A stretch of 40,827 nt of DNA, taken from Pseudothauera lacus (GTDB lineage Bacteria > Pseudomonadota > Gammaproteobacteria > Burkholderiales > Rhodocyclaceae). The DNA lies in the NCBI RefSeq assembly GCF_003034845.1, contig NZ_PZKC01000017.1, forward strand, positions 1 to 40,827, given 5' to 3'. A model generated the notes under the pieces. It ran no database searches. It saw only the letters and a list, made by a program, of their open reading frames with translations, and had not been told where the DNA came from. The stretch's first letter is position 1. Each line of letters opens with the position of its first letter. The position numbers and the translations under genes are program-made. Positions 1 through 40,827 of this stretch are shown one piece after another.

Positions 1-129
1 GGTTTCGCTCCACGCTTCCTCCCCACACTCGGTCACCCTCATGCAGTTGCGCTTCGCTTCATTTGCCGTGGTCAGCTTATGGGAGGACTTCCACCTCCAA
101 AATCGCGCCCATGCTGGGCGCACAACGTG
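1..129. other. Unidentified segment with three small hairpins
   Basis: I see no convincing coding region here. Short inverted repeats follow each other: GGAGG/CCTCC (82-86 and 94-98), a perfect 7-bp stem GCGCCCA/TGGGCGC (105-111 and 115-121), and GCAC/GTGC (120-123 and 127-130). The strong rightward terminator directly after it suggests that some plus-strand gene or element ends here, with its body beyond the left edge. The composition resembles the tail of a repeated element, but I cannot name one. Confidence 0.3.
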
Positions 130-165
130 CGAAGGCCCGGTTCATGGAACCGGGCCTTCGTTTTT
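130..165 (+). terminator. Strong rho-independent terminator
   Basis: A perfect 14-bp stem (130-143 pairs with 147-160) has a 3-nt loop and is followed on the plus strand by five T residues (161-165). This is a classical intrinsic terminator for transcription entering from the left. On the minus strand the same hairpin lies just past the 6S RNA but lacks a following U-run, so it is at best a weak stop for that RNA. Confidence 0.75.
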
Positions 166-167
166 GG

Positions 168-347
168 CCCCCCGCCTGTGCCGTCTCCGCCGGGCATCCT
201 GAACCGGTGGTTCAGGGAGGTCGCGTTCCCACCGCTTCAGGCTCACCCGACTGGGGGCGCGCACACCGCGGCATTCAGGTCGGCAACCGAGTCTCTCGAC
301 TATTGGTTCAAGGAATCTACGACTTCGACGAACACTGCAGGGGATTG
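168..347 (-). ncRNA. ssrS: 6S RNA
   Basis: 6S RNA binds the sigma-70 RNA polymerase holoenzyme and regulates transcription in stationary phase. The minus-strand sequence immediately downstream of zapA carries recognisable landmarks. Its 5' arm has TGTTCG followed by CCTTGAACCAATAG, comparable to TGTTCG...CCCTGAGCCGATAT in E. coli. Its 3' arm has CCTGAACC...GGTTCAGG followed by a purine-rich GGCGGAGAC stretch. The length of about 180 nt matches the family, and zapA-ssrS is the usual gene order in beta- and gammaproteobacteria. The exact ends are estimated from the closing stem. No 5-formyltetrahydrofolate cyclo-ligase gene, the common next neighbour, is visible in the window. Confidence 0.8.
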
Positions 348-370
348 AACCTGCGACACACCTGACACGC

Positions 371-667
371 TCAGAACAGCTTTTCCTGCTGGGCGAGCAC
401 TCCATCGAGGCGTGCCGTCATGAATCCGATTCTACGCTTCGCGGCAGGCATGTCAAACCCTCCGGCACGCTGCTGCAGAAGATGTTCATGGACGAGATTG
501 AGCGCGGTCATGATGGCCAGGCGCTCGCCGGAGGAACCGGTCTTGCGCGCCACCTCGCCAAGGCGGTCGTCGAGCACGGCAACCGCCGCCAGCAGGCCCT
601 CGCGGTCTTCCGGCTTGCAGGAAACGTGGTATTCCTTGCCGAGCAGCTTGATGTCCAGGGTGTCCAT
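371..667 (-). CDS. zapA: Cell division protein ZapA
   Basis: This 98-residue protein fits ZapA, a small protein that bundles FtsZ filaments at the division ring. It starts with MDTLDIKLLGKEY, the beta-strand that opens ZapA proteins. A helical dimerisation region follows, with the family-typical AIMTALNLVHEHL segment (about residues 50-63), then a C-terminal coiled coil. Length is normal. It is followed by 6S RNA and preceded by a small coiled-coil gene at 678-872, an arrangement known from many proteobacteria. Confidence 0.93.
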   Translation of the reverse strand: MDTLDIKLLGKEYHVSCKPEDREGLLAAVAVLDDRLGEVARKTGSSGERLAIMTALNLVHEHLLQQRAGGFDMPAAKRRIGFMTARLDGVLAQQEKLF

Positions 668-677
668 GGCGGGGCGC

Positions 678-872
678 TCAGGCCTGTGGCAGCCTGGCGA
701 GCAGGCTTTCCAGTTTCTCGGTGGCCAGGCGCAGCTTCTCGCCCTGACTGCGGCTTTCCGCTTCGAGTCTGGCGAGGCGCGCGCGCAGGTCGCGGTTTTC
801 CGCCTTCACGCCTTCATGCAGGACGACGACCTGCTCGATGCGGCTTTCCAGTTGGGAGAGTTCTTCTTCCAT
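678..872 (-). CDS. Small ZapB-like coiled-coil protein (TIGR02449 type)
   Basis: This 64-residue protein is almost entirely heptad-like coiled coil (MEEELSQLESRIEQ, then LRARLARLEAESR). Small proteins of this kind sit directly upstream of zapA in many beta- and gammaproteobacteria and are classed as TIGR02449/ZapB-like, so a division-ring role is likely. I chose the ATG at 872; a TTG at 908 in the same frame would add 12 residues and overlap the end of cobQ. It is probably cotranscribed with zapA, with a 10-nt gap. Function is inferred from position and coiled-coil nature only. Confidence 0.75.
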   Translation of the reverse strand: MEEELSQLESRIEQVVVLHEGVKAENRDLRARLARLEAESRSQGEKLRLATEKLESLLARLPQA

Positions 873-904
873 GGCGGCGATGGTAGAGGGCGGCCCGATG
901 GCGG

Positions 905-2404
905 TCAAGCGCGCGCGCTGCGCAGCACGTCGGCAAGGCTGCCGCCCATGCAGCGGGCGAGGGTGTCGAGGTCGAGCGCAGCCTCCAGGCTGTCCGCCAG
1001 ACGGTCGAGATCGGCCTGGCGGCGGGCGGCAAGATCCACCTCCCCGGCGTCTGCGGCCCCCGCCCAGGCAAGGAGCGCCGCCAGCGCGGCGGGTTCGTCG
1101 AAAAGTCCATGAACATAGCTGCCCAGCACCTGACCGTCGTCGGACAGCGCTCCATCCTCGCGGCCATCACCGAGACGCAGCGCCGGGCGGGCGAGCGCAG
1201 CACCGCGCGACACCCCCATGTGAATCTCGTAACCGCGCACCGCTGCCGCCGCGCCCTGCAGACACAGTTCGCCGTCGACGTTGGCAAGCTGCTTCTCGGC
1301 CTCCAGCACGGTGTCCATGTCGAGCACGCCGAAACCTGCCGTCTCCCCGGCAAGCCCTTCCACGCCGGCAGGGTCGGCGAGCGTGCGCCCGAGCATCTGG
1401 AAGCCGCCGCAGATGCCGATCACCTTGCCGCCATAACGCAGGTGACGGCGCAACGCGCCCTCCCAGCCATGGGCGCGCAGCCACGCCAGATCGGCCTGCA
1501 CGCTCTTGGAGCCCGGCAGCACGATGAGGTCGGCGGGCGGAATGTCCTGTCCCGGACCCACCCAGCGGAAGTCGACCTGCGGATGCAGGCGCAGTGGATC
1601 GAGATCGGTGTGATTGGAAATGCGCGGATACACCGGCGCGATCACCCGCAACAGGGGGACGGCCTTGTCCACCCGGGCATCGCCGAGGGCGTCCTCGGCA
1701 TCCAGGAAAAGGCCGTGAAGATAGGGCAGCACGCCCAGCACGGGCCGCCCGGTGCGCGCCTCCAGCCAGTCCAGCCCGGGCTGCAGCAGGGCGATGTCGC
1801 CACGGAAACGGTTGATCACGAAACCTTTCACGCGCGCCTGCTCGGAGGGCGAGAGCAGTTCGAGGGTGCCTACCAGATGGGCGAAGACACCGCCGCGATC
1901 GATGTCGGCGACCAGGATCACCGGGCAATCGACAGCCTCGGCAAAACCCATGTTGGCAATGTCGCGGTCGCGCAGGTTGATCTCTGCCGGACTGCCGGCG
2001 CCCTCCACCAGCACGCACTCGTAGGCGTCAATGAGGCGCTGCCAGGACTCCAGCACCGCGGTGAAGGCGGTGGGTTTGTAGTCGTGGTAGGCGCGTGCAT
2101 TGAGGTTGGCAGCGACCTTGCCGTGGATGATGACCTGGGCACCGACGTCGCTCGCCGGTTTGAGCAGCACCGGGTTGAAATCCGTGTGCGGCACCAGACC
2201 CGCAGCCAGGGCCTGCAGGGCCTGGGCGCGGCCGATCTCACCGCCATCGGCGGTGACCGCGGAATTGAGCGCCATGTTCTGCGGCTTGAACGGCGCCACG
2301 CGCACGCCGCGGCGCGCCAGCAGGCGGCACAGTCCGGCGACCAGGGTGCTCTTGCCGGCATCGGAGGTGGTGCCCTGCACCATCAGGGTGGGTGTGCGCT
2401 GCAT
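905..2404 (-). CDS. cobQ: Cobyric acid synthase (adenosylcobyrinate amidotransferase)
   Basis: CobQ/CbiP amidates side chains b, d, e and g of adenosylcobyrinic acid a,c-diamide, using glutamine and ATP. The 499-residue protein has the N-terminal dethiobiotin-synthetase-like ATP domain with GTTSDAGKS at residues 11-19. It also has [10 protein letters not shown] near 39-48 and a C-terminal class I glutamine amidotransferase domain with the nucleophile Cys332 in [10 protein letters not shown] and a late GSYVHGLFD histidine. It is divergent from cbiB across only 86 bp, so the two halves of the pathway share a promoter region. I found no B12 riboswitch in that gap. Confidence 0.96.
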
Positions 2405-2490
2405 CGCGTAGAATCCGGGGTCCGAGTTTTCCTGTTCCCGTAAGGGTCGCTCCGCGCAGACGCTTCGCCTGCCGGGTGCGGGATTATCCC

Positions 2491-3459
2491 ATGTCCGCTG
2501 CCTCCGTCCTGCTCACCACTCTCCTTGCCAAATGCGCCGCGGGCATCGTCCTCGACCGTGCCCTTGGCGAACCGCGGCGCTGGCACCCGCTGGTCGGCTT
2601 CGGCCATCTCGCCAACTGGCTGGAAGGACGCCTCAATCGCGGCGGCGGTCCGGGGTTGCAGATGCTGCGCGGCAGCGTCGCATGGCTGCTCGCCGTACTG
2701 CCGTGGGTGGCGCTGGCGTGGCTGCTGCGCGACAGCCACCCCTACGCTCACTGGGTGGTGGACGTGCTGCTGCTGTGGTTCGCCCTCGGCGCGCGCAGCC
2801 TCTGCGAGCATGGCGAAGCCGTCGCCGCAGCGTTGGCGCACGGCGATCTGGACGCAGCGCGCACGCGCGTGGGCTGGATCGTCAGCCGCGACACGACGGC
2901 GCTGGACGCCGGGGAGGTCGCCCGCGCCGGCACCGAGTCGGTGCTGGAGAACGGCAACGACGCGGTCTTCGGCGCGCTGTTCTGGTTCATCGTCGCCGGC
3001 GGTGCCGGCGTCCTGCTGTTCCGTCTCGCCAACACCCTGGACGCCATGTGGGGCTACCGTAATGCGCGCTTCCTGTTCTTCGGCCGCGCTGCGGCACGCC
3101 TGGACGACGCCCTCAACTGGCTGCCCGCCCGCCTCACCGCGCTGACCTACGCCGTACTGGGCGACACCCGCCGCGCCCTGCGCTGCTGGCGCAGCCAGGC
3201 GCCACAGTGGGACAGCCCCAACGCCGGCCCGGTGATGGCTGCGGGCGCCGGCAGCCTCGCCGTCTGCCTGGGCGGCGTGGCCACCTATCATGGCCAGCGC
3301 GAAATCCGCCCGCAACTGGGTGAAGGACGCACCGCCGACGCCGGCAGCGTGCGCGCGGCAATCACCCTGGTCAGGCGCGGCCTGCTGCTGTGGCTGGCAG
3401 TGCTGGGCGTCAGCGCCCTGCTTGGCGCCCTTGCTGGCGGAGTCCTCGCCCATGCTTGA
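2491..3459 (+). CDS. cbiB: Adenosylcobinamide-phosphate synthase
   Basis: CbiB (also called CobD in the aerobic-pathway nomenclature) attaches aminopropanol phosphate to adenosylcobyric acid and is an integral membrane protein. The 322-residue product starts at ATG 2491; an upstream in-frame extension lacks family resemblance. It has the expected [21 protein letters not shown] opening motif (about residues 15-34), several hydrophobic segments, the central [21 protein letters not shown] region and [11 protein letters not shown]. Its last 8 bases overlap the start of the next gene, so the two are translationally coupled. The gene is sometimes labelled cobD. Confidence 0.94.
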
Positions 3460-4459
3460 GCACGGCGGCCGTCTGCGCGCTGCCGCGAGGCAGTACGGCA
3501 TCGCCATCGAGGCCTGGGTCGACCTGTCCACAGGCATCAACCCTTGCGGCTGGCCGGTGCCCCCCCTTCCCGCAGCGCTGTGGCAGCGCCTTCCCGAGGA
3601 CGACGACGGCCTCATCGAGGCTGCCACTGACTACTACGGCAGCGCGCATATGCTTGCGGTGGCGGGCTCACAGGCCGCCATCCAGACCCTGCCGGCAGTG
3701 CTGCCAGGAACCAGCGTGGCCATCCTCGCGCCCACCTATGCCGAACACCCCCACGCCTGGCGGGGGTGCCGCCCGCGTGTGCTGGGCGCCAGCGAGGTCG
3801 ATGCGGCGGCGGGAAATGTCGACGTGCTGGTGGTCGTCAACCCCAACAATCCCACGGGCACAGTGTTCGAGCGCAACCGTGTCCTTGCTTGGCTGGCACG
3901 CCAGCAGGCGCGCGGCGGCTGGCTGGTGGTGGACGAAGCATTCATGGACTGCACCCCTGCCCACAGCATTGCCGACCACGGCGGCACCGCGGGGCTGGTG
4001 GTACTGCGTTCGCTGGGCAAGTTCTTCGGCCTCGCCGGCGCCCGCGTCGGCTTCATCCTCGCACCGCTGCAGCTTCGCCTGGCGCTCGCCGAACGCCTCG
4101 GCCCCTGGGCGCTGAGCGGTCCGGCGCGTGAAGTCGCCCGCCTCGCCCTCGCCGACCGCGCCTGGCAGGAAACGAGCCGCCACCAGCTTGCAGCCGCCGG
4201 CGAGCGCCTGCACGCCATGCTGCAACACCGGCTCGGCGGCAACTGGACGGGAACGGCGCTGTTCCGCTGGCAGCAGCGCCACGACGCTGCCGCCGTACAT
4301 GAGGCCCTCGCCCGTCAGGGCATCCTCGTTCGCCTCTTTGCCGAGAATCCGGCGCTGCGCTTCGGCCTGCCTGCCGACGAGCATGCCTGGCAACGCCTCG
4401 ACGACGCCTTGCGCACCATCGCCTCACTTACCCACCACAACAGCCCCTCGGTACCATGA
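3452..4459 (+). CDS. cobD: Threonine-phosphate decarboxylase (PLP, aminotransferase fold)
   Basis: This enzyme makes (R)-1-amino-2-propanol phosphate from L-threonine phosphate, the substrate used by the CbiB product. The 335-residue protein is a class I/II PLP-fold enzyme. It has [13 protein letters not shown] at the start, [21 protein letters not shown] near the middle, DEAFMD, and the PLP lysine in [14 protein letters not shown]. Start ATG 3452 lies inside the 3' end of cbiB. Its own stop overlaps the btuF start by 4 nt (ATGA), giving a tight three-gene operon. Naming is ambiguous: Salmonella calls it cobD and Pseudomonas cobC. Confidence 0.9.
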
Positions 4460-5373
4460 CGACACGCTACAGACTGCGCACCACCCTGTCCGCAACCGCT
4501 GCGGCACTCGCCCTGCTGCTCGCGCACGGCGCGGCAGCCCAGATCAGCATCATCGACGATACCGGTCGCGAGGTGACGCTGCCACGCCCTGCGCAGCGTA
4601 TCGTCAGCCTCGCACCCCATCTCACCGAGGTCTTGTTCGCCGCCGGCGCGGGCCCCCAGGTAGTCGGCGTGGTGGCCTACAGCGACTACCCTGAAGAGGC
4701 TGCGCGCCTGCCCCAGGTGGGCGGCTACACCAGCATCGACCTCGAAGCCGTGGTCGCCCTGCGCCCCGACCTGGTGGTGGCATGGGCCAGCGGCAATCGC
4801 GCGGCCAACATCGACGGGTTGCGCGCACTGGGCATCGCGGTGTATCTCAACGAGCCCCGCCGCATGGAAGACGTCGCCCGCAGCCTGGAGAACATTGGCC
4901 AGCTCGCCGGCACCGGCGCACAGGCCCGCGCCGCCGCGACCGCCTTTCGCGAGCGCCGTGCCGCACTGGCTGCGCGCTACAGCGAACGCCCGCCGGTACG
5001 CATGTTCTATCAGATCTGGGACCAACCGCTGATGACCATCAACGGCCAGCATCTGATCAGCGACGCGATCCGGCTGTGCGGCGGCGAGAACGTCTTCGCC
5101 GATCTGCCGCAGATCGCCCCTACCGTGGGCATGGAAGCGGTACTCGCGGCGGATCCGGAAGTGGTCGTCGCCAGCGGCATGGGCGAAGCCCGCCCGGAGT
5201 GGCTGGAGCAGTGGAAACGCTGGCCCGCCCTGCACGCCACCCGCGCCGACAATCTCTACTTCATCCCGCCACAGCTGATACAGCGTCACACCCCGCGCCT
5301 GCTCGAAGGCGCGACGCAGTTGTGTGAGTTCCTGGAAAGGGCGCGCACGCGGCGCGGCGCAGAGGCAAGGTAG
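4456..5373 (+). CDS. btuF: Periplasmic cobalamin-binding protein (BtuF-like)
   Basis: This 305-residue substrate-binding protein would deliver vitamin B12 or cobinamide to a BtuCD-type importer. It has a signal peptide of about 28 residues ending in an Ala-rich AHGAAAQ stretch. It then shows the helical-backbone binding-protein pattern: DDTGREVTLPRPAQRIVSLAPHLTE in the first lobe and GMEAVLAADPEVVVASG in the second. No btuC or btuD lies nearby, so the membrane partners must be elsewhere. Linkage to cbiB and cobD supports a B12 substrate rather than iron-siderophore. Confidence 0.87.
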   Translation: MTTRYRLRTTLSATAAALALLLAHGAAAQISIIDDTGREVTLPRPAQRIVSLAPHLTEVLFAAGAGPQVVGVVAYSDYPEEAARLPQVGGYTSIDLEAVVALRPDLVVAWASGNRAANIDGLRALGIAVYLNEPRRMEDVARSLENIGQLAGTGAQARAAATAFRERRAALAARYSERPPVRMFYQIWDQPLMTINGQHLISDAIRLCGGENVFADLPQIAPTVGMEAVLAADPEVVVASGMGEARPEWLEQWKRWPALHATRADNLYFIPPQLIQRHTPRLLEGATQLCEFLERARTRRGAEAR

Positions 5374-5375
5374 CA

Positions 5376-5393
5376 GCGCAGGCAGTCCTGCGC
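5376..5393. terminator. Hairpin between convergent btuF and the M48 protease gene
   Basis: A perfect 7-bp stem GCGCAGG/CCTGCGC with a CAGT loop starts 2 nt after the btuF stop and ends 5 nt before the stop of the convergent gene. There is no T-run on either side, so it is a candidate bidirectional terminator by position and structure only. Confidence 0.45.
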
Positions 5394-5398
5394 CGCAA

Positions 5399-6604
5399 TC
5401 ACACCATCTGTGTGGGTATCGGCGCCGGCATCGGGTCGACCTTGCCCATCGCTTCGCGCGCGGCGCGGCGGCGGGCACTGCGCGACAGGCGGTAGGCCTG
5501 CTTCCACGCCGACTCGGAGCGCTCCCACCAGTCGCGGTCAAAGATCCACGCCAGGCGCGGCAACAGGGCGGAGAGGTAGTGCGAAGCGGCGGAAGGGCCG
5601 ACGGTGGCCGTCTGCCCGGCCTCCACACGCATCGCCCGCAGGCGCTCGGCCGGGGTCGGATGCAGGCTGGCGGCGTCGCCTTCGGCACCACCGCAGAAGC
5701 CGGCATTCATGCCGGTAACCTCGTGAAAGCCGGCCGCCACGCCGAGCCCCATCTCGCGGAAGGGGCGGATGCTCGGCTGTGCCGACGACTCGCACTGCGC
5801 CAGCACCTTGGGCCAGTAATCCTCGCGCAGGAAGCGGTCCTTCAGCGAAACCTCGATCAAGGCCTCGGCGAGCAGTCCGCGGCCGACCAGACGCGCCGCC
5901 GAGGCATCGGCCTCGAACTCCTCCAGCCGGGACAGGCGCAGCATGCGCAGGGTGTAGTTGCCGGAAGCCGCCGCATCGAGCCAGCCTGCAAAGGCGGGGA
6001 AGAGGTAGGAGACGTGGTCGAGCACGCGCATCCACCACGCCCGCAGGTGGGCACCGATGGCGCCCAGGCCACGGCGCTGCATGCTCAGGTGGCCGAACTC
6101 GTGTGCCAGCACGGCGAGAAACTGTCGCCGCGACAGGCAATGCACCAGCGGCAGACCGATCATCAGGTGGGTTTCGATGGGACCGATCCAGCCGTAGCGC
6201 GGGCGCTGCATCACCGCCGCGTTCATCTCGTCGGTAATCCACACGCCGTCGAGCGGCGCGGCCCCCATGCGACGACCAACCTCGTTGATGCGGTAATGGA
6301 GGGCTTCGGCCTCATCGGGCGCCAGCCATACCCCGGCCGGCGGGGGCGGCGAGAGCATCAGCAGGCGCACCAGCACCAAACCGAACGCCGCCACCATCAG
6401 GGCCAGCGCAGCCCAGCCGAGGGTTTCGGCAAACGATGGGGCGATCAGCGCCTGCCCGCCAAGACGCCACACCGCTCCTGCAACGACGGCAAGCAGGAGC
6501 AGCAGACCGACGAGGGCAGCGCCAGCCACCATTCCCAGGCGACGCGCCAAGCGCACGCGCAGCGAGCCGATGCGGGAAGATTCGGAGCTGGCGGAAGCGC
6601 GCAT
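5399..6604 (-). CDS. M48-family membrane zinc metalloprotease
   Basis: This 401-residue protein carries the zinc-protease motif HEFGH at residues 168-172, and a downstream EEFEADA segment near 228-234 can supply the third zinc ligand. Two hydrophobic segments (about residues 24-48 and 62-84) anchor it in the inner membrane ahead of the catalytic domain. Members of M48 such as HtpX and BepA act in envelope protein quality control. The neighbour rpoH suggests a stress context, but the genes are separated by 136 bp and may be independent. It is a long M48 relative and not clearly HtpX. Substrate is unknown. Confidence 0.85.
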   Translation of the reverse strand: MRASASSESSRIGSLRVRLARRLGMVAGAALVGLLLLLAVVAGAVWRLGGQALIAPSFAETLGWAALALMVAAFGLVLVRLLMLSPPPPAGVWLAPDEAEALHYRINEVGRRMGAAPLDGVWITDEMNAAVMQRPRYGWIGPIETHLMIGLPLVHCLSRRQFLAVLAHEFGHLSMQRRGLGAIGAHLRAWWMRVLDHVSYLFPAFAGWLDAAASGNYTLRMLRLSRLEEFEADASAARLVGRGLLAEALIEVSLKDRFLREDYWPKVLAQCESSAQPSIRPFREMGLGVAAGFHEVTGMNAGFCGGAEGDAASLHPTPAERLRAMRVEAGQTATVGPSAASHYLSALLPRLAWIFDRDWWERSESAWKQAYRLSRSARRRAAREAMGKVDPMPAPIPTQMV

Positions 6605-6664
6605 GGGAAATCACCCTGGGAAGAGTTTGGCAGTGCACCATAGTCTAGGCCAGGGCGAGCAGTT

Positions 6665-6689
6665 TTGAGCCAAATCAAATTTGACTCAG
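6665..6689. promoter_or_regulatory. Inverted repeat / FNR-like box upstream of the M48 protease
   Basis: The gap between rpoH and the protease gene holds the imperfect inverted repeat TGAGCCAAAT-CAA-ATTTGACTCA (6667-6689), 10-nt arms with one mismatch. Overlapping it, TTGAG-CCAA-ATCAA (6665-6678) differs at one base from the FNR/ANR consensus TTGAT-N4-ATCAA. It lies 61 nt upstream of the protease start, a plausible operator position. There is no U-run, so it does not look like an rpoH terminator. Confidence 0.3.
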
Positions 6690-6740
6690 TTATTTCAGCA
6701 AATGCTGATCGACTAGCCCCCGCCTCAGAAGCGCACTGCT

Positions 6741-7592
<852 letters not shown>

Positions 7593-7618
7593 GTGCGTCA
7601 TTCCTCCTTGGGGCGATT

Positions 7619-7645
7619 TTAGCACTCTGGCGATGAGAGTGCTAA
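7619..7645. promoter_or_regulatory. CIRCE element (HrcA operator) in front of rpoH
   Basis: The sequence TTAGCACTC-N9-GAGTGCTAA is a perfect copy of the CIRCE consensus, the binding site of the HrcA repressor. It ends 27 nt upstream of the chosen rpoH start, in the gap between rpoH and the upstream ABC gene. A CIRCE here means that the sigma-32 gene itself would be derepressed when GroEL is titrated by unfolded protein. Confidence 0.95.
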
Positions 7646-7658
7646 AGGGAGAAATGGT

Positions 7659-8585
7659 TCAGCCCTGTCCCGGGACCTCGGCCACCGGCTTGAGGGCACC
7701 TTCGAGCACCTGAAAGAACACCGTTTCCAGGGACATCGCCGGCTTCACCGTGACGATGCGCCCACCACCGTCCTGCAGGCGGGCGATGAAGGCCGGCAGA
7801 TCGGCCTGCGCCAGTTCCTGCTCGAACTCGCCACTGCGGATGCTGCTCGCCGCCTCGCCCAGCGCCGCCGCAGCCTGGTAGCGGACCAGATAGCGGTCGG
7901 CGCGCTCGGCTACCAACTCATGCGGTGCCCGCGTGGTGATCAGCTCACCGCGGTGAATGAAGCCGAAACGGTCGGCGATGCGCTCGACGTCGTGCAGCAC
8001 GTGGGAGGTGAGGAAAATCGCCCCGCCGTCGCGCTTGTAATTGGCGAGGATATCGACGACATCCTTGCGCCCCACCGGATCGAGCCCGGAAAGCGGCTCG
8101 TCGAGCACCAGCAGGCGCGGGCTGACCACCATCGCATGAGCCAGCGCAACACGCTGCACGTTGCCCTTCGACAACTGCCGGACCGCCCTCTTGGCATATT
8201 CGGCCACCGAGAAGCGCTCCAGCCACTGCATGCACCAGGCTTCGCGGTCGTCGCGGCGGATGCCGTACATGTCCAGCGCCATGCGCAGGATCTCCAGCGG
8301 CGTGAACTGCTCGTACAGTGCCGGCGCCTCCGGCACATAGGCCACGCCACGGCGCGCCGCCGCCTCGCGGGCGGAAACGCCGTACAGCCTGACCTCGCCG
8401 TCATAGTCGTCGATGACGTCGAGCATGACCTTGATGGTAGTGGACTTGCCGGCGCCGTTCGGGCCTACGAAACCGAAGACTTCACCTTCGCTCACGGTGA
8501 AGCTGACGTCGCGCAAAGCCTGCACGGTGCGTCCCTTGCTGCGGAAGGTCTTGCTGACCGAACGGAATTCGAGCGCGAGGCTCAT
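7659..8585 (-). CDS. ABC transporter ATP-binding protein
   Basis: The 308-residue ATPase has Walker A GPNGAGKST (about residues 40-48), Q-loop region YVPEAPALYEQFT, signature LSKGNVQR (a variant of LSGGQ), Walker B LLVLDEPLSG and the switch histidine in LTSHVLHD. A C-terminal extension of about 90 residues is typical of ABC-2 exporter ATPases of the CcmA/NosF/gliding type. It pairs with the permease at 9445-10254. It overlaps the preceding 8582-9439 gene by 4 nt. Substrate cannot be told. Confidence 0.9.
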   Translation of the reverse strand: MSLALEFRSVSKTFRSKGRTVQALRDVSFTVSEGEVFGFVGPNGAGKSTTIKVMLDVIDDYDGEVRLYGVSAREAAARRGVAYVPEAPALYEQFTPLEILRMALDMYGIRRDDREAWCMQWLERFSVAEYAKRAVRQLSKGNVQRVALAHAMVVSPRLLVLDEPLSGLDPVGRKDVVDILANYKRDGGAIFLTSHVLHDVERIADRFGFIHRGELITTRAPHELVAERADRYLVRYQAAAALGEAASSIRSGEFEQELAQADLPAFIARLQDGGGRIVTVKPAMSLETVFFQVLEGALKPVAEVPGQG

Positions 8586-9439
8586 CGCATCCTCTCCATG
8601 CCGGGAATCCTGATCTCACGCAGACGGAAGTGCCCGTCCACAAACTCGTAGCCCAGACGCAGCGGATCCTGCGGGAAGGCATCCAGAATACCCTCCTGCA
8701 GCAAGGCTTGCGGCTGAACCAAGGCCTTCCCGGTCAGCGCCTCGTAACGCGCCTGCGCTTCACGGAGGGTGAGCAGCCCCTGCAGGCGGCCAATACGCTT
8801 GGTCAGCATCTCGCGCAGACGTTCATCGGCAACCTGCTCGCGTTCATGCTCCAGAAATGTCAGCGCCGCGCGGCCATCGGCAAACTCACCGGCCTCGATC
8901 ATGATGCCGACGTTGCGCATCGATGCCGCATTGTGCGGATCGCGCGCCCGTTCCGCCGCCATCTCCAACGCTGCGCGGGCCGCGCCGGCATCGCGGTTGA
9001 AAAACCACAGATTGAAGCCGTAGAAGAACGCCGGAAACTCATCCCAGCGCCGACACGCGACCGCCCTGCGCAGGACGTCCAGCCCCTCTCCCGGCGCACC
9101 ACCCCAGGACAGCATGGCGTTGGCCACATAGTAGTTGTCTTCGTTGCAGGGATTGAGCTGCGCCACCACGCGGTGAGCGCGGATGCGGTAAGAGGCACTC
9201 GCTGCCGCATTGCGCGGGTCGTCATCGGCCGTCGCCATGACCCTGATGGTCTCGAAATTGGCGGCAAGATAAGGGTCTCCCGCCGCCAGCACGATCTGCA
9301 CCGGAGCGGAAAACACCACGCGATCAGCAACAGCCGGCCGCGGCGCGGGCAGGGCTCCGCCCCGCCCGAGCACCAGGGCCAGGAACAAAGCCGCTGCAAC
9401 CACTGCCAGCATCAAGGAGTTGAAGCCGCGCACAAGCAT
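8582..9439 (-). CDS. Membrane-anchored helical-repeat protein of an ABC operon
   Basis: This 285-residue protein of unknown family starts with a single hydrophobic segment (about residues 8-26), then an outward domain with alpha-helical, TPR-like periodicity. Examples are the stretches around NEDNYYVANAMLSWGG, GLDVLRRAVACRRWDEF, and ARAALEMAAERARDPHNAASMRN. The ATG at 9439 was chosen because it directly precedes the hydrophobic anchor and lies 5 nt after the permease stop. It is sandwiched between the permease and ATPase genes with a 4-nt overlap to the latter, so it is probably an accessory subunit of that transporter. Function is not known. Confidence 0.7.
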   Translation of the reverse strand: MLVRGFNSLMLAVVAAALFLALVLGRGGALPAPRPAVADRVVFSAPVQIVLAAGDPYLAANFETIRVMATADDDPRNAAASASYRIRAHRVVAQLNPCNEDNYYVANAMLSWGGAPGEGLDVLRRAVACRRWDEFPAFFYGFNLWFFNRDAGAARAALEMAAERARDPHNAASMRNVGIMIEAGEFADGRAALTFLEHEREQVADERLREMLTKRIGRLQGLLTLREAQARYEALTGKALVQPQALLQEGILDAFPQDPLRLGYEFVDGHFRLREIRIPGMERMR

Positions 9440-9444
9440 CTTCT

Positions 9445-10254
9445 TCACGCAAAACGCTTGCGCGCCAATGCCCACACCGCCAGCGCAGTGAGCGCCACAC
9501 CGTAGGCCACCGCGGTTGCCAGGTGCCAGGCCCATTGCTGTGGCAGCAGGTCCATCTGGCCGTAGAGCGCAATCGCACGAACGTCCAGCGCAGCCAGGTC
9601 TGGGAGGAGAAAGCCCAGCAAACCGAGCGAGGACTGATAGGTCTCGGCCCCCTCGACCAGCCAGGACTCGCGCTGCAGCAAGGCCACGATGGCCGAAAAT
9701 GAACGCGCCACCAGCATGAAGCCCAGCGTCCCGATGAGCACGAAACTCGGGGTGGAGGCCACCACTGCCAGCAAGGTGCCCAGCGCCACCAGCACAAACA
9801 GATCGACCATCACGAAAGCGATGCTGATCCAGTACGGCAAGCCCAGCGCAACCGGTGTCGCCTGCTCATAGCCGGAAGCCACCCAGCCCACCACACCGGC
9901 GAGCGCCCCGGCCAGCACGAGCAGCAGCCCACCGAGCAGGAGAAGTACGGCACACAGACGCCCGAGCAGGAAGAAATGACGGGGCCTGGGATAGGTCAGG
10001 GAGCTGAGGAAGAGGCGGCGATCGAACTCGCGCGAGAGAAGCTCCTGAAGCAGCAGTACGCCCACCACGGGCAGAAACAGCCGGATCATCGACAACCCGG
10101 CGTCGAGCGCCACGGTTGCCGGCTGGCGCCCGCTGAACTGGGCCGCAAGGTAGGAAACAATGACCACTACAACGGCCACCCAACCGCTCATCACGAGAAA
10201 TCGGGCACGCATAGCGAGGCGCAAGGCAACCCCAACATCCGGTGCAATCGGCAT
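9445..10254 (-). CDS. ABC-2 type transporter permease
   Basis: About 269 residues with six hydrophobic segments. The first follows a short cytoplasmic N-terminus, and the last precedes a basic ARKRFA tail. A LLSREFDRRLFLSSLTYPRPR cytoplasmic loop comes after the second segment and is typical of ABC-2 exporters of the NosY/gliding class. It heads a three-gene minus-strand operon (permease, helical-repeat protein, ATPase). The start is ATG 10254, with an in-frame TTG two codons upstream as alternative. Substrate unknown. Confidence 0.82.
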   Translation of the reverse strand: MPIAPDVGVALRLAMRARFLVMSGWVAVVVVIVSYLAAQFSGRQPATVALDAGLSMIRLFLPVVGVLLLQELLSREFDRRLFLSSLTYPRPRHFFLLGRLCAVLLLLGGLLLVLAGALAGVVGWVASGYEQATPVALGLPYWISIAFVMVDLFVLVALGTLLAVVASTPSFVLIGTLGFMLVARSFSAIVALLQRESWLVEGAETYQSSLGLLGFLLPDLAALDVRAIALYGQMDLLPQQWAWHLATAVAYGVALTALAVWALARKRFA

Positions 10255-10352
10255 CGTCAATAACGCAATCTGAACTTAAAGGTGGATTTTAACCACAGGA
10301 CACGCCATCTGCGATTCGAACACATCACGAATCCGACTAACGGACAGCACAA

Positions 10353-10781
10353 TCATTCGGCAAAAAACTCTAAGCCAACCAGAGACGCATCGTCACAGTC
10401 AGCGCCAATCGCCAGACCAACGGGAGCGGAAAAGACAGCACTCGCAACAAACGCTCTGGCTCCAGACACCTCGACATTCTGTGAGGTTGTGGCGCATGTT
10501 TCAGCGTTGAAAATGAGACTACCATCACTACGCAGTCCGATTGCGCCACAGGGAACCGAAGACGTCCGCCTGCTCCCCATACGGCTGCACGTAGCCACCT
10601 TGATGTCGTTGGCCGTCTCGTTGCACGACCATGCTCCGCTGACGTTCGCAGACAAATTCAAAACAACAGGACGTGACAACAGGGGACAATCGGCCGGCAT
10701 AACCGGGCCCGTACCTACCGGCTCAGCTGCAAGTGCGGCTGGGCACACCATCAATGCGAGGAGATAGCGTAGCCAGAACAT
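10353..10781 (-). CDS. Secreted six-cysteine protein, pilin-locus paralogue 2
   Basis: This 142-residue protein has a signal peptide (start ATG 10781, cleavage near LAAEP). The mature part has six cysteines with the same spacing as its neighbour at 10971-11435. Both share the pattern C-x-LLS-x2-V-x2-NLS-x-NV-x-GA-x2-C, then GSR, C-x2-IG and IFN-x3-C. The two are therefore diverged duplicates. No known domain is recognised. Position downstream of a minimal type IV pilin suggests a surface or pilus-associated role, possibly the separate globular part of a split pilin. That is inference. Confidence 0.65.
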   Translation of the reverse strand: MFWLRYLLALMVCPAALAAEPVGTGPVMPADCPLLSRPVVLNLSANVSGAWSCNETANDIKVATCSRMGSRRTSSVPCGAIGLRSDGSLIFNAETCATTSQNVEVSGARAFVASAVFSAPVGLAIGADCDDASLVGLEFFAE

Positions 10782-10970
10782 GCGCGATGCCTCCCAAGGA
10801 ACTACCTTGGCCACCCCTGACAAACCCCTTGTCTGGCAGGTAGCCGACACCACACATACTCTAAACTTGCATAGATTAATGCCACATCACCGCAACCACC
10901 CTCACATCCTTTCCCTCCAAGAACCGTACCTTGGAGACTCAGGAAGTGAGGGCGGCGAGACAAGCCGAAA

Positions 10971-11435
10971 TTACGGCTGGAAGTTCTCGTGGGCGGTGAG
11001 AATCGCGGCGGAACAACTGCCACCAAGGAAGGACGGCGCTACGGAACCACCACTGGTTTGGGCGAAGAATCCACGGAAGTCTGCCGCCCCTTGGATCACC
11101 GTACCTGCTGCAACAGCCGCAGCATCACAATCGTTGTGGTTGAAGATCCCATTGCCACTGGCATCAACGCCAATTTGGGCACAAAGCAGGCTGTCATTGC
11201 GCGAACCCGCGTTGTGGCAGCTACCGACGGTAATCGTGTTGGTCGCCTCATCGCAAGCAAATGCGCCAACCACGTTGGAAGAAAGATTGATACGGACGGA
11301 CTCGGAGAGCAGTTCGCAATCACCGGTAGCCCCACCGGTTACAACGCCGTTCGCGGGAACAACCATCGCCTGGGCGAACACGGAAGAAGACACTCCGAGA
11401 CCCGCAATCAGCAGGATATTGGCAAGCTTTTTCAT
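10971..11435 (-). CDS. Secreted six-cysteine protein, pilin-locus paralogue 1
   Basis: This 154-residue protein has a clear signal peptide (MKKLANILLIAGLGVSSSVFAQ) and a mature domain with six cysteines (GDCEL, FACDE, GSCHN, LLCAQ, NDCDA, GSCSA), suggesting three disulfides. It starts 21 nt after the pilin stop with its own GGAGA ribosome site, so it is cotranscribed with pilA from the sigma-54 promoter. In Azoarcus BH72, as I recall, the short pilin gene pilA is followed by a pilB gene for an exported protein. In Geobacter a separate partner stabilises the short pilin. A comparable role is likely here but not shown. Confidence 0.72.
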   Translation of the reverse strand: MKKLANILLIAGLGVSSSVFAQAMVVPANGVVTGGATGDCELLSESVRINLSSNVVGAFACDEATNTITVGSCHNAGSRNDSLLCAQIGVDASGNGIFNHNDCDAAAVAAGTVIQGAADFRGFFAQTSGGSVAPSFLGGSCSAAILTAHENFQP

Positions 11436-11456
11436 ATCAGAAATCTCCTATAACGG

Positions 11457-11636
11457 TTAGCGCTGCGCTGCTGCCATGACGGTCAACATGTTCTTAGCAT
11501 CGGCCTGAGCAGACGAATCATTCGCCTTGGCACGATACTCGTTGAACTGCGGAATCGCGATAGCCGCCAGGATGCCGATGATCGCCACGACGATCATCAG
11601 TTCGATCAGGGTAAAACCCTTCTGCACCTTCTTCAT
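11457..11636 (-). CDS. pilA: Short type IV pilin (N-terminal helix only)
   Basis: This 59-residue prepilin consists of a 7-residue leader MKKVQKG, the prepilin peptidase site G|FTLIE, the conserved hydrophobic helix through IPQF, and about 28 further residues ending MAAAQR. The invariant Glu5 of the mature protein is present. Typical type IVa pilins are 140-170 residues with a globular C-terminal domain and disulfide loop; both are absent. The length resembles Geobacter PilA and the reported 6-kDa pilin of Azoarcus BH72. An AGGAG site lies 8 nt before the ATG. The absence of a frameshifted C-terminal domain after the stop argues against a broken long pilin. Confidence 0.88.
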
Positions 11637-11698
11637 GAGAATGCTCCTCTAGGTTGTTTTCACGGGACAGACTTCCGTCTCGCTCGGCGATCATATAC

Positions 11699-11713
11699 GC
11701 ACGAGGCGTGCCA
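11699..11713 (-). promoter_or_regulatory. Sigma-54 promoter of pilA
   Basis: On the minus strand TGGCACG-CCTC-GTGC matches the RpoN consensus TGGCACG-N4-TTGC with a perfect -24 half, correct spacing and one mismatch in the -12 half. It lies 63 nt upstream of the pilA start. Sigma-54 with the PilS/PilR two-component system is the usual control of pilA in proteobacteria. Confidence 0.82.
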
Positions 11714-11865
11714 GGTTTGTAAAGGATTGTTTTATCTGCAACTTACATGAAGCCCTGGTAATTCGCACGTGACCAAAAATGACAAGCGACCTGCATTACT
11801 GTCAAGATTTGACAGTCCCGTGTACACCCCGTGCACACCTTCTCCGGACGGCCGGCGCATGCCAT

Positions 11866-12753
11866 TCAAAGCGCACCCTCGCCAGCCCCGGCGCCACCTT
11901 CCAGCACCCGCAGCAGACTGGCGGTGTCGTTGCGCCCCCAGCCCGCGGCCATCAGCGCGTTGAGCTGCTGGGCGGTCTGGCCGGCGACTGGCAGTGGCAC
12001 GCCGAGGCGGTGGGCCTCGGCGAGCAGCAGGCCGAAGTCCTTGTGGTGCAGGCGGGCCTCGATGCCGGCGGTGAAGTCGCGTGCCACCATGCGCTGGCCC
12101 ATCACTTCCAGCACCCTGGAGGCGGCAGAGCCGCCCGTCAGGGCCTGGCGCACCGCGGCCAGATCGACACCGTGCGCGCGCGCCAGATGCATGGCCTCGG
12201 CACAGGCCTGGATGGCGTTGACCATGACCATCTGGTTGCAGGCCTTGGCGACCTGACCAGCACCGGCGGGGCCGATGTGCACAATGCGCTGCCCGAGCAC
12301 GGCGAGCAGCGGGCGCACCTTGTTCAGCACCGCCTCCTCGCCCCCGGCCATGATCGCCAGGGTGGCATCGCGGGCGCCCTGTTCGCCACCGGAGACCGGT
12401 GCGTCGAGCCAGCCGATGCCGCGCGCGGCGTAGCGTGCGGCGAGCTCGCGGGCGACGGCGGGGGCAATGGTGCTCATGTCCACGTGCACCGCGCCGGAGG
12501 CAAGGCCGGCGGCCAGCCCCTCGTGCCCGAAGGCCAGCGCCTCGACGTCGGAGCTGCTGGTGACGATGCTGAACACCACTTCGCAGCGCGCGGCAAGCGC
12601 AGCCGGCGTCGCGCTGACGTGGGCGCCCCGCGCGGCGAGTGCGGCAGTGGCTTCGGGGCGGCGCGCCCACACGGCGAGTTCGTGCCCGGCGCCAAGCAGG
12701 TGCCCGGCCATGGGCGCGCCCATCACGCCGAGGCCGATGAAACCGACCTTCAT
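11866..12753 (-). CDS. NAD(P)-dependent beta-hydroxyacid dehydrogenase, copy 1
   Basis: This 295-residue member of the 3-hydroxyisobutyrate dehydrogenase / tartronate semialdehyde reductase family has a Rossmann GFIGLGVMGAPMA at the N-terminus, the substrate motif DAPVSGGEQGA near 118-128, and the catalytic lysine in GAGQVAKACNQ near 170. Its start overlaps the stop of the upstream paralogue by 4 nt, so the two are coupled. The actual substrate (hydroxyisobutyrate, tartronate semialdehyde or succinic semialdehyde) cannot be read from sequence. Confidence 0.88.
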   Translation of the reverse strand: MKVGFIGLGVMGAPMAGHLLGAGHELAVWARRPEATAALAARGAHVSATPAALAARCEVVFSIVTSSSDVEALAFGHEGLAAGLASGAVHVDMSTIAPAVARELAARYAARGIGWLDAPVSGGEQGARDATLAIMAGGEEAVLNKVRPLLAVLGQRIVHIGPAGAGQVAKACNQMVMVNAIQACAEAMHLARAHGVDLAAVRQALTGGSAASRVLEVMGQRMVARDFTAGIEARLHHKDFGLLLAEAHRLGVPLPVAGQTAQQLNALMAAGWGRNDTASLLRVLEGGAGAGEGAL

Positions 12754-13631
12754 GCGCCCTCCCCGCCGCTCATGCGCTCGAGCAGCTTGAGCATGGCGAT
12801 GGAGTCGTCCTCGCCCATGCCACTGCCCACCAGGGCGTTGAACATCTGTGCGGTGGCCGCTGCCGAGGGCAGAGCGAGGCCGAGGCGGTGGGCCTCTTCC
12901 ATGACGATGCGCATGTCCTTCTGGTGCATCCAGGCCTTGAAACCGGGCTTGAAGTTGCGGTCGAGCATGCGCTGGCCGTGGTTCTCGAGAATGCGCGAAT
13001 AGGCGAAGCCGCCGAGCAGGGCCTCACGCACCTTGCCGGCATCCACGCCGCTCCTGGTGGCGAAGTTGAGCGCCTCGGCGACCGCGGCCACGCCCACGCC
13101 GGTGAGGATCTGGTTGCAGGCCTTGGCGACCTGGCCGGCGCCCGCGCCGCCGATCAGGGTGACCGACCTGCCCATGGCCTCGAAGGCCGGCTTCGCCTTC
13201 TCGAAGGCCGCAGCGTCGCCGCCCACCATGATGGTCAGCGTGCCGGCGATGGCGCCGACCTCGCCGCCGGAAACCGGTGCATCGAGCATGGCGACGCCAC
13301 GTCCGGCGAGTCCGGCGGCGATGCGCTGCGCCGCGGCGGGGGCGATTGTGCTCATGTCGACGTGGATGTGGCCGGCACCGGCACCGTCGGCAACGCCGTC
13401 CGGCCCCAGGGTGACTTGCTCCACGTCCGGGGCGTCGGCGACGATGCTGATGGTCAGCGCGGCCCGGCGCGCCACCTCGGCGGCACTCGCGCAGTCGCCG
13501 GCACCGGCGTCGAGCAGCGGCTGCATCGACGCGCGCCGGCGGCTCCAGACGTGCACCGTGTGGCCGGCCTTGATCAGGTTCAGCGCCATCGGGCGCCCCA
13601 TCAGGCCAAGGCCGATGAATCCGACATCCAT
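12750..13631 (-). CDS. NAD(P)-dependent beta-hydroxyacid dehydrogenase, copy 2
   Basis: This 293-residue paralogue of the next gene has the same landmarks: GFIGLGLMGRPMA, DAPVSGGEVGA and GAGQVAKACNQ with the catalytic lysine. ATG 13631 was chosen because the Rossmann strand begins right after it; the longer frame has no family match. The two copies are similar over the full length but clearly diverged, so they probably differ in substrate rather than being a recent duplication. ybiB is divergent on the other side of a 50-bp gap. Confidence 0.88.
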   Translation of the reverse strand: MDVGFIGLGLMGRPMALNLIKAGHTVHVWSRRRASMQPLLDAGAGDCASAAEVARRAALTISIVADAPDVEQVTLGPDGVADGAGAGHIHVDMSTIAPAAAQRIAAGLAGRGVAMLDAPVSGGEVGAIAGTLTIMVGGDAAAFEKAKPAFEAMGRSVTLIGGAGAGQVAKACNQILTGVGVAAVAEALNFATRSGVDAGKVREALLGGFAYSRILENHGQRMLDRNFKPGFKAWMHQKDMRIVMEEAHRLGLALPSAAATAQMFNALVGSGMGEDDSIAMLKLLERMSGGEGA

Positions 13632-13681
13632 ATGCGACTCCTCTCTGGCATGCATGGGGGTTCGGGCGGATAATCGCCCAC

Positions 13682-14599
13682 ATGAACTACGCCCCAATCA
13701 TCAAGGAAATCGGCCGCGGCGCCAAGGGCGCGCGCCCGCTCGACGTCGACCAGGCGCAGGCGGTGTTCGGCGACATGCTCGACGGCAAGGTGCCCGAGCT
13801 GGAACTGGGCGCCATCGTCATGGCGCTGCGCATCAAGAGCGAATCGGCCGAGGAATTGCTGGGCTTCAAGCGCGCCATCGATGCACGCACGCCGCAGCTG
13901 GCGGTGCCGCCCGGCCCGCGCTGCGTGGTGCTGCCGACCTACAACGGCGCCCGCCGGCAGGCCAACCTGATGCCCCTGCTGGCCCTGCTGCTGGCGCGCG
14001 AGGGCATCCCGGTGCTGATCCATGGCCGCCACGATTTCGACAATCGCAGCAGCCCCTTCGCGCTGCTCGCTGCCCTCGGCGTACACCCGGCGGCGGACGC
14101 CGCAGCGGCAGCGGCCGCCCTGGCGCGCGGCGCCATCGCCTGCATGAAGCTCGACACCCTGCTGCCGGGGCTCGACCGCCTGCTGGCGCTGCGCCTGCGC
14201 ATGGGAGTGCGCGGCAGCGCGCATACCATGGCAAAACTGATCGACCCCTGCCGTGGACGCAGCGCGCGGGTGGTGGCGGTGACCCACCCGGAGTACCTGC
14301 AGCGCATGCACCACTTCCTGTGCGCCGATGGCGGCCACGCGATGCTGCTGCGCGGCACCGAAGGGGAGGCCTATGCCAATCCGCGCCGACGGCCGGAGAT
14401 GAAGGTATTCGAGGACGGCATGGCGCGCATCGCCTGGAACGCGGAAGAAGGCGGCGCACCGCCGCTGGCGGACCTGCCGGACTGTCCGGAGGTGGCCGAC
14501 AACGCGGCGCTGATCGAGGCCATCCTGGACGGCCGCCGCGCCTTGCCGGCAGCGCTGGCGGCGCAGGCTGAAACCCTCAGGGCGCTTGCCCACGGATGA
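13682..14599 (+). CDS. ybiB: YbiB family DNA-binding protein (TrpD2-like fold)
   Basis: The 305-residue protein has the anthranilate phosphoribosyltransferase / nucleoside phosphorylase class II fold, seen in the N-terminal ELGAIVMALRIKSESAEELLGF helices and LPTYNGARRQANLMPLLALLLAREG. The phosphoribosyl-binding glycine motif GTGG of true TrpD is not seen. The E. coli relative YbiB (TrpD2) binds nucleic acids without enzymatic activity and responds to the SOS system. The same is likely here, though untested. Confidence 0.85.
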   Translation: MNYAPIIKEIGRGAKGARPLDVDQAQAVFGDMLDGKVPELELGAIVMALRIKSESAEELLGFKRAIDARTPQLAVPPGPRCVVLPTYNGARRQANLMPLLALLLAREGIPVLIHGRHDFDNRSSPFALLAALGVHPAADAAAAAAALARGAIACMKLDTLLPGLDRLLALRLRMGVRGSAHTMAKLIDPCRGRSARVVAVTHPEYLQRMHHFLCADGGHAMLLRGTEGEAYANPRRRPEMKVFEDGMARIAWNAEEGGAPPLADLPDCPEVADNAALIEAILDGRRALPAALAAQAETLRALAHG

Positions 14600-14659
14600 C
14601 AGGGAGGAAGCTCTCAAGAAACAGCTTCCGGGTATCACTGGCAGGGAGGCGCGCAAGGC

Positions 14660-14770
14660 TCCACTCCCGTTCGGGCTGAGCCCTTCGGCTGCGCTCAGGA
14701 CCGGCCTGTCGAAGCCCGCTCCGAGGCACTACCGAAAAACGCCCTTCGACAGGCTCAAGGCGAACGGAGT
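14660..14770. repeat. Interspersed inverted repeat in the ybiB-PilZ gap
   Basis: The left part contains ACTCCCGTTCGGGCTGAGCC near 14663, and the right end carries CTTCGACAGGCTCAAGGCG followed by AACGGAGT (14743-14770), which is largely its reverse complement. TGTCGAAGCCCG in the middle is a further related piece. GTTCG-CCTGAGC-TGTCGAAG words of this kind are common intergenic repeats in betaproteobacteria and xanthomonads. The rest of 14600-14875 shows no gene. Confidence 0.6.
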
Positions 14771-14875
14771 ATCCGTTTCCTGCGCCTGCTTTGCCACACC
14801 CGCGGCGGGATTTGCTTCGCTCGCTCGGCACAATCAGGGAGGACCACGTTCCCTCCGCCCTGACGGCAGGCTGCG

Positions 14876-15175
14876 CTACTCGACTACCTTGACGATGGCG
14901 CCACCGATCTCGTAGCGCCCGGGGGAAACGCTGTGGCAGCGCTTGACCGCCAGCCGGGTGACCAGCGGGGCGGCACCGCTTGGCGACACCACCGACACCT
15001 TGAGCACCTCCGATTCACCGGGGACATAATCGGCGTGCAGGGTCATGCCGCTGATGCTCAGTTCGATGCACTCGGCACTGACCGTGTCACCCGAGGGCAG
15101 ATGGATGAGGGCCGTGCACCCGAGCGGGATGCGGCGGTCGAGGCGACGTTCTGGGGGCGCGGCACGATCATTCAT
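14876..15175 (-). CDS. PilZ domain protein
   Basis: This 99-residue single-domain PilZ protein is a likely c-di-GMP effector. It has the arginine motif RRLDRRIP near residues 10-17 and ELSISGM near 40-46, matching the RxxxR and (D/N)xSxxG binding signatures with E in place of D/N. ATG 15175 was preferred over an upstream in-frame start because the upstream stretch is unlike PilZ. It lies next to the c-di-GMP-controlled Lap locus but has its own transcript orientation and a 94-bp gap. Confidence 0.8.
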   Translation of the reverse strand: MNDRAAPPERRLDRRIPLGCTALIHLPSGDTVSAECIELSISGMTLHADYVPGESEVLKVSVVSPSGAAPLVTRLAVKRCHSVSPGRYEIGGAIVKVVE

Positions 15176-15269
15176 GGCGGAAGTCCGATGCTCGATGACG
15201 ACTCCCGGATTGTAGCCCCGGGAGCCCCCCGACACATCACCAAAGTCGTGTTTTTCGGCTCCCCTGCGA

Positions 15270-16697
15270 TCAGCGTCGCGATTCGCGCATCACCTCGGCA
15301 AACAGCGCCTCCTTGTCGATCTCCGTCATCGACGGCGCCTCGGCGGCGCACAGCGCGGCCATCTCCACCCCATCCGCGTGACCCAGCGCTGCGGCGTCGG
15401 GAAGGTCCTCACGGGCCACCTGCAGGGTACTCATCAGTTGCCCCATGCCGGCGAGCGTGCGCGCCTGGGCGATGTAGCGGTCGTGGACGGCGCTGACGTA
15501 GGCACGGCGGGCCTGGAAGTATTCGTTCTCGGTATCGAGCAGGTCGAGCAGGGTGCGCTGGCCGATGTCGAACTGGTCGCGATAGGCCTGGCGGGCCTTC
15601 TCGGTGGAGAGCTGGTGCTGATCCAGATAGACCAGTTGCTCCTGCAGGCGGCGCACGTCGTTGTGGGCGATGGCGAGGGTCTGGCGCAGATCGCGGCAGG
15701 CCTTCTCGCGCAGGTCGCGGGCCTGATTGAGCTGCTCCGCGGCCTGGCGCAGGCGGGCATTGTCGGCACCGCCGCGGTAGAGGTTGTAGCTCAGCACCAC
15801 TTCGACCACACCCTCGCGGGTGGTGCCGCTGACGTTGCTGAGGTTGCGGTCCACGGCCTGGCGGGCGCGCAGATCGACGCGGGGGTGGTGAGCGGCACGC
15901 CGGGCATCGACCTCGGCCTGCCCCGAGCGGACGTTCTCCTGCGCGGCGAGCAAGGATGGGCTGTTGCGGAAAGCCTCGGCAAGCGCTTCCTGGGCGCTCC
16001 CCGGCAGTGCCGCCAAGTCGCCTCCGGGCGCAGGCAGCGCCTCCGGCGGCTGGGCGCCGACGATGCGCTGGTAGCGCGCACTGACGTCATGGAGGTTGGA
16101 CAGTTCGGTGAGCAGGTTGGATTCAGCCAGCGCAAGGCGGCCGGTGGCCTGTTCGAGGTCCACCCGGCGCGCCACGCCAGCTGCGGCGCGCTCGGCGATC
16201 TGGTCATGGACCTGGCGGTGCTGGACGTAGTTGTCCTTGGCCAGTTGCAGCAGCTCGCGGTAGCGCAGCACGTCGGCGTAGGCGCGCACGGCCTCCAGCA
16301 CGGTGCCCTCGGCAGCATCGACGAGTTCGAAGTAGCGCGCCAGGCGGGCGTGGCCGAGGCGGGAGACCTCGGAACGGGTGAAGAAGCCGTCGTACACCAT
16401 CTGGTTTAGCGACAGCGTGGCGTTCTGGTGATTGAAGCTGTCACTGCCCAGACCGGGGCGGGAAATGCGTTCGCGCCCGCTGGAGGCGGTGAAGTCGAGC
16501 TGCGGACGGTAACCGCCGCGGGCAACGTCCTGTTCGGCCTCGGCAGCACGGAAGGCGTGCCAGCGCGCCTGCACCTCCGGGTTGGCGGTCACCGCGGCGC
16601 GCGCGGCTTCACGCAGGGGCTCGGGAGCCTGGGCGTGGACGACGGGGGCAAGGGCGGCAAGTATCGCTACATGAACCAGCTTGCGGAACATCTTCAT
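15270..16697 (-). CDS. lapE: TolC-family outer membrane channel of the Lap secretion system
   Basis: This 475-residue outer-membrane factor would form the exit duct of a type I secretion system. A signal peptide (about 22 residues, ending VVHAQ) is followed by two TolC repeats of long amphipathic helices. Landmarks are QMVYDGFFTRSEV in the first repeat and LSYNLYRGGADNARLRQA in the second, with DIGQRTLLDLLDTENEYFQARRAY late. A C-terminal tail with two cysteines and an acidic end is not part of the barrel. Its position beside lapG, lapD and the adhesin gene identifies the cargo as the LapA-like protein. Confidence 0.9.
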   Translation of the reverse strand: MKMFRKLVHVAILAALAPVVHAQAPEPLREAARAAVTANPEVQARWHAFRAAEAEQDVARGGYRPQLDFTASSGRERISRPGLGSDSFNHQNATLSLNQMVYDGFFTRSEVSRLGHARLARYFELVDAAEGTVLEAVRAYADVLRYRELLQLAKDNYVQHRQVHDQIAERAAAGVARRVDLEQATGRLALAESNLLTELSNLHDVSARYQRIVGAQPPEALPAPGGDLAALPGSAQEALAEAFRNSPSLLAAQENVRSGQAEVDARRAAHHPRVDLRARQAVDRNLSNVSGTTREGVVEVVLSYNLYRGGADNARLRQAAEQLNQARDLREKACRDLRQTLAIAHNDVRRLQEQLVYLDQHQLSTEKARQAYRDQFDIGQRTLLDLLDTENEYFQARRAYVSAVHDRYIAQARTLAGMGQLMSTLQVAREDLPDAAALGHADGVEMAALCAAEAPSMTEIDKEALFAEVMRESRR

Positions 16698-16874
16698 GGT
16701 GTACGGCCTGTCATGGACTGTTGGCAGAGCGGGCAGGCGCCCGTTCTGGGTAGTGGCGATGATAGGCCAGGCGATCCATTGAGAATGCCAACTATTCGAT
16801 GCAATTCGTTAATTCACCCCGGCCTCTGGCACTCAATCGCGGATAATTGACAGATATTCACCACCTGGGACGCC

Positions 16875-17567
16875 ATGCCCCGCCATCCGGACCTTCGCCG
16901 CCGCGCCCTCGCCGCCTGCCGCCGCTGCTGGGTCGGGCTGGCCGTGGTGGCGGCCGGCCTTGCCCTGGCGGCGCCGGACTTTGATCGCCTGCTGAGCCTG
17001 GCCCAGTCGCGTTACGGCAGCAGCGGCGTCAACGCGGTGCAGGCCTGGCAGCGGATGCTCGCCGACACTGCAGATGCCGACGAGGCCGAACAGCTGCGCC
17101 GGGTCAATGAGTTCTTCAACCGCCGCCTGCGCTTCGACGACGATCTCCCCATCTGGGGCGAGGCCGACTACTGGGCAACGCCACTGGAGAGCCTCGGCCG
17201 TGGCGCCGGCGACTGCGAGGATTTCGCCATCGCCAAGTACGTCAGCCTGCGCCAACTCGGCATCAGCGCCGAACGCCTGCGGCTGATCTACGTGCGCGCG
17301 CAGATCGGCGGGCCGACCAGCCGCATCAGCCAGGCCCACATGGTGCTGGGGTATTACGCCAGCGCCGAGGCGGAACCGTTGATCCTCGACAACCTGATCG
17401 GCGAGATCCGCCCCGCGTCGCGTCGCGCCGACCTCTTCCCGGTGTTCAGCTTCAACAGCGCGGGCCTGTGGGTCGGCGGCGCCGCGGCGTCCTCGGCTGA
17501 CCCCACCGCACGCCTGTCGCGCTGGCGCGACGTGCTCGAACGCATGCGCAACGAAGGCCTGCAATGA
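16875..17567 (+). CDS. lapG: LapG-like periplasmic transglutaminase-type cysteine protease
   Basis: LapG cuts the N-terminus of LapA-type adhesins when c-di-GMP is low, releasing the cell from the surface. The 230-residue protein has an N-terminal hydrophobic segment (about residues 19-33). The complete bacterial transglutaminase-like triad is present: Cys114 in GDCEDFAIAK, His155 in QAHMVLGY, and Asp172 in LILDNL. Length and spacing fit LapG (DUF920/peptidase C93). It is followed 40 nt later by lapD on the same strand, the standard pair. Confidence 0.93.
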   Translation: MPRHPDLRRRALAACRRCWVGLAVVAAGLALAAPDFDRLLSLAQSRYGSSGVNAVQAWQRMLADTADADEAEQLRRVNEFFNRRLRFDDDLPIWGEADYWATPLESLGRGAGDCEDFAIAKYVSLRQLGISAERLRLIYVRAQIGGPTSRISQAHMVLGYYASAEAEPLILDNLIGEIRPASRRADLFPVFSFNSAGLWVGGAAASSADPTARLSRWRDVLERMRNEGLQ

Positions 17568-17607
17568 ACCCCGCTTCCCGCAAACCGCCTCCCGGAGTCC
17601 GTCCGCC

Positions 17608-19515
17608 ATGTCCCTGATCAAGCAACTGTGGATCGCCATCGCCCTGGTGATGTCGCTGGCCTTCGGCGGCAGCCTGCTGGTCAGCACGCTCGGGGCCCGC
17701 CACTATCTGGCCCAGCAGCTCTACGTCAAGAACGTGGACAACGCCACCTCGCTGGCGCTGTCACTGTCGCAGATGTCCAAGGACCCGGTAACCGTCGAAC
17801 TGCTGATCGCCGCCCAGTTCGACGCCGGCCACTACCGCATGATCCGCCTCACCGATCCAGCCGGAGCAGTGATCGTCGAGCGCGCCAACGGCGGTGGCGC
17901 GCTCGGTGCCCCGGAGTGGTTCGCCGCACTGGTGCCGGTGAGCGCCGCCGCCGGCGTGGCCCAGGTGCAGGATGGCTGGAACCAGTACGGCACGCTGACA
18001 CTGGAAAGCCACAGCCGCTACGCCTATGAGTCGCTGTGGCGCGCCACCCTGCAGCTGCTGGGCTGGTTTCTTGGCGCGGCGGTGCTCACCGGCGTGCTCG
18101 GCACCGTGCTGCTGCGCCACATCACCCGCCCGCTGGGCAGGGTGGTGGCGCAGGCCGAAGCCATCGGCGGACGCCGTTTCGTGACCACCGACGAACCCTC
18201 GACCACCGAGTTCCGCAGTGTGGTGCGGGCAATGAACACCCTCTCCGCACGCGTGCGCGGCATGCTCGCCGAAGAGTCGCAGCGCCTCGAACAGCTGCGC
18301 CGCCAGAGTCAGCATGACGAACTCACCGGGCTGCTCGGCCGCCGCCAGTTCCTCAATCAGCTCGATGCCGCACTCAGCCGCGACGATGCTGCCGCTACCG
18401 GCACTCTGGTCATCGTGCGCGTGGGTGAACTTGCCGCGCTCAACCTTGCCCTCGGCCGGCCGCGCACCGACGCCCTGCTGTGTGAGCTGGCCGCGCTGCT
18501 GCAGGCCCACATCGACGCCCAGCCCGACTGGGAGGGCGCCCGCCTCAACGGCAGCGACTTTGCCCTGCTGGCCTGCGGCAGCAGCGCCACTGCCGCAGTG
18601 GTCGCACCGCTGCGCGCCGCGCTCGACGCCCTCGCCGAACGCTGGCACGACTGCGCCCTGCTGCGCCTGCCGATGGGCGCCACGCGCTATCGCAACGGCG
18701 AGGCGCGCGCGCAGGTGCTGGCGCGCGCCGACGGCGCCCTGGCCGGCGCCGAGCAGGCCGGCGACCGCGCCGTGCAGATCAACGACGATGCTGCCCCCGC
18801 CCATGCCGACCTCGCCGAGTGGCGCAGCAGCCTGGAAGAGGCCCTGCGCGATGACGGCGTCAGTCTGGCGCTGTATCCCGCACTGAACGCCGCCGGCGCC
18901 CTGCTGCACCACGAGGCGCCGATGCGCCTGCGCCTCGACGGCGGCTGGCAGAACGCCGGCTACTTCATGCCCTGGGCCGCGCGCCTGGGGCTGACCAGCC
19001 GCCTCGACGCTGCCGTGGTACGCGCCGCGCTGGCGCGCATCGCTTCAACGGGAGAGGCGCTGGGGATCAATCTGTCGGTGGATTCGCTGCGCGACGCGGC
19101 CTTCCGCAGCGAGCTCTTCGCCACCCTGCAGGGGCAGCCCGCCGCAGCGCGACAACTGTGGATCGAACTGCCGGAGCATGGCGTACTGCGCAACCTGGCC
19201 GAATTCCGCGCCCTTTGCGTGGCACTGCGTCCGCTCGGCTGCCGGCTGGGCATCGAACACGTCGGCCGCGGCTTCAGCCGCATCGGCGACCTCCATGAAC
19301 TGGGGCTGGACTACCTCAAGCTCGACGCTTCAATGGTGCGCGACATCGACCAGGACGGCGGCAACCAGAACTTCGTCCGCGGTCTTTGCGTGGTCGCCCA
19401 CGCCATCGGCCTGACGGTGATCGCCGAAGGCGTATGCAACGCCGCAGAGCGGCGCACGCTGGCGGAACTGGGACTGGACGGCTTTACCGGGCCGGGGATC
19501 CGGGTGGCGGAGTGA
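17608..19515 (+). CDS. lapD: LapD-like inner-membrane c-di-GMP receptor
   Basis: LapD binds c-di-GMP through a degenerate EAL domain and then sequesters LapG in the periplasm. The 635-residue protein has a first membrane helix (about 7-29), a periplasmic LapD/MoxY-type domain to about 147, a second helix (148-170), a HAMP linker with HITRPLGRVVAQAEAI, then GGDEF and EAL domains. The GGDEF signature is replaced by NGSDF (314-318), and the EAL signature by HEAPMR (435-440), so neither cyclase nor phosphodiesterase activity is expected. The family is known for exactly this loss. Confidence 0.93.
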   Translation: MSLIKQLWIAIALVMSLAFGGSLLVSTLGARHYLAQQLYVKNVDNATSLALSLSQMSKDPVTVELLIAAQFDAGHYRMIRLTDPAGAVIVERANGGGALGAPEWFAALVPVSAAAGVAQVQDGWNQYGTLTLESHSRYAYESLWRATLQLLGWFLGAAVLTGVLGTVLLRHITRPLGRVVAQAEAIGGRRFVTTDEPSTTEFRSVVRAMNTLSARVRGMLAEESQRLEQLRRQSQHDELTGLLGRRQFLNQLDAALSRDDAAATGTLVIVRVGELAALNLALGRPRTDALLCELAALLQAHIDAQPDWEGARLNGSDFALLACGSSATAAVVAPLRAALDALAERWHDCALLRLPMGATRYRNGEARAQVLARADGALAGAEQAGDRAVQINDDAAPAHADLAEWRSSLEEALRDDGVSLALYPALNAAGALLHHEAPMRLRLDGGWQNAGYFMPWAARLGLTSRLDAAVVRAALARIASTGEALGINLSVDSLRDAAFRSELFATLQGQPAAARQLWIELPEHGVLRNLAEFRALCVALRPLGCRLGIEHVGRGFSRIGDLHELGLDYLKLDASMVRDIDQDGGNQNFVRGLCVVAHAIGLTVIAEGVCNAAERRTLAELGLDGFTGPGIRVAE

Positions 19516-19526
19516 TCATGGATAGC

Positions 19527-19549
19527 GCCCTGCCCGGCAAGGGCAGGGC
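19527..19549. terminator. Hairpin between convergent lapD and the 19577-19900 gene
   Basis: A perfect 9-bp stem GCCCTGCCC/GGGCAGGGC with a 5-nt loop lies 11 nt after the lapD stop and 27 nt before the stop of the convergent gene. It lacks a T-run; likely a bidirectional transcription stop by position. Confidence 0.5.
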
Positions 19550-19576
19550 CCGGAACGGGGATAAGCCTGGTACAGC

Positions 19577-19900
19577 TCAGATCAGGCCGTCGTCGTCATC
19601 GAGCAGGTTCAACTGACGCAGTTCGGCACGCGCGCTGCGGCGCGCGCTGAGCTTGTCCTGCGCCGCTGCGGGCAGATCGGTGAAACGGATCACCGCACGC
19701 TCGACCAGCAGATCGACGACATCCTCCAGCACCCGCACCAGCGGCAGGTCGGAAGCGGCCAGCTGCGGCGCCGGCCCCAGGCCTTCGAGAAAGACCCGCA
19801 AGCCGGCGTCGTCCACCTCCACATGCTCGGCATGCATGTCGTCACCGACACTGCTCACGGCAACGATCACGCCGGCCGCATCACGCTTGACGAATGGCAT
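19577..19900 (-). CDS. Conserved hypothetical protein (often labelled TrpB-like)
   Basis: This 107-residue protein starts MPFVKRDAAGVIVAVSS and has LVRVLEDVVDLLVERAVIRFTDLP in the middle and an AAAQDKLSARRSARAEL basic helix near the end. Small proteins with this layout occur widely in proteobacteria and are sometimes annotated as tryptophan synthase beta-like, without any real relation to TrpB. It lies 48 nt downstream of the adhesin gene in the same direction and may share its transcript. Function unknown. Confidence 0.7.
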   Translation of the reverse strand: MPFVKRDAAGVIVAVSSVGDDMHAEHVEVDDAGLRVFLEGLGPAPQLAASDLPLVRVLEDVVDLLVERAVIRFTDLPAAAQDKLSARRSARAELRQLNLLDDDDGLI

Positions 19901-19948
19901 GCCCCCTCCTCGCGCAAAACCTCATTCTGCCTTCAGGGGGGCACATGC

Positions 19949-22735
19949 TCAATCGGTGATCAGCTTGCCGGTGGCGAGCAGGTTCTGGACCAGCTGATGG
20001 CTGTCGGCAAAGCCGTCGAGCAGATTCACCCCCTCCAGCCTGATCACCTGATCGGCACCGGACATGGCGGCGCCCTGGCTCTTCACCTCCAGCACGGTCG
20101 TGTTGCTGCCGCTGTCGTAGGAGAAGCTGAGGTAATCGTCCAGGTTGCCGTGATTTTCGCCAACCAGCAGATCGCGCAGGTTGAGGGCATCGCCATCGGC
20201 AAGGCTGAAGTCCTTCACCACATCGACCGCCGGCGAGGCAACACTGCCCTGATCGCCCAAGTTCCACTTGAACACGTCGGCGCCCAGACCGCCGTAGAAG
20301 ATGTCGTTGCCCGAGGTGCTCAGCAACTCGTCAGCACCACTGCTCCCCAGCACGAGGTTGGCAGTGCCACTGGCAGTGTCGCCGCCATCCACCACCGTGG
20401 CGGTGACCGAGACGCCGGTGGCAACGGAAACCCCCGTCGGCACGCTGAGCACGATGCCATCGATGGTCACCGCCTTGGTAACCGGATCGATGCTCACGGT
20501 GTAGCTGCCATCACTCACCAGCGGCAAGGTCCAGTTTCCGGCGCCATCGTGCGTACCTGTGGAGAGGATCGCGCCCAGCGGGGCACTGACCACAACGGCA
20601 ACCACCTCTTCCGAATACTGGACGTCGGTGGGTTCGACCTGCAGTTCCAGGGCGTACTGCACCGCACTGGTATAGGAAAAACTATGGACAAGGTAGTCAT
20701 TCACATTACTGACATGAGGATCCGTGCCCGAGGGGGTCGAGAACACCACCGCCTCAATCAGCTTGCCTGCCGGGGCGGTGCGGACAATCGGATCACCAAC
20801 GCGGTCGCGGCCACCAAGGGCGCTGTCGCCGTTCATGATCACCACATCGCTCGTTCCGTCGGTGTAATGAACGGTGTACTTGGCATACTCAGCGTTGGCC
20901 AGCCAGGCAAGCTGGAAGCTTACCGACTCGGCAGGACGGTCAAGCTCGACACGCAGCGACTCGCCGTTACCTATCTCCTCCCCTGCACCATTCGAGGCAC
21001 TCCCTGCCACGCCGAAGCCTGTAGGGGTTCCTGAGCTCCTGATGCTGACCGTGCCTGCACCACCATCCTTGTAGGCGGCAATGGTCATCCCGGAAGGGCT
21101 CAGCGCATTCGAAGCATCGACCGCATGCACAACCTGGCCAGTAGAAAGCAGATTGATCATCACGCTGGGCAGATCAGCCACCGGGGTTACGGTAATGTCG
21201 AGCGTTGACGTGTCGGTGTTCATCCCGTTGCTCACCGTATACGTCACCTGAGGCACCGGGCCGCTGTAATCCCTTGCGGGCATGAAGCTGTAATCGCCAT
21301 TGGCTTCGATGCTCAGGGTGCCGACACCGGCAAGCACCACGCTCTGACCTGCTGCGTGCGTACCGCCGTCAACAGTGAAGTCGACCACCGTAAGCGTTGC
21401 CCCTCCTGTCTGCGCGTTGTCGAGCAGGTTACCCTCAAGCAGGGTGTCTTCAGCAACGCTGGCAACTTCGCTGGCATCGGTCAGATCGTTGTCCAGAATC
21501 TGGCCGGTGCCGGTCACGCCGTCAATGGTGATCAGCAAGGTCTCGGTCGGCTCGACGTCCGTGTCGTCGATCGTCGGGTAGGTCACCGTGAAGCTCGATA
21601 CACCCGCCGGTACCGTGATCGTCCCCGTCACCGGGTCGTAGGTCACGCCGTCGCTGAACACCGGCACGCCGTAGTCGGCGCCGTCCGTGGCCGTGCCACC
21701 GACGCTGTAGTCGTAGGTGCTCGCTTGGGTCGTGGCTTCCGACAGGGTCACCGTATAGACCAGGTCGTTGCCTTCGACCACCGCATCGTCGCCCACGCCC
21801 GGACCACCCGGTTCCACGGTGATGATGCCCGGCTTGTCGTTGTCCAGAATCTGGCCGGTGCCGGTCACGCCACCGACGGTGAGGCTGAAGCTCTCGGTAT
21901 GCTCAACCAGGGGGTCGTCGACCGTCAGCACCGTAACGGTGAATGCACTCACCCCCGCGGGGACCGTGATCGTGCCACTGACTGCGTCGTAGGTAACGCC
22001 ATTGCTGAAGCTCGCATTGGACAGCGCACTGACGTAATCCACCCCTCCGCCAGTGGCAGTGACATCTGCAAGCGCCAGCGTAAAGATCTCCGCGACAGCA
22101 CTTGCATGAGAAAGCGTCACGGTAAACACCGCGGGCTGACCCTCGGTGACGGTCACTCCGTCCACATTCCCAGCAGCATTGCCGACGTGGGTGATGACGG
22201 GCGAAGGCGCGGGCGGCGGACTGAGGGGAGCAGCCCCCCCTCCCGCAGTGACATCCTCGGCGGTCCCAGGCAGGGTGAACTCGAGATTGCCGGTAACAGC
22301 CGGCTGAAATTCGAAAGCCAGCGGATCAACCCCTTCACTGACCCGCAGCAGGCGCACGAAACTGCTGCCGTCACCGCCATCGCCACCGCTCAGGCCTGCG
22401 GCGGGGGCTTCCAGCACGTCGTCGAGGTTGGCGCCCTGTTCGAGGGCCTGCAGGATCTGCTCGACGCTGCCATCGGCAATCTGCGCTTCGGTGGCGTGGG
22501 CGCGGGTGGCGGCCGACAGTTCGCCATTCATGGCGACGCTCTGATTCTCACCAATGCCGAGCAAGGCGCCGTCGAGGGTGGCCAGTTCGACCCGGCCACC
22601 GGCGGAGGTGATGACCGTCTCGCCCTCCAGGAGGACATCTCCGGGTTTCAGGCTGCGGGTGTTGCCTGCAGCGTCACGGGCAAGGGCGTGTCCGGTGACG
22701 GCGACGACGGTGGCGATTGCTTGACTGGCGGCCAT
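19949..22735 (-). CDS. lapA: Compact LapA-like RTX adhesin with LapG cleavage site
   Basis: This 928-residue type I secreted adhesin is short; classical LapA proteins are several thousand residues. The N-terminal module (residues 1-130) is the LapA retention domain with the LapG target PAAG at 111-114. Two Calx-beta-like repeats follow (about 185-430), each ending GTGQILDND. A cadherin/VCBS-type segment (about 440-520), a domain of unknown type (520-700), and a C-terminal type I secretion region come next, with one clear RTX-like stretch GNDIFYGGLGADVFKW and the DVVKDFSLADGDALNL motif. No vWA domain was seen. A good RBS (CCAGGAGAA) precedes the ATG. Confidence 0.88.
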   Translation of the reverse strand: MAASQAIATVVAVTGHALARDAAGNTRSLKPGDVLLEGETVITSAGGRVELATLDGALLGIGENQSVAMNGELSAATRAHATEAQIADGSVEQILQALEQGANLDDVLEAPAAGLSGGDGGDGSSFVRLLRVSEGVDPLAFEFQPAVTGNLEFTLPGTAEDVTAGGGAAPLSPPPAPSPVITHVGNAAGNVDGVTVTEGQPAVFTVTLSHASAVAEIFTLALADVTATGGGVDYVSALSNASFSNGVTYDAVSGTITVPAGVSAFTVTVLTVDDPLVEHTESFSLTVGGVTGTGQILDNDKPGIITVEPGGPGVGDDAVVEGNDLVYTVTLSEATTQASTYDYSVGGTATDGADYGVPVFSDGVTYDPVTGTITVPAGVSSFTVTYPTIDDTDVEPTETLLITIDGVTGTGQILDNDLTDASEVASVAEDTLLEGNLLDNAQTGGATLTVVDFTVDGGTHAAGQSVVLAGVGTLSIEANGDYSFMPARDYSGPVPQVTYTVSNGMNTDTSTLDITVTPVADLPSVMINLLSTGQVVHAVDASNALSPSGMTIAAYKDGGAGTVSIRSSGTPTGFGVAGSASNGAGEEIGNGESLRVELDRPAESVSFQLAWLANAEYAKYTVHYTDGTSDVVIMNGDSALGGRDRVGDPIVRTAPAGKLIEAVVFSTPSGTDPHVSNVNDYLVHSFSYTSAVQYALELQVEPTDVQYSEEVVAVVVSAPLGAILSTGTHDGAGNWTLPLVSDGSYTVSIDPVTKAVTIDGIVLSVPTGVSVATGVSVTATVVDGGDTASGTANLVLGSSGADELLSTSGNDIFYGGLGADVFKWNLGDQGSVASPAVDVVKDFSLADGDALNLRDLLVGENHGNLDDYLSFSYDSGSNTTVLEVKSQGAAMSGADQVIRLEGVNLLDGFADSHQLVQNLLATGKLITD
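21486..21873. repeat. Two direct repeats encoding Calx-beta ends in lapA
   Basis: A nearly 34-base stretch beginning CGTTGTCCAGAATCTGG occurs near 21487 and again near 21836, each encoding the end of one Calx-beta unit (GVTGTGQILDND on the minus strand). Identity at DNA level points to recent exchange between the two units, a route to repeat-number change. Confidence 0.7.
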
Positions 22736-22885
22736 GCGGGTTCTCCTGGATTCCTGGCGACGGCGACACTGCCGTCCTTTCCGTACTGACGGAACCTTAG
22801 CGGGACACGCAAGGGGGAACTATTGGACCAGTGGACAGGCTGTGACGAAATTAACAATTCCGCCCAGTCGGCCACGCCCACGGGC

Positions 22886-23479
22886 TCAGCGGCCGACGCG
22901 CAGGGCCAGTTGCAGGCGGTCGCGCACGCCGAGCTTCTCGAAGACGGTGCCGAGGTGGGCCTTCACGGTACGCTCGGTAATGCCGAGCTGGCGGGCGATT
23001 TCCTTGTTGCTGTGCCCCTGGGCGACGGCGCGGGCGACTTCCTGCTCGCGCGGTGAAAGGGTGTCGAGCGTGCTGGCAGGCGCGGTTGCGGGCAGCACGC
23101 GACTGACCGCGGCGATGACCCTGGACATGAGATCGGCACCGATCCACAGGCCGCCATGATGGACCACCACGGCCACCTCGCGGAGCTGCTCGGGCGCGGC
23201 GAGGGCGTGGCAATAGCCCCGCGCACCCCCGTCGAGGGCCTGCAGGGCCTCGTGCTGCTGCGGCTGCCAGGACAGCACCACCACTGCCCGCACGCCGGCG
23301 GCGAGCAGGCTGCGCAGGCGCGCGGGCCAGTCCTCCAGGGTGGCGCTGAGCCAGACGGTATCGGCGGCATCGTAGGCCGTCCCGGCATCGGCACCGGTCA
23401 GCACCTCGGCGTCGGGGAAGGCGGCGTGCCAGCGTGCCGGCGCGGTGCCGATGGGGGCGATGAAGTAGTGTCGGCTCAT
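22886..23479 (-). CDS. LuxR/NarL-type regulator with atypical receiver
   Basis: This 197-residue protein has a C-terminal LuxR helix-turn-helix (about 135-195) with LSPREQEVARAVAQGHSNKEIARQLGITERTVKAHL. The N-terminal half has the length of a receiver domain, but the phospho-acceptor region reads DTVWLSATLEDW, where serine replaces the usual aspartate. It may therefore work without phosphorylation. It sits between the adhesin gene and lapC, overlapping lapC by 4 nt, so it is probably a dedicated regulator of adhesin expression. That link is inference from position. Confidence 0.82.
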   Translation of the reverse strand: MSRHYFIAPIGTAPARWHAAFPDAEVLTGADAGTAYDAADTVWLSATLEDWPARLRSLLAAGVRAVVVLSWQPQQHEALQALDGGARGYCHALAAPEQLREVAVVVHHGGLWIGADLMSRVIAAVSRVLPATAPASTLDTLSPREQEVARAVAQGHSNKEIARQLGITERTVKAHLGTVFEKLGVRDRLQLALRVGR

Positions 23480-24882
23480 CTTTCGGTCAGTGCGTTGCCC
23501 TTGGCGCGCAGGACGGGCTTGAGCAGATAGGAGAGGACGGTCTTCTTGCCGGTGAGGATGTCGACCTGCGCGACCATCCCGGGGATGATCGGCAGCGCCT
23601 CGCCCAGCGAGCTTTCCACGGTGCGCACGCGCACCACGTAGAAGGCGTTGTCCTTGTCGTCGGTGACGGTGTCGGCGCCGATGTGTTCGACCCTGGCCTG
23701 CAGGCCGCCGTAGATGGCGAAGTCGTAGGCGGTGAACTTGACCATGGCCTCCTGCCCGGGACGCAGGAAGGCGATGTCCTTGGGCAGCACGCGGGCTTCG
23801 AGGATGAGGGCGTCGTCGAGGGGGACGATCTCCACCACTTCGCGCCCCGGCTGCACCACCGCGCCAACGGTGTTGACCAGCAGGCGCGAGACGGTGCCGC
23901 GCACGGGAGAGCGGACTTCGGCGTGCTTGACGCGGTCGGCAAGCCCGCGGCTGCCCTCGGAGAGGCTGCTGAGACGGGCCATGGTGTCGGAGAGTTCGTT
24001 GCGCAGCTGGTTGCGCACATTGAGCTCAACCTCTTCGATCTTGCGCGAAGCCTCGGCAATCGCCGCCTGCACGCGGGAGATCTGCGCACCGGCCTGGTCA
24101 CGCTCGCCACGCAGGCGGGCAACATCGCGCTCGAGGCGCAGCAGGTCGACCTCCGAGACCGCGCCGGAACTGATCAGCGGCCGGGTGACGTCGAGCTCCT
24201 GGGTGGTCAGCTCGAGCCCACGCGCTGCCTGTTCGCGGCGCGAGCGCGCTTCGTTGAGTTCCTGCTGGCGTTGCGCCAGTTGCTCGCGGGCGATGGACAA
24301 CTGCGCCGCCATGCTCTCGCGGCTGGATTCGTACAGGCGGCGTTCGTGGGCGGCGATCTCGGGCGCTTCGCTCTCGACCCCGGCGGGAAAGCTCAAGGCC
24401 GTGCCCTGGGTGAGCGCACTCAGGCGTGCCGCCTTCGCCTGCAAGGCTAGATACTGGGCGTGATTCTCGCGCAGCGAGGAGACGAAACGGGTCGGATCCA
24501 CGCGCAGCAGCAGTTCGCCGGCCGCCACCTCCTGGCCCTCGCGAACCAGCAACTCCTCCACCACGCCGCCGTCGACGGACTGCACGATCTGCAGTTGCGA
24601 GGAGGGGATGACCCGCCCTTCGCCACGGGTGACCTCGTCCACCTCGGCGAACGCCGCCCAAACTACCAGCAGGACGACGACCACAGCCCCGGCGCGCAAC
24701 AGCCAGCGCGCCCGCAGGGGCTCCTGCTGCAGGCGGGCCCAGTCGGCATCGCCGGCCCAGTCGAGGTTTTCCGCCGGCGCCGGCAGCAAGCGTTCAAGCA
24801 CGGACTGCAACGGGCCACCGGAAAAGCGCGCCGAAGCCCGCCCGATACCGTCGAAGAGGGAGCGCCCGGAGGACTTCGTCAT
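23476..24882 (-). CDS. lapC: LapC-like membrane fusion protein (HlyD family)
   Basis: The 468-residue periplasmic adaptor links the LapB transporter to the TolC-like channel. A transmembrane helix (about 57-78) follows a cytoplasmic N-terminus. A biotinyl-lipoyl half-motif (GEGRVIPSSQLQIVQSVDGGVV), a long alpha-hairpin coiled coil (about 165-300), and the matching beta-barrel (VRSPVRGTVSRLLVNTVGAV) complete the HlyD pattern. It overlaps the end of lapB by one base and the start of the LuxR gene by four, so the operon is compact. Confidence 0.92.
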   Translation of the reverse strand: MTKSSGRSLFDGIGRASARFSGGPLQSVLERLLPAPAENLDWAGDADWARLQQEPLRARWLLRAGAVVVVLLVVWAAFAEVDEVTRGEGRVIPSSQLQIVQSVDGGVVEELLVREGQEVAAGELLLRVDPTRFVSSLRENHAQYLALQAKAARLSALTQGTALSFPAGVESEAPEIAAHERRLYESSRESMAAQLSIAREQLAQRQQELNEARSRREQAARGLELTTQELDVTRPLISSGAVSEVDLLRLERDVARLRGERDQAGAQISRVQAAIAEASRKIEEVELNVRNQLRNELSDTMARLSSLSEGSRGLADRVKHAEVRSPVRGTVSRLLVNTVGAVVQPGREVVEIVPLDDALILEARVLPKDIAFLRPGQEAMVKFTAYDFAIYGGLQARVEHIGADTVTDDKDNAFYVVRVRTVESSLGEALPIIPGMVAQVDILTGKKTVLSYLLKPVLRAKGNALTER

Positions 24883-27032
24883 CAGCCGGCCCTCCCGATG
24901 CGGCCCTGGCGCAAGGCGTCCACAACCTGCGCCTTGGGTCCGTCGGCGACCACCTGGCCGCCGTCAATGACGACGATGCGGTCCACCAGTTCGAGCAGCG
25001 AGGTGCGATGGGTGACCACGATCAGCGTCTTGCCGCGCGCGAAGACGCCCAGGCGGCGCTTGAAATCCTCCTCGCTGGAATGGTCCATCGACGAGGTCGG
25101 CTCGTCGAGCAGCAGGATGGGCGGATCGTTGATCAGCGCACGCGCAATCGCCACGCTCTGACGCTGGCCGCCGGAGAGCGAGTCGCCGCGCTCGCCGATG
25201 AGCATGTCGAAACCCTGCGGATGACTGTTGACGTAATCGAGGATGCCGGCGGTCTCGGCCGCACGCAGCAGCGCCGCATCGTCGGCCAGCGGCGCGGCGA
25301 TGGTGATGTTCTCGCGCAGGGTGCCGAAGAACAGGGTCGGGTCCTGGGCGACGTAGCCGATATTGCGGCGCAGCTCGGCGGGGTCGAGCTGGCGCAGGTC
25401 GACGCCATCGACCAGCACTGCACCTTCGCTGGGGCGGTAGAGGCCGAGGATGAGCTTCTCCAGCGTGCTTTTGCCCGAACCCACACGCCCGAGGATGGCC
25501 ACCCGCTCGCCGGGCTGGATGCGCAACGAGACCTTGCGCAGCGCCGTCACGCTCTGCCCCGGGTAGCTGAAGCCGACCTCGCGGAACTCGACGGCGCCGC
25601 GCAGGCCCTGGCGGCTGACGAAGCTGGCCTGCGCCGGGCGCTCCACTTCCTGGTTCATCAACGCATCGAGCGAGGCCAGCGCAGTGGCCGCGTTGTGGTA
25701 CTGCACCAGCAGCCCGGCAACCTGCGAGATCGGCGCCATCGCACGCGAGGACAGCAGGTAGCAGGCAATCAGCCCGCCCATGCTGAGCGCGCCTTCACCG
25801 ATCAGATACACGCCGATGACGATGACCACCACGCTCACCGTGTGCTGCACCCACATCGCGCCGTTGGTGACGCTTGCCGAGAGCAGGCGCAACTGCGCGC
25901 CAATGCGCGCCAGCAAGGCCGCACTGGCCTCCCACTTGCGCTGCAGCGGCCCTTCCGCGCCCAGCGCCTTGACCGTTTCCAGCCCCACCAGCCCCTCCAC
26001 CAGCGTGGCGTTGCGCTGCGCCCCGGCACGGTAGGTGGTTTCGGTCAGCGCATGCATGCGCCCCTGCACGGCAAAGGCGTACAGCAGCAGCAAGGCCACG
26101 CCGACGACGAAGGGCAGCACCAGCGGCCACGCGATCCAGGCGATGACGATGAGGAAGAGCAGCGCGAAGGGCACGTCGATGAAGGCGATCACCGTGGCCG
26201 AGCTGATGAAGTCGCGCACCGACTCGAAGGCGCGCAGGTTGGCGGCAAAGGAACCCGCCGACTGCGGGCGTTCCTCCATGCGCAGGCCCAGCACCCGCTC
26301 CATGATGGTCGCCGACAAGCGCACATCGACACGGCTGCCGGCCAGATCGACGAAGTAACCCCGCATGGTGCGCAGGACGAGGTCGCCGACCAGCACCAGC
26401 AGCACCCCGGCAGCGAGCACCCAGAGGGTCTCGACGGCATTGTTGGGAACCACACGGTCATACACGTTCATCACGAACAGCGGCATCGCCAGCGCGAAGA
26501 CGTTGATCAGCAAGGCGGCGAGCAGCACGTCGCGATAGAGCGCGCGGTTGTCGGCGATCACCCCCCAGAACCAGTGCTGCGCGCGCGCCGGGCGCACCTC
26601 GGGGGCACGCGCATCGAAACGGAACTGCGGCCGCAGGTAGATGACGTGGCCGCCGTAGCGTGCGCCGAGCGCCTCCCACGGCAGCTCTACGGCAGACTCG
26701 CCGAGTTCGGGGAAGATCACCGTCGCCGTGCGCCGCACGGCGTCGCTGGCAAGCAGCACGCAGGCGCTGTCATCGGCAAGCAGCAGGATGGCCGGCAGCA
26801 GGGCTGCGTTGATCGCCGGCAGGGGCGTTTGCACCACCCGGCTGCTCATTCCCGCGCGCTGTGCGGCACGGGCGAAGAGGGCCGGACGCAGCCCGGCGCG
26901 CCCCACCGGCAGACCGGCCAGAGCGGCATCACGGGTCAGCGTGCGACCGTGGGCACGCGCGACCAGCAGCAGGCATTCGAGCAGCGCATCGACAGCGCCG
27001 CCTTGCGCCGCTTCGCCCTCGTCACCGACCAT
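24882..27032 (-). CDS. lapB: LapB-like type I secretion ABC transporter
   Basis: This 716-residue inner-membrane exporter powers adhesin secretion. It begins with a C39-like domain lacking the catalytic cysteine (residues about 1-125), used as a docking module. Six transmembrane helices follow, and then an ATPase domain with Walker A LGRVGSGKST, signature LSGGQRQS, Walker B ILLLDEPTSS and VVTHRTSLLEL. ATG 27032 was chosen because the docking domain starts just after it. It heads the operon lapB-lapC-luxR-lapA. Confidence 0.93.
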   Translation of the reverse strand: MVGDEGEAAQGGAVDALLECLLLVARAHGRTLTRDAALAGLPVGRAGLRPALFARAAQRAGMSSRVVQTPLPAINAALLPAILLLADDSACVLLASDAVRRTATVIFPELGESAVELPWEALGARYGGHVIYLRPQFRFDARAPEVRPARAQHWFWGVIADNRALYRDVLLAALLINVFALAMPLFVMNVYDRVVPNNAVETLWVLAAGVLLVLVGDLVLRTMRGYFVDLAGSRVDVRLSATIMERVLGLRMEERPQSAGSFAANLRAFESVRDFISSATVIAFIDVPFALLFLIVIAWIAWPLVLPFVVGVALLLLYAFAVQGRMHALTETTYRAGAQRNATLVEGLVGLETVKALGAEGPLQRKWEASAALLARIGAQLRLLSASVTNGAMWVQHTVSVVVIVIGVYLIGEGALSMGGLIACYLLSSRAMAPISQVAGLLVQYHNAATALASLDALMNQEVERPAQASFVSRQGLRGAVEFREVGFSYPGQSVTALRKVSLRIQPGERVAILGRVGSGKSTLEKLILGLYRPSEGAVLVDGVDLRQLDPAELRRNIGYVAQDPTLFFGTLRENITIAAPLADDAALLRAAETAGILDYVNSHPQGFDMLIGERGDSLSGGQRQSVAIARALINDPPILLLDEPTSSMDHSSEEDFKRRLGVFARGKTLIVVTHRTSLLELVDRIVVIDGGQVVADGPKAQVVDALRQGRIGRAG

Positions 27033-27302
27033 GTTTGCAGATTCCGCCACCTTGCCCGCTCGCCCTCCGTCATCGACGCCTCCGCGCCAGACTGCAGGCA
27101 ATGCGGATGCAAAGGACCCATTGTGGCCAAGGGCGGCAGCCGACGCCAAGCCAAAGACGCCTCAGCTTGCGGATTTTCACACACTGGGCGTCATCGCAGC
27201 GCCGCAACGCTGCGCCGGCATCACTGCGCACAGCTTCACTTGCGGTGCCGGCGGGCAGCTTTCACAATGACCATCCTGGCGGCATCGCCCGAGGAGACCA
27301 CC

Positions 27303-27668
27303 ATGACCGACACCCAGCGCAGGCAGTTCTCGCGCATCCGCTTCCACAGTGGCGCCAGCCTCACCGTGCAGGGCCGCGACAGCGCCTGCGAAGTGCTCGA
27401 CCTCTCCCTCAAGGGAGCCCTGCTCGCCACCGCCAGCCCACTCGCCGCGCCGCCGGGCACACCCTGCCGGCTCAGCCTGCAGCTTGGCGAAGGCGACGCC
27501 GTGGTGCGCATGGAGGGCGAGGTCGCCCACACCGAGAATGCCCACCTCGGCATGGTCTGCCGCGAGATCGACCTCGACAGCATCACCCACCTGCGCCGCC
27601 TGCTGGAGCTCAACCTCGGCGACGCCGACCTCCTCCACCGCGAGTTCTCCGCCCTCATCGCGGAATGA
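27303..27668 (+). CDS. PilZ domain protein
   Basis: This 121-residue c-di-GMP-binding candidate has RRQFSRIRFHSG with the RxxxR motif near residues 6-10, VLDLSLKGALL matching DxSxxG near 35-40, and a C-terminal LGMVCREIDLDSITHLRRLLELN helix typical of single-domain PilZ proteins. It is divergent from lapB across about 270 bp and preceded by an AGGAGA site. Both DNA- and protein-level context tie it to c-di-GMP-controlled adhesion, though its partner is not known. Confidence 0.85.
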   Translation: MTDTQRRQFSRIRFHSGASLTVQGRDSACEVLDLSLKGALLATASPLAAPPGTPCRLSLQLGEGDAVVRMEGEVAHTENAHLGMVCREIDLDSITHLRRLLELNLGDADLLHREFSALIAE

Positions 27669-27670
27669 CA

Positions 27671-27702
27671 ACGCCCGCCGTGCCGGTTGGCACGACGGGC
27701 GT
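27671..27702. terminator. Hairpin between the PilZ gene and the convergent YbjN-like gene
   Basis: A 14-bp stem with one mismatch (27671-27684 with 27689-27702) and a GGTT loop begins 2 nt after the PilZ stop and ends 30 nt before the stop of the facing gene. It lacks a T-run, but its stem length makes a bidirectional terminator likely. Confidence 0.6.
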
Positions 27703-27731
27703 CGGTTGCGGCGCGTGCAGCAGGGCGGCGA

Positions 27732-28202
27732 TCAGTTCTCGCCGAGCACGTCCTTCTTGAAGCCGCGCAGGGCGACCTTCCACCAGTTGAAGGAGTCTTC
27801 GATGTTGCGACGGCTGACGCCGTAGTCGATGTTGACGACCATCTCCAGCACCGGATCGTTGTCACGGTCGAGATAGGCCTTGCCGTAACGCTTGGTGCGG
27901 TTCCATTCGTTCATCTGCGCCTGGGTGAACTTGTTGTTGCCGTTCCAGGCGGCATAGAACTGGATGTCGTCACAGTCAGTGTTGTTGGTGCAGCCGTAGA
28001 AGAAGATCGTGTAGCGCGTGCCTTCGATGCGCCCGGTGATCTTGGGATCGCCCTGGGAGTCCTTTTCCAGGTCGGCACTGCCGAAACCACGGGCAATGTT
28101 GAGGATGCGCGCCGGGTCGGTGGCATCGATAAGGTCATTGGCCATTACCGGCGCAGTTGCGAACAGCGCGGCAGCGGCAACCGCAAAAACTCTCAGGCTC
28201 AT
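27732..28202 (-). CDS. Secreted YbjN-like protein, copy 1
   Basis: This 156-residue protein has a signal peptide (about 21 residues, ending PVMAN). The mature part has LIDATDPARILNIARGFGSADLE, a GTRYTIFFYGCTN strand and WNRTKRYGKAYLD, features of the YbjN / type III chaperone-like sensory fold. A pair of cysteines (GCTNNTDC) may form a disulfide. It is a diverged tandem duplicate of the gene at 28329-28802. Family function is unclear; E. coli YbjN influences motility and surface structures, so a cell-surface link is possible. Confidence 0.72.
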   Translation of the reverse strand: MSLRVFAVAAAALFATAPVMANDLIDATDPARILNIARGFGSADLEKDSQGDPKITGRIEGTRYTIFFYGCTNNTDCDDIQFYAAWNGNNKFTQAQMNEWNRTKRYGKAYLDRDNDPVLEMVVNIDYGVSRRNIEDSFNWWKVALRGFKKDVLGEN

Positions 28203-28328
28203 GAAAAACTCCTTGAATTATTGTTATCCCGACACACTGCAAAAATGCGTGTGCGGCGAGATTCTGCTGCACTAAAGCCTATACGCGCAAGCGGGCGTCA
28301 TCACCGAAGCCCGCGAGCCGGGCGCAGC

Positions 28329-28802
28329 TCAGTCGATCTGCAGCACATCCTTCTTGAAGCCGCGCAAGGCCACTTTCCACCAGTTGAAGGAATCCTCGAG
28401 ATTACGCTGCGCAACGCCGTGCTTGATGTTGACCGGCATCTCCAGCACCGGGTCGTTGTCGCTGTCCAGATAGGCCTTGCCGTAGCGCTTGCTGCGGTTC
28501 CAAGTGTTCATGTCCGCCAGCGAATACTTCCCGGGCGCGCTCCAGGTGGCGCGGAACTGGATGTCGGAGCAGTTGCGATTGTTCGTGCAGCCGTAGAAGA
28601 AGATGTAGTAGCGCGTACCTTCGATACGGCCACTGATGCGCGGATTGCTGGTACTGGGGCTGGTGCCGAGGTCGGCACTGCCGAAGCCCCGGGCAACGTT
28701 CAGAACGCGCTCTGGATCAGTGGCGTCGATCAGGTTGCTGGCCAACACCGGCACGCTCATGCCAGCAAGGACGGTGGCAAGTACTGCGATCTTCAAAGTC
28801 AT
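28329..28802 (-). CDS. Secreted YbjN-like protein, copy 2
   Basis: This 157-residue paralogue of the preceding gene has a signal peptide (MTLKIAVLATVLAGMSVPVLAS), LIDATDPERVLNVARGFGSADLG, YYIFFYGCTNNRNC and WNRSKRYGKAYLDSDNDPVLEM. Start ATG 28802 was chosen because the signal peptide begins there; an upstream in-frame extension of 12 residues is unlike a leader. The 126-bp gap to copy 1 has no clear terminator, so cotranscription is possible. No homologue with a known role is recognised. Confidence 0.72.
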   Translation of the reverse strand: MTLKIAVLATVLAGMSVPVLASNLIDATDPERVLNVARGFGSADLGTSPSTSNPRISGRIEGTRYYIFFYGCTNNRNCSDIQFRATWSAPGKYSLADMNTWNRSKRYGKAYLDSDNDPVLEMPVNIKHGVAQRNLEDSFNWWKVALRGFKKDVLQID

Positions 28803-28946
28803 GCATCCTCCCTTTTCTGATTCAAGTCTTGGAGACATGCCCGCAGCACCGAAACGGGCGCCGACAGGGCACCCGCCAAGTATCCCATGCCACCCCGCCC
28901 CTCTCCGTGACGCAGGGCACGTTCCGTGCCAGTCAAGCCGCCGTAA

Positions 28947-29813
28947 TCATTCGATGTTCTGCACCTGCTCGCGCATCTGCTCGATGAGCACCTTCATCTC
29001 CATCGCCACGCCGGAAACGTCGGTGGCGGCAGACTTTGAGGCCAGGGTATTGGCCTCGCGGTTGAGCTCCTGCATCAGGAAATCGAGGCGCTTGCCGGCA
29101 GCGCCACCGGCCTTGAGGATGCGATCAACCTCGTCGAGATGGGTGGACAGGCGCGAGACCTCCTCGGCGACATCGATGCGCTGGGCGAACAGCGCCACCT
29201 CCTGGCGGATGCGGTCCTCGTCGAGGCTGGCGGCGGCGTCGCGCAGGCGGGTGGCGAGCCTGTCCTGGTGCTCGACGACGATGGCGGGAATGCGCGGCGC
29301 CACCTCGGCGACCAGCGCGCGCATGCGCGCCGTGCGCTCGCTGATCGTCGCGGCAAGCTTGTCGCCCTCGCGCCGGCGGGTCGCCAGCAGGTCATCGATC
29401 ACCGCACGGGCGAGTTCGACGATCAGCGGCTGCATCTGCTCGAAGGCCGGGCTGTCGTCGGCAAGCATCCCCGGCCAGCGCAGCACCTCACCGACCGACA
29501 GCGGTGCGGCGGCGGGCAGGCGCTCGCGCACCGTGCGCTCGGCCTCCTGCAACTGCGCCAGCAGGCCGGCATTGAGTGCCAGGCTGCGCGCCGCGGCATC
29601 GCTGCCGTGGAGATTGAGACGGCATTCGACCTTGCCGCGGCCCAGGCGCGCGCTCAGCAACTCGCGCAGCGCGGGCTCCGCCTGGCGCAGTTCGTCGGTA
29701 ATCCGAAAGGCCAGGTCGAGGTAGCGCGAATTGACGCTGCGCAGCTCCAGGTGCAGGCTCACCGGCCCGAGCTCGCGGGTATGCACCGCAAAACCGGTCA
29801 TGCTATGAATCAT
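28947..29813 (-). CDS. yicC: YicC family endoribonuclease-like protein
   Basis: The 288-residue protein begins MIHSMTGFA, the near-invariant YicC start. It carries ELRSVNSRYLDLAFR, GKVECRLN, and the C-terminal DUF1732 motif KRLDFLMQELNREANTLASK. YicC proteins are widespread and have been linked to RNA turnover as endoribonucleases. Position divergent from the kinase/phosphatase/rph block is conserved in betaproteobacteria. RNase PH downstream on the other strand suggests an RNA-processing neighbourhood. Confidence 0.92.
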   Translation of the reverse strand: MIHSMTGFAVHTRELGPVSLHLELRSVNSRYLDLAFRITDELRQAEPALRELLSARLGRGKVECRLNLHGSDAAARSLALNAGLLAQLQEAERTVRERLPAAAPLSVGEVLRWPGMLADDSPAFEQMQPLIVELARAVIDDLLATRRREGDKLAATISERTARMRALVAEVAPRIPAIVVEHQDRLATRLRDAAASLDEDRIRQEVALFAQRIDVAEEVSRLSTHLDEVDRILKAGGAAGKRLDFLMQELNREANTLASKSAATDVSGVAMEMKVLIEQMREQVQNIE

Positions 29814-29903
29814 GGGTAGATCTCCGGGATGTGTCGGGATCGTTTACACTGCGGGTCCCGCATCACACAATGCAACGAAGCGCGAATCTTAGCCCTCCGC
29901 CCG

Positions 29904-30851
29904 ATGCCGCCTCAAGCCAACGCCCCCCTGCCTTCGGGTTTTCAGCTCGATCAGTACCGCATCGAGCGGCAACTGTCGCTGGGCGGCTTCTCCATCGTAT
30001 ACCTCGCCTATGACGAGGATGGTACGCCGGTGGCGATCAAGGAGTACCTGCCCAATTCGCTCGCCCTGCGCAAGGAAGGCGAGCTCGAACCGCAGGTGCC
30101 GGACGAGAACATGCCGGCCTTCCGCTACGGCATGAAGTGCTTCTTCGAGGAAGGGCGCTCGCTGGCCAAGCTCATGCACCCCAACGTCGTGCGGGTGATG
30201 AACTTCTTCCGCGCCAACTCGACGGTCTACATGGTCATGCAGTTCGAGCGCGGACGCACGCTGCACGACTACATTCACCGCCACCGCGGCCAGGTCAGCG
30301 AACGTTTCATCCGCGGTGTGTTCACCCGCATGCTCAACGGCCTGCGCGAGGTGCACGCGCACAAGCTGCTGCATCTGGACATCAAGCCCTCCAACATCTA
30401 CCTGCGCAACGACGGCACCCCGGTGCTGCTCGACTTCGGCGCCGCGCGGCAGACGCTGATGAGCGACCAGCCGATGCTCAAACCCATGTACACCCCCGGC
30501 TTCGCCTCCCCCGAGCAGTTCGGCGACCGCGATGCGCTGGGGCCGTGGAGCGACATCTACAGCGTCGGCGCCACGCTCTACGCCTGCATCGAAGGCACCG
30601 CCCCGCCACGCTCCGACGAGCGCGTCAAGAAGGATACCCACCAGCCGGCGAGCAAGACCCACGCCGGCCGCTACTCCGCACAACTGCTGGAAACCATAGA
30701 CTGGTGCCTGAAGCTCGATCCGCTGGAGCGTCCGCAGAGCGTCTACGCCCTGCAGAAGGCACTGATGCGCAAGGAAGCCGGTGAAGCCATGCCGGCAGGC
30801 TGGTTCGCAGACCTGGGCAGCAAGCTCAAGTCCTTCATCGGCCGTTCATGA
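29904..30851 (+). CDS. Serine/threonine protein kinase
   Basis: This 315-residue Hanks-type kinase has a glycine-rich loop LSLGGFSIVY (25-33), catalytic Lys46 in VAIKEYLP, HLDIKPSN (157-164) in the catalytic loop, DFGAAR (177-182) and SPEQFG in the activation segment. All key residues are present, so it should be active. It has no transmembrane segment and no sensor domain. It is followed at 11 nt by a PP2C phosphatase, forming a reversible phosphorylation pair. ATG 29904 lies after a non-conserved upstream stretch. Targets unknown. Confidence 0.9.
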   Translation: MPPQANAPLPSGFQLDQYRIERQLSLGGFSIVYLAYDEDGTPVAIKEYLPNSLALRKEGELEPQVPDENMPAFRYGMKCFFEEGRSLAKLMHPNVVRVMNFFRANSTVYMVMQFERGRTLHDYIHRHRGQVSERFIRGVFTRMLNGLREVHAHKLLHLDIKPSNIYLRNDGTPVLLDFGAARQTLMSDQPMLKPMYTPGFASPEQFGDRDALGPWSDIYSVGATLYACIEGTAPPRSDERVKKDTHQPASKTHAGRYSAQLLETIDWCLKLDPLERPQSVYALQKALMRKEAGEAMPAGWFADLGSKLKSFIGRS

Positions 30852-30861
30852 GGTACAGCCA

Positions 30862-31782
30862 TTGAAGTTCACCATCTACCAGGAAAGCCGCATCGGCCGG
30901 CGCAAGACCAACCAGGACCGCATCGCCCACTGCTACTCGCGCGACGCCCTGCTGCTGGTGCTCGCCGACGGCATGGGCGGGCACCTGCACGGCGAGATCG
31001 CCGCGCAGATCGCCGTGCAGTTCATCACCCACGCCTTCCAGCGCGAGGCCCAGCCGCTGCTGCAGGACCCGTCGATGTTCCTCTCGCGCGCACTGAGCAA
31101 CGCCCACAACGCCATCCTCGACTACGCCTTCGACAAGGACCTTCCCGAGGCGCCGCGCACCACGGTGGTCGCCTGCGTGATCCAGGAAGGCCAGGCCCAC
31201 TGGGCCCATGCCGGCGATTCGCGCCTCTACCTGCTGCGCGGCAACCGCATCGTCGCGCAGACCCGTGACCATTCGCGGGTGCAGTTGATGATGGACCAGG
31301 GCCTGATCGACGCCGAAGGGGCGGCCCACCACCCCGGGCGCAACCGCATCTATTCCTGTCTGGGTGGCAACCATCCGCCGCAGGTGGAGTTCTCCAAGCG
31401 CATCAACCTGCGCGACGGCGACATCCTCGCGCTGTGCAGCGACGGCCTGTGGGGACCGCTCACCGACGACGGCGTGCTCGAAGGCCTGCGCGGACGCAAC
31501 GTCATGGACGCGGTGCCGGTGATGATGGACCGTGCCGAGGAACGCGGCGGCCCGACCTGCGACAACCTCTCGCTGATCGCGGTGTGCTGGCATGACGAGA
31601 AGTCCGTCGGCGAACCTGACTCGGTATCCACCCAGACCATGGCGCTGTCCGACTTCACCACCAAGCTCGACACCTTCGGCGAAAGCCACAGCAGCACGCC
31701 GAGCACCCTCGAACTCACCGACGACGAAATCGAGCGCGCCATCGCCGAGATCAACTCGGCAATCCAGAAATTCAGCAAATAG
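30862..31782 (+). CDS. PP2C-family serine/threonine phosphatase
   Basis: This 306-residue manganese-dependent phosphatase contains [19 protein letters not shown] (about 35-46), THVVAC-like [19 protein letters not shown] and [12 protein letters not shown], the motif set of PP2C. The family start [15 protein letters not shown] is encoded from a TTG at 30862 with GAGGT seven bases upstream; an ATG at 30781 in the same frame would give an unrelated leader overlapping the kinase. A C-terminal tail of about 50 residues is not part of the phosphatase fold. Opposes the upstream kinase. Confidence 0.88.
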
Positions 31783-31789
31783 GCCCCTC

Positions 31790-32515
31790 ATGCGACCCAG
31801 CCAGCGCCAGCCCGACGAACTCCGCAGCATCCGCATCACCCGCGGCTACACCCGCCACGCCGAAGGTTCGGTACTGGTCGAATTCGGCCACACCCGGGTA
31901 CTGTGCACCGCCAGCGTGGAAGAGAGCGTGCCACCCTTCCTGCGCGGCAAGGGCAAGGGCTGGGTGACCGCCGAGTACGGCATGCTGCCGCGCGCCACCC
32001 ACACCCGCAGCGCACGCGAGGCCGCCAAGGGCAAGCAGAGCGGGCGCACCCAGGAAATCCAGCGCCTGATCGGCCGCAGCCTGCGCGCGGTGATGGATCT
32101 CGGCGCGCTCGGCGAACGCCAGATCACCGTCGACTGCGACGTCCTGCAGGCCGACGGCGGCACCCGCACCGCGGCCATCACCGGCGCCTGCGTGGCCCTG
32201 CACGATGCGCTGGACGGCCTGGTCGCCGCCGGCAGGCTCAAGACCAGCCCGCTGCGCGACTTCGTCGCGGCGGTGTCGGTGGGCGTGTATCGTGGCACCC
32301 CGGTGCTGGATCTGGACTACGATGAAGATTCGGACTGCGACACCGACATGAACGTGGTGATGACCGGCGCCGGCGGCTTTGTCGAAGTGCAGGGCACCGC
32401 CGAAGGCCAGCCCTTCAGCCGCGCCGAACTCGACAGCCTGCTCGGCCTCGCCGAGCAGGGTATCGCCCGCCTGGTCGCCCTCCAGAAAGCCGCTCTCGCC
32501 GGAAACCGCTCATGA
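31790..32515 (+). CDS. rph: Ribonuclease PH
   Basis: RNase PH trims tRNA 3' ends by phosphorolysis. The 241-residue protein has [75 protein letters not shown] and [19 protein letters not shown], all diagnostic. ATG 31790 starts 8 nt after the phosphatase stop. The next gene overlaps by 4 nt. Relevance in this window: it could act on the tRNA-Gly described at the right end, which already encodes CCA. Confidence 0.96.
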
Positions 32516-33108
32516 GCACCCGACTCGTCCTCGCCAGCAACAATGCCAAGAAGGCCGCCGAACTGCAGGCCCTGCTCGCCCCGCTCGGCCTGCAGGTGAT
32601 TGCGCAGGGCGAACTGGGGGTGAGCGAGGCCGAGGAGCCCCATCCCACCTTCGTCGAGAACGCGCTGACCAAGGCCCGCCACGCCGCCGCGGCCACCGGC
32701 CTGCCGGCCATCGCCGACGACTCAGGGCTGTGCGTCGCCGCGCTCGGCGGTGCCCCCGGCGTGCATTCAGCGCGCTACGCCGGCGAGCCGAAGTCAGACG
32801 CCCGCAACAACGCCCTGCTGCTCGAACGTCTGGCGGGCGTCGCCGACCGCCGCGCCCACTTCGTCTCCGTGGTGGCGCTGGTGCGCAGCGCCGACGACCC
32901 CCAGCCGCTGATCGCCGACGGCGAATGGCACGGCGAGATCCTCACCGCCGCGCGCGGCGAAGGCGGTTTCGGCTACGACCCGCTGTTCTGGGTGCCGGAG
33001 CTGGAACAGACCGCTGCCGAGCTCGATGCCGCACTGAAGAACACCCTCAGCCACCGTGGCGCCGCCATGCGCCACTTGCTCGAACGCCTCCACGCCCGCC
33101 CGCTGTGA
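32512..33108 (+). CDS. rdgB: XTP/dITP diphosphatase (RdgB/HAM1)
   Basis: This enzyme removes deaminated purine nucleotides (ITP, dITP, XTP) to protect DNA. The 198-residue protein has [15 protein letters not shown] at the start, [43 protein letters not shown] and [10 protein letters not shown] at the end, all family signatures with normal length. Its ATGA start overlaps the rph stop, and its own stop overlaps the GTG start of hemW, so the block is translationally coupled. Confidence 0.95.
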
Positions 33109-34334
33109 GTACGCGCCGCATCATTCCGCTTACCCCTGCCAGCCCCCCCGCAGCGCCCCACCCGCCCCCCACGGCCACACCCCACCCGCCAGCGCCGCCC
33201 CCGCTGGCGGTGTACGTGCATTACCCGTGGTGCGTGCGCAAATGCCCGTACTGCGACTTCAACTCACACACCGCGCGCGCCGCCGCGCCGCCGGAGGCCG
33301 CCTATCTCGACGCCCTCGAAGCCGACCTGCAGGCCGCCCTGCCGCAGGTGTGGGGTCGCCGCGTGCACAGCGTCTTCCTCGGCGGCGGCACCCCCAGCCT
33401 GCTCTCCGCAGCGGGGCTGGACCGCCTGCTGACCCTGCTGCGCACCTTGCTGCCGCTCGACCCGCTCGCCGAGATCACCCTCGAAGCCAATCCCGGCACG
33501 GTGGAGGCTGCACGCTTCCGCGACTACCGTGCAGCCGGAGTGAACCGCCTGTCGCTCGGCATCCAGAGCTTCAATGACCGCTTCCTCGCTGCCATCGGTC
33601 GCATCCACGGCGGTGACGAGGCACGCGCAGCGGTCGATCTGGCGCTGGCCACCTTCGACCGCGTCAACATCGACCTGATGTACGCGCTACCCGGGCAGGA
33701 CATGGCACACGCCCTCGTCGACCTGCGCACCGCAATTGCCAGCGGCGCCGGTCATCTGTCGTGCTATCACCTCACCCTCGAGCCCAACACACCCTTCGCC
33801 CACGAACCGCCGGCACTGCCCGACGACGAGGTGGCCGCCGACATGCAGGACGCCATCGAGGCTGAACTGGCCGCCGCCGGTTTCACCCACTACGAGACCT
33901 CGGCCTTCGCGCGCACCGCCCAGCAGTGCCGTCACAACCTCAACTACTGGACCTTCGGCGACTACCTCGGCATCGGCCCCGGCGCCCACGGCAAGCTCTC
34001 CAGCCATCAGGGCATCGTCCGCGAGATGCGTCACAAGCACCCCGAGCACTACCTCGCCGCCGCAGCACGGGGCGACTTCGTGCATCTGCGCCACACCGTC
34101 GGCGCCGCCGACCTGCCGTTCGAATTCATGATGAACGCCCTGCGCCTCTGCGACGGCGTACCAGCGGCGCTGTTCACCGCCCGCACCGGCCTGCCGCTGG
34201 CGGCGATCGGCGAGGCGCTCGCGACCGCCCGCAGCGCCGGCCTGCTGGACGCCGATCCCGCCACCCTGCGCCCCACGGCCCGCGGCCAGCGCTTCCTCAA
34301 CGACCTGCTGCAGCGCTTCCTGCCCGACAGCTAA
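33105..34334 (+). CDS. hemW: Radical SAM heme chaperone HemW
   Basis: This 409-residue protein resembles HemN but is of the HemW type. The [4Fe-4S] motif is CVRKCPYC with FNSH, following YVHYPW. GGGTPS and GIQSFNDRFL also match. The C-terminal HemW domain has YLGIGPGAHGKLS and FEFMMNALRL. I took the GTG at 33105, giving a Pro-rich N-terminal extension of about 30 residues (rich in PPAAPHPPP) before the core; a later start would lose little. The stop codon overlaps that of the convergent LysR gene by 4 bases. Confidence 0.92.
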   Translation: MSTRRIIPLTPASPPAAPHPPPTATPHPPAPPPLAVYVHYPWCVRKCPYCDFNSHTARAAAPPEAAYLDALEADLQAALPQVWGRRVHSVFLGGGTPSLLSAAGLDRLLTLLRTLLPLDPLAEITLEANPGTVEAARFRDYRAAGVNRLSLGIQSFNDRFLAAIGRIHGGDEARAAVDLALATFDRVNIDLMYALPGQDMAHALVDLRTAIASGAGHLSCYHLTLEPNTPFAHEPPALPDDEVAADMQDAIEAELAAAGFTHYETSAFARTAQQCRHNLNYWTFGDYLGIGPGAHGKLSSHQGIVREMRHKHPEHYLAAAARGDFVHLRHTVGAADLPFEFMMNALRLCDGVPAALFTARTGLPLAAIGEALATARSAGLLDADPATLRPTARGQRFLNDLLQRFLPDS

Positions 34335-35248
34335 CCCGCAACCACGCGGATCGCCGGCACCGGCGCCGCTGCGCCGTCGAGCCCCCACACCTCGCGCAGC
34401 ACCGCGACCAGCGCGCCGATCACCGCATCACCGGCGCGCGCGCGCAGATAGGCGAACTGCAGCGGCACCGGGGGTACGGCGACGGGCAGCTCGCAGGCAC
34501 GGTCATTGTCACCATCGATCAGTCCGGCGCGCACGATGCCCAGCCCCGCACCGGCACGCACCAGCTCCAGCACGGCATCCTCCTGGTCGGCCATCAGGGT
34601 ACGCAAAGGCTCGCAGCCGTGTGCCTGGAAGATGCCCTGCATAGCCTTGTAGTAGGCACACTCCGGTGACGTGAAGATCCACGGCAGGCGCGCCAGCGCG
34701 CTCATCTCCAGGCCACTGGCGCGCAGCCGCTTGGCGCGCGGCGCGGCCACCACGAGGTGCTCGTCGCAGAGGCGGTGGAGGACGAGGTCGGAATCGTCGC
34801 GCTCGCCGGAGATGAAGCTGGCATCGAGCCTGCCCGCGCGCAGCGCCGGCAGGTTGAGGCCGGTGGAGCCGCCCAGCATGGATACGTCGAGATGCGGGTG
34901 GCGCGCCGCCAGCCCGGTCTGCAGCGCCGCCACGCGCAGGAAGCGCGCATCGCTGTTGAGGCCGATGCGCACGCTGCCGGCGATCTCTCCGCTCAGGCTG
35001 CGCGCATGCTCGACGAAGGCACCGGCGGCGGCGAGGGTATGGCGCGCGCGCGGGAGCAGGTCCTCACCGATGGAAGTGAGCCGCATGCCCTTCGGCGTGC
35101 GGTCGAAGAGCGCCACGCCAAGCGCTTCCTCGAGCGCCTTGATGTGCGCGCTGACCGCCGGCTGGCTGGTGAACAGGCGCTCCGAGGCGCGGGTGAGATT
35201 GCCCTCCTCGGCGACGGCGACAAAGGTGCGCAGGTGGTAGAGCTCCAT
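34331..35248 (-). CDS. LysR-family transcriptional regulator
   Basis: The 305-residue regulator begins with a winged helix-turn-helix (MELYHLRTFVAVAEEGNLTRASERL, residues 1-25; SQPAVSAHIKALEEALG). It continues with a periplasmic-binding-like effector domain. It is divergent from the DUF1127 gene across 164 bp, and LysR proteins usually act on their divergent neighbour. Effector unknown. Both stop codons of this gene and hemW overlap, so read-through antisense is possible. Confidence 0.9.
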   Translation of the reverse strand: MELYHLRTFVAVAEEGNLTRASERLFTSQPAVSAHIKALEEALGVALFDRTPKGMRLTSIGEDLLPRARHTLAAAGAFVEHARSLSGEIAGSVRIGLNSDARFLRVAALQTGLAARHPHLDVSMLGGSTGLNLPALRAGRLDASFISGERDDSDLVLHRLCDEHLVVAAPRAKRLRASGLEMSALARLPWIFTSPECAYYKAMQGIFQAHGCEPLRTLMADQEDAVLELVRAGAGLGIVRAGLIDGDNDRACELPVAVPPVPLQFAYLRARAGDAVIGALVAVLREVWGLDGAAAPVPAIRVVAG

Positions 35249-35412
35249 GATCGCGGATCCCGATGCACATGTACTTGACTGGGGCTTTCAGTAAACCCCA
35301 TTGCGCCGCACAACGCCATCGCATTTTCCGAAGCCCGGCTTCCGAATAAACGATTGGTCAGGACAAGGCAATAACGCCAAGCTGGTATCGACACCGATCA
35401 AGGAGAGCCCTC

Positions 35413-35640
35413 ATGGACCACAGCCTGCGCCTCGCTGCCCGCCCACGCCCCGCCCGCAGCTCAGCCGCTGCGGCCGCACCCGGCCTCCTGCGGCGCATTG
35501 CCGCCACCCTTGCCACCTGGCAGGCGCGCCACCGCCAGCGCCGCGAACTGCGCGAACTCGACGACCGCCTGCTGCGCGACACCGGCATCAGCCGCGCCGC
35601 CGCCGAAGCCGAGGCCCGCAAGCCCTTCTGGCGGCGCTGA
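35413..35640 (+). CDS. DUF1127 small basic protein
   Basis: This 75-residue arginine-rich protein has the DUF1127 core LRELDDRLLRDTGISRAAAEAEARKPFW at the C-terminus. An AAAPGLLRRIAATLATWQARHRQRR helix precedes it. An AAGGAGAG ribosome site precedes the ATG. In alphaproteobacteria DUF1127 proteins bind RNA and affect phosphate and carbon metabolism through small-RNA pathways. Divergent from a LysR regulator that may control it. Confidence 0.87.
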   Translation: MDHSLRLAARPRPARSSAAAAAPGLLRRIAATLATWQARHRQRRELRELDDRLLRDTGISRAAAEAEARKPFWRR

Positions 35641-35657
35641 GGGGTGCCGCCCCCCTC

Positions 35658-37520
35658 TCAGGGCGCCTCGCACAGGCAGTGAGCGTAGAGGTGGTCGCGG
35701 TCGTTCCACTGCAGCAGCGCAGCAGCGTTGCGTTCGAGCTCGCCGAGCAGCAGGCCGACTGCCGAACCCTGCGCAGCCGGCAACCCGGCGCCGGCACGGG
35801 CACCGATGCTGCTCAGCAGGCGCTGCAGGGGTGGCAGGCGTGCTGCCGGCCAGCTCAGGGTGTAGTTGTCCACGCCGGCACGGCGGGCGGCGGCGTCGAT
35901 GGCGGCGTGCAGGCCGCCAAGTTCATCGACGAGACCGAGGTCGGCCGCCGCCTGCCCAGTCCACACCCGCCCGCGCGCCACCGCATCGACCTCTGCGCGG
36001 CTCAGGCCGCGGGCGTTGCCGACGGTATCGAGAAAGCGCCGGTAGCCGTGCTCGATGCCGATCTGCATGGCCTCGGCAGCCGCCGGATCGAGGGCGCGGC
36101 GAGGGTCGAGAGCCCCGGCCAGCGGGCCGGTGGCAACACCATCGACGTGCATGCCGAGACGTTCGAGCGGCTGAGAGAACTCCGGGAACATCGCGAAGAT
36201 GCCGATGGAGCCGGTCAGGCTGAGCGGATGTGCCCAGATCTCGTCGGCGCCGGCGGCGATCCAGTAGCCGCCGGAAGCGGCCACCGAGCTCATCGAGGCG
36301 ACCACCGGCTTGCCGGCCTCACGGGTAATCTGCAGTTCGCGCCGCACCACCTCCGAGGCCCAGGCGCTGCCGCCCGGGCTGTCGATGCGCAGCACCAGGG
36401 CCTTCACCCGGCTGTCCTCGCGGGCCTCGCGGATGAGGCGGGCAAGGGTGTCACCGCCCACCGCACCGGGAGGCTGCTCGCCGTCCATGATCGCCCCCTG
36501 GGCCACCAGCACGGCGATCTGGTCGCCGCTGCGCGCACGCTCGCCGCGCACCACCTGCAGGTAGGTGCCGACACCGGTGTGGCGGAAGGGTTCGACCTCG
36601 CCGCCATCCTCTTCCAGAGCATCCGCTGCCTGCACGCCGGCACTGCCGACACGCTCGGCGAGCAGGGCGCGCCACTGGTCGCGCGTGCTCAGGCGGTCGA
36701 CCAGCCCGGCATCGAGGGCCGCCTGGGCGGCATCGCCATCGGCGGCGCGCAGGGCGGCACCGTAGTGTTCGACGTAGCGGTCGAGGTCATCCACGGCAAT
36801 GCCCCGCGCCTCTGCCACCTGTTCGCGGAAAGCCCCCCACAGGCCGTCGAGCAGATCGCGCGTGGCGCTGCGGTCTTCCTCTGACATGTCGCGGCGGGTG
36901 AAGGGTTCGCTGAAGGATTTGTATTCGCCGACGCGGAACACATGCACCTTGATGCCGAGGCGCTCCAGGGCTTCGCCGAAATAGGTCGTGTAGCGCGCCA
37001 GACCGCGCAGCAGCAGGAAGCCGTCGGGAGCAAGATGGATCTCGTCGGCAACCGAGGCGAGGTAGTACTGCGCCTGGGTAAAGCGCTCGCCGCGCACCAG
37101 CACGGTCTTGCCGGCGGCACGGACTTCGGCGAGCGCGGTGCGCAGTTCGGCGAGCTTGGACAGGCCGCCGCCCTGCAGGCGGTCGGTCTCCACCACCACG
37201 ACACGGATGCGTTCGTCGTCACGGGCGCTGCGCAGCGCTTCGAGGAGATCGGCGAGCGGCGCCTGCCCCGGCGCGCTGCTGGTACCGCGCAGCATCGCCA
37301 GCGGATCCTCGAAGGAGGCCTGCTCGACGAGCACCCCGGAAGGGCGCAGCAGCAGCGCCGCACCGTCGGGTATCTGCGGCCCGGGGCGCCACAGCACGGC
37401 GATGAAGACGCCGATGAGGAACAGGAAGGCGAGGTTGAACAGGGTGCGACGCACGGCGTCCAGCCAGCGCCACATGGCCACCAGCATCCTGCCGAAGAAG
37501 GCGAAGAATCGTCCGATCAT
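35658..37520 (-). CDS. sppA: Signal peptide peptidase SppA, long type
   Basis: SppA degrades cleaved signal peptides in the inner membrane. The 620-residue protein is the long (67-kDa) form, with a single N-terminal membrane helix (about 26-45). It has two S49 domains: the general-base lysine in RVGEYKSFSEPFTRRD and the nucleophile serine in IDSPGGSAWASEVVRRE. Both key residues are present. It is followed by trmB, with a small hairpin in the 48-nt gap (CCCCGCTGCCGGCGGGG). Confidence 0.93.
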   Translation of the reverse strand: MIGRFFAFFGRMLVAMWRWLDAVRRTLFNLAFLFLIGVFIAVLWRPGPQIPDGAALLLRPSGVLVEQASFEDPLAMLRGTSSAPGQAPLADLLEALRSARDDERIRVVVVETDRLQGGGLSKLAELRTALAEVRAAGKTVLVRGERFTQAQYYLASVADEIHLAPDGFLLLRGLARYTTYFGEALERLGIKVHVFRVGEYKSFSEPFTRRDMSEEDRSATRDLLDGLWGAFREQVAEARGIAVDDLDRYVEHYGAALRAADGDAAQAALDAGLVDRLSTRDQWRALLAERVGSAGVQAADALEEDGGEVEPFRHTGVGTYLQVVRGERARSGDQIAVLVAQGAIMDGEQPPGAVGGDTLARLIREAREDSRVKALVLRIDSPGGSAWASEVVRRELQITREAGKPVVASMSSVAASGGYWIAAGADEIWAHPLSLTGSIGIFAMFPEFSQPLERLGMHVDGVATGPLAGALDPRRALDPAAAEAMQIGIEHGYRRFLDTVGNARGLSRAEVDAVARGRVWTGQAAADLGLVDELGGLHAAIDAAARRAGVDNYTLSWPAARLPPLQRLLSSIGARAGAGLPAAQGSAVGLLLGELERNAAALLQWNDRDHLYAHCLCEAP

Positions 37521-37568
37521 GACTTGCGTTCCTTGGATGGCACCGTTCGACCCCGCTGCCGGCGGGGC

Positions 37569-38300
37569 TCAGCCCTTGCGACGGAAGACCAGATCCCAGA
37601 CCCCGTGCCCGAGGCGCAGGCCGCGGTTCTCGAACTTGGTCAGCGGACGGTAGTCCGGGCGCGGCGCGAAACCGGCGGCGGTGTTTTCCAGCATGCTTTC
37701 GCCACAGAGTACCTCAAGCATCCAATGCGCGTAATCCTCCCAGTCGGTGGCGCAGTGCAGATAGCCGCCGGGAGCCAGCCTGGACGCGATCAGGGCGACG
37801 AAATCGGGCTGGATGATGCGGCGCTTGTGGTGGCGCTTCTTGCGCCAGGGATCGGGGAAGAACACATGCACGCCGGCCAGCGCAGCGTCCGGGATCATGT
37901 CGCGCAGCACCTCGACGGCATCGTGCTGGATGATGCGCAGATTGCTCAGGCCCTGTTCGTCGATCAGCTTGCACAGCGCGCCGACGCCGGGGGTGTGCAC
38001 CTCGATGCCGAGGTAGTCCTGCTCCGGATGCGCGGCGGCGATGCGCGCAGTGGTCTCGCCCATGCCGAAGCCGATCTCGACGATCTTCGGCGCGCTGCGC
38101 CCGAAGGCAGCGTCGAGATCCAGCGCCGCCTCGCGATAGGCGATGCCGACGCGCGGCAGCACGGTGTCGAGATAGCGCTGCTGGGCCTCCGACATGCGCC
38201 CCTGGCGCAGCACGAAACTGCGGATGGAGCGGCGCGAGAAACGATGCTCCTCCTCCGCCTCGCCGGCGGGAAAGGCGCGATCTTCGATGCCTGCGCCCAT
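37569..38300 (-). CDS. trmB: tRNA (guanine-46-N7)-methyltransferase
   Basis: TrmB methylates G46 in the variable loop of tRNAs. The 243-residue protein has [11 protein letters not shown] (SAM motif I), [35 protein letters not shown] (the TrmB signature) and [14 protein letters not shown]. Length normal. The stop of thiG is 2 nt upstream of its start, so the block thiS-thiG-trmB is likely one transcript. Confidence 0.95.
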
Positions 38301-38302
38301 GC

Positions 38303-39088
38303 TCAGGATCCGATCAGGCCGGCAGTGGGCGAGCTCGGATCGGCCGAGTACAGCTTGCGCGGCATGCGCCCGGCGAGGAAGGCCTCGCGCCCGGCTTCGA
38401 CCGCCTTCTTCATCGCGCCGGCCATCCGCACCGGCTCGCGGGCGGCGGCGATGGCGGTGTTCATCAGCACGCCGTCGCAGCCCAGCTCCATGGCGATGGC
38501 CGCATCGGAGGCGGTGCCCACCCCGGCATCGACGATCACCGGCACCTTGGCGTTATCGATGATCAGGCGCAGGTTCCACGGATTGAGGATGCCCATGCCG
38601 GAGCCGATCAGCGAGGCCAGCGGCATCACCGCGACGCAGCCGATCTCTTCCAGCATCTTCGCCTGGATGGGGTCGTCCGAGCAGTACACCATGACCTCGA
38701 AACCATCCTTCACCAAGGTTTCGGCAGCCTTCAGGGTTTCCGGCATGTTGGGGAACAGCGTCTGCGGATCGCCCAGCACCTCCAGCTTGACCAGCGCATG
38801 GCCGTCCAGCAGTTCGCGCGCCAGGCGCAGCGTGCGCACCGCATCGTCGGCGCTGTAGCAGCCCGCGGTGTTGGGCAGGATGGTGAAGCGCCCCGGCGGC
38901 AGCACGTCGAGCAGGTTGGGCTCGTCCGGATTCTGGCCGATGTTGGTACGGCGGATCGCCACGGTGACGATTTCCGCACCGCTGGCATCGATCGCCGCAC
39001 GGGTTTCGGCAAAATCGCGGTACTTGCCGGTACCGACCAGCAAGCGCGAAGCATAGGACTTGCCTGCAATCACCAGCGCATCGTTCAT
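38303..39088 (-). CDS. thiG: Thiazole synthase
   Basis: ThiG forms the thiazole ring of thiamine from DXP, dehydroglycine and ThiS thiocarboxylate. The 261-residue TIM-barrel has [56 protein letters not shown], the Schiff-base lysine in LVKLEVLGD and ADDPIQAK-like [17 protein letters not shown] 39088 is the first residue of the conserved frame. It follows thiS after 58 nt. Confidence 0.96.
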
Positions 39089-39146
39089 GTTGGACCTGTC
39101 ATGTAGGAAAAGGGGAACGGTCCGCCCGCGCAGGGCGCGCCGCAAT

Positions 39147-39350
39147 TCAACCGCCGCCGACGGCGACGACGATCTCCAGCCGGTCGCCATCGGCGAGCAC
39201 CGTGTCGGCGTGACGCGCACGCGGGACGATCTCGCCATTGCGCTCGACGGCCAGACGCTTGCCCGCCAGACCGCGCTGCTGCAACAGCCCCGCCACCGTC
39301 AGGGCGTCGTCCACGGTCTCGCTGCGGCCGTTGATGTAGAGCTGGATCAT
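39147..39350 (-). CDS. thiS: Sulfur carrier protein ThiS
   Basis: This 67-residue ubiquitin-like sulfur carrier has a C-terminal Gly-Gly-Gly that would be thiocarboxylated. MIQLYINGR and [20 protein letters not shown] match the family. Start ATG 39350 fits the family length. Its promoter region is shared with the tRNA-Gly gene that starts 112 nt away on the other strand. Confidence 0.93.
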
Positions 39351-39399
39351 GAGCGCGATTGCGGCAATTGGCAGGGGGCCGATCTTACCACGGCGCCAA

Positions 39400-39428
39400 T
39401 TGCGCACCCCAGCGCCCTCCTTTAGAAT
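39400..39428 (+). promoter_or_regulatory. Sigma-70 promoter of the split tRNA-Gly gene
   Basis: TTGCGC (39400-39405), a 17-nt spacer and TAGAAT (39423-39428) resemble -35 and -10 boxes. A GC-rich discriminator follows, as in stringently controlled tRNA promoters. Transcription would start near 39435, 27 nt before the tRNA. The same transcript would run through the intron and the inner tRNA. Confidence 0.55.
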
Positions 39429-39461
39429 GCCGGCTCGCTTGCGGTCTTCCGCGACCGCCGG

Positions 39462-39500
39462 GCGGGTGTAGTTCAATGGTAGAACGGCAGCTTCCCAAGC
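39462..39500 (+). tRNA. tRNA-Gly(CCC), 5' part, interrupted by a group II intron
   Basis: The 5' half is intact: acceptor strand GCGGGTG, D-arm GTTC-AATGGTA-GAAC, anticodon stem GCAGC, loop TTCCCAA with anticodon CCC at 39494-39496, and then GC of the 3' stem strand. The sequence breaks after base 40 (standard tRNA numbering), where the intron begins. The matching 3' half (expected TGC..., the T-arm, and CACCCGC) is not in the window. Without splicing this copy cannot make tRNA. Confidence 0.92.
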
Positions 39501-40292
39501 GTGCGACTCGAGCCGAGTCGAAGGCTAGCTGTAGCCTCTGTGCCACGCGATCCCATTGCGGGATCACCACCATTGCGGTGGGTGCACAGGAACTCAGCCT
39601 TTCAAAAAGTGCCGCAAGGCACGAAACGGCGAAGGCCGTATGAGTAATGGTTCTGCCCCTCGAAAGGGGGTGACAGAACCCGGGGTTCAGCCCCCGGTAG
39701 TCTAGGAGCGGTGCGCCACTGGTAACGGTGGGGTGCTGAGCGCTCTGACAATGTAGCCACCTTACGGGGTACGTCATGCCCCGTGAGGGGTCTGGCGTGA
39801 TTTCGGGAGTTGCACCCGGATGAGGCGCTAGGCTGAGTTGGATGGTCAACGTAAGTGAACTGCTGTTAAACGTCGTCAAGCTGATTGAGCCAAAGGCAAC
39901 TTGCAGTATCGGGCTCTGCCAAAATGGCAAGTGATCGGTTATCCGCTTGCTTGGTGCGGATACGCTGACATAGCATCACCGGCGAAAAAGCAGGACCTTC
40001 CCAACTCTGTTACTTGTACGGAACGAGGTAAGCCCAACGCGGCGTCTGGCCGGTCAAGCCAGACAAGGGCGGTCGTAAGATCAACTGATGCCGTAGTGGG
40101 TAGAGGATGATGGAAAAAGCGAATGCTCTGCTGTAATGGCGGAGATAGGGGATGAAACGATCGCCCCGACGCGAAAGCGTGCAGACTTCCATCTGGTGAC
40201 CTATCGCGAGATAGGTTTGTAAAATCGCACCCGGCGGGGATGATGTACTATCCCTGTCTGGGGACAAGTGCGTCTATCCCTTCCGGGACAGA

Positions 40293-40367
40293 GCGGGCGT
40301 CGTATAACGGCTATTACCTCAGCTTCCCAAGCTGATGACGAGGGTTCGACTCCCTTCGCCCGCTCCA
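40293..40367 (+). tRNA. tRNA-Gly(CCC), complete, inside the group II intron
   Basis: A complete 75-nt tRNA with encoded CCA. The acceptor stem GCGGGCG/CGCCCGC has 7 perfect pairs. The D-arm is of the GTAT-AACGGCT-ATTAC kind seen in E. coli glyT. The anticodon stem TCAGC/GCTGA is perfect, with loop TTCCCAA and anticodon CCC (40326-40328). T-stem GAGGG/CCCTT has loop TTCGACT. It is not a copy of the interrupted gene: D-arm, T-stem and variable region differ. It lies in domain IV, 1 nt before the RBS hairpin of the reverse transcriptase. It carries the same CAGCTTCCCAAGC stretch that the intron recognises. Confidence 0.95.
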
Positions 40368-40384
40368 ATCAACCGGAGGTTGAT
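40368..40384 (+). promoter_or_regulatory. Hairpin with the ribosome-binding site of the intron RT
   Basis: ATCAACC-GGA-GGTTGAT is a perfect 7-bp hairpin that ends at the base before the ATG. It holds the Shine-Dalgarno GGAGGT in its loop and 3' arm. This corresponds to the domain IVa stem-loop that, in other group II introns, both hides the RT start and binds the protein. Confidence 0.75.
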
Positions 40385-40723
40385 ATGGACGCAGTTCCTA
40401 AAGACTGTGATGTCGCCTTCACAACGTGGAACTCTTGGCACAGCACCGACTGGGCCAAGGTCAATCATGTTGTTGCGAGGCTACAGATCAGGATTGCGAA
40501 GGCAGTAAAAGCAGGTGCATGGCGGAAGGTGCGCACCCTGCAACGGCTCCTGACGAACTCCACCAGCGCGAAAGTGCTGGCCGTGAGAAGAGTCACGGAA
40601 AACCGTGGTCAGAAAACTCCCGGGGTGGATAACGAAACCTGGGACACTCCAGAAGCGAAGTGGGCGGCGGCCACATGCCTCAGCAACACGGGGTACAGAC
40701 CATCTCGTTATACACATCTCTGA
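40385..40723 (+). pseudogene. ltrA: Group II intron reverse transcriptase, truncated
   Basis: The first 106 residues (MDAVPKDCDVAFTTWNSW, then VARLQIRIAKAVKAGAWRKV, NSTSAKVLAVRRVTENRG, TPGVDNETWDTP and SNTGYRP) match the N-terminus (RT0/RT1 region) of LtrA-type proteins. After GYRP (40702) the match stops and a stop follows at 40721. The normal length is about 450-600 residues; the catalytic YADD, domain X and endonuclease regions are absent. See the finding on the junction: the cut may be an assembly or library artefact. Confidence 0.85.
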
Positions 40724-40827
40724 ACCTTCGGCGCGCCCGCTGAAATAGTCGTTGACCTTCAACGACTTACAGGAAGTGCTTGTAAACCCTCCAACAAACG
40801 CGTCTACTCTTCCAATTTGGGTGACCG
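40724..40827. other. Unidentified sequence after the broken reverse transcriptase
   Basis: This stretch shows no homology to group II introns that I can recognise: no domain V motif and no tRNA-Gly 3' half. It holds a perfect 8-bp hairpin GTCGTTGA-CCT-TCAACGAC near 40749-40767. Its origin (another mobile element, flanking DNA or a chimeric join) cannot be decided here. Confidence 0.35.

Follow-up and report, generated by a model that had tools for sequence, protein, structure and literature searches.

One lineage of mobile retroelements, group II introns that sit in tRNA-Gly(CCC) genes, very likely carries its own replacement tRNA-Gly(CCC) in intron domain IV. The DNA analysed here (the window, 40,827 nt) is the whole of contig C9 of genome G000, and its last part is an intron of this kind. 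A complete tRNA-Gly(CCC) was present inside 39 of the 42 related introns that had a readable tRNA-Gly 5′ exon and enough sequence.

Results

A tRNA-Gly(CCC) within an interrupted tRNA-Gly(CCC)

The sole ARAGORN call in the window is a tRNA-Gly(ccc) at exactly 40293-40367 on the plus strand, and the Rfam tRNA model scores this stretch at 57.8 bits (E = 4.4e-10; gathering score 29). This inner tRNA, the spare, is complete, with an encoded CCA and a glyT-like D-arm (type T). The outer, interrupted tRNA-Gly(CCC) is represented in the window by its 5′ half, the first 39 nt at 39462-39500 (plus strand), which is glyU-like (type U) and is broken after ...TTCCCAAGC, the intron target. The intron starts with GTGCGAC at 39501. 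Its 5′ part on C9 covers 39501-40827 (plus strand), including the terminal 126 bp of an IS, and the contig ends inside the RT gene. The remainder, which comprises the missing portion of the RT gene together with D5-D6 and the 3′ half of the outer tRNA, was found at the end of contig C12 of the same genome (locus L004, minus strand). When joined, the tRNA halves of C9 and C12 read as a tRNA-Gly(ccc) of 74 nt. A preliminary description, made from the letters of the window, had placed the intron within the anticodon arm of another tRNA-Gly(CCC). The joined halves bear this out and locate the insertion in the 3′ strand of the anticodon stem, not in the loop, between what we take to be positions 40 and 41 in standard tRNA numbering.

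The element had also been called a group II intron, with an Infernal search for group II introns suggested as a check. Rfam models matched a domain I region at 39679-39827 (RF02012, 105 bits) and D5-D6 on L004 at 1536-1612, minus strand (RF00029, 65.6 bits); RF00029 also matched L035 and L160. Base complementarity points to the same identity: GCTTGG in a hairpin loop at 39949-39954 (plus strand) is complementary to the IBS1 CCAAGC that ends the outer 5′ exon, was present in 32 of 33 related introns tested, and probably acts as EBS1. Group II introns have the end consensus GUGYG at the 5′ side and AY at the 3′ side. The 3′ end is CC here and in many relatives (GCC or TCC), while other relatives, G201, L074 and L080 among them, have AC.

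ARAGORN and Rfam agree with the first reading of a complete tRNA-Gly(CCC) with encoded CCA in domain IV, before the RT gene. Directly 5′ of this tRNA, RNA folding predicts a domain IV stem-loop at 40230-40287 (plus strand), and the fold of 40216-40400 has a z of -4.47 for the entire stretch. On its other side, a small predicted hairpin at 40368-40384 (plus strand) holds the Shine-Dalgarno sequence of the RT gene, and CAACCGGAGGTTG or near variants occur in many relatives. The N-terminal part of the RT/maturase follows at 40385-40701 (plus strand; Pfam RVT_N, E = 1.4e-32) and is interrupted by the IS. The rest of the RT on C12 is a 454-aa frame with RVT_1, GIIM and HNH and scores 340 bits against TIGR04416 (cut-off 300). 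Elsewhere in the window, a 6S RNA lies at 165-346 on the minus strand (Rfam RF00013, 62 bits), and adjoining genes at 29829-31782 resemble, by eye, a Ser/Thr protein kinase and a PP2C-type phosphatase.

From the ends of C9 and C12, we infer that a Tn5-like (IS4-family) IS inserted in the RT gene and that the assembly stopped at this repeat. Both contigs end in the IS. Its first 126 bp stand at 40702-40827 (plus strand) and are preceded, at 40691-40701 (plus strand), by the 11-bp sequence GGGTACAGACC, a putative target-site duplication that is repeated at the C12 junction. Beyond the shared GGGTACAGACC, C9 and C12 each carry exactly 126 bp of foreign sequence, and the two tails have similar ends, ATCTCGTTATACACATCT and ATGTCCTTATACACAACT. 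The C12-side tail encodes the last residues of a Tn5-like transposase (Dimer_Tnp_Tn5, E = 6.9e-6) and matches an IS4-family transposase model weakly (22 bits against a cut-off of 160, for a 35-aa fragment); the tail at the contig end gave no match among plasmids. An adapter chimera at the contig end was also considered, the tail being like the Tn5/Nextera mosaic end. It was rejected because the same 11 bp and 126 bp occur on both contigs and one tail codes for the end of a Tn5-like transposase. A search of the whole genome with a group II RT model gave one match, the C12 part of the broken gene. Because the only group II RT gene found is broken by the IS, a maturase for splicing of the outer tRNA is probably not made in G000.

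Related introns

Relatives were sought in three ways: in 150 related genomes; among 395 family genomes, of which 25 matched, in part through other introns; and by an RT scan that covered 84,980 species, each through a single genome, with three aligned intact RTs as the query, from which 80 of 241 loci were kept. Together, these searches gave 45 entries of tRNA-Gly introns, 41 of them with a readable 5′ exon. The four entries without one were left out (L066, which is the right half of G335, L075, L079 and L082), as were G231 and G202, in which only 107 and 335 nt of contig follow the junction. G274, added outside the 45 entries, is the 42nd readable intron. The sampled genomes are related, not independent, and many are MAGs.

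The preliminary description had named related introns without the tRNA as counter-evidence. For most introns the tRNA is there: apart from the 39 complete copies, the inner tRNA is cut by Ns in L061 and split by an island in G335. G274 does lack it. In G274, a short intron with neither RT gene nor tRNA follows the 5′ exon and ends in D5-D6, and a second intron start stands directly behind it, where the contig ends. G274 (L168 2706-3854), G231 (L244) and G202 (L245) belong to one genus, g50; the introns of G274 are in tandem, and the contigs of G231 and G202 break soon past the junction. Counted from the intron start, the inner tRNA lies at 755-1038 nt in the 39 introns; it precedes the matched RT start by 16-19 nt in 31 of 37 cases.

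A junction search used the exon-intron junction alone and was blind to the inner tRNA. Among the 395 family genomes, 29 matched; 20 of these 29 junctions follow a tRNA-Gly 5′ half, and the other nine lie outside any tRNA half. Sixteen of the 20 have a complete inner tRNA-Gly(CCC), G335 has a split one, G274 has none, and G231 and G202 are cut by the contig end. At the level of the order, nine of 399 genomes (partly the same as in the earlier samples) match an intron segment: G000 and G544 hold the tRNA intron, G146 holds a relic, and six hold other group II introns without a tRNA. Misassembly, also raised at the outset as a way in which an ordinary gene might have been joined to the intron, was rejected as the source of the inner tRNA: the arrangement is common to 39 of 42 introns, and the tRNA is flanked on both sides by intron in many separate assemblies.

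In an RT tree, the 39 rows of tRNA introns fall on one side of a branch with support 100/100 and form a clade under the midpoint root; near-duplicates with identical RTs (L061/L062 and L086/L112) were kept. The 80 scanned loci divide into 37 of the tRNA lineage, 28 at the groEL stop codon (exact motif) and 15 others, some of them at groEL-like sequence. No tRNA was found within 600 bp before the RT in any of the 43 loci outside the tRNA lineage (only 257 bp were visible at L116).

Integrity and exchange of the inner tRNA

All 39 complete inner tRNAs have the anticodon CCC, the CCA, U73, G1-C72 and C2-G71; the last three matter for glycine tRNA. Among the 23 distinct sequences, 97.9% of 483 cloverleaf pair cells are standard. 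Pair cells changed on both sides number 62 against a shuffle mean of 19.8, and the covariation score is 0.343 against 0.110 for shuffles. Two of five covariation measures were not above shuffles (pairs with a double change, 8 against 6.8; further pair types, 13 against 14.6). Because 39 of 42 introns share the arrangement and the 23 distinct tRNAs keep this degree of pairing, the arrangement is not due to chance.

The inner tRNA had been described as a different type from the disrupted gene and not copied from it. Over 34 pairs, inner and spliced outer tRNAs are 73-97% identical and never the same, which agrees with that view and led us to reject an origin of the inner tRNA by copying of the interrupted gene. 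A rule by which the two always differ in D-arm type was also rejected: L060, L065, L078 and G201 have type T in both.

The window's inner tRNA is identical at 75 of 75 positions to the tRNA-Gly(CCC) of five other examined members of the genus (G001-G005), in which it stands alone at the same locus, beside thiG and trmB. These five hold type T at the locus where G000 has its type U outer tRNA. The tRNA-Gly(CCC) of G031, from another genus, is also identical to the window's inner tRNA. Judged by sequence, the inner tRNA is exchangeable cargo, since here it equals the gene of the genus, yet the near-identical intron of G308, in another genus, carries a clearly different tRNA (68 of 76 aligned columns alike) while its first 792 nt differ from the window's at only 11 positions. 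Differing inner tRNA types also sit on short branches of the RT tree.

Other elements were seen at the inner tRNA. In G335 (Thauera propionica; L164 ~5193-5319, L066 ~4960-5000), an island of ~21 kb with a phage-type (tyrosine) integrase gene splits the inner tRNA in the T-loop. Near the left end of the island, at a distance of ~54 bp, lies a further tRNA-Gly(CCC). Its 73 called bases are identical to the spliced outer tRNA, which makes it a spare at a third level. Foreign sequence, probably of other integrative elements, is joined to the inner tRNA, at its 3′ part or within it, in L082 (Solimonas fluminis) upstream of the RT start, in L159 after 6088 (G308) and in L165 below 1282 on the minus strand (G254). 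It is as if integrases treated the inner tRNA as a tRNA attachment site.

Copy number of tRNA-Gly(CCC)

Twenty genomes with an intron or a relic were searched with a pattern of a CCC anticodon loop and a T-loop (the CCC pattern). In 18 of the 20 (two of them relics), the inner tRNA was the sole tRNA-like match. In G335 the match was the island copy, and G274 had no match; a search of G274 (80% complete) with an inner tRNA also found none. Three extra matches, in G000:C37, G037:C123 and G274:C122, were not tRNA-like by eye. Completeness is 90% or more in 14 of the 20 and lower in six. The pattern misses tRNAs with another T-stem, for example in G055, so further copies may have escaped. Outside the 20, an incomplete second tRNA-Gly(CCC) stands at the end of a G231 contig.

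As background, 138 of the 150 relatives match the CCC pattern. Among 126 genomes listed, 120 have a tRNA-like match and 117 of these have one (intron and relic genomes make up six of the 120); the rule for a tRNA-like match missed at least G106, whose match resembles a tRNA. The only contiguous tRNA-Gly(CCC) matched in the genome of the window is the inner tRNA. A tRNA-Gly(UCC) is also present there; wobble may allow such a tRNA to decode GGG, in which case tRNA-Gly(CCC) might not be essential.

Relics of the intron and turnover of the host tRNA

In G030, the outer anticodon now reads CGC, the start of the RT gene is altered and a search of the locus found no RT, with the inner tRNA intact. 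In G440, ~150 bp of intron are left before an intact inner-type tRNA. G146, from outside the family, has ~180 bp of intron before an intact tRNA, with no outer half and no RT. The surviving tRNA is the only CCC-pattern match in each of the three genomes. G098, a congener of G146, has a tRNA at apparently the same locus and no recognisable intron. At the thiG locus of G015 and G087 stand chimeric tRNAs that combine a congener's D-arm with an inner-type anticodon arm. In L059 (G406, Dechloromonas), the outer tRNA equals the inner type T sequence of L065 and L078, as if a tRNA once borne by an intron had been invaded again.

The preliminary description had proposed that the element brings its own replacement, and both the single-copy result and the inner tRNAs kept in decayed introns speak for this. 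We lean somewhat toward a further step, in which the introns drive turnover of the host tRNA: an intron would arrive with its tRNA-Gly(CCC) and cut the host gene, decay or deletion between the copies would leave the intron-borne tRNA in place, and that tRNA would be reinvaded. G030, G440, G146, G098, G015, G087 and L059 fit stages of such a cycle. For the exchange seen in G015 and G087, the intron may instead have taken its cargo from such a gene.

There are at least two further possibilities for a tRNA at this place in the intron. The inner tRNA directly precedes the Shine-Dalgarno hairpin of the RT gene, and other group II introns bind their protein at that place in domain IV, before the RT Shine-Dalgarno sequence. 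It might serve the structure or regulation of domain IV, for instance in maturase docking or control of RT translation, rather than be a decoding tRNA, and G274, the sole intron without an inner tRNA, has also lost its RT gene. We regard this role as improbable. The anticodon CCC and the encoded CCA are kept in all 39 complete copies, two tRNA-Gly types occupy the same place in near relatives, the inner tRNA persists without an RT gene in G030, G440 and G146, and the relatives at the groEL site have no inner tRNA.

Second, the inner tRNA could be a redundant passenger, captured host sequence without a role, in cells that splice the outer tRNA efficiently. The outer exons are indeed well preserved. 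Joined, they were called as tRNA-Gly(ccc) in 34 of 35 cases, and the 35th has Ns. The window's 74-nt joined outer tRNA occurs uninterrupted in three relatives (G064, G038 and G014; L208, L209 and L210), and nine joined outer tRNAs, the window's included, stand uninterrupted in at least one compared locus. Such intact exons fit splicing or a recent insertion. Exchange of the tRNA with host genes does happen, and the first intron of G274 has no inner tRNA, as might be expected of a passenger. A passenger should decay in some introns, however, and of 42 only G274 lacks the inner tRNA, together with the RT gene; in G030, G440 and G146, it was the RT genes and outer exons that decayed around an intact inner tRNA. 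A passenger without a role is thus quite improbable, and a replacement tRNA is the reading that we retain.

Target context of the inner and outer tRNAs

The target context was compared in 40 inner and 41 outer tRNAs (the G335 entry is the island copy, and the true inner tRNA has the same context). Outer exons have the context AGC..GC in 38 of 41, and three outers have TGC..GC|A. Among the 40 inner tRNAs, AGC..GC|T was found in 7 (including the window's), TGC..GC|A in 19, TGG..CC|A in 7 and GGC..GC|C in 7; seven inner tRNAs have CCAACC, which breaks the IBS1 pairing. In intron-free genomes, GC|T was found in 106 of 117 matches. The difference in context has p = 1.7e-12, a value that is descriptive only because the rows are related. 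A search for EBS3 found no column that covaries with the base at the start of the 3′ exon.

These contexts bear on a third possibility, that the element keeps the inner tRNA as a landing site so that a target is always at hand, as in the nested introns of Methanosarcina, for which perpetual homing sites are described in the available text of PMC4424553. Seven of the 40 inner tRNAs, the window's among them, do keep the outer context AGC..GC|T, and tandem insertion occurs at the outer junction in G274, but 33 of 40 inners differ from that context (7 with CCAACC, breaking IBS1) against 3 of 41 outers, and none of the 45 intron entries showed a second intron inside an inner tRNA, which makes a landing site very improbable. 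As a lead, inner tRNAs that differ from the outer target context recall the phage tRNA-Leu that lacks an att motif.

Discussion

We propose that the inner tRNA serves as a replacement in the following way. Insertion of the intron would cut the host tRNA-Gly(CCC) gene, usually its only one. The inner tRNA would be cotranscribed with the intron and released by ordinary tRNA-processing enzymes (RNase P, 3′ processing), and it could then sustain decoding of GGG. While the RT gene is intact, the outer tRNA would probably also be restored by maturase-assisted splicing. Inner and outer tRNA would probably share a transcript, and one transcript could yield either the inner tRNA or the full intron RNA for mobility, and perhaps both tRNAs. 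If the maturase is lost, as through the IS here, or the intron decays, the inner tRNA would become the tRNA-Gly(CCC) gene of the cell. Either way, the cell would probably keep a working copy of tRNA-Gly(CCC). We infer from the DNA the transcription, processing and charging of the inner tRNA, the splicing of the outer tRNA and the benefit of the arrangement. Release of the inner tRNA would sever the intron within domain IV, and this cleavage may be in competition with splicing and retrohoming. In organelles, domain IV is where split group II introns are divided into the two pieces in which they work.

On this proposal, a retroelement can persist in a usually single-copy tRNA gene by splicing out and, in addition, by carrying the replaced host gene as cargo. 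The system opens tests of how a tRNA in domain IV is processed alongside splicing and of whether host tRNA genes are supplanted by selfish introns. Annotation is affected as well: in these genomes, standard tools find the intron's tRNA-Gly(CCC) and miss the interrupted one of the host.

We know of no group II intron that carries such a host gene. To our knowledge, group I introns in bacterial tRNA genes bring no spare tRNA, and the group II introns of chloroplast tRNA genes (trnK/matK) are neither mobile nor provided with an inner tRNA. The preliminary description knew of no group II intron of this design, and searches of the open PMC full texts likewise brought up none, among the papers viewed, that carries a tRNA of the kind it interrupts; subscription papers lie mostly outside that collection, and an earlier report is possible.

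The nearest RT relatives in the scan, 54-59% identical, are group II introns at the groEL stop codon of Azotobacter, Pseudomonas and others, which were already known (PMC4465626, citing Michel et al. 2007, in the part available). They share the GTGCGAC start with the tRNA-Gly introns and also sit in an important host gene. They differ in that the target is the stop codon of a protein gene and in that the inner tRNA is absent in 28 of 28 exact-site loci. The groEL introns would escape harm by position rather than by a spare gene.

Self-splicing introns of group I and group II are both present in bacteria (PMC4390854, as far as its text was available). For bacterial tRNA genes, the accessible part of one review names introns of group I only; those of Azoarcus tRNA-Ile and cyanobacterial tRNA-Leu are self-splicing and, as here, lie in the anticodon arm (PMC4033280). 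Insertion in tRNA genes goes unmentioned in the accessible part of a survey of prokaryotic group II introns (PMC8919778). In chloroplasts, the tRNA gene trnK, like the gene interrupted here, holds a group II intron that encodes a maturase, matK (PMC4424553, in part). A putative tRNA gene inside an intron is likewise described for the mitochondrial atp6 of Ophiostoma minus; that intron interrupts atp6 and not a tRNA gene, and in the portion of the paper available its tRNA is unlinked to the interrupted gene (PMC7902536).

Temperate phages with replacement tRNAs are known, and in the available text of PMC8631192 the phage tRNA-Leu lacks the att motif. The phages of the Rhizobium vTRX32-1 group are, like the introns described here, mobile elements that interrupt a tRNA gene and bring a whole substitute without the integration motif (PMC8631192). 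They differ in being DNA phages with site-specific integration, without a ribozyme or intron, and do not restore the interrupted tRNA by splicing. As candidate elements with a replacement tRNA, the introns described here carry a complete tRNA of the interrupted kind in 39 of 42 cases, G274 being without it.
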